Part shown: positions 1-28,789 of the stretch, one piece after another
How the letters are laid out: every line of letters begins with the position of its first letter
Numbering within the stretch: the stretch's first letter is position 1
Virus record (IMG/VR): IMGVR_UViG_3300014720_000138
Location: 1-28,789 of that record
Direction: 5' to 3' (one strand)
Length of the DNA stretch: 28,789 nucleotides
Origin: a virus
Notes under the pieces: generated by a model
What the model was told of the DNA's origin: nothing
Seen by the model: the letters and a program-made list of their open reading frames with translations, nothing else
The model's database searches: none
Program-made: the position numbers and the translations under genes

Positions 1-1
1 A

Positions 2-172
2 GATCGTAAAGCAGACCTCAGAGCAGAGACAGAAGCAGCAGTAGCAGCGTTTATAGCGCGGGGCGGAGTGGTAACAGCAGTGAAAGCGCGCAAGACCCCG
101 AAGACAGCGACTGCTAAGGGTAAGAACAGAGGCGCTTTTAACGCATCGAAAATTTTCGCAGTAGGAGCCTAA
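2..172 (+). CDS. C-terminal end of an unknown basic protein (5' partial)
   Basis: An open frame enters from the left edge and ends at TAA 170-172, giving 56 residues. The tail is rich in Ala, Lys and Arg, with a run of Lys/Thr/Ala near the middle, as seen in disordered nucleic-acid-binding tails. The next gene starts one base after the stop, so the two are probably in one operon. The N-terminus is outside the window and I do not recognise the family. The function is unknown. Confidence 0.6.
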   Translation, partial: DRKADLRAETEAAVAAFIARGGVVTAVKARKTPKTATAKGKNRGAFNASKIFAVGA

Positions 173-173
173 T

Positions 174-407
174 ATGCCTTCAATGAGCTATTGCATGTTC
201 GAGAACACAGCGGGTGAGATGTCGCAGTGCTTGAATCGTGTCGAAGACAATCTAGACAACGATGAATTCATTAGAGACATGTCAGAGTACGAGCGTGATG
301 GCATCATGGAGCTAGTGAGACTTGCAAAGTTGTTCGCCCGTCACGAGAAGTTTCTTAGCAGGCTGCATGAGGAGTACATTGGGAATCCCGAGCCAGCAGA
401 GTTCTAA
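174..407 (+). CDS. Small conserved phage protein of the MSYCMFENT type, unknown function
   Basis: A 77-residue acidic, helix-rich protein. Its beginning, MSYCMFENT, resembles from memory a group of small hypothetical proteins common in tailed phages, in which a Met-Ser-Tyr-Cys-x-Phe-Glu-Asn start is followed by a charged helical body. TAGGAG at 162-167 lies well placed before ATG 174. The family's usual start would be the ATG at 183, so the first three residues are uncertain. It follows the partial gene by one base and is followed by the first early promoter cassette, whose stem begins right after its stop. No catalytic motif is visible. The position suggests early expression. Confidence 0.75.
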   Translation: MPSMSYCMFENTAGEMSQCLNRVEDNLDNDEFIRDMSEYERDGIMELVRLAKLFARHEKFLSRLHEEYIGNPEPAEF

Positions 408-419
408 TAACCCTTCAGA

Positions 420-448
420 TTGACAGGGTATTCAGTTGGTGTTAGTAT
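420..448 (+). promoter_or_regulatory. Early promoter cassette copy 1
   Basis: TTGACA (420-425), 17-bp spacer, TAGTAT (443-448). A stem ACCCT (410-414)/AGGGT (425-429) surrounds the -35 box with a 10-base loop. The predicted +1 is the A of ATG 455. It drives the gene at 543 after an unusually long leader. Confidence 0.75.
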
Positions 449-454
449 ATGGTT

Positions 455-550
455 ATGGTGAAGAACAGGTCGAACAGACAAATTGCAGAGGCTAGGCCAA
501 AGCAGATGAACCTGGGATTCACCCCACTTATAGGAGTTTTACATGGCTAA
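455..550 (+). other. Candidate leaderless leader ORF, 31 codons (cassette 1)
   Basis: Starts with ATG seven bases past the -10 box, at the predicted transcription start, and encodes MVKNRSN and onward. It ends at TAA 548-550, overlapping the start of the 543 gene by eight bases (ATGGCTAA). It has no Shine-Dalgarno sequence, so translation would need leaderless initiation. The same geometry recurs in cassettes 3 and 4. It may be only conserved untranslated leader. Confidence 0.3.
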
Positions 551-836
551 GTTGCTCATCACTACTCAAGTTCTCGAGAATTACGGATCAGAGACCGATC
601 CCTACTGGAAAGCAAAGGGTGGAGATGACTATGTCGTCAAGAATTTCAAAGACTTCAATCGTGTTGCGCAGGTCGTGATGGCACTACGCCCTCAGATTGA
701 GATCGACAACCCCTTCTGTCAAGAGTACATCGCCGGCTGGGAAGTCGTTTCTGATGACTATCTGACGCAGGGCGAGCGCCTTCAGCTGCAGTTCGATGGT
801 CACGTTGCTTATGCTCCCCGTGAGCTGACGCTGTAG
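543..836 (+). CDS. Conserved phage protein (MAKLLITTQVLENYG type), unknown function
   Basis: A 97-residue acidic protein opening with MAKLLITTQVLENYG, followed by a Pro/Tyr/Trp-Lys-x-Lys-Gly-Gly segment near residues 20-28. I remember this layout from small hypothetical proteins of many tailed phages that begin '(L/I)xTTQVxENYG' and carry a 'YWKxKGG' motif. TAGGAG at 531-536 precedes the ATG at proper spacing. It is transcribed from cassette 1, and cassette 2 starts a few bases after its stop. There is no signal peptide or membrane segment. Its biochemical role is unknown; an early-expressed small soluble protein is the safest description. Confidence 0.8.
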   Translation: MAKLLITTQVLENYGSETDPYWKAKGGDDYVVKNFKDFNRVAQVVMALRPQIEIDNPFCQEYIAGWEVVSDDYLTQGERLQLQFDGHVAYAPRELTL

Positions 837-851
837 ATAGTACCCATACAG

Positions 852-880
852 TTGACTCGGGTACCATTTGGTTATATAAT
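852..880 (+). promoter_or_regulatory. Early promoter cassette copy 2
   Basis: TTGACT (852-857), 17-bp spacer, TATAAT (875-880). Inverted repeat GTACCC (840-845)/GGGTAC (859-864) brackets the -35 box. The predicted +1 coincides with an ATG at 887 that is in frame with the downstream gene. Confidence 0.85.
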
Positions 881-913
881 AATGGTATGGTGAAGAAACA
901 ACAGGAGCAGAAG

Positions 914-1204
914 ATGACAAATAGTTTAAGCGCAGATTACTCAGCATCGTTTGACAAGATGTACGAAGGTGGTATGGATATAGATGATATAGCACACGAG
1001 CTTACACTACGCTTTGAGCATGAGTTTGCAGACTACTTGCGAGGATGTGATAGTGAAGATGTCGGTGCTGTTATACTATACATGCGTGGAGACGAAGAAG
1101 TTGCTTTCTTTGACTATGAGAACATGCATGGGAGTGTGTATGCGCTGGGACATAAGCTAGCAAGCGAGACTAGTGTAGAATGGGCTGCTCGTATAGAAGC
1201 ATAG
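914..1204 (+). CDS. Small acidic early protein, unknown function
   Basis: A 96-residue acidic protein (MTNSLSADYSASF start) with many Asp/Glu and aromatic residues and no recognisable motif. I chose ATG 914 because AGGAG at 903-907 sits at the right distance. An in-frame ATG at 887 would add nine residues (MVKKQQEQK), but it lies at the predicted transcription start of cassette 2 with no ribosome binding site. The neighbours are other small genes, each with its own cassette. It is probably soluble, since no membrane segment or signal peptide is visible. Small acidic early phage proteins are often inhibitors or DNA mimics, but nothing here shows that. Confidence 0.75.
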   Translation: MTNSLSADYSASFDKMYEGGMDIDDIAHELTLRFEHEFADYLRGCDSEDVGAVILYMRGDEEVAFFDYENMHGSVYALGHKLASETSVEWAARIEA

Positions 1205-1215
1205 TAACCCTTCAT

Positions 1216-1244
1216 TTGACTCGGGATTCATAAGATCATATAAT
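1216..1244 (+). promoter_or_regulatory. Early promoter cassette copy 3
   Basis: TTGACT (1216-1221), 17-bp spacer, TATAAT (1239-1244). The stem is reduced here (CCC 1208-1210 with GGG 1223-1225). The conserved ATGGTGAAGAAC leader starts at 1251, seven bases after the -10 box. Confidence 0.85.
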
Positions 1245-1250
1245 TATGGT

Positions 1251-1289
1251 ATGGTGAAGAACAAAGTAAAAGGAGCAGATCATGATTGA
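1251..1289 (+). other. Candidate leaderless leader ORF, 12 codons (cassette 3)
   Basis: Encodes MVKNKVKG and four more residues, and ends TGA 1287-1289. It overlaps the start of the 1282 gene by eight bases (ATGATTGA). Its ATG lies at the predicted +1. The internal AAAGGAG also serves as the ribosome binding site of the next gene. Confidence 0.3.
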
Positions 1290-1455
1290 GCGTAATCTAA
1301 ATGCAGCGGGTCGGAGGGCTACTGTCCTGTATGGCGCTGTCGAGTTGGTTGACGGCTTGGTCAGAGTCCTGAGCTTAGGCTTTTTCCACACCCGTTTGCC
1401 TCTGATCGTTAGCCGTTGGCAAATGCGCAGGGGTTTCCAAAAGCGTTGGGGTTGA
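1282..1455 (+). CDS. Small basic early protein, 57 residues, unknown
   Basis: A 57-residue basic protein that runs from MIERNLNAAGRR, through a hydrophobic middle (TVLYGAVELVDGLVRVLSL), to an Arg/Trp/Gln-rich tail ending KRWG. AAAGGAG at 1269-1275 gives it a strong ribosome binding site. The middle could be an amphipathic or membrane-associated helix, but it contains acidic residues and is not a clear transmembrane segment. It is driven by cassette 3, and cassette 4 begins right after its stop. I do not recognise the family. The strong ribosome binding site and the dedicated promoter are the reasons to believe it is a real gene. Confidence 0.65.
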   Translation: MIERNLNAAGRRATVLYGAVELVDGLVRVLSLGFFHTRLPLIVSRWQMRRGFQKRWG

Positions 1456-1472
1456 CATCAGTACCCGAGCAT

Positions 1473-1501
1473 TTGACTCGGGTACCATTTGGTGTTAGAC
1501 T
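1473..1501 (+). promoter_or_regulatory. Early promoter cassette copy 4, best stem
   Basis: TTGACT (1473-1478), 17-bp spacer, TAGACT (1496-1501). This copy has the most complete inverted repeat: GTACCCGAG (1461-1469) and CTCGGGTAC (1477-1485), nine perfect pairs with a 7-base loop that carries half of the -35 box. Confidence 0.8.
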
Positions 1502-1510
1502 ATGGTTATA

Positions 1511-1546
1511 GTGAAGAACAAGGTAAAAGGAGCGAGCAATGTTTGA
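1511..1546 (+). other. Candidate leader ORF starting GTG, 11 codons (cassette 4)
   Basis: GTG at 1511 opens a short frame reading VKNKVKG and four more residues. It ends TGA 1544-1546, again with an eight-base overlap (ATGTTTGA) with the next start at 1539. At the predicted +1 (1508) the codon is ATA rather than ATG, so this copy would be weak if used at all. Confidence 0.22.
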
Positions 1547-1715
1547 TATCTATGTATACAGTTCAAACTCAGTAGGTGGCTCAGTTAGAGTGATCCCCGA
1601 CCAAACCGAATACCGGGCTCGTGCCCAATTGTTCGCCCAGGCTGGATTCAATGTCAAGGTCGTTGATCAAGAGGATGGTGTTGTGGTCTACACCTTGGAC
1701 GCCCTGCCACAATAA
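1539..1715 (+). CDS. Small early protein, 58 residues, unknown
   Basis: A 58-residue protein beginning MFDIYVYSSNSVGGS. The pattern suggests a compact alpha/beta fold: a first strand, a loop, a helix around EYRARAQLFAQAG, then two strands ending VVVYTLDALPQ. AAAAGGAG at 1525-1532 is a good ribosome binding site. It is transcribed from cassette 4, and its stop runs straight into the stem of cassette 5. No catalytic residues stand out and I recognise no family. Small alpha/beta proteins of this size in phage early regions are usually uncharacterised. Confidence 0.7.
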   Translation: MFDIYVYSSNSVGGSVRVIPDQTEYRARAQLFAQAGFNVKVVDQEDGVVVYTLDALPQ

Positions 1716-1723
1716 CCCGTTGC

Positions 1724-1752
1724 TTGACTCGGGTACCATTTGGTTATATAAT
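1724..1752 (+). promoter_or_regulatory. Early promoter cassette copy 5
   Basis: TTGACT (1724-1729), 17-bp spacer, TATAAT (1747-1752). Stem ACCCG (1715-1719)/CGGGT (1730-1734) with a 10-base loop, starting in the stop codon of the upstream gene. An ATG at the predicted +1 (1759) is in frame with the next gene. Confidence 0.85.
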
Positions 1753-1782
1753 AATGGTATGGTAAAGAACAAAGGAACAAAG

Positions 1783-1989
1783 ATGACGAAAACCCCAGTG
1801 TACGCGAATCTAGACCACGCAATTCTCATAGCCGACCTAGCATATATAGCAGCAAGGCTTCCGAGACGCGACAACGTCCTAGCAGGGATGCTGATCAAGT
1901 GGTTCGACATCAGGGGGTCTCTGTCCGAGAAACAAGATGCTCTGGGTAGGGCAATTCTACTTCGTAACGAGGAGCTTTTGAATGCGTAA
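1783..1989 (+). CDS. Small helical early protein, 68 residues, unknown
   Basis: A 68-residue mostly helical protein (MTKTPVYANLDHAILIADL start) with Arg-Arg-Asp in the middle and an acidic leucine-rich end. ATG 1783 follows AAAGGAAC at 1771. A longer in-frame version from the ATG at 1759 (adding MVKNKGTK) would start at the predicted transcription start of cassette 5. The open frame continues further upstream into the previous gene, but a start there would lie before the promoter. The end overlaps the next gene by eight bases. No family is recognised. Confidence 0.7.
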   Translation: MTKTPVYANLDHAILIADLAYIAARLPRRDNVLAGMLIKWFDIRGSLSEKQDALGRAILLRNEELLNA

Positions 1990-2248
1990 GCGTTTGGTTG
2001 TAGGTCTTAATAATTCCCAGAAGATCCGAGTGATCTGCAATGGGGTAGCGTTTCACACCACCGTACAGGGTGCTCTAGAGGGCATGAGCTTCGTAGATCA
2101 GCGACTCGCAGTGAGCCATGTGCTAACAGAGCTGGGACTGGGGCAGTTCAACAGTACTAACGTCCCCACGGGCATAGGCAAGCCCGTCAGAGTCTACAAT
2201 CACAAGAATGAGCGAGTGACCGTCGATGTGCAAGTAGATCTAGTCTAA
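1982..2248 (+). CDS. Early protein, 88 residues, unknown
   Basis: An 88-residue basic protein beginning MRKRLVVGLNNSQKIRVICNG, predicted to be mixed beta and helix. Its ATG lies inside the end of the previous gene (eight-base overlap, ATGCGTAA), which indicates translational coupling; GAGG at 1970-1973 could act as a weak ribosome binding site. The C-terminal half (VRVYNHKNERVTVDVQVDL) looks like two beta strands with charged loops. No promoter separates it from the 1783 gene, so both belong to the transcript from cassette 5. I do not recognise the family. Confidence 0.7.
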   Translation: MRKRLVVGLNNSQKIRVICNGVAFHTTVQGALEGMSFVDQRLAVSHVLTELGLGQFNSTNVPTGIGKPVRVYNHKNERVTVDVQVDLV

Positions 2249-2257
2249 GGAGCAGAC

Positions 2258-2434
2258 ATGGTAGTTACCCGAATCATTCAGTATTTCAACGATTCCGGCG
2301 AAGCAGGGTTCGATAGAGAAGCAAGTCCCGGCAACGGTCCCTTCTACGTCAAGCTTCACGATGACAGCTACGATGCCACCGGATTCGATACGCTAGACGA
2401 AGCGATCGAGGAACTTCGTTACATTACCGAGTAA
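2258..2434 (+). CDS. Small acidic early protein, 58 residues, unknown
   Basis: A 58-residue acidic protein (MVVTRIIQYFNDSGEAGFD start) ending in a helix, LDEAIEELRYITE. AAGGAG at 2248-2253 is a strong ribosome binding site placed across the upstream stop, so it is co-transcribed with the two preceding genes. The layout of a beta hairpin, an aspartate-rich loop and a terminal helix resembles small DUF-type phage proteins, but I cannot name one. Cassette 6 begins in its stop codon. Confidence 0.68.
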   Translation: MVVTRIIQYFNDSGEAGFDREASPGNGPFYVKLHDDSYDATGFDTLDEAIEELRYITE

Positions 2435-2442
2435 CCCGTCAT

Positions 2443-2471
2443 TTGACTCGGATACCAATTGGTGTTAGACT
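2443..2471 (+). promoter_or_regulatory. Early promoter cassette copy 6
   Basis: TTGACT (2443-2448), 17-bp spacer, TAGACT (2466-2471). The spacer holds a perfect 10-bp palindrome ACCAATTGGT (2454-2463), degenerate in copies 2, 4 and 5. The stem ACCCG/CGGAT has one mismatch. The predicted +1 codon is ACG, and that frame closes just before the next gene. Confidence 0.78.
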
Positions 2472-2500
2472 AATGTTACGGTAAAGAAAAGGACATAGAG

Positions 2501-2731
2501 ATGAAGACAGCAGAATTCCTAGCAATGACAGACAAGATTCGCGTAGCAACGACAGCAGCAATGGACGCTGGCAACGAGTTCGTCACTCCCTGGCGGATCA
2601 TCGGAACACTGACAGCGGTACTTGAGAGTTCACTGTATCACCTGCCGAAGGCTACCCGTGAAGAGATACTCAAGCAGTTAGTAGACGGCCTGGGCTATAT
2701 AGAGAAGTCTTATGAGAAGGAGGCAGCATGA
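2501..2731 (+). CDS. Small helical early protein, 76 residues, unknown
   Basis: A 76-residue helix-rich protein (MKTAEFLAMTDKIRVATTAAMD start) with an acidic and lysine-rich C-terminus. It is transcribed from cassette 6; GGACATAGAG just before the ATG offers a moderate ribosome binding site. The last codons overlap the start of a tiny membrane protein (ATGA at 2728-2731), implying coupled translation. No motif or family is recognised. Because it is paired with a single-pass membrane peptide it could be the soluble partner of a two-gene unit, but that is speculation. Confidence 0.7.
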   Translation: MKTAEFLAMTDKIRVATTAAMDAGNEFVTPWRIIGTLTAVLESSLYHLPKATREEILKQLVDGLGYIEKSYEKEAA

Positions 2732-2820
2732 AGTTTGAGGACAGAATGGATATGGTGGTAGGCTACGTATGTAGCTTTCTACTGGTCGTACTTGGGACGC
2801 TGCTGGTTGTGGGGTTCTGA
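2728..2820 (+). CDS. 30-residue single-pass membrane peptide
   Basis: Encodes MKFEDRMDMVVGYVCSFLLV and ten more residues. A charged N-terminus is followed by about 20 hydrophobic residues reaching the C-terminus, as in a single transmembrane helix with a cytoplasmic start. AAGGAGG (2718-2724) is a near-perfect ribosome binding site, and the ATGA overlap with the previous gene supports coupling. The strong ribosome binding site makes translation likely despite the size. Phage micro-proteins of this kind sometimes act in lysis timing or membrane-targeted exclusion, but nothing here tells which. Confidence 0.6.
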   Translation: MKFEDRMDMVVGYVCSFLLVVLGTLLVVGF

Positions 2821-2841
2821 GGACTCGGATGCGCTAAGAAA

Positions 2842-2890
2842 AGACTCGATATAGTTTTTGACTATAGTTTCCAAATCGAGTCTCATATTT
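2842..2890 (+). terminator. Terminator-like hairpin closing the early region
   Basis: AGACTCGAT (2842-2850) pairs perfectly with ATCGAGTCT (2875-2883). The 24-base loop holds a second small hairpin (ATAGT 2851-2855 with ACTAT 2861-2865). A T-rich run (ATATTTTT) follows. The long loop makes it weaker than a textbook terminator. Confidence 0.5.
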
Positions 2891-2929
2891 TTAGGGTGGG
2901 GTTTATACGCAACCTGAGTTTTCACCATG

Positions 2930-3023
2930 TATGCTCCCTTCGGTCGCTATGTCCCTAATTCTATTTACCCTATGCTCCCTAAGTCTTTTCCCTCTATGCT
3001 TTCTCTACGCTATCTCTACGCTA
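2930..3023 (+). repeat. Pyrimidine-rich iterated motif in the main gene-free stretch
   Basis: The gap 2821-3110 has no gene that I can support. After the hairpin comes a C/T-rich stretch with five spaced copies of TA(T/C)GCT: 2930, 2971, 2995, 3006 and 3017. Two copies share TATGCTCCCT, and the last two form an 11-bp tandem repeat (TCTCTACGCTA at 3002-3012 and 3013-3023). It also marks the change from GC-richer DNA on the left to AT-rich DNA on the right. It could be binding sites, an origin or neutral repeats. Confidence 0.45.
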
Positions 3024-3110
3024 TCCCATATATAGAATACCTAACGTTTCTTATTTCGAGAATACCGCAGAAATCTTACTGGGAAAAAACTGTCTAAAAA
3101 CCGATACTAT

Positions 3111-3203
3111 ATGAATACTTCTCTTATTGAGTTCTTTATTATAATACTATGCTTTATCGCAATCGTTTCTATAACCATTTACATTAATAAGAATAAGCTA
3201 TGA
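3111..3203 (+). CDS. 30-residue single-pass membrane peptide
   Basis: Encodes MNTSLIEFFIIILCFIAIVS and ten more residues. A short polar start is followed by about 20 strongly hydrophobic residues and a lysine/asparagine tail (YINKNKL), a typical single transmembrane helix with the positive end inside. The stop overlaps the next ATG (ATGA, 3200-3203), which supports a real coupled gene. No clear ribosome binding site precedes it; a weak GATACTAT lies immediately upstream. It is the first gene of the operon containing the glycosyltransferase. Function unknown. Confidence 0.5.
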   Translation: MNTSLIEFFIIILCFIAIVSITIYINKNKL

Positions 3204-3487
3204 AAATAAATGACCTATTATCCGATGAAGAAATTGAGAGTTGCATTGATGGCTCTTCTGATCTACGAATGATACGAGAGATCATTGAAGTAAGCCAACT
3301 CGATAATCTGTTGGATATCGAGGATTTTGCCGATATGTTTGCTTATCAGATACGTGGATTCATCGATGTTACGTTCGAAGAAGATGAGGATGCTTATGAT
3401 GAAGCTTATACGAATAACTGGGAATGGGGTACTTCTATTGCGGAGAACATCAATCTTTTACTTGTTGATAAGTGGACGAAGATGTGA
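3200..3487 (+). CDS. Acidic protein, 95 residues, unknown
   Basis: A strongly acidic 95-residue protein (MKINDLLSDEEIESCIDGSS start) with a cluster of Asp/Glu around residues 57-67 (TFEEDEDAYDEAY), aromatic residues and no basic patch. It is coupled at both ends: ATGA with the membrane peptide before it, and GTGA with the glycosyltransferase-like gene after it. The acidic surface could mimic DNA or bind a partner, but no family is recognised. Its place in the operon suggests a role related to the glycosyltransferase or the host surface. Confidence 0.7.
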   Translation: MKINDLLSDEEIESCIDGSSDLRMIREIIEVSQLDNLLDIEDFADMFAYQIRGFIDVTFEEDEDAYDEAYTNNWEWGTSIAENINLLLVDKWTKM

Positions 3488-4530
3488 AACGTATCTTTAC
3501 CATCTTTTCACCGTATATCGGTACGGGGAAGAATCAGCACGATATCGGTGCTTTTCCCGTTGAGGCTGATTGCGATTATCACTATACCAAGTCTTTCGAG
3601 GAATTGGGTTACGTGGTCAATAAGGCCAGATGGAGAATTGAAAACGAAAATATGTATCTTGATGTACCTGAGACATTAAATGCAATTAAAAAGGAAATCA
3701 AGGAGTTTAATGAGATTACCATACTCTTTGAATGTAACTTTAAAATAAGTGAAAATAAGGAATTAAGGCAGTTGTACAATGCTATAAAATTTCTACGTAA
3801 TAAGGGACTTAGTATACGTTTGATAGCCCAGGTACCTGATTCGTGGGCTCGGTTGGATTTACTGCAGATATTGGGTGAGTTGGACTTCGTTGACAGAATC
3901 ATTGTCTTTAATGAATCCATTATACAAGTACTACGTGAGAATGGTCTACCTGAGAATATAGCAAATAAGTGTTACTATACACCATCTTTACCTGTTGTGT
4001 ACAGAGGTCATACGGCAGAAAAGAATATTGATTTTTGTTACATCGGATCCCCGAAGGGACAACGATTACAGCGTATCGGAGACATGATGCTGCATCGTAA
4101 TATACATTGGTTAGTTTTTACTAATGGACGAGATGCGGTTGAGTTCAATCCATTTAGAAGCACTGAGAGTTACATGCATGCGTATCAGCATTCAAAGTTC
4201 TCGATCATAACCAGTGTAATGTCCATGCGACACTTTAAACATACTCACAACAGACTTATACGTGTTCCAGGACAACTACCTGGTCGTTTTGCCGAATCAT
4301 TGTCGGTCAACTGTATTCCTGTTTATTTTCAAGAGGATACGTTTGATAATCCACCGAGTGAGTATACCGAATCTAAACTTGAAAAACCCTTTATTGTTGT
4401 ACCACCTTTTATGCGTGGACAAGAAATTATCGAGCTGATCTTTAAAAGACAAATAACTGTTGGGCACATAAAAGATTTTTACGATGCTCACTTGGCACCC
4501 GAAGTAATCATATCAAGAATGTTGAAATGA
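3484..4530 (+). CDS. Glycosyltransferase-like protein (GT-B type C-terminal half)
   Basis: About 348 residues. The second half has the marks of GT-B glycosyltransferases: a nucleotide-sugar domain opening NIDFCYIGSPKGQRLQRI (about residues 181-198) and a region PGRFAESLSVNCIPVYF (about 266-282) matching the 'R-(F/x)-x-E-(A/S)-L-x-x-x-x-(I/V)-P-V' pattern of group-1 and exostosin-like enzymes, where the Glu contacts the sugar nucleotide. The N-terminal half is a plausible Rossmann-like acceptor domain. I prefer GTG 3484, which gives a four-base GTGA overlap and has AGTGGA seven bases upstream; GTG 3472 would add four residues. It is coupled by ATGA to a 2OG oxygenase. Substrate and acceptor are unknown: host surface polysaccharide, DNA and virion protein are all possible. 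Confidence 0.7.
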   Translation: MKRIFTIFSPYIGTGKNQHDIGAFPVEADCDYHYTKSFEELGYVVNKARWRIENENMYLDVPETLNAIKKEIKEFNEITILFECNFKISENKELRQLYNAIKFLRNKGLSIRLIAQVPDSWARLDLLQILGELDFVDRIIVFNESIIQVLRENGLPENIANKCYYTPSLPVVYRGHTAEKNIDFCYIGSPKGQRLQRIGDMMLHRNIHWLVFTNGRDAVEFNPFRSTESYMHAYQHSKFSIITSVMSMRHFKHTHNRLIRVPGQLPGRFAESLSVNCIPVYFQEDTFDNPPSEYTESKLEKPFIVVPPFMRGQEIIELIFKRQITVGHIKDFYDAHLAPEVIISRMLK

Positions 4531-5129
4531 AATCTTATTATAATTTTAAACCATTAGCGAATCCCAGTGAGGGTACCAGTATTGTTAAATTTAGTAAAGC
4601 ATTCTCTGATACCGAATGTGATATGATACAGATGCTGGAGAACTTCATACAAATAGATGAGGTGGGAGTTAGTACAAAGAATAACATGGAATCCAAGACT
4701 CGGCGATCCAAGGCCGGTTGGATACAGTATGAAAATAACATTGAATGGTTATTTGATAAGATTGTAGCATATGGACGAAAAGCAAACAATGAAGTTTTTC
4801 GTTTCAATATAGATGGATTACATGAACCGTTACAATATACTATTTACGAAGAAAATAACGAGGGATTTTATAACTGGCATTTGGATATTGGCGTGTACAA
4901 TGAAATGACCGTGACACGTAAGATGTCCATGTCCATGGTGTTGAATAATCCTGCAGAATATGAGGGGGGTGATCTGGAGATTTGGGGAGCATCTGGAGTT
5001 GTGTCTGCGCCAAGAGAACAGGGTACACCCACTTTCTTCCCATCATTTTTGTTGCATCGCGTCACACCCGTAACCAGGGGTACACGAAAGTCATTGGTTG
5101 TATGGTTCGGGGGACCAAACTGGCAGTAA
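4527..5129 (+). CDS. PKHD-type Fe(II)/2-oxoglutarate-dependent hydroxylase
   Basis: A 200-residue member of the prolyl 4-hydroxylase-like 2OG-Fe(II) oxygenases (PKHD/PiuC-like). The iron-binding triad is visible: H118 and D120 in YNWHLDIG, and H177 in FPSFLLHRVTPV. R187 in TRKSLV is the expected 2-oxoglutarate-binding arginine. The segment RKMSMSMVLNNPAEYEGGDL is also typical. The length matches cyanophage and T4-like PKHD proteins. Such enzymes couple O2 and 2-oxoglutarate to substrate hydroxylation; the phage substrates are unknown. It is coupled to the glycosyltransferase-like gene by ATGA, so hydroxylation followed by glycosylation of one target is an attractive inference. Confidence 0.9.
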   Translation: MKSYYNFKPLANPSEGTSIVKFSKAFSDTECDMIQMLENFIQIDEVGVSTKNNMESKTRRSKAGWIQYENNIEWLFDKIVAYGRKANNEVFRFNIDGLHEPLQYTIYEENNEGFYNWHLDIGVYNEMTVTRKMSMSMVLNNPAEYEGGDLEIWGASGVVSAPREQGTPTFFPSFLLHRVTPVTRGTRKSLVVWFGGPNWQ

Positions 5130-5137
5130 ATATATAA

Positions 5138-5350
5138 ATGGCATTCAAAGAAAGACCGCAGGTCACCATCAATCCATATCGTCTGATGATATGGCCTATA
5201 GATCAATGGAGCAGATCTAGAATACTAGAGATTCTGGTTGAACTAAACATAGCATACAAAACTGAGGAAACTAGTATGATGCATCCGGCGTTTATATTCG
5301 AAACTCACGCCGATTATGCTCAAGTTTTAAGCAGAATACAATCATTTTGA
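5138..5350 (+). CDS. Small protein, 70 residues, unknown
   Basis: A 70-residue protein (MAFKERPQVTINPYRLMIWP start) with a predicted helix (SRSRILEILVELNIAY), a short loop with two Met and His-Pro, a beta strand (FIFETHADYA) and a final helix. This alternating pattern resembles a small ferredoxin-like fold. There is no good ribosome binding site; it starts eight bases after the hydroxylase stop and probably depends on readthrough from the same operon. Promoter 7 follows directly. No family is recognised. Confidence 0.65.
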   Translation: MAFKERPQVTINPYRLMIWPIDQWSRSRILEILVELNIAYKTEETSMMHPAFIFETHADYAQVLSRIQSF

Positions 5351-5353
5351 TGC

Positions 5354-5382
5354 TTGACACGTATAACTGCTCCATATATAAT
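5354..5382 (+). promoter_or_regulatory. Consensus sigma70-type promoter for the His-rich secreted protein
   Basis: TTGACA (5354-5359), 17-bp spacer, TATAAT (5377-5382), both boxes perfect. The predicted start is A 5389. It lacks the stem and the ATGGTGAAG leader of the left-hand cassettes. The gene at 5412 follows with AGGAG at 5401. Confidence 0.88.
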
Positions 5383-5411
5383 AAGAGCATATAAGGACTT
5401 AGGAGTCGAAA

Positions 5412-5762
5412 ATGCGTAAAATTCTAGCATCGATCATAGTGGCTGCTGCAGCATCTCCGGTGTTTGCTGGCGGATATCCTCATTATCATTATGGACATAG
5501 ACACCATCATCATTATCACAATAACCATGCTGGCAAAATAGCATTAGGTGTTCTAGGTGGAGTGGTTATCGCATCAGCTATTGCAAATCAACAAAGACAG
5601 GTAATAGTTACCCAACCGCAAACCGTGTATACACCTCAGATTGCAGTTCAACCCGGTAACTGTCTAGTAAACATATTCAACCCTTACATGAATCGTTACG
5701 AGAATGTAGTGGTTGCCTGTGATCAACCTGTAGTACAAAGCGTACCGCAGATTATTCAATAA
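5412..5762 (+). CDS. Secreted histidine-rich protein with signal peptide
   Basis: A 116-residue protein. Residues 1-19 (MRKILASIIVAAAASPVFA) form a classic Sec signal peptide with a likely cut after Ala19. Next comes a cluster with nine His in 16 residues (24-39), a probable metal-binding segment. Residues 43-58 (IALGVLGGVVIASAIA) are a glycine-zipper-like hydrophobic stretch. A Gln/Val/Pro-rich tail has two cysteines (84 and 103) that could form a disulfide in the periplasm. AGGAG at 5401-5405 and its own perfect promoter support strong independent expression. I recognise no phage family. It could act in the host envelope, in metal binding or superinfection exclusion, or be a gene taken from a bacterium. 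Confidence 0.8.
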   Translation: MRKILASIIVAAAASPVFAGGYPHYHYGHRHHHHYHNNHAGKIALGVLGGVVIASAIANQQRQVIVTQPQTVYTPQIAVQPGNCLVNIFNPYMNRYENVVVACDQPVVQSVPQIIQ

Positions 5763-5777
5763 CTTTTATACTATATT

Positions 5778-6089
5778 ATGATTAATGTTGACAAAAAAGG
5801 TTTTTTAGATTCCTTGGCATATGCAAGTTTTGATGACGAGGAGCGTAAAATATTCAAAGAATGGTTAGGTGGTCTGTTACGTAATGGTATTGTGGACTTG
5901 ACTTTCGTCAAAAAAGATGGTACTATTAGAAATATGCGAGCAACCTTAAAAGAGGGCTTGGTTGCTCCAACATCTGGTTCAGGCAAACAGAGTAACAATG
6001 AATTGATTGCCGTGACGGATGTAGATATTAATGAATGGCGTTCTGTTAGATTTGATTCAATTAAAGAAATTAAATTTACTTTGGAGTAA
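5778..6089 (+). CDS. SH3-like beta-barrel protein, WYL_2/DUF2693 type
   Basis: A 103-residue protein with an N-terminal helical part, then GIVDLTFVKKDGTIRNMRAT (about residues 37-56) and DINEWRSVRFDSIKEIKF near the end. This is the pattern of the WYL_2 (DUF2693) Sm-like SH3 beta-barrel family of T4-type phages and cyanophages: 'V-x-x-T-F-x-K-K-D-G-T-x-R' followed by 'W-R-S-x-R-x-D-S-(V/I)-K'. The domain is thought to bind small ligands or nucleic acid; no enzymatic role is known. No ribosome binding site is obvious before ATG 5778. The next gene follows after two bases, so they are co-transcribed. Confidence 0.8.
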   Translation: MINVDKKGFLDSLAYASFDDEERKIFKEWLGGLLRNGIVDLTFVKKDGTIRNMRATLKEGLVAPTSGSGKQSNNELIAVTDVDINEWRSVRFDSIKEIKFTLE

Positions 6090-6091
6090 TA

Positions 6092-7198
6092 ATGGCAAGA
6101 GCTGAACGAGTTGCGAATCCTAAGAATGTAGTAGTAGGTGCAGAACCAATTGCAACTGAAATTGTTGCGGGTGTAGAGGGTTATGCTGTACGATTCATCA
6201 ATGCAATGAATTGGTATTCTATTGACGGCAATAAAGGTGAGGCTCGTAAGTTCTTAAGAGAGTATATTAAGAAAAACAGAACAGCTGATCTTAAAGATTT
6301 CGACAAAGTAAGTGACAAAGAGATTCGTCCTACATATGGTTGGATTGCTAGAATCATTTCTCGTGGTGCTAAGCTAAGTGATTATCATGTCGAGAATTTT
6401 AACAACTATATTTTTACCATTCTTAAATCTGTTAATGCGCCTGTAGTACAGAAAACCGTTATAATTTCTAATAGACCATCTATTCAAAATGCTATGAATG
6501 AGAAGATTTCAGAATACATTGGCACCTTGGAAGGTCACTATGACGAATACATTACTCATGGTACAGAGTTTTCGCTTGACTCTGATCTAAAAGCAAAAGA
6601 AATACCTCAAGCATATGTTACTCGAATTCAAGAGTGGGCAAAACGCCGGCTACGTGAATGGATCGAGGTATTGGAGGGCAAAGATCAACAGATCAACGAA
6701 GCATACTCTCACTATACAAAGACAAGTAAAAAGAATGTTGCCAAATTTTTTGTTTCAATGATTGAAGATTGCGAAAAATACGGCGCATTTAAAAAAGCTA
6801 ATCGTAAACCTCGCACTATTAGACAGAAAACTCCTGTGCAACAGACCAAGAATCTCAAGTATAAGATCAAAGATGAAGAACTAAATGTATCTTCGGTGAA
6901 TCCTGTAGAGATTGTTGGTGCCCAATCGATATGGTTATATAATACCAAGTCGAAAAAATTGATGCTATATCGTACAGACTCATCACAGGGTATTCAGGTA
7001 AAGGGATCTTCGTTGCAGAACTACGATCCGGAGATGTCTGAACAGAAAACTTTAAGAAAACCACTTGAACAGCTTCATGAATTGTTATCTGCTGGTAAAG
7101 TTCAGCTGAGAAAGTTCATGGAAGGCATCAAAACGAAGAAACAAGACGTCAACGGACGCATTAATAGTGAAGTTATCATTCTAAAGGCAGTAAAATGA
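6092..7198 (+). CDS. Large conserved T4-superfamily protein, unknown function
   Basis: A 368-residue protein. The N-terminal part contains a segment AVRFINAMNWYSIDGNKGEARKFL-like in character (about residues 32-56). The centre is helical and Lys/Arg-rich, with a basic linker KKANRKPRTIRQKTP at about 239-253. The C-terminal region has IWLYNTKSKKLMLYRTD. I recall homologues with this C-terminal pattern in T4-like cyanophages next to DNA metabolism genes, all annotated as hypothetical. GGAG before TAATAATG gives a good ribosome binding site. The stop overlaps the RNase H start (ATGA), hinting at a shared process such as replication or recombination. The basic linker suggests nucleic-acid binding, which is inference. 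Confidence 0.78.
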   Translation: MARAERVANPKNVVVGAEPIATEIVAGVEGYAVRFINAMNWYSIDGNKGEARKFLREYIKKNRTADLKDFDKVSDKEIRPTYGWIARIISRGAKLSDYHVENFNNYIFTILKSVNAPVVQKTVIISNRPSIQNAMNEKISEYIGTLEGHYDEYITHGTEFSLDSDLKAKEIPQAYVTRIQEWAKRRLREWIEVLEGKDQQINEAYSHYTKTSKKNVAKFFVSMIEDCEKYGAFKKANRKPRTIRQKTPVQQTKNLKYKIKDEELNVSSVNPVEIVGAQSIWLYNTKSKKLMLYRTDSSQGIQVKGSSLQNYDPEMSEQKTLRKPLEQLHELLSAGKVQLRKFMEGIKTKKQDVNGRINSEVIILKAVK

Positions 7199-8085
7199 TT
7201 GTTGTAGACTATAATCAGACCGCAATTTCTAATTTTATGGCAGAAATTGGTGGTCGAACCGATGTAGATATCAATGTTGGGCTTCTGCGCCACATGATTA
7301 TCAATTCTTTACGCGGTTACAAGCAAAAATTTGGAAAAACATACGGAGATTTGGTAATTGCATGTGATTCACGCAATTATTGGCGCCGAGATGTGTTTCC
7401 TTTGTACAAGGCAGGCAGAAAAAAGGCAAGAGAGGAGTCAGGTTTCGACTGGAAGACGATTTTCGAGACACTAAGTATGATTCGAGACGAACTTGACAAA
7501 TATTTTCCATACAAAGTGATCAATGTTGACGGTTCTGAGGCAGATGACGTTATTGCAATTTTAGCAGAGTGGTCTCAGTCCAATAATTTGATGAATTCAT
7601 CACCGTTTGATGACGGTGATCCGAAACCCTTTATGATTGTATCAGGTGATCACGACTTTATACAGTTGCAGAGGTTCAAAAATGTCAAACAGTTCTCGCC
7701 AATTCAGAAAAAACATGTCAATGTTGACACGACGCCGGAGAGATATGTATTGGAGCATACTATCAGGGGAGATAAAGGCGATGGAATCCCTAACGTACTC
7801 TCGCCCGATGACTGCCTTGTCAACGGCGAAAGACAAAAAGCAATCTCAACAAAGAAATTAGAAGAATGGATATCTGATCCTACTCGTATGCCTAATGATG
7901 ATGAGTTTGTTACTCGATTTAGACGTAATAAGATGCTTGTAGATTTTACTCAGATACCTACACGGGTCAGAGAATCAGTAATAAATAACTTTGTAACACA
8001 ACCCAACAAAGATCGTAGCAAACTTCTTAATTATTTTATTGAAAATAAAATGAAGAACATGCTAGAAGTTATTGAGGATTTTTAA
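7195..8085 (+). CDS. rnh: T4-type RNase H, FEN-1 family 5'-3' exonuclease
   Basis: At 296 residues it is close to T4 RNase H (305). The acidic metal-binding residues of the FEN family are in place: D5 in IVVDYNQ, D58 in ACDSRNYWRR followed by the FPLYKAGRK basic motif, E115/D117/D118 in GSEADDVIA, D152/D154 in SGDHDFIQL, and D193/D196 in GDKGDGIPN of the helix-hairpin-helix region. In T4 this enzyme removes RNA primers and adjacent DNA from Okazaki fragments, acting with gp32, gp45 and ligase; the ligase lies 2 kb downstream here. It overlaps its neighbours by ATGA and TAATG. The T4 order 32-59-33-dsbA-rnh is not preserved in this window. Confidence 0.93.
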   Translation: MIVVDYNQTAISNFMAEIGGRTDVDINVGLLRHMIINSLRGYKQKFGKTYGDLVIACDSRNYWRRDVFPLYKAGRKKAREESGFDWKTIFETLSMIRDELDKYFPYKVINVDGSEADDVIAILAEWSQSNNLMNSSPFDDGDPKPFMIVSGDHDFIQLQRFKNVKQFSPIQKKHVNVDTTPERYVLEHTIRGDKGDGIPNVLSPDDCLVNGERQKAISTKKLEEWISDPTRMPNDDEFVTRFRRNKMLVDFTQIPTRVRESVINNFVTQPNKDRSKLLNYFIENKMKNMLEVIEDF

Positions 8086-8564
8086 TGAAGACATCTGTCC
8101 CACAAATATTGGAGGAAGTGGAAAAACAACCTAGTAAGGAGGGTAAGATCAGAGTTCTGCGATCTTATGATGGTCCTGTACTAAGAGGTATTCTGCAACT
8201 TAATTTTAACCCAGCAATGAAAATGGATTTGCCTCCAGGTGAACCTCCTTTCAAGAAGGACACAAATATCCCCGAGGGTTATTCAGAATCTAATTTGTAT
8301 GTTGAACATAGACGTTTCTATATTTGGCTAGACCCAACTAAGAATATAAACAAGTTTAGAAAAGAATCTTTATTTATTCAAATGCTTGAAGGTATGCATT
8401 GGAAAGAATCAGAGCTAGTCTGTCTTGCTAAAGATAAAAAGATTGAAACGAAATACAAGACTGTATCACATGAATTAGTAGATGAAGCATTTCCCAATTT
8501 TCTTCCGCCAAAGGTGAAGGAAGAAAAGAAGCCAAAAAAAGCCAAAGTCCCTTTGAAAGAATAA
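8085..8564 (+). CDS. DUF6433 family protein, T4-superfamily conserved
   Basis: A 159-residue protein matching the DUF6433 pattern that I recall from T4-like phages: MKTSVPQILEEVEKQPSKEG at the start, 'LRGILQLNFNPAMKMDLPPG' near residues 35-54, RRFYIWLDP, then 'RKESLFIQMLEGMHWKESEL' near 93-112. The C-terminus is a basic Lys/Pro tail (KPKKAKVPLKE). The function is unknown; the family sits among replication genes. Its tail codons include the seven-adenine slippery site at 8534-8540. A -1 shift there would replace the last seven residues by a 55-residue extension ending at 8707. Confidence 0.88.
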   Translation: MKTSVPQILEEVEKQPSKEGKIRVLRSYDGPVLRGILQLNFNPAMKMDLPPGEPPFKKDTNIPEGYSESNLYVEHRRFYIWLDPTKNINKFRKESLFIQMLEGMHWKESELVCLAKDKKIETKYKTVSHELVDEAFPNFLPPKVKEEKKPKKAKVPLKE

Positions 8565-8593
8565 AGAATATTTTCTTTAAACCCAAGAGGGAC
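8534..8593 (+). promoter_or_regulatory. Candidate programmed -1 ribosomal frameshift signal
   Basis: In the DUF6433 frame the heptamer reads A AAA AAA (8534-8540), the X XXY YYZ class. Six bases further, GTCCCT (8547-8552) can pair with AGGGAC (8588-8593). Inside that loop AAAGAA (8563-8568) and TTCTTT (8573-8578) form a second hairpin with a TATT loop. A Shine-Dalgarno-like AAGGTGAAGG (8511-8520) lies 13 bases upstream of the heptamer. All the parts of a dnaX-type signal are present. Confidence 0.55.
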
Positions 8594-8707
8594 GAACCTG
8601 AACCTGTAGAACAGTGGTCTGTAGACCCCAGTATGCCAAAAGATCCAGTTTATGATTCAAGAACTGTGGACTTTTGGAAATACAGAGCATTTGACAAGCG
8701 TAACTAA
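8540..8707 (+). CDS. -1 frame C-terminal extension of the DUF6433 protein (55 codons)
   Basis: An open frame in the -1 register continues from the slippery site to TAA 8705-8707. It encodes a protein-like segment rich in Pro, charged and aromatic residues (NIFFKPKRDEPEPVEQW in the first half, DSRTVDFWKYRAFDKRN at the end). It has no ATG, GTG or TTG with a ribosome binding site. The only ATG, at 8633, would give 24 residues and has none. Fusion would yield a 207-residue protein instead of 159. The other explanations are an indel error in the seven-A run, which would make one continuous gene, or a decayed gene. The -35 box of the next promoter lies in its last codons. Confidence 0.5.
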   Translation, partial: SQSPFERIKNIFFKPKRDEPEPVEQWSVDPSMPKDPVYDSRTVDFWKYRAFDKRN

Positions 8708-8719
8708 TTACTATATAAT
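8691..8719 (+). promoter_or_regulatory. Consensus sigma70-type promoter
   Basis: TTGACA (8691-8696), 17-bp spacer, TATAAT (8714-8719); the predicted start is A 8726. It drives the 8745 gene and probably the DsbA gene. The -35 box overlaps the end of the -1 frame extension of the preceding gene. Confidence 0.87.
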
Positions 8720-8744
8720 GTTGATATATTAAGTGAGGTGATCT

Positions 8745-9119
8745 ATGTCCTTAGTTGGTCCATGGTTAAACAATATCGGTAGTAAAAAACGCAAAGTCAA
8801 GTATGCCTCTGCCGAGGCTAAAAAACGTGACCTTGAATTGAAGGCAGAGTGGGCAAATAAGATGATTGAAATAGATAAGACAAAGAAAACTATCATGCCT
8901 AGATCATTAACAAGACCAATGCCCAAGCTCGGTCCTCCTCCTGGTCGTGAGACACGTTTTATTCCTAGTCATGATTCAGGTGCAGGTGTAGCAGCTAAAA
9001 AAGAAAATCCTGTTTATACCGGTGACAAGGTATTGGGTGTATCTATTGTACACAAATCTTGTTTGCAGCCTGTTTTTAGTGAATCACAAGCGAAAGAATT
9101 CGCATCCATGAGGAGATAA
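8745..9119 (+). CDS. Conserved phage protein, unknown function
   Basis: A 124-residue basic protein. The N-terminal half is Lys/Ala/Glu-rich and helical (KKRDLELKAEWANKMIEID). The second half has GRETRFIPSHDSGAGVAAKK, then YTGDKVLG, then HKSCLQPVFSESQAKEFASM and a terminal RR. I remember the motif series 'RxIPSxDxGxG ... YTGDKxxG ... HKSxxxPVFSxxxAxxxxxMRR' from small conserved proteins of many tailed phages, all of unknown function. AGTGAGGTGAT before the ATG is an excellent ribosome binding site and a consensus promoter precedes it, so expression should be strong. It is probably co-transcribed with dsbA four bases downstream. Confidence 0.85.
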   Translation: MSLVGPWLNNIGSKKRKVKYASAEAKKRDLELKAEWANKMIEIDKTKKTIMPRSLTRPMPKLGPPPGRETRFIPSHDSGAGVAAKKENPVYTGDKVLGVSIVHKSCLQPVFSESQAKEFASMRR

Positions 9120-9123
9120 TATT

Positions 9124-9399
9124 ATGGCAGTACCCAGTAGTCCAGCAGATCGTAAAGCAATTCTAGATTGTATGAAAGAAATCAGCGGATCAATGACACG
9201 CATTGATGCTGAGCGAGATTTCATTCGTGAGGCAATTAAGAATATTTGCGATGAGCAGAATCTTAGTAAGAAGACTTTTCGTCGTATGGCTAAGACATAT
9301 CATAAGCAAAACTTTAATAGTGAAGTAGAAGAGCACGAAGAATTTGAAACACTATATCAAACTATCACTAATACTACAACTATGAGTAAAGTAGCATGA
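9124..9399 (+). CDS. dsbA: DsbA-like double-stranded DNA-binding protein
   Basis: A 91-residue protein similar in length to T4 DsbA (89). The central segment MTRIDAERDFIREAIKNICD followed by KKTFRRMAKTYHKQNFN and EEFETLY matches the family pattern 'MTRIxAERDxIKEAI ... RKMARxYHKQNF ... E-E-(F/L)-x-x-LY'. In T4, DsbA binds double-stranded DNA near late promoters and helps late transcription; its gene lies beside rnh, as here (1 kb away). AGGAG before the ATG is a good ribosome binding site. The stop overlaps the next ATG (ATGA). Confidence 0.82.
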   Translation: MAVPSSPADRKAILDCMKEISGSMTRIDAERDFIREAIKNICDEQNLSKKTFRRMAKTYHKQNFNSEVEEHEEFETLYQTITNTTTMSKVA

Positions 9400-9716
9400 G
9401 AAGAATCAAATTAGAATCATCTGAAGGTTCCGACTGTTCGGTAACAGTAGTTTTTAATCAAACTAATCTTTCTGATACTATTAATAAATTCTTTGGTTTT
9501 TTACGTGCTAATGGCTTAGATGAAGAGATTATTAAATCTACCACCAAAGACGTATTAGATGGTAAATGGACAAATAATTTTAATAATCTTATTGTGAATC
9601 AAAATGCAGGAAGTTACATTTCACCTTTAACCATAACTGGTATTAGTGCGCTTACCACACAACAGTATTCTTCTATAAATTCTACTGTATCTTATGACAC
9701 ATTGAAAGTATCATGA
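9396..9716 (+). CDS. Unknown protein, 106 residues
   Basis: A 106-residue protein, coupled to dsbA by ATGA and to the next gene by ATGA. It opens MRRIKLESSEGSDCSVTVVF, a beta-rich start. A helical part (LSDTINKFFGFLRANGLDEE) resembles a segment used in several phage proteins of unknown role. The C-terminal 40 residues are Ser/Thr/Asn-rich and look disordered. In T4 the neighbouring gene would be 33, but I see no convincing similarity to gp33. No function can be assigned. Confidence 0.72.
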   Translation: MRRIKLESSEGSDCSVTVVFNQTNLSDTINKFFGFLRANGLDEEIIKSTTKDVLDGKWTNNFNNLIVNQNAGSYISPLTITGISALTTQQYSSINSTVSYDTLKVS

Positions 9717-9904
9717 AAATTTTATATATCCTAGAAGCCAAATGGCATGATACTATTGGTAGATGTCGTAAAAATGAAATAGTTGGAGTGTATGATAATC
9801 TTACTAAATTAGATACAGCTAAAACTGCTGTAATGATTAGACCACATGATTACAAATCTGTATCTTTTAGTATAAACAAGGAAATACAGCCGTTTCATGC
9901 TTAA
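9713..9904 (+). CDS. Small protein, 63 residues, unknown
   Basis: A 63-residue protein (MKILYILEAKWHDTIGRCRK start) with a beta-rich N-terminus, a helix-like middle and a beta C-terminus (KSVSFSINKEIQPFHA). It is coupled to the previous gene by ATGA and is the last gene before the next promoter. There are no cysteine clusters or membrane segments. It is supported mainly by the tight coupling and the AT-rich codon use shared with its neighbours. Confidence 0.65.
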   Translation: MKILYILEAKWHDTIGRCRKNEIVGVYDNLTKLDTAKTAVMIRPHDYKSVSFSINKEIQPFHA

Positions 9905-9934
9905 AAAATAAGCAAAATTTGATTAATCCTTCGG

Positions 9935-9963
9935 TTGACACGGATATCTTTTTACTATATAAT
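9935..9963 (+). promoter_or_regulatory. Consensus sigma70-type promoter upstream of the ligase unit
   Basis: TTGACA (9935-9940), 17-bp spacer, TATAAT (9958-9963); the predicted start is A 9970. It drives the small basic protein at 9985 and, through a nine-base gap, the DNA ligase. Confidence 0.87.
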
Positions 9964-9984
9964 AATGAAATAGTGGAGATTCAC

Positions 9985-10122
9985 ATGAAAACCGAAAAAA
10001 GACGTAATCCTGTAGCAAAAGATCTTCGTACGCCGAAGTATCGTCCTCGTGTGGTTGAGGATAAGACTGCGTACAAGCGCAAACTTAAGAATGACCGCCA
10101 AGCTAACGTAATTTATTCTTGA
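9985..10122 (+). CDS. Small basic conserved phage protein (DUF7230-like)
   Basis: A 45-residue very basic protein (MKTEKRRNPVAKDLRTPKYR start, then RVVEDKTAYKRKLKND). The pattern 'R-N-P-V-A-K-x-L-R-T-P-K-(Y/F)-R-x-R-V-V-x-x-K-x-x-Y-x-R-K' is that of a widespread tiny phage family; from memory it corresponds to DUF7230, which I cannot verify here. ATG 9985 follows GTGGAG at good spacing and lies 15 bases past the predicted transcription start. An upstream in-frame start would precede the promoter start. The basic character suggests RNA or DNA contact; the function is unknown. Confidence 0.8.
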   Translation: MKTEKRRNPVAKDLRTPKYRPRVVEDKTAYKRKLKNDRQANVIYS

Positions 10123-10130
10123 TAGGTAAT

Positions 10131-11465
10131 ATGATGACTGTATTTGAAATTCTTGAAGCCCTTGCCGCAGACAATTCCCGTTTAGCTAAAGAAGCGATTC
10201 TTCGGCAACATGCTGGTAATGATGTTTTGAAAGAAACATTTCGCCTAGCATATGATCCAATGATTAGTTATTACATTCGCAAAATCCCAAATTATATTGT
10301 TGGCAAAGCTGAGGCTAAGGCAACACTGGGTTGGGCTATGCAAGAACTAGAGCAGCAATTTGCCACTCGTAACAAGACTGGTAATGCTGCAATTGACCAT
10401 TTGAAATATATTTTGGAGTCACTTGATGCACAAGATGCCAGCGTTATTGAGAGGATCATCAAACAGGACCTTCGTTGCGGAGTCGGCGAACCAACCATTA
10501 ATAAAATCTGGCCCGGACTCATTAAGACGTATCCCGTCATGCTGGCTTCTGGATTCGACCAGAAACTTATCGACAAGATCGGGTTCCCGGCCTATGTCCA
10601 ACTCAAATTGGATGGTATGCGCTTCAACGCTATCGTCCGTAGTGGCAAAGTAGAGTTTAGGAGTCGTAATGGAAGACAACTGGATATTGCGTCAGATTTA
10701 TTTGCTCAAGCATTCATTGGGTTGGCCGCTGTTTACGGCCTTGATTGTGTGTTTGACGGTGAACTTCTTGTTGTTGATTCAAGTGGTAAATCGCTTGATA
10801 GGAAAACAGGTAATGGGATTCTGACCAAAGCAATTAAAGGTACACAATCAGCTAAAGAAGCAGATATGGTTCGTGCAACCTTGTGGGATTTTATTCCTTA
10901 CGACGATTTTGTTGGGGGTAAATATACTGTACCGTATCAAACAAGATTAAGTAATTTAGTTAGAAACGTAGATAAATTCAAACGACAAAAAACTCTATCA
11001 CATCTTATTGATATTGTTCCAACCAAGGTTGTAGAAGATCAATATACTGCTAACAAGTTATTCAACAAGTATTTAGATGAAGGGCAAGAAGGTATTATTC
11101 TTAAATCTATGAATGGTATCTGGGAAGACAAACGCAGTAAAGATCAAGTTAAATTTAAAGCAGAACTTGAATGCGATCTTATGGTTGTTGGTTGGGAAGA
11201 AGGTACAGGCAAAAATAAAGGTCGCCTTGGTGCCTTAATTTGTGAATCAGCAGATGGGGCAATTCGAGTTAATGTTGGTTCTGGTTATAGTGATGAACAA
11301 CGTACAGAATTTAAGATTGACTTTGTTGTAGGAAAAGTAGCCACAGTAAAATATAATGCTCGTATTCAGGACAAAGCAGGTAATGTCGAGAGTTTATTTT
11401 TGCCAACATTTATTGAACTACGAGAAGATAAAAATCAAGCAGATAACAGCAGGAGTATCAAATGA
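10131..11465 (+). CDS. ATP-dependent DNA ligase (T4 gp30 type)
   Basis: About 444 residues (T4 ligase has 487). The nucleotidyltransferase motifs are in order: motif I VQLKLDGMRF with the adenylated Lys at about 159, motif III CVFDGELL at about 207-214, motif IV EGIILKS at about 320-326, and motif V VKFKAE around 340-345. Near the N-terminus, LRCGVGEPTINKIW is also typical of T4-type ligases. ATG 10131, with ATG 10134 as alternative, follows TAGGTA at a suitable distance. The enzyme seals nicks in replication, recombination and repair, using ATP. It shares the transcript with the tiny gene before it and overlaps the next gene by ATGA. Confidence 0.95.
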   Translation: MMTVFEILEALAADNSRLAKEAILRQHAGNDVLKETFRLAYDPMISYYIRKIPNYIVGKAEAKATLGWAMQELEQQFATRNKTGNAAIDHLKYILESLDAQDASVIERIIKQDLRCGVGEPTINKIWPGLIKTYPVMLASGFDQKLIDKIGFPAYVQLKLDGMRFNAIVRSGKVEFRSRNGRQLDIASDLFAQAFIGLAAVYGLDCVFDGELLVVDSSGKSLDRKTGNGILTKAIKGTQSAKEADMVRATLWDFIPYDDFVGGKYTVPYQTRLSNLVRNVDKFKRQKTLSHLIDIVPTKVVEDQYTANKLFNKYLDEGQEGIILKSMNGIWEDKRSKDQVKFKAELECDLMVVGWEEGTGKNKGRLGALICESADGAIRVNVGSGYSDEQRTEFKIDFVVGKVATVKYNARIQDKAGNVESLFLPTFIELREDKNQADNSRSIK

Positions 11466-11713
11466 AAATGTTTAGCTCACTTAGTAATCTTGAATCAGAA
11501 TTGATTCAAACAGAACGTGTATTGTCTTTGTTAAAGGCAATCGAAGGTTGTATGGAATATCATGTTCTTAATGAGGAAGATCTTAAAAATTCTTTTAGTC
11601 TTGTTCTTGAGCTATTAGACCAGAGTGTGGTAAAAACTAGAGAAAAATTTGACAGTGCATGGGAATTTTCCAAAAATCTAAAAGATGATGAGGATGCTGA
11701 TCAAGCAATTTGA
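11462..11713 (+). CDS. Helical acidic protein, 83 residues, unknown
   Basis: An 83-residue acidic and helical protein (MKMFSSLSNLESELIQTERV start). Heptad-like spacing of leucines in ELIQTERVLSLLKAIEG and in the second half suggests a helical hairpin or coiled coil. It is coupled to the ligase by ATGA. Short helical proteins with the 'FSxLxNLExELxQTxRVL' start occur in other phages, as I recall, with no assigned function. It could be a partner of the ligase or of the AAA+ ATPase that follows. Confidence 0.72.
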   Translation: MKMFSSLSNLESELIQTERVLSLLKAIEGCMEYHVLNEEDLKNSFSLVLELLDQSVVKTREKFDSAWEFSKNLKDDEDADQAI

Positions 11714-11717
11714 TTAT

Positions 11718-12836
11718 ATGAAAAGTATAGATTACTTGTTTAAAGCATTAGAAAGTAGAGCAGGAAAATCTTTATCCAGAGAGTCTAAACATAGATTAAG
11801 AAAAGACAAACGTATTGGTTTGAATGGATATACATGGGATAATTTTAATATGGATAATAGACAAGTATTCTTAGCTGCAACTGATTCAGAAGATGTAATT
11901 GTATCAGAATTTCTTCTGGAGAAAGCTTATGCTGGATTAGACACTCAGTTTAAATCCATGCACCTTCTTTGTACTATGGAAGAATGGAAAAACTTTGTTG
12001 CGAATAATGCTAAAAATTATAAACGTATTTTCCAATCAGGCGAAGAACACGGTGTGATATTTTTTGAAGAAGCTATTATCAAGTATAATATTAGCAGCAC
12101 TTATATTTCAATAAAACTTATTGGTGAACTTAACTTTATTAATATCTTTGAAAAAAATCTTAAAAATAACTTTGATATTGCTGAATCCTTTATTGAATGG
12201 ATGTATTCTAGTGATGGATCTAATGTAACCGTTCCATTAACTACAGATAAGAGTCCTGTTTCCGAAATGTATCCCTTTCTTGGTAATGAGAAGTTAACTG
12301 AGTACTATGATCGTTACATGCATTCGTCTGCGAGTGTACTAGTATTGATTGGTCCTCCAGGTACAGGTAAGACTACATTTATTCGAGGTCTTTTGCAGCA
12401 TACCAAATCTAGTGCTATCGTAACTTATGACCCTGAGCTATTAGAAAAAGATTATGTGTTTGCTCGCTTTATTGAAAGTAGCAACAACATCATGGTATTA
12501 GAAGATGCTGATAATTTCTTAGGCAGCAGAAATGAAGGCAATACTGTAATGCATAAGTTTCTTAACGTCGGTGATGGTTTAATTACTACTAAGAACAAAA
12601 AGCTTATCTTTAGTACTAACTTGCCCTCAGTAAAAGATATTGATCCAGCACTTGTTCGACCAGGCCGTTGTTTTGACGTATTGACATTTAATTATTTAGA
12701 TAAGCATCAAGCTAAGCTTTTGGCTAAGGTAATTGATTCGGAGTTACCCACTAACAGTGACACTTATAGTATTGCCGATGTTTTTCATAAGCAAACACAT
12801 AAGGCTAAACCAAAAGCAAAAATTGGTTTTATATAG
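11718..12836 (+). CDS. AAA+ ATPase, phage type
   Basis: About 372 residues. The C-terminal half is an AAA+ module: Walker A GPPGTGKT (about 212-219), Walker B IMVLEDAD (about 258-265), sensor-1 LIFSTN (ends near 301) and an arginine-finger segment ALVRPGRCF (about 311-319). The N-terminal half is a helical domain of unknown role. The end KAKIGFI resembles tails of related phage AAA+ proteins. ATG 11718 lies four bases after the upstream stop; ATG 11685 would add 11 residues and overlap the previous gene. The fold fits a remodelling ATPase acting on nucleoprotein or protein assemblies. The target is unknown. Confidence 0.88.
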   Translation: MKSIDYLFKALESRAGKSLSRESKHRLRKDKRIGLNGYTWDNFNMDNRQVFLAATDSEDVIVSEFLLEKAYAGLDTQFKSMHLLCTMEEWKNFVANNAKNYKRIFQSGEEHGVIFFEEAIIKYNISSTYISIKLIGELNFINIFEKNLKNNFDIAESFIEWMYSSDGSNVTVPLTTDKSPVSEMYPFLGNEKLTEYYDRYMHSSASVLVLIGPPGTGKTTFIRGLLQHTKSSAIVTYDPELLEKDYVFARFIESSNNIMVLEDADNFLGSRNEGNTVMHKFLNVGDGLITTKNKKLIFSTNLPSVKDIDPALVRPGRCFDVLTFNYLDKHQAKLLAKVIDSELPTNSDTYSIADVFHKQTHKAKPKAKIGFI

Positions 12837-12845
12837 GAGAAACTT

Positions 12846-13190
12846 ATGAGCTTATTAAAGGGATACAATCCAATTACTGATTATAGATCAGATGATTATG
12901 AAACTATATCTTATGATCTTAATAGTATCGGAATAAAAGGCGAGCTTCATACTTGTAGCTTTGTAGTTCAAGATATTAGTTATTTTAATTCATCACCTCA
13001 AGAAACAACAGATCATATTAAACGAAATTTGGTGTCGAAAATTGTAGAATCATTATTAACCTCTAACACGCAGTATATAGAATTCACTAAACGAAGTGAT
13101 CCAAATTCTGGTCAAACTTATTTTATGGCAAGATTATGTGTTGTACCAAAAGATTTAACACAAATTTTAAAGAGTGCGGTAATTAAATAA
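12846..13190 (+). CDS. Unknown protein, 114 residues
   Basis: A 114-residue protein (MSLLKGYNPITDYRSDDYET start) likely to fold as alternating strands and helices, with the C-terminal strands TYFMARLCVVPK. ATAGGAG gives a good ribosome binding site. The stop and the next ATG overlap (TAATG), so it forms a unit with the 13190 gene. I do not recognise the family. The position after an AAA+ ATPase suggests shared expression only. Confidence 0.72.
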   Translation: MSLLKGYNPITDYRSDDYETISYDLNSIGIKGELHTCSFVVQDISYFNSSPQETTDHIKRNLVSKIVESLLTSNTQYIEFTKRSDPNSGQTYFMARLCVVPKDLTQILKSAVIK

Positions 13191-13564
13191 TGGAATCACT
13201 AGAAGAATTTGGAAAAATATTTCGTGAAACTATGAATGAAATAGAAAAAGAAAGCGAATCTTACTGGAATTCTTTATCTAAGGAAGAACAGTTAAAGGTT
13301 TTTTGTGCTGTGAGCCGACGGATTTTTGAGGGGGAGATTAAGGATAAGGGCTCCTACAGACATGTTCTGTATAGCACTTTTGGATTTGGACCTGAAGCAT
13401 ATGCACAGGCACAGTGTTCCGGGTATTTATCAATTCATAATGCAATATATGATGGTGAACGATTACGAGATAATATTAAAGATTTTTGTACTAAATTTTT
13501 AGATGTTGATAAAAATATTTTGGAATCTAAATTAGACGAGTACGTCAAAAAATTGTATTTCTAA
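13190..13564 (+). CDS. Conserved T4-like phage protein, unknown function
   Basis: A 124-residue acidic protein. The segments SYWNSLSKEEQLKVFCAVSR, then FEGEIKDKGSYRHVLYSTFG, then FGPEAYAQAQCSGYLSIHNA recall a conserved cyanophage and T4-like family with the pattern 'WNSLSKEDQLxVFCAVxxRIxEGExKxKxSYRxVLYxxFGFGPEAYxxAQ'. All known relatives are hypothetical. The helix-rich fold shows no enzyme motif. It is coupled to the previous gene by TAATG, and its stop lies within a TAATAAATAA stretch that could carry a late promoter for the next gene. Confidence 0.82.
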   Translation: MESLEEFGKIFRETMNEIEKESESYWNSLSKEEQLKVFCAVSRRIFEGEIKDKGSYRHVLYSTFGFGPEAYAQAQCSGYLSIHNAIYDGERLRDNIKDFCTKFLDVDKNILESKLDEYVKKLYF

Positions 13565-13570
13565 TAAATA
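13563..13570 (+). promoter_or_regulatory. Possible T4-type late promoter (AATAAATA)
   Basis: AATAAATA matches the NATAAATA late-promoter form used by T4-type phages. It is intergenic, 20 bases before the ATG at 13591. In AT-rich DNA such an octamer also occurs by chance, and stop-codon context favours it, so this is only a candidate. Confidence 0.35.
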
Positions 13571-13592
13571 ATCGAGAGCGAGGACTCTCGAT
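13571..13592 (+). promoter_or_regulatory. Start-codon hairpin with the ribosome binding site in its loop
   Basis: ATCGAGAG (13571-13578) pairs perfectly with CTCTCGAT (13585-13592), leaving the hexaloop CGAGGA, which is the Shine-Dalgarno sequence. The last two bases of the stem are the first two of the ATG at 13591. This is well suited to translational control by structure or by a loop-binding repressor, similar in idea to the T4 RegA and gp43 operators. Confidence 0.6.
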
Positions 13593-13869
13593 GATAGCCA
13601 AGGTAATACAATTTCCAATAAAAGAAAAAGTTATAGGTTATAAAATTCCGTTATTTACGGATGAAGAAATATTCATTACAATTTCAGCAATGAATATTTT
13701 TAGTGATCTGCAATATAAAATTACAGAAAAAAATTTAACTGACCATGATCCTCTCATGGTCATTGATGCCTTAATGAAAGCTAAAGAATCAGAAATAATT
13801 TCTGGAATTTGTAAAAGAATTATAGGCAATATACTTAAAGCAGTAGAACCTGTAGAAATGAGAGGTTAA
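13591..13869 (+). CDS. Unknown protein, 92 residues, hairpin-controlled start
   Basis: A 92-residue protein (MIAKVIQFPIKEKVIGYKIP start) with an N-terminal beta part and a helical second half (DPLMVIDALMKAKESEIISG). The only usable start is ATG 13591, which sits at the foot of a perfect 8-bp hairpin with GAGGA in the loop. Small phage proteins opening 'VIQFP' are common and often uncharacterised. It is co-transcribed with the next gene. The function is unknown. Confidence 0.75.
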   Translation: MIAKVIQFPIKEKVIGYKIPLFTDEEIFITISAMNIFSDLQYKITEKNLTDHDPLMVIDALMKAKESEIISGICKRIIGNILKAVEPVEMRG

Positions 13870-13870
13870 T

Positions 13871-14410
13871 TTGAATATTTTTTATCTAAATAATGATCCC
13901 AAAGAATGTGCAAGATTACACAATGATAAACATGTGGTAAAGATGATTCTTGAATATGGGCAACTAATGTCTACTGCCCATAGAGTATTGGATGGCAAGG
14001 AATACCTGGGTAAAACAGCTAACGGAAGAAATATTAAACGTTGGTTATTACCTGATGAAAGAGAAAATGTGATGTGGAAAGCAAGCCACATTAAACATCC
14101 ATCGGGGATTTGGACTCGGCAGTCTAAAGAAAACTACAAATGGTTGTACCGTCTTTGGTTTTATCTATTACAAGAATATACTTATAGATATGGCAAAAAA
14201 CATTCTGCAGAAAGAATGATGTCTCATTTTTGGCTATATCCGACGAACATCCCCGAAGGACCTTTTACCGATCCAACTCCTGCTATGCCAGATCAGTTTA
14301 AAATATCTGGAGATAGCATTAGATCATATATAAATTATTACGTCGGTGCCAAACAACACTTGGCATCATGGAAACATAGGGAAATCCCTAACTGGTGGAT
14401 AAATGCCTAG
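13871..14410 (+). CDS. Conserved phage protein with TTG start (MNIFYLNNDP family)
   Basis: A 179-residue basic, Trp/His/Tyr-rich protein. It opens MNIFYLNNDPKECARLHNDK, then HVVKMILEYGQLMSTAHRV, then WTRQSKENYKWLYRLW, then YRYGKKHSAE and a final PNWW. The family pattern that I recall is 'MxIxYLxxDPxxCAxxHxDKHVVKMIxExxQLxSTAHxVLDG ... HPSxxWxRxSxxNYxWLYxL ... EYTYRYGKxH ... YRxYY', common in large phages. TTG 13871 is fixed by the conserved N-terminus and by AGAGG at 13861. Conserved His, Lys, Trp and Tyr suggest nucleic-acid or enzyme function; a distant link to pyrimidine-dimer glycosylases has crossed my mind but I cannot support it. Confidence 0.82.
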   Translation: MNIFYLNNDPKECARLHNDKHVVKMILEYGQLMSTAHRVLDGKEYLGKTANGRNIKRWLLPDERENVMWKASHIKHPSGIWTRQSKENYKWLYRLWFYLLQEYTYRYGKKHSAERMMSHFWLYPTNIPEGPFTDPTPAMPDQFKISGDSIRSYINYYVGAKQHLASWKHREIPNWWINA

Positions 14411-14660
14411 CTATAGTTTTAAATGTTCAAATTGTGATCATATATTTGATGTGTTCTGCTCTATGAAAGATAGAAAGGAACAAGAGTGTCCAAACTGCAA
14501 ATCAAAAAATTATGAGACACATCATCGAGGCGGTAATGCGTTGATTGATCCGGTTCGTCTTGGGGTCAGAACCATTGATGGTGGGTTTAGAGAAGTCTTG
14601 TCTAAGATCGCTCAAAATAATTATAAAAGCAACTTGGCGGACAAACTATCAAGACGATGA
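14403..14660 (+). CDS. FmdB-like zinc-ribbon protein
   Basis: An 85-residue protein with two CxxC knuckles: C8/C11 in FKCSNCDHIFDV and C29/C32 in ECPNCKS. This is the FmdB/CxxC zinc-ribbon pattern (MPxYxFxCxxCxxxF...), which binds one Zn(II). The C-terminal 45 residues are basic, ending KLSRR, and may contact nucleic acid. Such ribbons are frequent in T4-like phages, with no proven role; transcription or assembly factors have been proposed. It overlaps the preceding gene by eight bases and a 14-codon frame by ATGA. Confidence 0.88.
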   Translation: MPSYSFKCSNCDHIFDVFCSMKDRKEQECPNCKSKNYETHHRGGNALIDPVRLGVRTIDGGFREVLSKIAQNNYKSNLADKLSRR

Positions 14661-14701
14661 AAACTTATCTTCAACACTTTCTCCTTGGGGGTAATAGCTG
14701 A
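14657..14701 (+). other. Candidate 14-codon leader peptide before phoH
   Basis: ATG 14657 overlaps the stop of the zinc-ribbon gene (ATGA) and opens MKTYLQHFLLGGNS, ending TGA 14699-14701. Its last codons run through the 5' arm of hairpin 1 and its stop lies in that hairpin's loop, so its translation could decide which leader structure forms ahead of phoH. There is no direct sign that it is translated. Confidence 0.35.
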
Positions 14702-14734
14702 GAAGTTATTGCCCTCACTTACTTTAAGAGGGCA
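14689..14734 (+). promoter_or_regulatory. Two mutually exclusive hairpins in the phoH leader
   Basis: Hairpin 1: GGGTAATAGC (14689-14698) with GTTATTGCCC (14705-14714), ten pairs including two G-U, loop TGAGAA. Hairpin 2: TGCCCTC (14710-14716) with GAGGGCA (14728-14734), seven perfect pairs, hiding the AGAGGG ribosome binding site of phoH (ATG 14738). Both need bases 14710-14714, so only one can form. Confidence 0.55.
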
Positions 14735-14737
14735 TTC

Positions 14738-15484
14738 ATGGCAAAACAAAAAAATAATACACAATTGCATTCTATTCAACCTCATCTTACTATTCACAAC
14801 AAGTTAAAGGTAAGACTGGATGATATGAATGTCATTGAGCCATTGACAGATAACCAAAGGAGAGTATTTGAGCTTTATCAAAACTCCAATATCATGTTGT
14901 TACATGGAGTAGCAGGAACAGGTAAAACTTTCATCGCTTTATATCACGCACTAGAGGAGGTACTTGATAAATCCAATCCTTTTGAAAAAGTAGTTATAGT
15001 TAGATCAGCAGTATCCAGTAGAGATATTGGACATTTGCCTGGAGACGAAAAGGAAAAGACAGAAGTCTACACGGAACCTTATGTAGGTATTTGTCAAGAT
15101 TTATTTAATAGATATGATGCATATCAGAGATTAGTAGAGCAAGGAGCAATACAATTTTTGGTTACTTCATTCGTAAGAGGTATTACTTTAGATAATAGTA
15201 TTATTCTTGTTGATGAATGTCAAAATATGACAGACATGGAACTTAATTCAATTATAACCAGAGTGGGAGATAGATCTAAAATTATATTCTGCGGTGATTT
15301 TAGACAAACAGACCTTTATAGAAAAACTGATATGTCGGGTCTTAAAAAATTTATGGTTATAGCAGACATGATGCCCTCATTTAAAACTATAGAATTTGGA
15401 GTAGAAGATATAGTTAGATCATCTTTAGTAAAAGAATACATCTTAGCTAGGTTAGAATACGAATCCAGATACGGGGGAAATTAG
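14738..15484 (+). CDS. phoH: PhoH-like ATPase
   Basis: A 248-residue protein of the phage PhoH family. Walker A is GVAGTGKT (57-64); Walker B is IILVDECQNM, with the DE at 159-160. FCGDFRQTDL (184-193) is the conserved motif after Walker B. The sequence IGHLPGDEKEKTEVYTEPYV (97-116) is highly characteristic. PhoH proteins bind and hydrolyse ATP and may be RNA-associated; in phages they are linked loosely to phosphate stress, without proven function. AGAGGG is the ribosome binding site, partly sequestered by a leader hairpin. The gene ends ten bases before a strong terminator, so it closes a transcription unit. Confidence 0.95.
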   Translation: MAKQKNNTQLHSIQPHLTIHNKLKVRLDDMNVIEPLTDNQRRVFELYQNSNIMLLHGVAGTGKTFIALYHALEEVLDKSNPFEKVVIVRSAVSSRDIGHLPGDEKEKTEVYTEPYVGICQDLFNRYDAYQRLVEQGAIQFLVTSFVRGITLDNSIILVDECQNMTDMELNSIITRVGDRSKIIFCGDFRQTDLYRKTDMSGLKKFMVIADMMPSFKTIEFGVEDIVRSSLVKEYILARLEYESRYGGN

Positions 15485-15492
15485 GTATAAAT

Positions 15493-15519
15493 AAAAGAGT
15501 CGGTTTCCGACTCTTTTTT
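15493..15519 (+). terminator. Rho-independent terminator after phoH
   Basis: AAAAGAGTCGG (15493-15503) pairs with CCGACTCTTTT (15507-15517), followed by T up to 15519. The A-run on the other side makes it usable from both strands. It separates the DNA metabolism block from the fibre block. Confidence 0.9.
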
Positions 15520-15522
15520 ATC

Positions 15523-15530
15523 TATAAATA
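15523..15530 (+). promoter_or_regulatory. Possible T4-type late promoter (TATAAATA)
   Basis: A perfect match to the T4 late consensus TATAAATA, directly after the terminator and at the head of the fibre block, which should be late-expressed. The ATG at 15536 is only five bases further, so a transcript would be nearly leaderless. A second match at 15486-15493 leads into the terminator stem. Confidence 0.5.
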
Positions 15531-15535
15531 TTAAG

Positions 15536-15742
15536 ATGAATTTAATCTTTACTTCCCCAACTATTTCCAAAGTAAAATTACGAGGAGTAATTTTGCGAGG
15601 ACAAAGCACAGGTATACCAACAGTATTTTCCTCTAATTATGTATTTTCGCAAGGTGAAAATATAACTCAAGGACAAATACAAATATTACCAAATGTTCAA
15701 GTCGAGGTACCTCCCGGTGCCGTCTGGAATTTACAGCCCTAA
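15536..15742 (+). CDS. Small beta-rich structural protein, 68 residues
   Basis: A 68-residue beta-rich protein (MNLIFTSPTISKVKLRGVIL start) with many Ser/Thr/Asn/Val/Gln and a Pro-Gly turn near the end (QVEVPPGAVWNLQP). It is the first gene of the fibre block, right after the terminator and a TATAAATA motif. The next gene starts with no gap (TAAATG). No ribosome binding site is seen. A small structural adaptor or fibre-associated protein is the best guess. Confidence 0.62.
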   Translation: MNLIFTSPTISKVKLRGVILRGQSTGIPTVFSSNYVFSQGENITQGQIQILPNVQVEVPPGAVWNLQP

Positions 15743-16687
15743 ATGTCAACAATTTTAAATGCAAATTCCATTCTAGGTTTAGTAATTGTTCCTGATTCTT
15801 CAGGTGAACTGCAACTTAGAACTGCTAATGTAACTGCTCTTACTGTAGCTAATGCTAGAGTAGGTATAGGTGGCAGTGTAGATTCGAATGCTAATCTTAA
15901 GATAACAGGTAATGTAATAGTTACAGAAACAGCTAACGTGTTTTCCTTGGCTGTTTCGGGATATGGTAATGTTATAAGTAGCACTGGTGTTTGGCTTGGT
16001 CAGGGTGCTATCGGTGCACAGGGCGCACAGGGTGCTCAGGGGGTCCAAGGGTCACAGGGTGTACAAGGTGCAGTAGGTGCTCAAGGGTCACAGGGTGTAC
16101 AAGGCTCAACGGGTGATCAAGGTGTACAAGGGTCACAGGGTGCCCAAGGTGTCCAGGGCGCAACAGGTGTAGGTGTCCAAGGTGCTCAGGGTGCCCAAGG
16201 TGTGGCAGGTCCAGCTGGCAGTGGCGGTGGATCGGCAAATGTAGCAATCTACGACGAAAATGTTTTAATTACCAGTAATGTAACCGGTATAAATTTTACG
16301 GGTTCTGGTGTTACTGCTACATTATCGGGTTCTAATGTCATTGTTACCATTTCTGCTACAGGCGGCGATGGCTCAACAGCAAATGCAGATAATGTTATTC
16401 ACACCATAGACACATTTAACGGTGATGGTACCACAACATCATTTACTCTTACATCTAATGCATCACAAACAGATTCGTTGGTTATTTTAGATGGTTTGGT
16501 ACAATTTTATTCGACAGATTATAACATTAGTAATAGCACTTCCTTGGTATTTACGTCAGCTCCAGAAGTCGGTGAGACAATTAAAGTATTGCATCTACAA
16601 GGTGCAGGTGCGAGTAATGTGCCTGAAGACTGGGGCCTAGTTGATACATCAGCAACTACTACAGAAGATTACGGAAGCATAGTATGA
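15743..16687 (+). CDS. Collagen-like tail fibre protein
   Basis: A 314-residue protein. Residues 1-87 are beta-rich (attachment domain); residues 88-160 are about 24 Gly-X-Y triplets of the GAQ/GVQ/GSQ kind with one interruption (GATGVGVQG); residues 165-314 form a beta-rich C-terminal domain with a segment [20 protein letters not shown], typical of phage fibre tips. Collagen-like triplets make a trimeric shaft; the head should bind the host. The triplets hold Gln, Ala, Val and Ser, nearly no Pro or Lys. The same kind of fibre occurs at 20145. It ends in an ATGA overlap with the next fibre gene. Confidence 0.88.
16015..16215 (+). repeat. Collagen-shaft repeat of the first fibre
   Basis: Nine-base Gly-X-Y units (GGTGTACAA, GGGTCACAG and similar) run through this stretch with more variation than in the repeat at 20476-21000, so this array looks older. 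The 3' end shares CAACAGGTGTAGGTGTCCAA with the other array (near 20959-20978), marking homology. Confidence 0.8.
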
Positions 16688-17535
16688 CAAAACAAGTACA
16701 AATAAGAAGAGGATCAACCTCACAACACAATACTTTCACCGGGGCGTCTGGCGAAATAACAGTTGATACCGATTTAAGTACAGTTAGAGTACACGACAAT
16801 GCTTTAGCTGGTGGCCATAGATTGGCAAAATACGCAGAATTAACCACAGCCAATGTCACTGAGGTTACTAATCTTTATTTTACCAACTCCAGATCGAGAT
16901 TGGCATTAACATCCGGTAACACAATCGGTTATAATAATACCACAGGCAACATTACTCTAACTCCGTCAGGTGTCACTGCTGCTGTATATGGAAATGCTAC
17001 CTTAATACCAATTATAACTGTGGATACCTTCGGTAGAGTCACTTCGGTCAGTAACGTTGCCTTAACCGCTACCGGTACTATATCGTCAGTTGCGGGTGTC
17101 AGCACCGGGGCGGTATCAAATACTCAGTTATCTGCGGGTGTATCTTCGGCAGGGTTAACTGATATAGGTAATGTCACCTTATCCAACACAAGCATTATCA
17201 TGACTGGCGCTGCAGTATCTAGAGTCGTCAATCTGGGTAACACCATCGCATTGTGCAACATCAATGTTCAAGCAGGATCATATTTTACAGCAAATTCAAA
17301 TGTAAATACCACTTGGCAATTCACTAATGCTTCGAGTGCTGCTAATGTTGCACAGGCATTTACTCTTGAGTTGTACAACGGCGGTTCATTTACTCAAACC
17401 TGGCCAAATGCGGTCAGATGGCCTGGGAATGTGGCACCGGCATTATCTCCTAATTTATATGATATGTTGGTTTTTGTGACAGATAGTAATGGTACTTCTT
17501 GGCGTGGTTCAGTTCAAACGGGGTATACTGCATAA
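16684..17535 (+). CDS. Tail fibre protein with Mtd-N-like start
   Basis: A 283-residue protein. It opens [20 protein letters not shown], followed by [20 protein letters not shown] and GGHRLA. This 'QIRRGTxxQHxxFTGxxGExTVDTDxxTVxVHDGxTxGGxxL' pattern is the N-terminal module of many phage fibres (major tropism determinant type), which fixes the fibre to the virion. Residues 55-110 share the segment 'NVTEx(T/S)NLYFTN(S/A)R' with the 20145 fibre, so the two are related. The rest is beta-helical, Asn/Thr/Ser-rich. It overlaps both neighbours (ATGA and TAATG). Confidence 0.85.
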
Positions 17536-19607
17536 TGGATTTGATAGCAAAAAGTTTAATAGGTAGTTATGCGAAGGGACCAATAGATCCCTATTTCGAA
17601 TACACTACTTTGTTGTTGAGCGGAAACGGATTAAACGGTGCACAAAATGGTAGAACTGGACCAGCTGCAGCATACAGAGACGGTACATTTTTAGATGCCT
17701 CTACCAACAACTTCACCATCACCCGCAACGGCAACACGACACAGGGAACCTTTAGCCCGTTCAGTCAGACAGGGTGGGGGAATTACTTTGATGGGAGTTC
17801 ATCGTTAAGTATCGCAAACAATGCCGCTTTCCAAATGTCAACAGGCGACTTCTGCCTTGAGGGATGGTTTTACTGCACAGGAACCTCGGTAATGTGTCCT
17901 TTTGGGACAAATTATTTAGGCTCAAGCAACTACATAATTGTTACTTTAAATCGCTCTGGCGCTGGACAAATTGATGCTGCTATTCAAGATAGCTCATCAA
18001 TTTCCACGAGCACTAACTCCTTTTCAAACAATACTTGGAACCATCTTGTTTATTGTAGGACTAGCGGTACGGTATCACTTTTTCTGAATGGGGATAGGGT
18101 GGCTACGGGAACGGACTCCAGCGCTACAAACCCAACAGGCGCATTTCAGATTGGTACGAATACAGCGTTAGCAAGACCTTTCTCTGGCTATTTATCCAAT
18201 GTCAGACTTATTAAGGGATCACAACCATACAACGCAACATCAACAACCATTACCGTCCCCACCGAACCACTAACAGCAATCTCAGGCACTTCCCTCCTCA
18301 CCTGCCAATCCAACCGCTTCAAAGATAACAGCACTAATAATTTCACGATCACAACAAGCGGCTCACCAACCGTAGTCGCCTTCTCCCCATTCAACCCCTC
18401 TGCATCGTGGTCTGCTGCGACCTATGGTGGGTCAGGGTATTTTGATGGTAGTGGGGATTATTTGACTGCGCCTAACAATACGGCTTTTGATTTAGGGTCT
18501 AGCGACTTTACTATTTCGCTTTGGTATTACCCGTTAGTAAGCGGCAACACAGAAAGATTGGTTCAATGGCAAAACGGCGCTGCCTCAAACAGTAATTATG
18601 GATATTTTTTGTTCAAAACTACTGCCAATCAAATTACGTTTGGAACACAAAGCGGAGGCAGCACTCAATCTGGCACATCCTCTAGTTCTGTTCAAATAAA
18701 CGCTTGGAATTATATTGTTGTAACAAGAACAGGAACTTCAGCAACCATTTATGTTAATGGTGTTGGTACTTCAATAAGTGTTTATTCTACTATTGCAAGC
18801 CCAAGCGGCGCTCTTTTATATATTTCATCAGACGCAGGAACTGGTCAGTATGCCCAAGGATATTTATCTGGGCTAAGGATTCTAAAAGGAACAGCCGATA
18901 CACCTTCTTCTTCCAATCCAACATCCCCACCAACCGCCATCACCAACACCAGCCTCCTCCTTAACTTCACCAACGCCGGTATCTATGACGCTACGTCTAA
19001 GAATGACTTGGAGACTGTTGGCAATGCTCAGATCAGTACGGCTATTTCTGCTAAGTGGGGAAGCGGGACTATGGCTTTTGATGGGACGGGGGATTATTTA
19101 TTAACACCTAGTTCAGTCAATCTTAATTATGGTTCTGGTAGTTTTACGTTTGAAGGGTGGCTGTATGTATCAAGTTACCCATCATGGGGTTCTATAGGTA
19201 CGATCATAGCTAACCGAGCAAACGCATCTTCTTATACGGGAAATATTTTTCTAGCAGTAACAAATCAATCTAGTTCAAATAAAATAAAAATATGGGCATC
19301 TTCTAGTGGTTCTGGTCATGACGTTTTTAACGAAGTTGATGTTGCTACGGGTTTATCAACTAACACTTGGTTTCATCTTGCAGTAGTAAGAAGCGGAAAT
19401 ACTTGGTATGGGTTTGTTAATGGATCACAAACCTGGACTACAACCTCATCATCTACGTTAAATTCAAACACAGTGGCAACAACCATTGGCGCAGACACAA
19501 ATGGCAATGGATTTACGGGTTATATGCAAGACCTACGCATCACCAAAGGCTACGCTCGCTACACATCCAGCTTCACTGCTCCAACAGCAGCGTTTCCCAC
19601 GTTATAG
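17535..19607 (+). CDS. Triple LamG/concanavalin A-like domain fibre protein
   Basis: A 690-residue protein with three related jelly-roll domains of about 650 bp each. They begin around NYFDGSSSLSI (DNA near 17787), GYFDGSGDYLT (18438) and MAFDGTGDYLL (19076). Each has the LamG-type sequence 'FDGxxDYLxxxxxxxFxxGxxxFTxExWxY' and a later 'NTWxHLVVxRxGxTxxxFVNG'. Linkers carry the C-rich segment LLTCQSNRFKDNSTNNFTIT and its relatives, which I know from aquatic phage fibres. LamG/ConA-like folds bind glycans, so a host surface sugar receptor is likely. The start ATG 17535 gives a TAATG overlap. Confidence 0.87.
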   Translation: MDLIAKSLIGSYAKGPIDPYFEYTTLLLSGNGLNGAQNGRTGPAAAYRDGTFLDASTNNFTITRNGNTTQGTFSPFSQTGWGNYFDGSSSLSIANNAAFQMSTGDFCLEGWFYCTGTSVMCPFGTNYLGSSNYIIVTLNRSGAGQIDAAIQDSSSISTSTNSFSNNTWNHLVYCRTSGTVSLFLNGDRVATGTDSSATNPTGAFQIGTNTALARPFSGYLSNVRLIKGSQPYNATSTTITVPTEPLTAISGTSLLTCQSNRFKDNSTNNFTITTSGSPTVVAFSPFNPSASWSAATYGGSGYFDGSGDYLTAPNNTAFDLGSSDFTISLWYYPLVSGNTERLVQWQNGAASNSNYGYFLFKTTANQITFGTQSGGSTQSGTSSSSVQINAWNYIVVTRTGTSATIYVNGVGTSISVYSTIASPSGALLYISSDAGTGQYAQGYLSGLRILKGTADTPSSSNPTSPPTAITNTSLLLNFTNAGIYDATSKNDLETVGNAQISTAISAKWGSGTMAFDGTGDYLLTPSSVNLNYGSGSFTFEGWLYVSSYPSWGSIGTIIANRANASSYTGNIFLAVTNQSSSNKIKIWASSSGSGHDVFNEVDVATGLSTNTWFHLAVVRSGNTWYGFVNGSQTWTTTSSSTLNSNTVATTIGADTNGNGFTGYMQDLRITKGYARYTSSFTAPTAAFPTL

Positions 19608-19616
19608 GACTAGACC

Positions 19617-19694
19617 ATGCAATACTGGACAAAAAACGGGTCTATCCCAAGCACTGAAACAGACAAAAATGAAAAATACTTTAGGAGTATTTGA
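19617..19694 (+). CDS. 25-residue peptide between fibre and chaperone genes
   Basis: Encodes MQYWTKNGSIPSTETDKNEK and five more residues. AGGA at 19607-19610 lies at good distance before ATG 19617, and its stop overlaps the next ATG (TGATG, 19692-19696). The Ser-Pro/Thr-Glu-Thr-Asp pattern looks like a fragment of a small fibre-associated protein. It could be a coupling peptide or a decayed gene. Support is limited to the ribosome binding site and the overlap. Confidence 0.42.
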   Translation: MQYWTKNGSIPSTETDKNEKYFRSI

Positions 19695-20140
19695 TGTACG
19701 CAAAAGTAGACAACAACATTGTTACAGAGGTTTTTAATTTAAAGGAAAAATATAACAACGTATCTTTCCCAAACTATGGTCCCAGTCAAGAATGGTTGGA
19801 AGAAAACAATTTGTATTCTGTAACAGTCTTTAAACAGCATGATAGAAATACAGAGAAATTGGTATCGTGTGAACCATATTTCGAAAACAATCAAGTATTT
19901 CTGGTAACAGTTCAACAATTAACCGAAGAAGAAATCAACAGTAAAAACGAATCTCAATGGGCAAATATCAGATCTACTAGAAACAATTTGCTTAAAGATT
20001 CCGACTGGACAGCATTGGTAGATGTTGATTTATCTGCTGAAAAGAAATCTGAATGGGCTATCTATAGACAAGCATTAAGAGACATAACAGCACAACAAAA
20101 TCCATTTGATATTACGTGGCCCACCGTTCCAAATAAATAA
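19694..20140 (+). CDS. Phage tail assembly chaperone-like protein
   Basis: A 148-residue acidic protein. It opens MYAKVDNNIVTEVFNL, and its C-terminal half has SQWANIRSTRNNLLKDSDWT, ending YRQALRDITAQQNPFDITWP. This is the family pattern 'R..RN.LL..(T/S)DWT ... K..W..YRQALRDI..Q..P..ITWP' of the phage tail fibre/tail assembly chaperone group (Phage_tail_APC). Such chaperones help fibres fold or assemble and are not in the virion. ATG 19694 follows AGGAG at 19683. It sits between the LamG fibre and the collagen-like fibre, its probable clients. Confidence 0.85.
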   Translation: MYAKVDNNIVTEVFNLKEKYNNVSFPNYGPSQEWLEENNLYSVTVFKQHDRNTEKLVSCEPYFENNQVFLVTVQQLTEEEINSKNESQWANIRSTRNNLLKDSDWTALVDVDLSAEKKSEWAIYRQALRDITAQQNPFDITWPTVPNK

Positions 20141-20144
20141 GTAA

Positions 20145-21386
20145 ATGAGAAGAATAAAAGTCAGTAGAGTAGTAGCCAATGTTACCAGCAACAATTATCT
20201 TGCTGTTTCCGAAAATACTATCTTTGGAGTCGCTCTTAATTCCAGTAATGTTACCGAGGGATCTAATCTTTACTTTACCAACGCCAGAGCCTATGCCAAT
20301 ACATTAGTTGCAATCAAGACTGGTAATGGTATCGCTTATAGTAATATAACAGGAAATATTACATTATCAGCTACAGGAGTTTTGGCAGAAAATTATGGTA
20401 ATACTACCCATCATGTAGGATTGGTGATAGATAGTACAGGTAGAATTACTTCTGCTAATTCTATTCCTTTAGCTGCAGGTCCTCAAGGAAACCAAGGTGA
20501 CCAAGGCGCACAGGGTGTCCAGGGCGCAGTTGGTGCACAGGGCAATCAAGGTGTCCAAGGTGCAGTTGGTGCACAGGGCGCAGTTGGTGCACAGGGCAAT
20601 CAAGGTGTCCAAGGCGCAGTTGGTGCACAGGGTAATCAAGGTGTCCAAGGTGCAGTTGGTGCACAGGGCGCAGTTGGTGCACAGGGCGCAGTTGGTGCAC
20701 AGGGCGCAGTTGGTGCACAGGGCGCAGTTGGTGCACAGGGCGCATCAGGTCCTCAAGGAAACCAAGGTGTCCAAGGCGCAGTTGGTGCACAGGGCGCAGT
20801 TGGTGCACAGGGTAATCAAGGTGTCCAAGGCGCAGTTGGTGCACAGGGCGCAACAGGACCACAGGGTAATCAAGGTGTCCAGGGTGCAACAGGTCCACAG
20901 GGTAATCAAGGTGTACAAGGTGCAACAGGTGCTCAAGGGGCACAGGGCGTCCAAGGCGCAACAGGTGTAGGTGTCCAAGGCGCTCAGGGTGTACAAGGTG
21001 CTTCTGGTTCGGGTGGTGGCGGAGCCTATTCAACTAAAACTAGTAATTACACGGCAGTAGCTTTCGATAATATCATCACTAATTCTTCTGGTGGTAGTTT
21101 CACTATAACATTACCAGCAACACCAAGTTCTGGTGATTCTATTACCATAGCAGATCAAGGTTATTGGGGAGACTATCCTGTAACTGTTGATAGAAATGGC
21201 AATACAATAGAGGGTCAAAGTGACAATTTATCTTTAGATTTTAGCGGTGTCAGTGTAACGTTAATCTACAGTGGTAGTACATGGCAGGTTGTTACTTCTT
21301 TGGGTAAACAAGGTGCCCAAGGTGCTACAGGTTCTACATTTACAACAGGAAAGGCAATAGCAATGTCTATTGTGTTCGGGGGATAA
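20145..21386 (+). CDS. Long collagen-like tail fibre protein
   Basis: A 413-residue protein. Residues 1-110 are beta-rich and similar to residues 55-115 of the fibre at 16684. Residues 112-290 hold about 60 Gly-X-Y triplets, mostly GAV-GAQ, GNQ-GVQ and GPQ-GNQ, ending with the same GATGVGVQG interruption as the 15743 fibre. Residues 295-400 are a beta head domain with SGGSFTITLPATPSSGDSIT, YWGDYPVTVDRNGNTIEGQS and SGSTWQVVTS, a pattern common in phage fibre tips. The shaft is more than twice the length of the 15743 fibre shaft. The tandem DNA repeats suggest changes in repeat number. Confidence 0.88.
   Translation: MRRIKVSRVVANVTSNNYLAVSENTIFGVALNSSNVTEGSNLYFTNARAYANTLVAIKTGNGIAYSNITGNITLSATGVLAENYGNTTHHVGLVIDSTGRITSANSIPLAAGPQGNQGDQGAQGVQGAVGAQGNQGVQGAVGAQGAVGAQGNQGVQGAVGAQGNQGVQGAVGAQGAVGAQGAVGAQGAVGAQGAVGAQGASGPQGNQGVQGAVGAQGAVGAQGNQGVQGAVGAQGATGPQGNQGVQGATGPQGNQGVQGATGAQGAQGVQGATGVGVQGAQGVQGASGSGGGGAYSTKTSNYTAVAFDNIITNSSGGSFTITLPATPSSGDSITIADQGYWGDYPVTVDRNGNTIEGQSDNLSLDFSGVSVTLIYSGSTWQVVTSLGKQGAQGATGSTFTTGKAIAMSIVFGG
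20476..21000 (+). repeat. Tandem 9-bp-based repeat encoding the collagen shaft
   Basis: Nine-base units (Gly-X-Y) run through the region. GCAGTTGGTGCACAG occurs 12 times between 20525 and 20850; five of these (20650-20733) follow each other every 18 bp with no change. This near-identity at DNA level, beyond what the protein requires, means recent duplication and scope for slippage or recombination. Confidence 0.9.
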
Positions 21387-21387
21387 T

Positions 21388-21744
21388 ATGGCAAGTCCTA
21401 ATATAGTTGGGGTGGTTAATATCACAGGAAATACAATAGTATCTAATGTAACTACTATATTTTCTAACGTAATTACTAATACTTCTACAAGTAATTCTAT
21501 TATAAAAATTAATAACTTGATTGTATCCAATTACTCCAATGCCTCCATTACTTCCACAGTTCAATTAAATAGAAGTGCTGCTAATTATTATTTTGCCGGA
21601 GCTATAACAATACCAGCAAATTCTACACTTGTAGTTATAGGTAAAGATACAGGTGTTTATCTTTTAGAAGGCGATGTTATTCAAGCTAATGTATCTGCTA
21701 ATGTATCAGCTTCTTTAATTGCGTCATTTGAAACCATAAGTTAA
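21388..21744 (+). CDS. Small beta-rich protein of adhesin cassette 1
   Basis: A 118-residue Ser/Thr/Asn/Val-rich beta protein (MASPNIVGVVNITGNTIVSN start). The segment VITNTSTSNSIIKINNLIVS and the SYDG/SNYSN-like motif are shared with the protein at 27308 (NTSTSNTIVKVNSLFLSNYD), and the same size class occurs at 23773. Each of the three precedes a glycine-rich adhesin gene by a TAATG overlap, so I take them as adaptors or co-proteins of those adhesins. GGGGGAT before the ATG is the ribosome binding site. No family name is known to me. Confidence 0.75.
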   Translation: MASPNIVGVVNITGNTIVSNVTTIFSNVITNTSTSNSIIKINNLIVSNYSNASITSTVQLNRSAANYYFAGAITIPANSTLVVIGKDTGVYLLEGDVIQANVSANVSASLIASFETIS

Positions 21745-23480
21745 TGAGACATAGATCTAATAAAGGAATTATAGGGCCCCAACAGCTGGTAACTTCCAGT
21801 AGTGCTGGAGGGATACATTCTATTTTAGATCATTTTTTAAACAAAGGTGCCGGAACTTGGCCTATTTACGGTGGCTACACCATCGTCCAAACCTTTACCG
21901 CTACGTCTACTTGGACTTGCCCTGCTGGTGTTACAGAGGTTGATTATTTGGTTGTGGCTGGTGGGGGTGGGGGTGGCTCTCGCCATGGAGGTGGCGGGGG
22001 AGCGGGGGGGATGAGATACGGTACTGGATTGGCGGTTAGCGCTGGGACTGACTACACAATCACCGTAGGTGGCGGCGGCGCAGGAAATACAAACACAGGT
22101 AGCGCCGGTGGTGGGGTAACAGGCGGCGATTCAATCTTCCTCTCTGTTACATCAAAAGGTGGCGGTGGTGGGGGTGGTGTTTCAGGATCTAGCCCCGGTC
22201 TCCCTGGTGGTTCTGGTGGTGGCGCTGGGTACAGTGGCCCTGGTGGATCTGCAATTGCAATAACTCCTGTTCCAGGGGAAATTTCAACTACACAAGGTAA
22301 TAATGGGGCAACTCTTGGCGCTGACACATTAGATGCGTCTGGTGGCGGCGGCGCTGGTAGTGCAGGATCGGCTAGACCGTCCTCTGGAATTGGTGGCAGT
22401 GGTGGAAACGGTTTAATAGGCCCATCATTCGCTTCATCTTATGGTGGAGCCGGTCCTGGTGGGTCACCTTCTACTGGGTATTACGCTGGCGGTGGAGGGG
22501 GCGGCGTATTTAACGTACCCAACAATGGCGGTCCTGGTGGCATAGGTGGCGGTGGAAAAGGTGCTGCTAATGTTACTGCTGGGTCAGCAGGTACAAACAC
22601 ATCCGGTGGCGGCGGGGGCGGTGGCAGTGGTGCTGCTGGTGGTTATAACGGCGGCTCCGGCATTGTTATCCTCAAGTACACCGTAGCAAGTCAAACCGTA
22701 TTTACGTTCAAAGGCACTACCACTTGGAAATGCCCCGCAGGTGTAACCAGCGTGGATTATCTTGTGGTTGGTGGGGGCGGCGGCAGTGGAAGCCCCGTCG
22801 ATGGAACAAACCAAAATCCAACAGGAGGCGGTGGTGCAGGTGGCTTCCGCACCGGAACCGCATTGAGCGTTACTGGTGGAACAGAGTACGCTATCACTGT
22901 TGGAGCGGGGGGTACTGCTGGAACAACAGGAAATTCCGGTAATGCGGGTTCTAATTCGGTGTTTAGCATCATTACATCTACGGGCGGTGGCGGGGGTGAA
23001 GGTGGCGTTTCAGGCGCTGGTAATGGCGGTTCTGGTGGCGGTGGTAGCGGATCAGTAAACTCTGGAGGCACTAGACCGGGAGGGAGCGGTAACACTCCAT
23101 CAGTAAGCCCCTCGCAGGGGAGTAATGGCGGCACCGGTATCGGCGCTGGAAACCCAGGAACTGCAACAGATAGAGGGGGTGGTGGTGGCGGTGGCGCTTC
23201 TGCTGTTGGTGCTAATGGAGCTTTAGGCATCGGAGGAAATGGCGGAGCTGGTACTTCGTCTAGCATTTCTGGTTCTCCCGTTACTTATGCTGGCGGAGGT
23301 GGCGGGGCAGGTGGAACTGCAGGTACCGGTGGCGCTGGAGGTGGTGCAACAGCAGGTGCGTCTTCAACTCCTTCAGCAGGAACTGTTAACACAGGCGGTG
23401 GTGGTGGTGGCTGTCGTGCCACGCCGGGAACAGGCTCTGCAGGCGGTTCCGGTATCGTCATCATAAAAATAAATCAATAA
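21744..23480 (+). CDS. Glycine-rich adhesin 1, two repeated domains
   Basis: A 578-residue protein. A unique 45-residue start is followed by two domains. Each opens 'xTFTATSTWTCPAGVT-x-VDYLVVAGGGGGG', runs through polyglycine segments, and closes 'GGSGIVI(L/I)K'. The second begins QTVFTFKGTTTWKCPAGVTS. This is the glycine-rich domain of phage adhesins; in T4-like gp38-type adhesins such segments stack as polyglycine-II sandwiches with variable loops at the tip for receptor binding (inference by analogy). It is translated by TAATG coupling with the small protein before it. Highly G-rich coding strand. Confidence 0.88.
   Translation: MRHRSNKGIIGPQQLVTSSSAGGIHSILDHFLNKGAGTWPIYGGYTIVQTFTATSTWTCPAGVTEVDYLVVAGGGGGGSRHGGGGGAGGMRYGTGLAVSAGTDYTITVGGGGAGNTNTGSAGGGVTGGDSIFLSVTSKGGGGGGGVSGSSPGLPGGSGGGAGYSGPGGSAIAITPVPGEISTTQGNNGATLGADTLDASGGGGAGSAGSARPSSGIGGSGGNGLIGPSFASSYGGAGPGGSPSTGYYAGGGGGGVFNVPNNGGPGGIGGGGKGAANVTAGSAGTNTSGGGGGGGSGAAGGYNGGSGIVILKYTVASQTVFTFKGTTTWKCPAGVTSVDYLVVGGGGGSGSPVDGTNQNPTGGGGAGGFRTGTALSVTGGTEYAITVGAGGTAGTTGNSGNAGSNSVFSIITSTGGGGGEGGVSGAGNGGSGGGGSGSVNSGGTRPGGSGNTPSVSPSQGSNGGTGIGAGNPGTATDRGGGGGGGASAVGANGALGIGGNGGAGTSSSISGSPVTYAGGGGGAGGTAGTGGAGGGATAGASSTPSAGTVNTGGGGGGCRATPGTGSAGGSGIVIIKINQ
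22698..22752 (+). repeat. Domain-seam repeat, copy 1
   Basis: A 55-bp stretch encoding the start of the second glycine-rich domain. It matches copies at 25014-25068 and 28699-28753 at 53 of 55 bases, while the flanking glycine-rich DNA differs. This suits recombination between adhesin genes at conserved seams. Confidence 0.85.
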
Positions 23481-23488
23481 GAGGGTCT

Positions 23489-23539
23489 ATGACAACTAAG
23501 GTTTTCATTAGTTATGTAATTACACATTCAAGAAATTAA
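23489..23539 (+). other. 16-codon frame after adhesin 1, possibly a gene remnant
   Basis: MTTKVFISYVITHSRN, with GAGGG at 23481 as a good ribosome binding site. Its first codons look like the start of the small beta protein at 23773 (MTTVYKV), so it may be a relic of a lost cassette or a short translated spacer. I would not call it a real gene without data. Confidence 0.25.
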
Positions 23540-23541
23540 AT

Positions 23542-23549
23542 AATAAATA
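23542..23549 (+). promoter_or_regulatory. Possible T4-type late promoter (AATAAATA)
   Basis: A NATAAATA match four bases before the ATG of the 23554 gene, in a short gene-free gap between adhesin 1 and the next genes. The spacing would give an almost leaderless message. Weak evidence. Confidence 0.3.
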
Positions 23550-23553
23550 ACAG

Positions 23554-23763
23554 ATGCCTATATCGTTAAAATCAATAGCACAAGCAAATCTTGAGAACGT
23601 AACCATCTCTGATACTGCACCTACTCCATTCCCTCAAGGTATTTTTTGGTTAGATAGCTCCTATTTAGATTTATACGTAGCATATAGTAATGTTTGGGTT
23701 ATGGTTGGTACCAGCGGACAAGCACCCGAACAACTTAATCCATTTTTGTTGTCTGGTATGTAA
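23554..23763 (+). CDS. Small structural-type protein, 69 residues
   Basis: A 69-residue protein (MPISLKSIAQANLENVTISD start) with a segment PQGIFWLDSSYLDLYVAYSN followed by VWVMVG. The pattern 'P-x-G-x-x-W-x-D-x-x-x-x-x-L-Y-x-x-x-x-x-x-W' is seen in short repeat modules of phage tail and fibre proteins that decorate or cap the fibre. No ribosome binding site is visible; the gene lies between adhesin 1 and the second cassette. Comparable in kind to the protein at 27130. Confidence 0.68.
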   Translation: MPISLKSIAQANLENVTISDTAPTPFPQGIFWLDSSYLDLYVAYSNVWVMVGTSGQAPEQLNPFLLSGM

Positions 23764-23772
23764 GGAACAATT

Positions 23773-24111
23773 ATGACAACGGTCTATAAAGTTTTAGCTC
23801 AGTCTATTCCAACACAGAATACGTTAACTACTGTGTACAGCGTACCAAATGGAAATACCGCAGTTATTTCTACATTATCTGTTTGCAATCAATCTAATGT
23901 TAATAATGCTTCGTACAGAATAGCTATTCAAAAGAATAATGCAGCAATTTCGTCTAACGCATATATTGTTTTCGATGCATCAGTAGCAACTTTAGATACA
24001 GCATTTTTGACATTGGGTATTACAATGGGTAGTAATGATGTCCTGAGTGCAAATATTACATCAGGAAATTCTAACGTATCTATTAATGTATTTGGGTCGG
24101 AGATTTTTTAA
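23773..24111 (+). CDS. Small beta-rich protein of adhesin cassette 2
   Basis: A 112-residue beta-rich protein (MTTVYKVLAQSIPTQNTLTT start) with 'SVPNGNTAVISTLSVCNQSN', 'NASYRIAIQKN' and 'ISSNAYIVFD'. The layout of strands with short Asn/Ser turns matches the 118- and 119-residue proteins at 21388 and 27308, and it precedes a glycine-rich adhesin by a TAATG overlap exactly as they do. The sequence has diverged more than the other two. AAGGA is the ribosome binding site. Confidence 0.75.
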   Translation: MTTVYKVLAQSIPTQNTLTTVYSVPNGNTAVISTLSVCNQSNVNNASYRIAIQKNNAAISSNAYIVFDASVATLDTAFLTLGITMGSNDVLSANITSGNSNVSINVFGSEIF

Positions 24112-25760
24112 TGGCTCTGGCATTTGCCTCTTCTATTAATAAAAGAAGAACTATTTCACAGGTATTCAAAAGATTTATTTCTGGTTATTCTATAGTCCAA
24201 ACCTTTACTGCTACGTCTACTTGGACATGCCCTACTGGTGTTACTAGTGTTGAGTATTTGGTTGTGGCTGGTGGTGGTAGCGGAGGAAGAAACAATAACG
24301 GTGCTGGTGGGGGGGCTGGCGGGTATAGAACTGGAACTGGATTAAGTGTGGCCGCAGGAAATGATTACACCATTACCGTTGGTGGCGGTGGTGCAGCTTT
24401 AACTGGTGCTGGGGCCGGTAATAATGGAAGTGATTCTTATATCCAATCAACAGCCTCTCCTCATATAACTGCAAATCCTTCTGCTCCAGGAAATCCATAC
24501 GCAAATGCTTTTGTAGCATTTGGCGGCGGTGGTGGGGGTGGTACAGGTAGCTTAGGTGGCAAGAATGGTGGTTGTGGTGGTGGTGGGGCTGGTAGCGGAT
24601 CACCTGCTCCTGGTGGAACAGGAAATACGCCATCAACTTCACCAAGTCAAGGTAATAATGGTGGTGCTGGACTAGATGGCACTGGTGCTGGTGGTGGTGG
24701 TGGGGCTGGTGGGAATGGTACTGCTGGTGGTAATCCAGGTGGTGGTGGCGGTGTCGGTATACAAGGCCCATCTTTTGCGTCATCGTATGGTGGCTCTGGG
24801 CCTGGAGGATCTCCTTCAACAGGTTATTTTTCTGGTGGCGGCGCAGGTAATGGCCCTGCTGGTAACACAGCAGGTTATGGTGGCGGTGGAGCCACAAGCA
24901 CTAATGGAACCACTAATAGCGGTGGAGGCGGGGGCGGGTGGAATGGGTCTGGTAATTCAGGAGCAGGCGGCTCCGGCATTGTTATTCTCAAGTACACCGT
25001 AGCAACTCAAACCGTATTTACGTTCAAAGGCACTACCACTTGGACTTGCCCCGCAGGTGTAACCAGCGTTGACTATCTTGTAGTGGCTGGTGGCGGTGGT
25101 GGTGGAACTGGAGGCGGTCGTGGAGGTGGTGGCGGTGCTGGTGGTTATAGAACTGGCACAGCATTATCTGTAACAGCCGGCACTGATTACACCGTAACTG
25201 TTGGTGGTGGTGGTAATGGTGGAAATGTCGGCAGTAATTCGGTATTTAGCACCATTACATCCGCTGGTGGAGGTAACGGCGGAGGCGGCCCTTCATCACA
25301 AACCGGTGCAAACGGAGGTTCTGGAGGCGGTGGAGGTGCATTGGGTTCGCAACCAGCTAGCACTGGCGGGTCTGGAAACACTCCTTCCACGAGTCCTTCG
25401 CAAGGATCAAACGGTGGCGGCGGTACTGGATCGCCATCTTTTTATACTGGTGGCGGAGGCGGTGCTGGTGGTGTTGGTGGAACTGGCGCAGCTCCATCAT
25501 CTGGAAACGGCGGTAACGGCACTGCTTCAAGTATTAGCGGTTCGTCTGTAACTTATGCCGGTGGTGGCGGTGGTTCTATGGATCCATCAGGTGCAGGCAC
25601 AGGTGGTACAGGTGGTGGCGGTAATGGTGATAATGGATCAAGTAATACAGGATTAACGGCAGGCACAACTAACACAGGCGGTGGGGGTGGAGGTTCAATT
25701 GCTCCTGGAACGGGAGCAAATGGCGGCTCCGGTATCGTAATCATAAAAATAAATCAATAA
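24111..25760 (+). CDS. Glycine-rich adhesin 2, two repeated domains
   Basis: A 549-residue protein. The N-terminus (MALAFASSINKRRTISQVFK) differs from adhesin 1; then come two glycine-rich domains with the same openings (TFTATSTWTCPTGVTSVEYL and TVFTFKGTTTWTCPAGVTSV), polyglycine bodies and the same end (GIVIIKINQ). The bodies differ strongly from adhesin 1 in the loops, as expected for receptor-binding variation. The 3' end shares ATCATAAAAATAAATCAATAA-like sequence with adhesin 1, so the two genes are recent duplicates or exchange DNA. Confidence 0.88.
   Translation: MALAFASSINKRRTISQVFKRFISGYSIVQTFTATSTWTCPTGVTSVEYLVVAGGGSGGRNNNGAGGGAGGYRTGTGLSVAAGNDYTITVGGGGAALTGAGAGNNGSDSYIQSTASPHITANPSAPGNPYANAFVAFGGGGGGGTGSLGGKNGGCGGGGAGSGSPAPGGTGNTPSTSPSQGNNGGAGLDGTGAGGGGGAGGNGTAGGNPGGGGGVGIQGPSFASSYGGSGPGGSPSTGYFSGGGAGNGPAGNTAGYGGGGATSTNGTTNSGGGGGGWNGSGNSGAGGSGIVILKYTVATQTVFTFKGTTTWTCPAGVTSVDYLVVAGGGGGGTGGGRGGGGGAGGYRTGTALSVTAGTDYTVTVGGGGNGGNVGSNSVFSTITSAGGGNGGGGPSSQTGANGGSGGGGGALGSQPASTGGSGNTPSTSPSQGSNGGGGTGSPSFYTGGGGGAGGVGGTGAAPSSGNGGNGTASSISGSSVTYAGGGGGSMDPSGAGTGGTGGGGNGDNGSSNTGLTAGTTNTGGGGGGSIAPGTGANGGSGIVIIKINQ
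25014..25068 (+). repeat. Domain-seam repeat, copy 2
   Basis: The 55-bp seam starting GTATTTACGTTCAAAGG, identical in all bases to copy 3 at 28699-28753. It marks the start of domain 2 of the second glycine-rich adhesin. Confidence 0.85.
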
Positions 25761-25778
25761 ATTTACTATGGAGATACA

Positions 25779-26066
25779 ATGAAAAAGAAAACAAAACAAT
25801 CTAAAGAACAATCTGAATTAAAAATTTATCGGCTAATGGGAATAGATACAGCAATGCATCTATTAAGACCAGGAGCCAAATGGGAAATATCAAACAACGT
25901 CTTTACTCGGTGGGAAGATTCGAGACCTTGTCCAACGATAGAAGAAGTTTATGCAACAATAGAAAAGATAAAACAGTTTGAAGAAAGTATTGATACAATT
26001 TATCTACCAGAACAGCTCAAACAAATGGGCATTGAGCAAAAACAATTAGAAGAGGCATTAAAGTGA
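25779..26066 (+). CDS. Small fibre-region protein with RPGA-W motif, 95 residues
   Basis: A 95-residue protein. After a Lys/Gln-rich start comes LLRPGAKWEISNNVFTRWED, then CPTIEEVYATIEKI. The pattern 'LRPGAxWxxxxxxxxxxW ... PTxEEVxAxIxxL' is familiar from small proteins next to fibre genes in many aquatic phages; they are often called fibre chaperone or XkdW-like without proof. GGAG before the ATG is the ribosome binding site. The GTGA overlap with the following 2OG oxygenase points to shared expression. Confidence 0.75.
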   Translation: MKKKTKQSKEQSELKIYRLMGIDTAMHLLRPGAKWEISNNVFTRWEDSRPCPTIEEVYATIEKIKQFEESIDTIYLPEQLKQMGIEQKQLEEALK

Positions 26067-26722
26067 GTGATGAAATTATTACACCTATTAGCAGTAATGT
26101 TTTTAAGTTTCCGGGTAAAGCAGTAATTCATAATTTATTTCCAACTCCAGTGGGTTGCTATACTGTAGAACACAAGTTGACCAAAAAAGAATTAAATTTT
26201 CTTTTGAATCAACCTCAAAGAAACAATATGGGTAACACCACAAGTGTTGATAATAAAATTCTAAATAATAAAGAGCTAAGCACGTTTAAAAAAGCATTAG
26301 AACTAAAACTTAGTATGTATTTTAATGAGGTATACAATCCAAAATATGAAGTTAATTTGAGAATTACTCAATCCTGGGTTAACTATACAAAACAAGGACA
26401 GTATCATCACAAGCACAGACATCCAAATTCATTTGTATCTGGTGTATACTACATAGAAACATCTGACACAGATAAAATTTATTTTTATAATAAAGAACCA
26501 GCAAACAATATTAAAATGCCCCCTGTAATGTGGAACACTTGGAACAGTGAATCATGGTGGTTCGAGGCAACAAAGGGTGATTTGTTTTTATTTCCATCTA
26601 CCTTAGAGCACATGGTGGAAACAGTTAATGCAGAAAACACAAGAATTTCTTTATCCTTTAATACTTTTCCAGTAGGAATAGTAGGTGAAGAAAAAGATTT
26701 AACTTTATTAGAACTTACTTAA
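26063..26722 (+). CDS. 2OG-Fe(II) oxygenase family protein in the fibre block
   Basis: A 219-residue protein of the 2OG-FeII_Oxy_5 type. The signature ITQSWVNYTKQGQYHHKHRH (101-120) followed by PNSFVSGVYYIET gives the histidines near 116-120. LFLFPSTLEHMVETVN supplies H183, and R194 in TRISLSFNTFP is the likely 2-oxoglutarate contact. The exact ligand pair (H116/H118/H120) cannot be settled from one sequence. The start is GTG 26063, four bases overlapping the previous stop (GTGA). It differs from the PKHD enzyme at 4527. Hydroxylation of a fibre or of the host surface is inference; relatives in cyanophages have no known substrate. Confidence 0.88.
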   Translation: MSDEIITPISSNVFKFPGKAVIHNLFPTPVGCYTVEHKLTKKELNFLLNQPQRNNMGNTTSVDNKILNNKELSTFKKALELKLSMYFNEVYNPKYEVNLRITQSWVNYTKQGQYHHKHRHPNSFVSGVYYIETSDTDKIYFYNKEPANNIKMPPVMWNTWNSESWWFEATKGDLFLFPSTLEHMVETVNAENTRISLSFNTFPVGIVGEEKDLTLLELT

Positions 26723-26728
26723 TAAATA
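26721..26728 (+). promoter_or_regulatory. Possible T4-type late promoter (AATAAATA)
   Basis: A NATAAATA match over the stop of the oxygenase gene and 20 bases before ATG 26748. With GAGG in between, this is the best-spaced of the late-promoter candidates. Confidence 0.42.
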
Positions 26729-26747
26729 CTTTTATTTGAGGCAAAAT

Positions 26748-27128
26748 ATGGCACATTTCGCTAAAATAGACGAGAATAGCGTAGTTACTTCTGTTGTCGT
26801 AGTAGAAAATAAAGATACATCAGATGCAGCAGGTGTTGAAAAGGAACACATTGGTGCAGCTCATCTTGAGAAAATTCTCGGTGGTACTTGGAAACAAACA
26901 AGTTACAATGCCAATTTTAGAAAAAATTATGCTGGTATTGGGTACACATTCGATGCTCAACGTAATGCTTTTATTCCACCCAAACCATTTAATAGTTGGG
27001 TATTAGTAGAAGAAACATGCCAGTGGAAAGCACCTGTAGATATGCCTGGTGATGCTGGAACAGGCGATCCTCCAAAGATGTATTCTTGGGACGAGAATGT
27101 TGTTAATTGGGTATTGGTAACTAACTAA
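26748..27128 (+). CDS. Conserved phage structural-type protein, [10 protein letters not shown] family
   Basis: A 126-residue protein ([20 protein letters not shown] start), then [20 protein letters not shown], then [20 protein letters not shown] and ETCQWKAP. This set of motifs is one of the most common in cyanophages and other aquatic T4-like phages; the proteins are found near fibre or structural genes and are called hypothetical or structural. GAGG at 26737 selects ATG 26748. It is probably beta-rich and may bind or cap the fibres. Confidence 0.9.
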
Positions 27129-27129
27129 A

Positions 27130-27303
27130 ATGGCCATTTCCTTTCCATCAAGTCCAATTACAGGACAGACATTTACTGCAGGTGGAAAACTTTGGATTTA
27201 TAATGGTGTTGGTTGGCTTGGGGCAAACACGCTATCAACAGTTACAGTAGACACCACTACAATTAAGAAATTAGATTACGGTTTAAATATTTTATTGGAT
27301 TAA
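27130..27303 (+). CDS. Small tail-type protein, 57 residues
   Basis: A 57-residue protein ([20 protein letters not shown], then [11 protein letters not shown]). The short module 'FPxSPxxGQTFTxxGKxWxYNGxGWxG' is a well-known repeat in phage tail and fibre proteins, here as an independent gene. It begins two bases after the preceding stop. Its small size is the reason it is easily missed. Likely a fibre-associated or capping element. Confidence 0.72.
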
Positions 27304-27307
27304 AAAA

Positions 27308-27667
27308 ATGGCCAATCCTAATTTAGCAAACGTATCTGCCGGATATGGTAAAATGGCATTTCAAAATGTCGCCAATACTTTTGCAAACATTGTAGTTAAT
27401 ACATCTACAAGTAATACTATAGTGAAAGTAAATAGTTTATTCTTATCAAATTATGATGGAACCAATGTAGCTAATGTTACAGTAAATATTTCTAATGCTG
27501 GTATTAGTTATAGTGTTTTGACCAATGTTTCTATTCCTTTACAGAGTTCTTTAATTGCTATAGACAAAGAAAGTTCTATCTATATGGAGGAAGGGCAATT
27601 TATGCAATTAAAAGCACATGCCAATAATCATGTCCAAGCTGTTTTAAGTTACGATATTATAAGTTAA
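27308..27667 (+). CDS. Small beta-rich protein of adhesin cassette 3
   Basis: A 119-residue beta-rich protein (MANPNLANVSAGYGKMAFQN start). Motifs VVNTSTSNTIVKVNSLFLSN and later SLIAIDKESSIYMEEGQFMQ align with those of the 21388 protein (INNLIVS, LVVIGKDTGVYLLEGDVIQ). Its stop overlaps the ATG of adhesin 3 (TAATG). It is the third copy of the cassette. Confidence 0.75.
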   Translation: MANPNLANVSAGYGKMAFQNVANTFANIVVNTSTSNTIVKVNSLFLSNYDGTNVANVTVNISNAGISYSVLTNVSIPLQSSLIAIDKESSIYMEEGQFMQLKAHANNHVQAVLSYDIIS

Positions 27668-28789
27668 TGAGATCTAACGGTGGAATAGTAGGGGTAGTAA
27701 ACAATCCTGCCTTATCCTTTTCCAGTGGTTTATGGACACTGGGTGACAAGTTTATAGCTACAAAACTTGGTACTTGGCCTCTTTACGGTGGCTTCAGCAT
27801 CGTCCAAACCTTTACAGCAACAAGCACTTGGACATGCCCTACTGGTGTTACAGAGGTTGAGTATTTGGTTGTGGCTGGTGGAGGTGGTGGTGGTTGCAGA
27901 CGTGGAGCCGGAGGCGGTGCAGGAGGATTCAGAACGGGTACTGGTTTAACTGTTACACCAAACCAAGATTACACTATTACAGTCGGTGCAGCGGGAACAG
28001 CAGGTTTAAATTCTGGTAGTACAGTAGCAGGAAATGGTGGTAATAGTTATATTTCTGGGCCTGGGATTACTAACAATCCTTCATCTGGAAACCCGTACAC
28101 CAATGCACTAGTGGCTTATGGTGGAGGTGGTGGAGGTGGTGACGGCCCCAGTATTAGTAACGGCGCAAGCGGAGGATCAGGAGGCGGTGCTGCTGGCTAT
28201 AGCGGAGCAACGGCTGGTTCTGGAAATACACCAAATACAACGGATGCACCGTATGGTGGGCCATCTTCTCAAGGCAATAACGGTGGCTCATCTTCATCGT
28301 CTGGCCCGAATATTGGGTCTGGAGGCGGCGGCGGCGCTGGTGGAAGCGGAGGTTCTGGAACTTCAACTTCTGGCGGTGCTGGTGGCAATGGAATTCAAGG
28401 CCCGTCTTTTGCATCTAGTTATGGAAGTTCTGGCCCAGGAGGATCACCTGCTAAAGGATATTTTTCCGGCGGTGGTGGCGGTGGAACGTATAACGGGCCT
28501 AATCTAGGTGGCGCTGGTGGTTATGGCGGCGGCGGCAATTCTGGTAGTTATTCTGGATTGGGTAACGGAGTAGCTGGCGTAACAAATTCTGGTGGTGGTG
28601 GGGGTGCTGGGTCAAACGGCGACCCTGGATTAAATTACGATGGAGCAGCAGGCGGCTCCGGTATTGTTATCCTGAAGTATTTCGTACCATCACAAACTGT
28701 ATTTACGTTCAAAGGCACTACCACTTGGACTTGCCCCGCAGGTGTAACCAGCGCTGACTATCTTGTGGTTGCTGGTGGGGGTGGGGGTG
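27667..28789 (+). CDS. Glycine-rich adhesin 3 (3' partial)
   Basis: An open frame of at least 374 codons running off the right edge. A unique start (MRSNGGIVGVVNNPALSFSS) is followed by the first glycine-rich domain, opening VQTFTATSTWTCPTGVTEVE, closing GGSGIVILKYFV, and then the opening of the second domain (QTVFTFKGTTTWTCPAGVTS). The structure is that of adhesins 1 and 2. The window ends in the first polyglycine segment of domain 2, so about 200 more codons are expected. Confidence 0.88.
   Translation, partial: MRSNGGIVGVVNNPALSFSSGLWTLGDKFIATKLGTWPLYGGFSIVQTFTATSTWTCPTGVTEVEYLVVAGGGGGGCRRGAGGGAGGFRTGTGLTVTPNQDYTITVGAAGTAGLNSGSTVAGNGGNSYISGPGITNNPSSGNPYTNALVAYGGGGGGGDGPSISNGASGGSGGGAAGYSGATAGSGNTPNTTDAPYGGPSSQGNNGGSSSSSGPNIGSGGGGGAGGSGGSGTSTSGGAGGNGIQGPSFASSYGSSGPGGSPAKGYFSGGGGGGTYNGPNLGGAGGYGGGGNSGSYSGLGNGVAGVTNSGGGGGAGSNGDPGLNYDGAAGGSGIVILKYFVPSQTVFTFKGTTTWTCPAGVTSADYLVVAGGGGG
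28699..28753 (+). repeat. Domain-seam repeat, copy 3
   Basis: The same seam, 55 of 55 bases identical to copy 2, lying 36 bases before the window edge, in the third adhesin. Confidence 0.85.

Follow-up and report, generated by a model that had tools for sequence, protein, structure and literature searches.

The 28,789-nucleotide stretch of virus record IMGVR_UViG_3300014720_000138 analysed here (the window) carries six small genes, each preceded by a copy of the same unit. These units are probably composite cassettes of terminator, promoter and leader, similar to the PeSL (promoter-early stem-loop) cassettes of T4-type phages, and their 5' end can also serve as a start for leaderless translation.

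Organization of the six cassettes

Direct reading of the window gives six copies of TTGACW-N17-TA(G/T)NNT-N6-AYRGTRAAGAA ahead of small genes, with a -35/-10 spacer of 17 in 6/6, and a repeat search recovers them as family D1 (59 nt, 6 copies). All six genes have an SD (AGGAG, AAGGA or AAGGAG) spaced 6-7 nt from the start. The components are the following.

410..429, + strand: copy 1 inverted repeat ACCCT-N10-AGGGT around the -35, a terminator-like hairpin with a 5-bp stem
420..448, + strand: copy 1 promoter TTGACA-17-TAGTAT; -35 at 420, -10 at 443, predicted +1 at 455 (ATG)
454..516, + strand: structured RNA of the copy 1 leader, with outer stem, GAACAGACAAATTGCAG and inner GGC/GCC stem
455..550, + strand: copy 1 mini-ORF MVKNRSNRQIAEARPKQMNLGFTPLIGVLHG, stop within ATGGCTAA of the 543 gene
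543..836, + strand: copy 1 gene, 97 aa, MAKLLITTQV.., SD AGGAG at 532-536
852..880, + strand: copy 2 promoter TTGACT-17-TATAAT; -35 at 852, -10 at 875, predicted +1 at 887 (ATG)
887..913, + strand: copy 2 leader, 27 nt, in frame (MVKKQQEQK + MTNSL..), SD AGGAG at 903-907
914..1204, + strand: copy 2 gene, 96 aa from the SD-led ATG, 105 aa from 887
1216..1244, + strand: copy 3 promoter TTGACT-17-TATAAT; -35 at 1216, -10 at 1239, predicted +1 at 1251 (ATG)
1251..1289, + strand: copy 3 mini-ORF MVKNKVKGADHD, stop TGA within ATGATTGA; leader of 31 nt
1282..1455, + strand: copy 3 gene, 57 aa, MIERNLNAAG.., SD AAGGAG
1464..1488, + strand: copy 4 perfect 9-bp inverted repeat GTACCCGAG-CATTTGA-CTCGGGTAC, -35 in the loop and right arm
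1473..1501, + strand: copy 4 promoter TTGACT-17-TAGACT; -35 at 1473, -10 at 1496, predicted +1 at 1508 (ATA)
1508..1546, + strand: copy 4 leader frame IVKNKVKGASNV, lacking ATG at +1 and ending at a stop within ATGTTTGA
1539..1715, + strand: copy 4 gene, 58 aa, SD AAGGAG
1724..1752, + strand: copy 5 promoter TTGACT-17-TATAAT; -35 at 1724, -10 at 1747, predicted +1 at 1759 (ATG)
1759..1782, + strand: copy 5 leader, 24 nt, in frame (MVKNKGTK + MTKTPV..)
1783..1989, + strand: copy 5 gene, 68 aa from the SD-led ATG
2443..2471, + strand: copy 6 promoter TTGACT-17-TAGACT; -35 at 2443, -10 at 2466, predicted +1 at 2478 (ACG)
2478..2498, + strand: copy 6 leader frame TVKKRT, TAG stop 2 nt ahead of the gene start
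2501..2731, + strand: copy 6 gene, 76 aa

Re-reading confirmed the initial annotation in placing ATG (copies 1, 2, 3 and 5), ATA (copy 4) or ACG (copy 6) seven bases past the -10, and in letting the frames opened at 887 and 1759 in copies 2 and 5 continue into the 914 and 1783 genes. Its common peptide MVK(N/K)(K/R) has to be restricted, as copy 2 reads MVKKQ and the frame of copy 4 lacks an ATG at +1, its sole candidate start being a GTG at +4.

Recurrence in related phages

Scanned with a matrix built on the promoter alone, related records gave 126 unique sites and a wider sequence set 146, versus 0 in the shuffled sequences in both cases; the six-copy pattern is therefore not due to chance. 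Related phage contigs contain about 140 further unique cassette copies. The exact cassette core had no match in viral contigs, near and distant DNA searches found no relatives among phage isolates, and PHROG (all six window genes) or Pfam (three scanned) assigned no function. A chimera at 2.85 kb was ruled out: L005 and L228 have the same arrangement from the early region to the core.

The same leader is found ahead of different genes and the same gene with different leaders. Near-identical versions of the copy 2 leader, for instance, precede other genes in L006 and L005. The cassettes may be mobile. Anatomy, recurrence and motif variation of the cassettes, like the apparently leaderless gene families described below, are read from the DNA sequence, and the assignment of the cassettes to early transcription is a prediction.

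The hairpin around the -35

A stem of at least 3 pairs surrounds the -35 in 92 of 94 promoters. The hairpin score is 8.07; swapping the arms lowers it to 7.50 +/- 0.20 and shuffling to 5.97. The arms ACCCT/AGGGT of copy 1 stand in place of the ACCCG/CGGGT of other copies. In some copies of the relatives, stems of 7-9 bp are followed by CTTTTTC, while the window copies have no clear U-tract; terminator activity of the hairpin in copies of the latter kind is a weak prediction. The combination of a repeated early-type promoter and a stem-loop between genes, which characterizes PeSL elements, is present.

The motif at +1

The triplet at +1 of 115 cassettes with an SD is ATG in 51, ATA in 43 and ACA in 5, and roughly one in two cassettes of the relatives has ATA, ACA or ACG rather than ATG; the copy 6 counterpart in L140 has ATG at the position of ACG. 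GTR at +4 to +6 is retained in the ATG and non-ATG classes and varies alike in both. Selection for ATG at +1 in SD cassettes was considered and dropped: T dominates at +2 in both classes and G and A are about equally frequent at +3. The motif also heads RNAs of another type. ATGGTGAAGAAC lies at +1 of a tRNA-array transcript in L217, where tRNA-Ile starts 63 nt downstream, and similarly in L218-L220.

The mini-ORFs show no conservation as proteins. The copy 3 leader has 31 nt versus 32 nt in its orthologues of L006 and L014, which have a different overlap (stop at start+1); this 1-nt indel disrupts the frame, a change in relatives that the initial annotation had named as refuting its model. 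The copy 1 mini-ORF, which has a second in-frame ATG at 449 inside the promoter, 6 nt upstream of the +1 ATG, overlaps a structured RNA, and its conservation tracks the RNA pairing; the stop is at another position in orthologues. This RNA has 16 pairs, with 95% of cells paired and 5 pairs changed on both sides (covarying). It has no match in Rfam, where scores are at chance level only, and a known riboswitch was ruled out.

Judged from these patterns, what preserves the +1 motif is a function in the promoter or at the 5' end of the RNA, not peptide coding. The argument that the repeated geometry exceeds what leader conservation alone explains is thus not supported, AYRGTRAAGA being kept with or without a start codon and on the tRNA-array transcript. 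These two observations, together with a good SD 6-7 nt from every gene start, would also fit a motif acting purely in initial transcription or in 5'-end stability, the AUG at +1 remaining unused in SD cassettes. We consider this reading rather unlikely, since relatives have real genes with no plausible start other than this ATG, placed at an identical distance.

Probable leaderless genes of the phage group

Genes were classed as leaderless when they lacked an SD and started 5-7 nt past the -10. Two families of the relatives, GIY-YIG and SWIM-like, fall in this class; the six window genes have SDs. The GIY-YIG gene starts 6 nt past TATAAT/TACAAT in 51/53 distinct upstream regions and 5 nt past it in 2/53, and none of the 53 has an SD. 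SWIM-like genes likewise start at +1 without an SD. In L213 and in L236/L237/L239 the cassette's own ATG (MVKN/MVTKK) is the sole plausible gene start. L213, which is SWIM-like, offers no other start within 45 codons and has a promoter and leader resembling window copy 5. Ribosomes of at least some hosts can therefore use an ATG at +1.

Leaderless initiation at exactly the +1 position is thus well supported, on sequence grounds, for the phage group, and the host is evidently able to initiate on a 5'-terminal AUG, although genes without an SD could alternatively be translated from RNA reading through from upstream. Conservation of the GIY-YIG family points to leaderless initiation as a routine process in the host, and gene callers relying on SDs may misplace such starts. 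The cassettes also provide a comparative set for the use of 5'-terminal AUG, with one promoter type, AUG, AUA, ACA or ACG at +1, presence or absence of an SD, and both protein genes and tRNAs downstream.

In-frame fusions and the possibility of two starts

The frame opened at +1 fuses with the gene in 28/46 cassettes with ATG versus 14/44 without (Fisher p=0.007; gene-family permutation p=0.004). After pooling of related leaders the excess is lost (p=0.12 with tight and 0.73 with looser clustering) and may therefore reflect a single ancestral 24-nt leader. This loss of significance weighs against selection for in-frame +1 AUGs that would give each early protein a long and a short form, a reading that we hold to be unlikely. 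The extension peptides differ between orthologues and some members of other families (MQINRK, MKREEF) have no ATG. A case for it comes from the main ATG lineage, whose leaders of 21, 24 and 27 nt are in frame in 26/29, the exceptions having 22-23 nt, while only 4/13 keep the frame in the matching ATA lineage. The MTKTPV and MFQSQF families, moreover, retain ATG and frame in all members, copy 5 and its orthologues among them (leaders of 24, 21 and 27 nt).

We put forward only tentatively that the standard early cassette gives each message two start modes, one leaderless on the first-base AUG and one SD-led 15-25 nt further on. Many small early proteins would then have two N-terminal forms, and the same 5' end would be the sole start of the conserved GIY-YIG family.

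Coupling through stop-start overlap

The initial annotation combined leaderless translation of the mini-ORFs with coupling to the next gene. Its first element is credible for the phage group, given the GIY-YIG, SWIM-like, L213 and L236/L237/L239 starts at +1. Coupling through a fixed 8-base stop-start overlap is not supported in view of the varying overlap and frame and the SD on every gene, and the combined model appears very improbable. ATGNNTRA is indeed common to copies 1, 3 and 4 of the window, and mycobacterial leaderless small ORFs coupled by RTGA offer a precedent (PMC4633059). Orthologues of copies 1 and 3, however, have a changed overlap or a stop ahead of the start, and copy 4 lacks an ATG at +1 to begin with. 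Stops near the gene start are frequent in cassettes with ATG at +1 (8/46 vs 4.3 expected from three frames), but equally common in those without (13/44), and fusions outnumber stop-start cases.

Proposed mode of action

In the cassette model, the six units would be copies of a mobile regulatory element of a T4-like phage. Around the -35 lies an inverted repeat that would act as a terminator-like element for the upstream gene; a strong host-type promoter would follow; and the transcript would begin with a short purine-rich leader carrying AYRGURAAGA at +1 and the SD of the gene. If the host can start on a 5'-terminal AUG, a second, leaderless start would therefore exist wherever the motif is AUG. 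Copies 2 and 5 might then yield an N-terminally extended isoform alongside the SD-led one, and a short peptide out of frame with the gene might come from copies 1 and 3, with nothing made from +1 in copies 4 and 6. All of these expression steps, including AUG use in the window copies and transcription from exactly +1, are predictions.

Host leads and relation to known systems

Matches of PhoH and ligase to cyanophages and others are below 60% identity, and none of 23 records contains the photosystem gene psbA. WhiB was found in G035 only and may be a chance pattern match. One MAG contig labelled as an actinobacterium (L328) carries a GIY-YIG gene, a weak host lead only.

As far as the available descriptions of PeSL go (Arbiol 2010; Comeau 2014), these are likewise composites of stem-loop and early-type promoter repeated between small variable genes, a likeness reinforced in this phage group by the occurrence of one leader ahead of different genes. 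Unlike in those descriptions, the inverted repeat shares sequence with the -35 itself, and the unit includes a conserved +1 motif and an SD leader.

Mycobacterial leaderless mRNAs and small upstream ORFs (Shell 2015, PMC4633059) also have a start codon at the 5' end and no SD, some overlapping the next gene. Coupling occurs there by RTGA, whereas most open frames here continue in frame into an SD-led gene, and a start codon is missing from half of the leaders. The leaderless lambda cI mRNA (PMC9031893) provides a phage gene that begins at the first base of the transcript, as predicted here, but the present case is a lytic-type small nuclease family with 53 distinct upstream regions and a promoter type that drives SD genes as well. 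Early promoters of T4 (PMC2988021) are strong, host-type and arranged in tandem over small early genes, as in the window; their description includes UP and TGn elements, while the window copies have the downstream AYRGTRAAGA motif.

Promoter cassettes and their inverted repeat

The six cassettes between 410 and 2498 are present as the initial annotation described them, small corrections aside. A promoter matrix built on the -35 to +0 region only, and thus independent of the motif at the predicted transcription start (+1), yielded 126 unique sites across 26 related records, and 146 in a larger set of loci, with none in shuffled sequence in either case. The -35 box is flanked by an inverted repeat, ACCCG/CGGGT or ACCCT/AGGGT; in copy 4 the arms pair perfectly over 9 bp. 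Arm pairing scored 8.07, compared to 7.50 +/- 0.20 for swapped arms (0/200 permutations as high) and 5.97 for shuffled upstream sequence. A terminator-like U-run lies 3' of the repeat in some relatives, and the 27-nt leader of copy 2 stands before other genes in the related contigs L005 and L006. Through its inverted repeat and leader reuse the cassette is similar to the stem-loop and promoter composites (PeSL) that citing papers describe for T4-type phages. Two further cassette-type promoters are found downstream in the window, at 9935 and 8691; both have an ATA triplet at +1, and their leaders are 15 and 19 nt long.

Genes starting at +1

Leaderless initiation at the cassette +1 ATG, as proposed initially, is credible given the gene families that start there in relatives. 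A 101-amino acid GIY-YIG protein (Pfam PF01541) is present in 80 contigs. Of its 53 distinct upstream regions, 51 have the start 6 nt and 2 have it 5 nt past TATAAT/TACAAT; TTGAC is found 16-17 nt upstream, and an SD is absent from all 53. In L236, L237 and L239 the cassette leader itself, ATGGTGACAAAAAAG, provides the GIY-YIG start, the nearest alternatives downstream falling within the conserved domain. The family, with ATG 6 nt after TATAAT, is conserved across the freshwater-type phage contigs L231-L310. A second, SWIM-like family of 126-129 amino acids (Pfam score 19.4, slightly below the cut-off of 19.6) has its start at +1 as well. The L213 member begins with the cassette motif, ATGGTTAAGAAC, and has no alternative start codon within its first 45 codons. 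Such genes depend on leaderless initiation unless they are translated SD-free from read-through RNA, and the constant spacing between start and promoter favours leaderless initiation. Contig L328, from the bin of an uncultured actinobacterium MAG, contains a GIY-YIG gene together with an ATA-type promoter cassette, a weak lead on the host.

Reading frames in SD-led cassettes

An SD precedes all six cassette genes of the window. After removal of duplicate cassettes, the +1 frame runs into the gene in 28/46 cassettes with ATG versus 14/44 without (Fisher p=0.007), or 62% versus 23% per gene family (permutation p=0.004). One fusion in these counts (L316) itself resembles a leaderless GIY-YIG gene. 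Frames that read deep into the gene out of frame make up 10% with ATG versus 34% without (p=0.017). This in-frame excess loses weight because leaders are shared by descent: a single lineage accounts for 29 of the 39 ATG leaders of <=35 nt, and with lineages as units the excess is not significant at two clustering levels (p=0.12 and 0.73). The frame statistics are thus only suggestive of +1 AUG use in the window cassettes; if that AUG is used, copies 2 and 5 would yield extended proteins.

The proposed coupling of mini-ORF to gene through a conserved 8-base overlap is not supported, since the overlap differs in orthologues of copies 1 and 3. Copy 3 orthologues in L006 and L014 have a frame-disrupting indel, their leader having 32 nt versus 31 in the window, with the stop at start+1. 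The stop of copy 1 orthologues is at start+5 in L006 and ahead of the start in L005 and L121. Stops close to the gene start are equally common without ATG (13/44) and with it (8/46), and the overlap bases are part of the second and third codons of the gene.

A structured RNA in the copy 1 leader

The apparent conservation of the copy 1 mini-ORF can be accounted for by RNA pairing.

Copy 1 structured RNA in the window and, with compensatory changes, in relatives
454-516 (window): structured RNA in the 543 gene leader
L228, 2911-2973: orthologous RNA
L212, 15073-15135: orthologous RNA
L211, 11652-11714 (-): orthologous RNA
L311, 23-85: orthologous RNA

The RNA, present in five distinct orthologous leaders, has 16 pairs, with 95% of cells paired versus 23-38% in slid versions. 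Five pairs have changes on both sides and the covariation score beats 500/500 shuffles. Its covariance model confidently matched only its orthologues in the 0.74 Mb searched, and no Rfam family was found for it. It could be a regulatory 5' element.

The +1 motif in SD-led cassettes and before tRNA arrays

In the 115 cassettes that precede an SD-led gene, the +1 triplet is ATG in 51, ATA in 43, ACA in 5 and others in the remainder. GTR followed by purines is kept after it in ATG and non-ATG classes alike. When +3 is G, +6 tends not to be, and vice versa, ATGGTA/ATAGTG being more frequent than ATGGTG/ATAGTA.

A cassette promoter with ATGGTGAAGAAC at +1 precedes the tRNA array in L217-L220 (in L217, +1 at 1663 and tRNA-Ile start at 1726), where the leaders differ in length by single bases. 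Retention of the motif thus extends to RNA that does not need translation, and we infer a promoter-proximal or 5'-end role for the motif. Cassette-type promoters would drive tRNA arrays of 10-29 genes in related contigs (L217:1628, L218:1795, L219:1880, L220, L213:1839). Others stand before a conserved GC-rich stretch, GGGGRTGGACGGCGRGGGTG (L017, minus strand from 835 in reverse coordinates; L019, from 7650 on; L005, minus strand), which may be a small RNA and gave no Rfam match at gathering score.

Gene content of the window

No phage isolate among those searched matched the first 5 kb of the window at the DNA level. Its first 2.8 kb have ~48% GC and nine or so small genes; beyond, GC is mostly 31-49%. 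T4-type genes in the 28.8 kb are those for RNase H, ATP-dependent DNA ligase, an AAA ATPase, a 2OG-Fe(II) oxygenase (all by Pfam) and a PhoH-like protein (by similarity). Collagen-like repeat proteins (15743-16687 and 20145-21386), along with glycine-rich ones (at 21744 and 24111), are probably virion surface proteins.

Follow-up and report, generated by a model that had tools for sequence, protein, structure and literature searches.

Programmed frameshifting in the tailed phages has so far been found mostly in tail-assembly and capsid genes. Frameshifting at the heptamer A_AAA_AAG is well known in dnaX and in insertion sequences (PMC5009743, PMC4066793, PMC3711429), and it is also known in phage tail-assembly genes (PMC5009743, PMC10885494), where the G-T frameshift is conserved among the long-tailed phages except T4 (reviewed in PMC5009743). 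The gene described here lies in a 28,789-nucleotide stretch of viral DNA from IMG/VR (the whole of which we call the window), encodes a protein of family DUF6433, and very probably gives rise to two products through programmed −1 ribosomal frameshifting of the dnaX type. It resembles E. coli dnaX (tau/gamma) in the heptamer itself, which is A_AAA_AAG in 39 of its homologues (PMC5009743, PMC3711429), in a downstream stem, in an upstream Shine-Dalgarno sequence in a share of the homologues, in the common N-terminus of the two predicted products, and in probably being a gene of DNA metabolism. It differs in that frameshifting would lengthen the DUF6433 protein whereas it shortens the dnaX protein, in that the two proteins are unrelated, and in that the DUF6433 stimulators vary by lineage. 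Like the lambda tail assembly chaperone pair G/GT, it is a phage gene in which a −1 frameshift near the 3' end would add a C-terminal extension, and the arrangement is conserved over large divergence (PMC5009743), but the gene, the slip sites and the place in the genome are different, since DUF6433 lies beside rnh and outside the tail genes. The kind of mechanism is known and the gene family is apparently new for it: a search of the open-access literature (subscription papers fell outside its scope) found no report of frameshifting in DUF6433 or in a comparable T4-like phage gene, as the preliminary description of this locus had also supposed, and no literature on DUF6433.

According to the mechanism we propose, most ribosomes would read the DUF6433 frame to the TAA at 8562 and make the 159-amino acid protein, while a fraction would move one base back on A_AAA_AAA (8534–8540), aided by the stem 6 nt farther on and possibly by the upstream element AAGGTGAAGG, and would continue in the −1 frame to 8707, giving a 207-amino acid form (152 + 55 residues) that ends in a conserved tail. 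We infer both the slippage itself and a useful rate for it. Gene callers annotate the short form alone and so miss the tail. The features of the locus are collected in Table 1.

Table 1. Features of the DUF6433 locus in the window (positions are those of the window)
Feature	Position	Strand	Remarks
T4-type RNase H gene (rnh)	7195–8085	+	Upstream neighbour of DUF6433
DUF6433 gene, 0-frame short form, 159 aa	8085–8564	+	Pfam PF20025, E=2e-27; phrog_461
Internal Shine-Dalgarno-like element AAGGTGAAGG	8511–8520	+	13 nt before slip site; partly conserved
Slippery heptamer A_AAA_AAA	8534–8540	+	In gene phase
−1 frame tail, 55 residues + stop	8540–8707	+	Conserved in 90 homologues
Candidate stimulatory stem	8547–8593	+	8547–8554 GTCCCTTT with 8586–8593 AGAGGGAC
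Second in-frame heptamer C_CCT_TTG	8549–8555	+	Within 5' arm of stem
0-frame stop TAA	8562–8564	+	28 nt from first base of heptamer
Perfect sigma70-type promoter TTGACA-17-TATAAT	8691–8719	+	−35 box in F-D-K codons of tail
phrog_27048 gene	8745–9119	+	Downstream neighbour; dsbA next

The window's DUF6433 protein scores 95.8 bits, well above the PF20025 gathering score of 38.9. Re-reading the sequence gave the same slippery site in the phase of the gene (CCA AAA AAA GCC), the same open −1 frame and the same length of the fused product as the preliminary description. The −1 open reading frame spans 8486–8707 (its stop is the TAA at 8705–8707) and has no ATG, GTG or TTG before 8633; it had been described as having no start of its own with a ribosome binding site. 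Three features go beyond that description: the second heptamer C_CCT_TTG, a consensus promoter where the tail ends, and the resemblance of the predicted DUF6433 fold to a ligase domain. Elsewhere in the window, collagen-like GAQGAQG repeat proteins are encoded at 15743–16687 and 20145–21386, and their repeats cause long spurious open reading frames in other frames. Three related glycine-rich proteins (21744–23480, 24111–25760 and 27667–28788) have in common a block SIVQTFTATSTWTCP...EYLVVAGGGG and are probably paralogues that serve as adhesins or tail proteins.

Protein and alignment searches of IMG/VR found well over a hundred DUF6433 loci of this type. The tail-bearing homologues analyzed below are a distinct set of 90, from which identical sequences were removed (59 clusters at 90% identity), and every one of them is metagenomic. 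In the tree they form a single supported clade (98/93), outside which lie the tail-less DUF6433 proteins of cyanophages, Melnitz-1, marine viruses and phiM12. Cyanophage T4-GC 313 (phrog_461) belongs to the same DUF6433 family and occupies the same place after rnh, but the DUF6433 genes examined in cyanophages, as well as those in Melnitz-1 and phiM12, have neither the tail nor the slip site. The tail lies in the −1 frame relative to DUF6433 in all 90 homologues, and none of them carries the unbroken fused frame that would have spoken against a recoding signal. An A heptamer is present within the overlap of the two frames in 77 of the 90 (A_AAA_AAG in 39 and A_AAA_AAA in 38), and in 68 of these 77 its first base is exactly 28 nt from the 0-frame stop. 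In-frame A_AAA_AAR is found at 83 places in the 1698 codons of the overlaps, whereas the other 12,947 codons of these genes contain it only twice, and A_AAA_AAA and A_AAA_AAG have been interchanged repeatedly across the tree.

The remaining 13 homologues have no A heptamer; seven have C_CCT_TTG, one (L082) has G_GGA_AAC, and five have overlapping stop and start codons, which are discussed below. C_CCT_TTG is the sole heptamer in L043, L128–L130 and L132–L134, which belong to a clade that is sister to that of the window, and L131 of the same clade carries both C_CCT_TTG and A_AAA_AAG. The window also has both an A heptamer and C_CCT_TTG, and we take A_AAA_AAA to be its probable working site, because the stem begins 6 nt downstream of it whereas C_CCT_TTG falls within the 5' arm of the stem. 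The preliminary description had named a length error in the seven-A run as the main alternative. Homopolymers are indeed prone to be given the wrong length, but the seven-A run is found in other assemblies as well, the six-A version (A_AAA_AAG) is found in 39 homologues, and the break recurs, with differing heptamers, in all 90 distinct sequences, which come from many assemblies; short of an error shared by all of these assemblies, the comparison excludes a wrong length of the A run. A tail that is the decayed, functionless end of a gene would be expected neither to be under purifying selection in its own frame nor to retain invariant residues (see below), and we give error and decay together a practically negligible probability. 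The seven-A run could also be thought of as a site of RNA polymerase slippage, A runs being known sites of this kind (PMC3711429), so that mRNAs with altered numbers of A would be read into the tail. This explanation is extremely unlikely given the 39 homologues with just six A's followed by G and the seven with C_CCT_TTG, which has no such run, all of which keep the tail; moreover, a stem and a Shine-Dalgarno sequence stimulate ribosomal and not transcriptional slippage. Ribosomal −1 frameshifting, on the other hand, explains why the heptamers are in codon phase, why one can stand in for another, why they are almost absent from the rest of the gene, and why stems and Shine-Dalgarno elements accompany them.

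The preliminary description thought the −1 frame peptide protein-like, and its sequence is in fact conserved in all 90 homologues. The alignment of the tails gives the motif FFERI...W...P.DP.YDSR....YRAFDK, in which the W, D-x-R and F-D are invariant and Y-R-A and the K nearly so; the FFERI-type helix is close to the start. Downstream of the 0-frame stop the median dN/dS (Nei-Gojobori) is 0.59 in the −1 frame and 1.04 and 1.37 in the other two frames, and when the last nine codons are left out the values are 0.63, 1.13 and 1.64, respectively; the pairs compared share ancestry and are not independent, so that these values indicate a direction and not a probability. By this measure the tail is under purifying selection, and in the −1 frame only. 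Comparison of the homologues thus shows that selection has preserved both the putative signal and the tail throughout a clade of T4-like viruses. A tblastn search of cultured phages with two tails as queries gave no significant match, neither the comparison of the tail with PHROGs nor that of the tail profile with PDB sequences gave a meaningful one, and a search for relatives in bacterial and archaeal genomes found no DUF6433 of this type. The five large contigs tested have no psbA-type reaction-centre genes, which makes cyanobacterial hosts appear less likely and so speaks against them.

The tail could instead be a separate small gene, translated by termination and reinitiation at or near the DUF6433 stop codon with no frameshift. 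Just such an arrangement appears to be present in the five homologues in which the ATG of the tail overlaps the stop within a TAATG or TGATG (L031, L032, L206, L207 and L209); no slippery heptamer is present there, and the tail has its own start, so slippage is not needed. In addition, the next gene of the cyanophages (T4-GC 314) begins in the same −1 frame across the stop. In the −1 frame of the window, however, no ATG, GTG or TTG is found close to the stop, and 48 of the 90 homologues lack one over the whole stretch between the opening of that frame and the position 30 nt beyond the stop; in the others the possible starts are at lineage-specific places and have no clear Shine-Dalgarno sequence. 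Nor does reinitiation explain why the heptamers are retained, why they hardly occur in the rest of the gene and how the stems are spaced. It fits the five stop-start homologues only, and as the explanation for the clade we consider it very unlikely and programmed frameshifting much the better one. Since these five encode the tail as a separate open reading frame, the fused form must be dispensable in some lineages. An A_AAG tetramer at the stop in the same five (GTA AAG TRA) could slip. The cyanophage arrangement was seen in S-PM2 (L124) and in L017, L019, L020 and L125 (cyanophages and a marine single-cell virus), where the gene after DUF6433 (T4-GC 314, phrog_485) starts in the −1 frame near the stop; the start is within a TGATG in L017, L019 and L124. 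We considered whether the tail might be a relative of T4-GC 314 and rejected the idea, as the two have no profile similarity even though both are in the −1 frame.

The outer stem is where the preliminary description placed it (8547/8593, beginning 6 nt after the heptamer), but it is 8 bp and not 6 bp long; the inner hairpin that it was said to enclose is there and has 7 bp. The segment 8541–8600 is predicted to fold at −16.9 kcal/mol, which corresponds to z = −4.3 relative to dinucleotide shuffles, and an equally good fold arises in 0.4% of 2000 coding-aware controls, in which synonymous −1 codons alone were resampled, after the 0-frame stop. When stems were ranked against all in-phase positions within the same locus in 50 homologues, the best helix beginning 4–9 nt past the heptamer came within the top 5% of positions in 44 of them and within the top 1% in 39. 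The 5' arm is fixed and the distance to its 3' partner depends on the lineage, with spans of about 33–35, 38–40, 47–49 and 63–68 nt. There is no covariation within the stem classes, whose cores are invariant and hence uninformative; both arms also encode protein, so the pairs do not covary. Matches to Rfam are not above chance. An outstanding stem is missing in six of the 50, among them L014 and L015, which have AAGGAGG upstream of the slip site instead.

The upstream Shine-Dalgarno-like element is present in the window as described, 13 nt before the slip site and with a pairing energy of −7.9 kcal/mol, yet it is the least conserved part of the signal. An energy of −6 kcal/mol or lower is reached in 24 of 77 homologues versus 8% of control positions, and in the C_CCT_TTG clade a strong Shine-Dalgarno sequence, with energies between −8.7 and −13.2 kcal/mol, lies a few bases before the heptamer. 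It is possible, judging from these comparisons, that AAGGTGAAGG acts as a frameshift stimulator. The statement that all parts of a dnaX-type signal are in place holds, with the strength of stem and Shine-Dalgarno differing among lineages.

All 55 homologues examined have a strong sigma70-type promoter overlapping or adjoining the tail's end, mostly with its −35 box in the F-D-K codons. It lies farther downstream in L033, L049, L101, L115, L117 and L120, in which the [YF]RAFD[KR] end is nevertheless kept; the protein and the promoter therefore constrain this DNA separately. The phrog_27048 gene is presumably expressed from this promoter; its start (VGPWL) can be recognized at the corresponding position in relatives including L007, L010, L015 and L016. 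A second perfect TTGACA-17-TATAAT promoter is found at 9935–9963, within a short open reading frame (9919–10122) that closely precedes the DNA ligase gene. Consensus promoters embedded in this way may be the early promoters of the virus.

The short form and the tail were modelled separately. The AlphaFold (AF2) model of the short form (pLDDT 87.7) has its best PDB matches in 6dt1 and 5wfy (Z 14.7 and 14.5, respectively), and the leading matches are all DNA ligases; the alignments to ligase DNA-binding domains cover 128–132 residues with Z 14.4–14.7, rmsd 2.9–3.2 and about 10% identity, although the model is all-helical and for such folds a Z of about 13–14 can reflect a common arrangement. The predicted fold is thus like that of the DNA-binding domains of T4 DNA ligase (5wfy, 6dt1), Pmar-Lig (6ras) and further ATP-dependent DNA ligases, but DUF6433 stands alone, without their catalytic and OB domains. 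An hhalign comparison of DUF6433 with the window's own ligase aligns 46 residues (E 6e-4, with a probability of just 29%), and in several cyanophage records the feature under the DUF6433 match is named "DNA ligase". The virus also encodes a full-length DNA ligase (10119–11465). A ligase-like helical fold alone does not establish function, and we infer a role for DUF6433 in DNA replication or repair. The tail model has low confidence and a single short helix (residues 13–21), as expected for a docking segment rather than a domain.

We can offer these ideas on function less firmly than the frameshift itself. DUF6433 might be related to the DNA-binding domain of DNA ligases and act, as a free-standing protein, beside RNase H, and the mostly unstructured tail, with its short amphipathic helix, invariant W, D-x-R and F-D and near-invariant YRA, might dock a partner, which we would guess to be one in DNA replication or repair; frameshifting would then set the ratio of the short and long forms. 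A ligase-like DUF6433 with a docking tail is, on these models, a tentative proposal. More doubtful still is the full scheme in which a free-standing ligase-type domain is under dnaX-style ratio control, its tail serves to dock the sliding clamp or another partner in the replisome, and the switch has been swapped among slippery sites and reinitiation. The idea of the clamp comes from a loose likeness only, between RI-hydrophobic-x-F in the tail and the polymerase C-terminus TLEGLFG in related viruses. We discarded the possibility that the tail or DUF6433 is T4 gp33 (PF16805), as a separate gp33 is encoded elsewhere in all six large tail-bearing contigs, and clamp binding by analogy with gp33 was of no help, since the gp33 of these phages ends in KKRGKLPL.

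The DUF6433 gene would thus be a widely conserved case of frameshifting beside rnh and dsbA, in T4-like viruses that are known here from metagenomes alone, and the protein family gains a second product, a predicted fold and a testable hypothesis. The natural series within this clade, A_AAA_AAA, A_AAA_AAG, C_CCT_TTG with a Shine-Dalgarno sequence, G_GGA_AAC, and overlapping stop and start codons, could reveal how one recoding site comes to replace another over evolutionary time.
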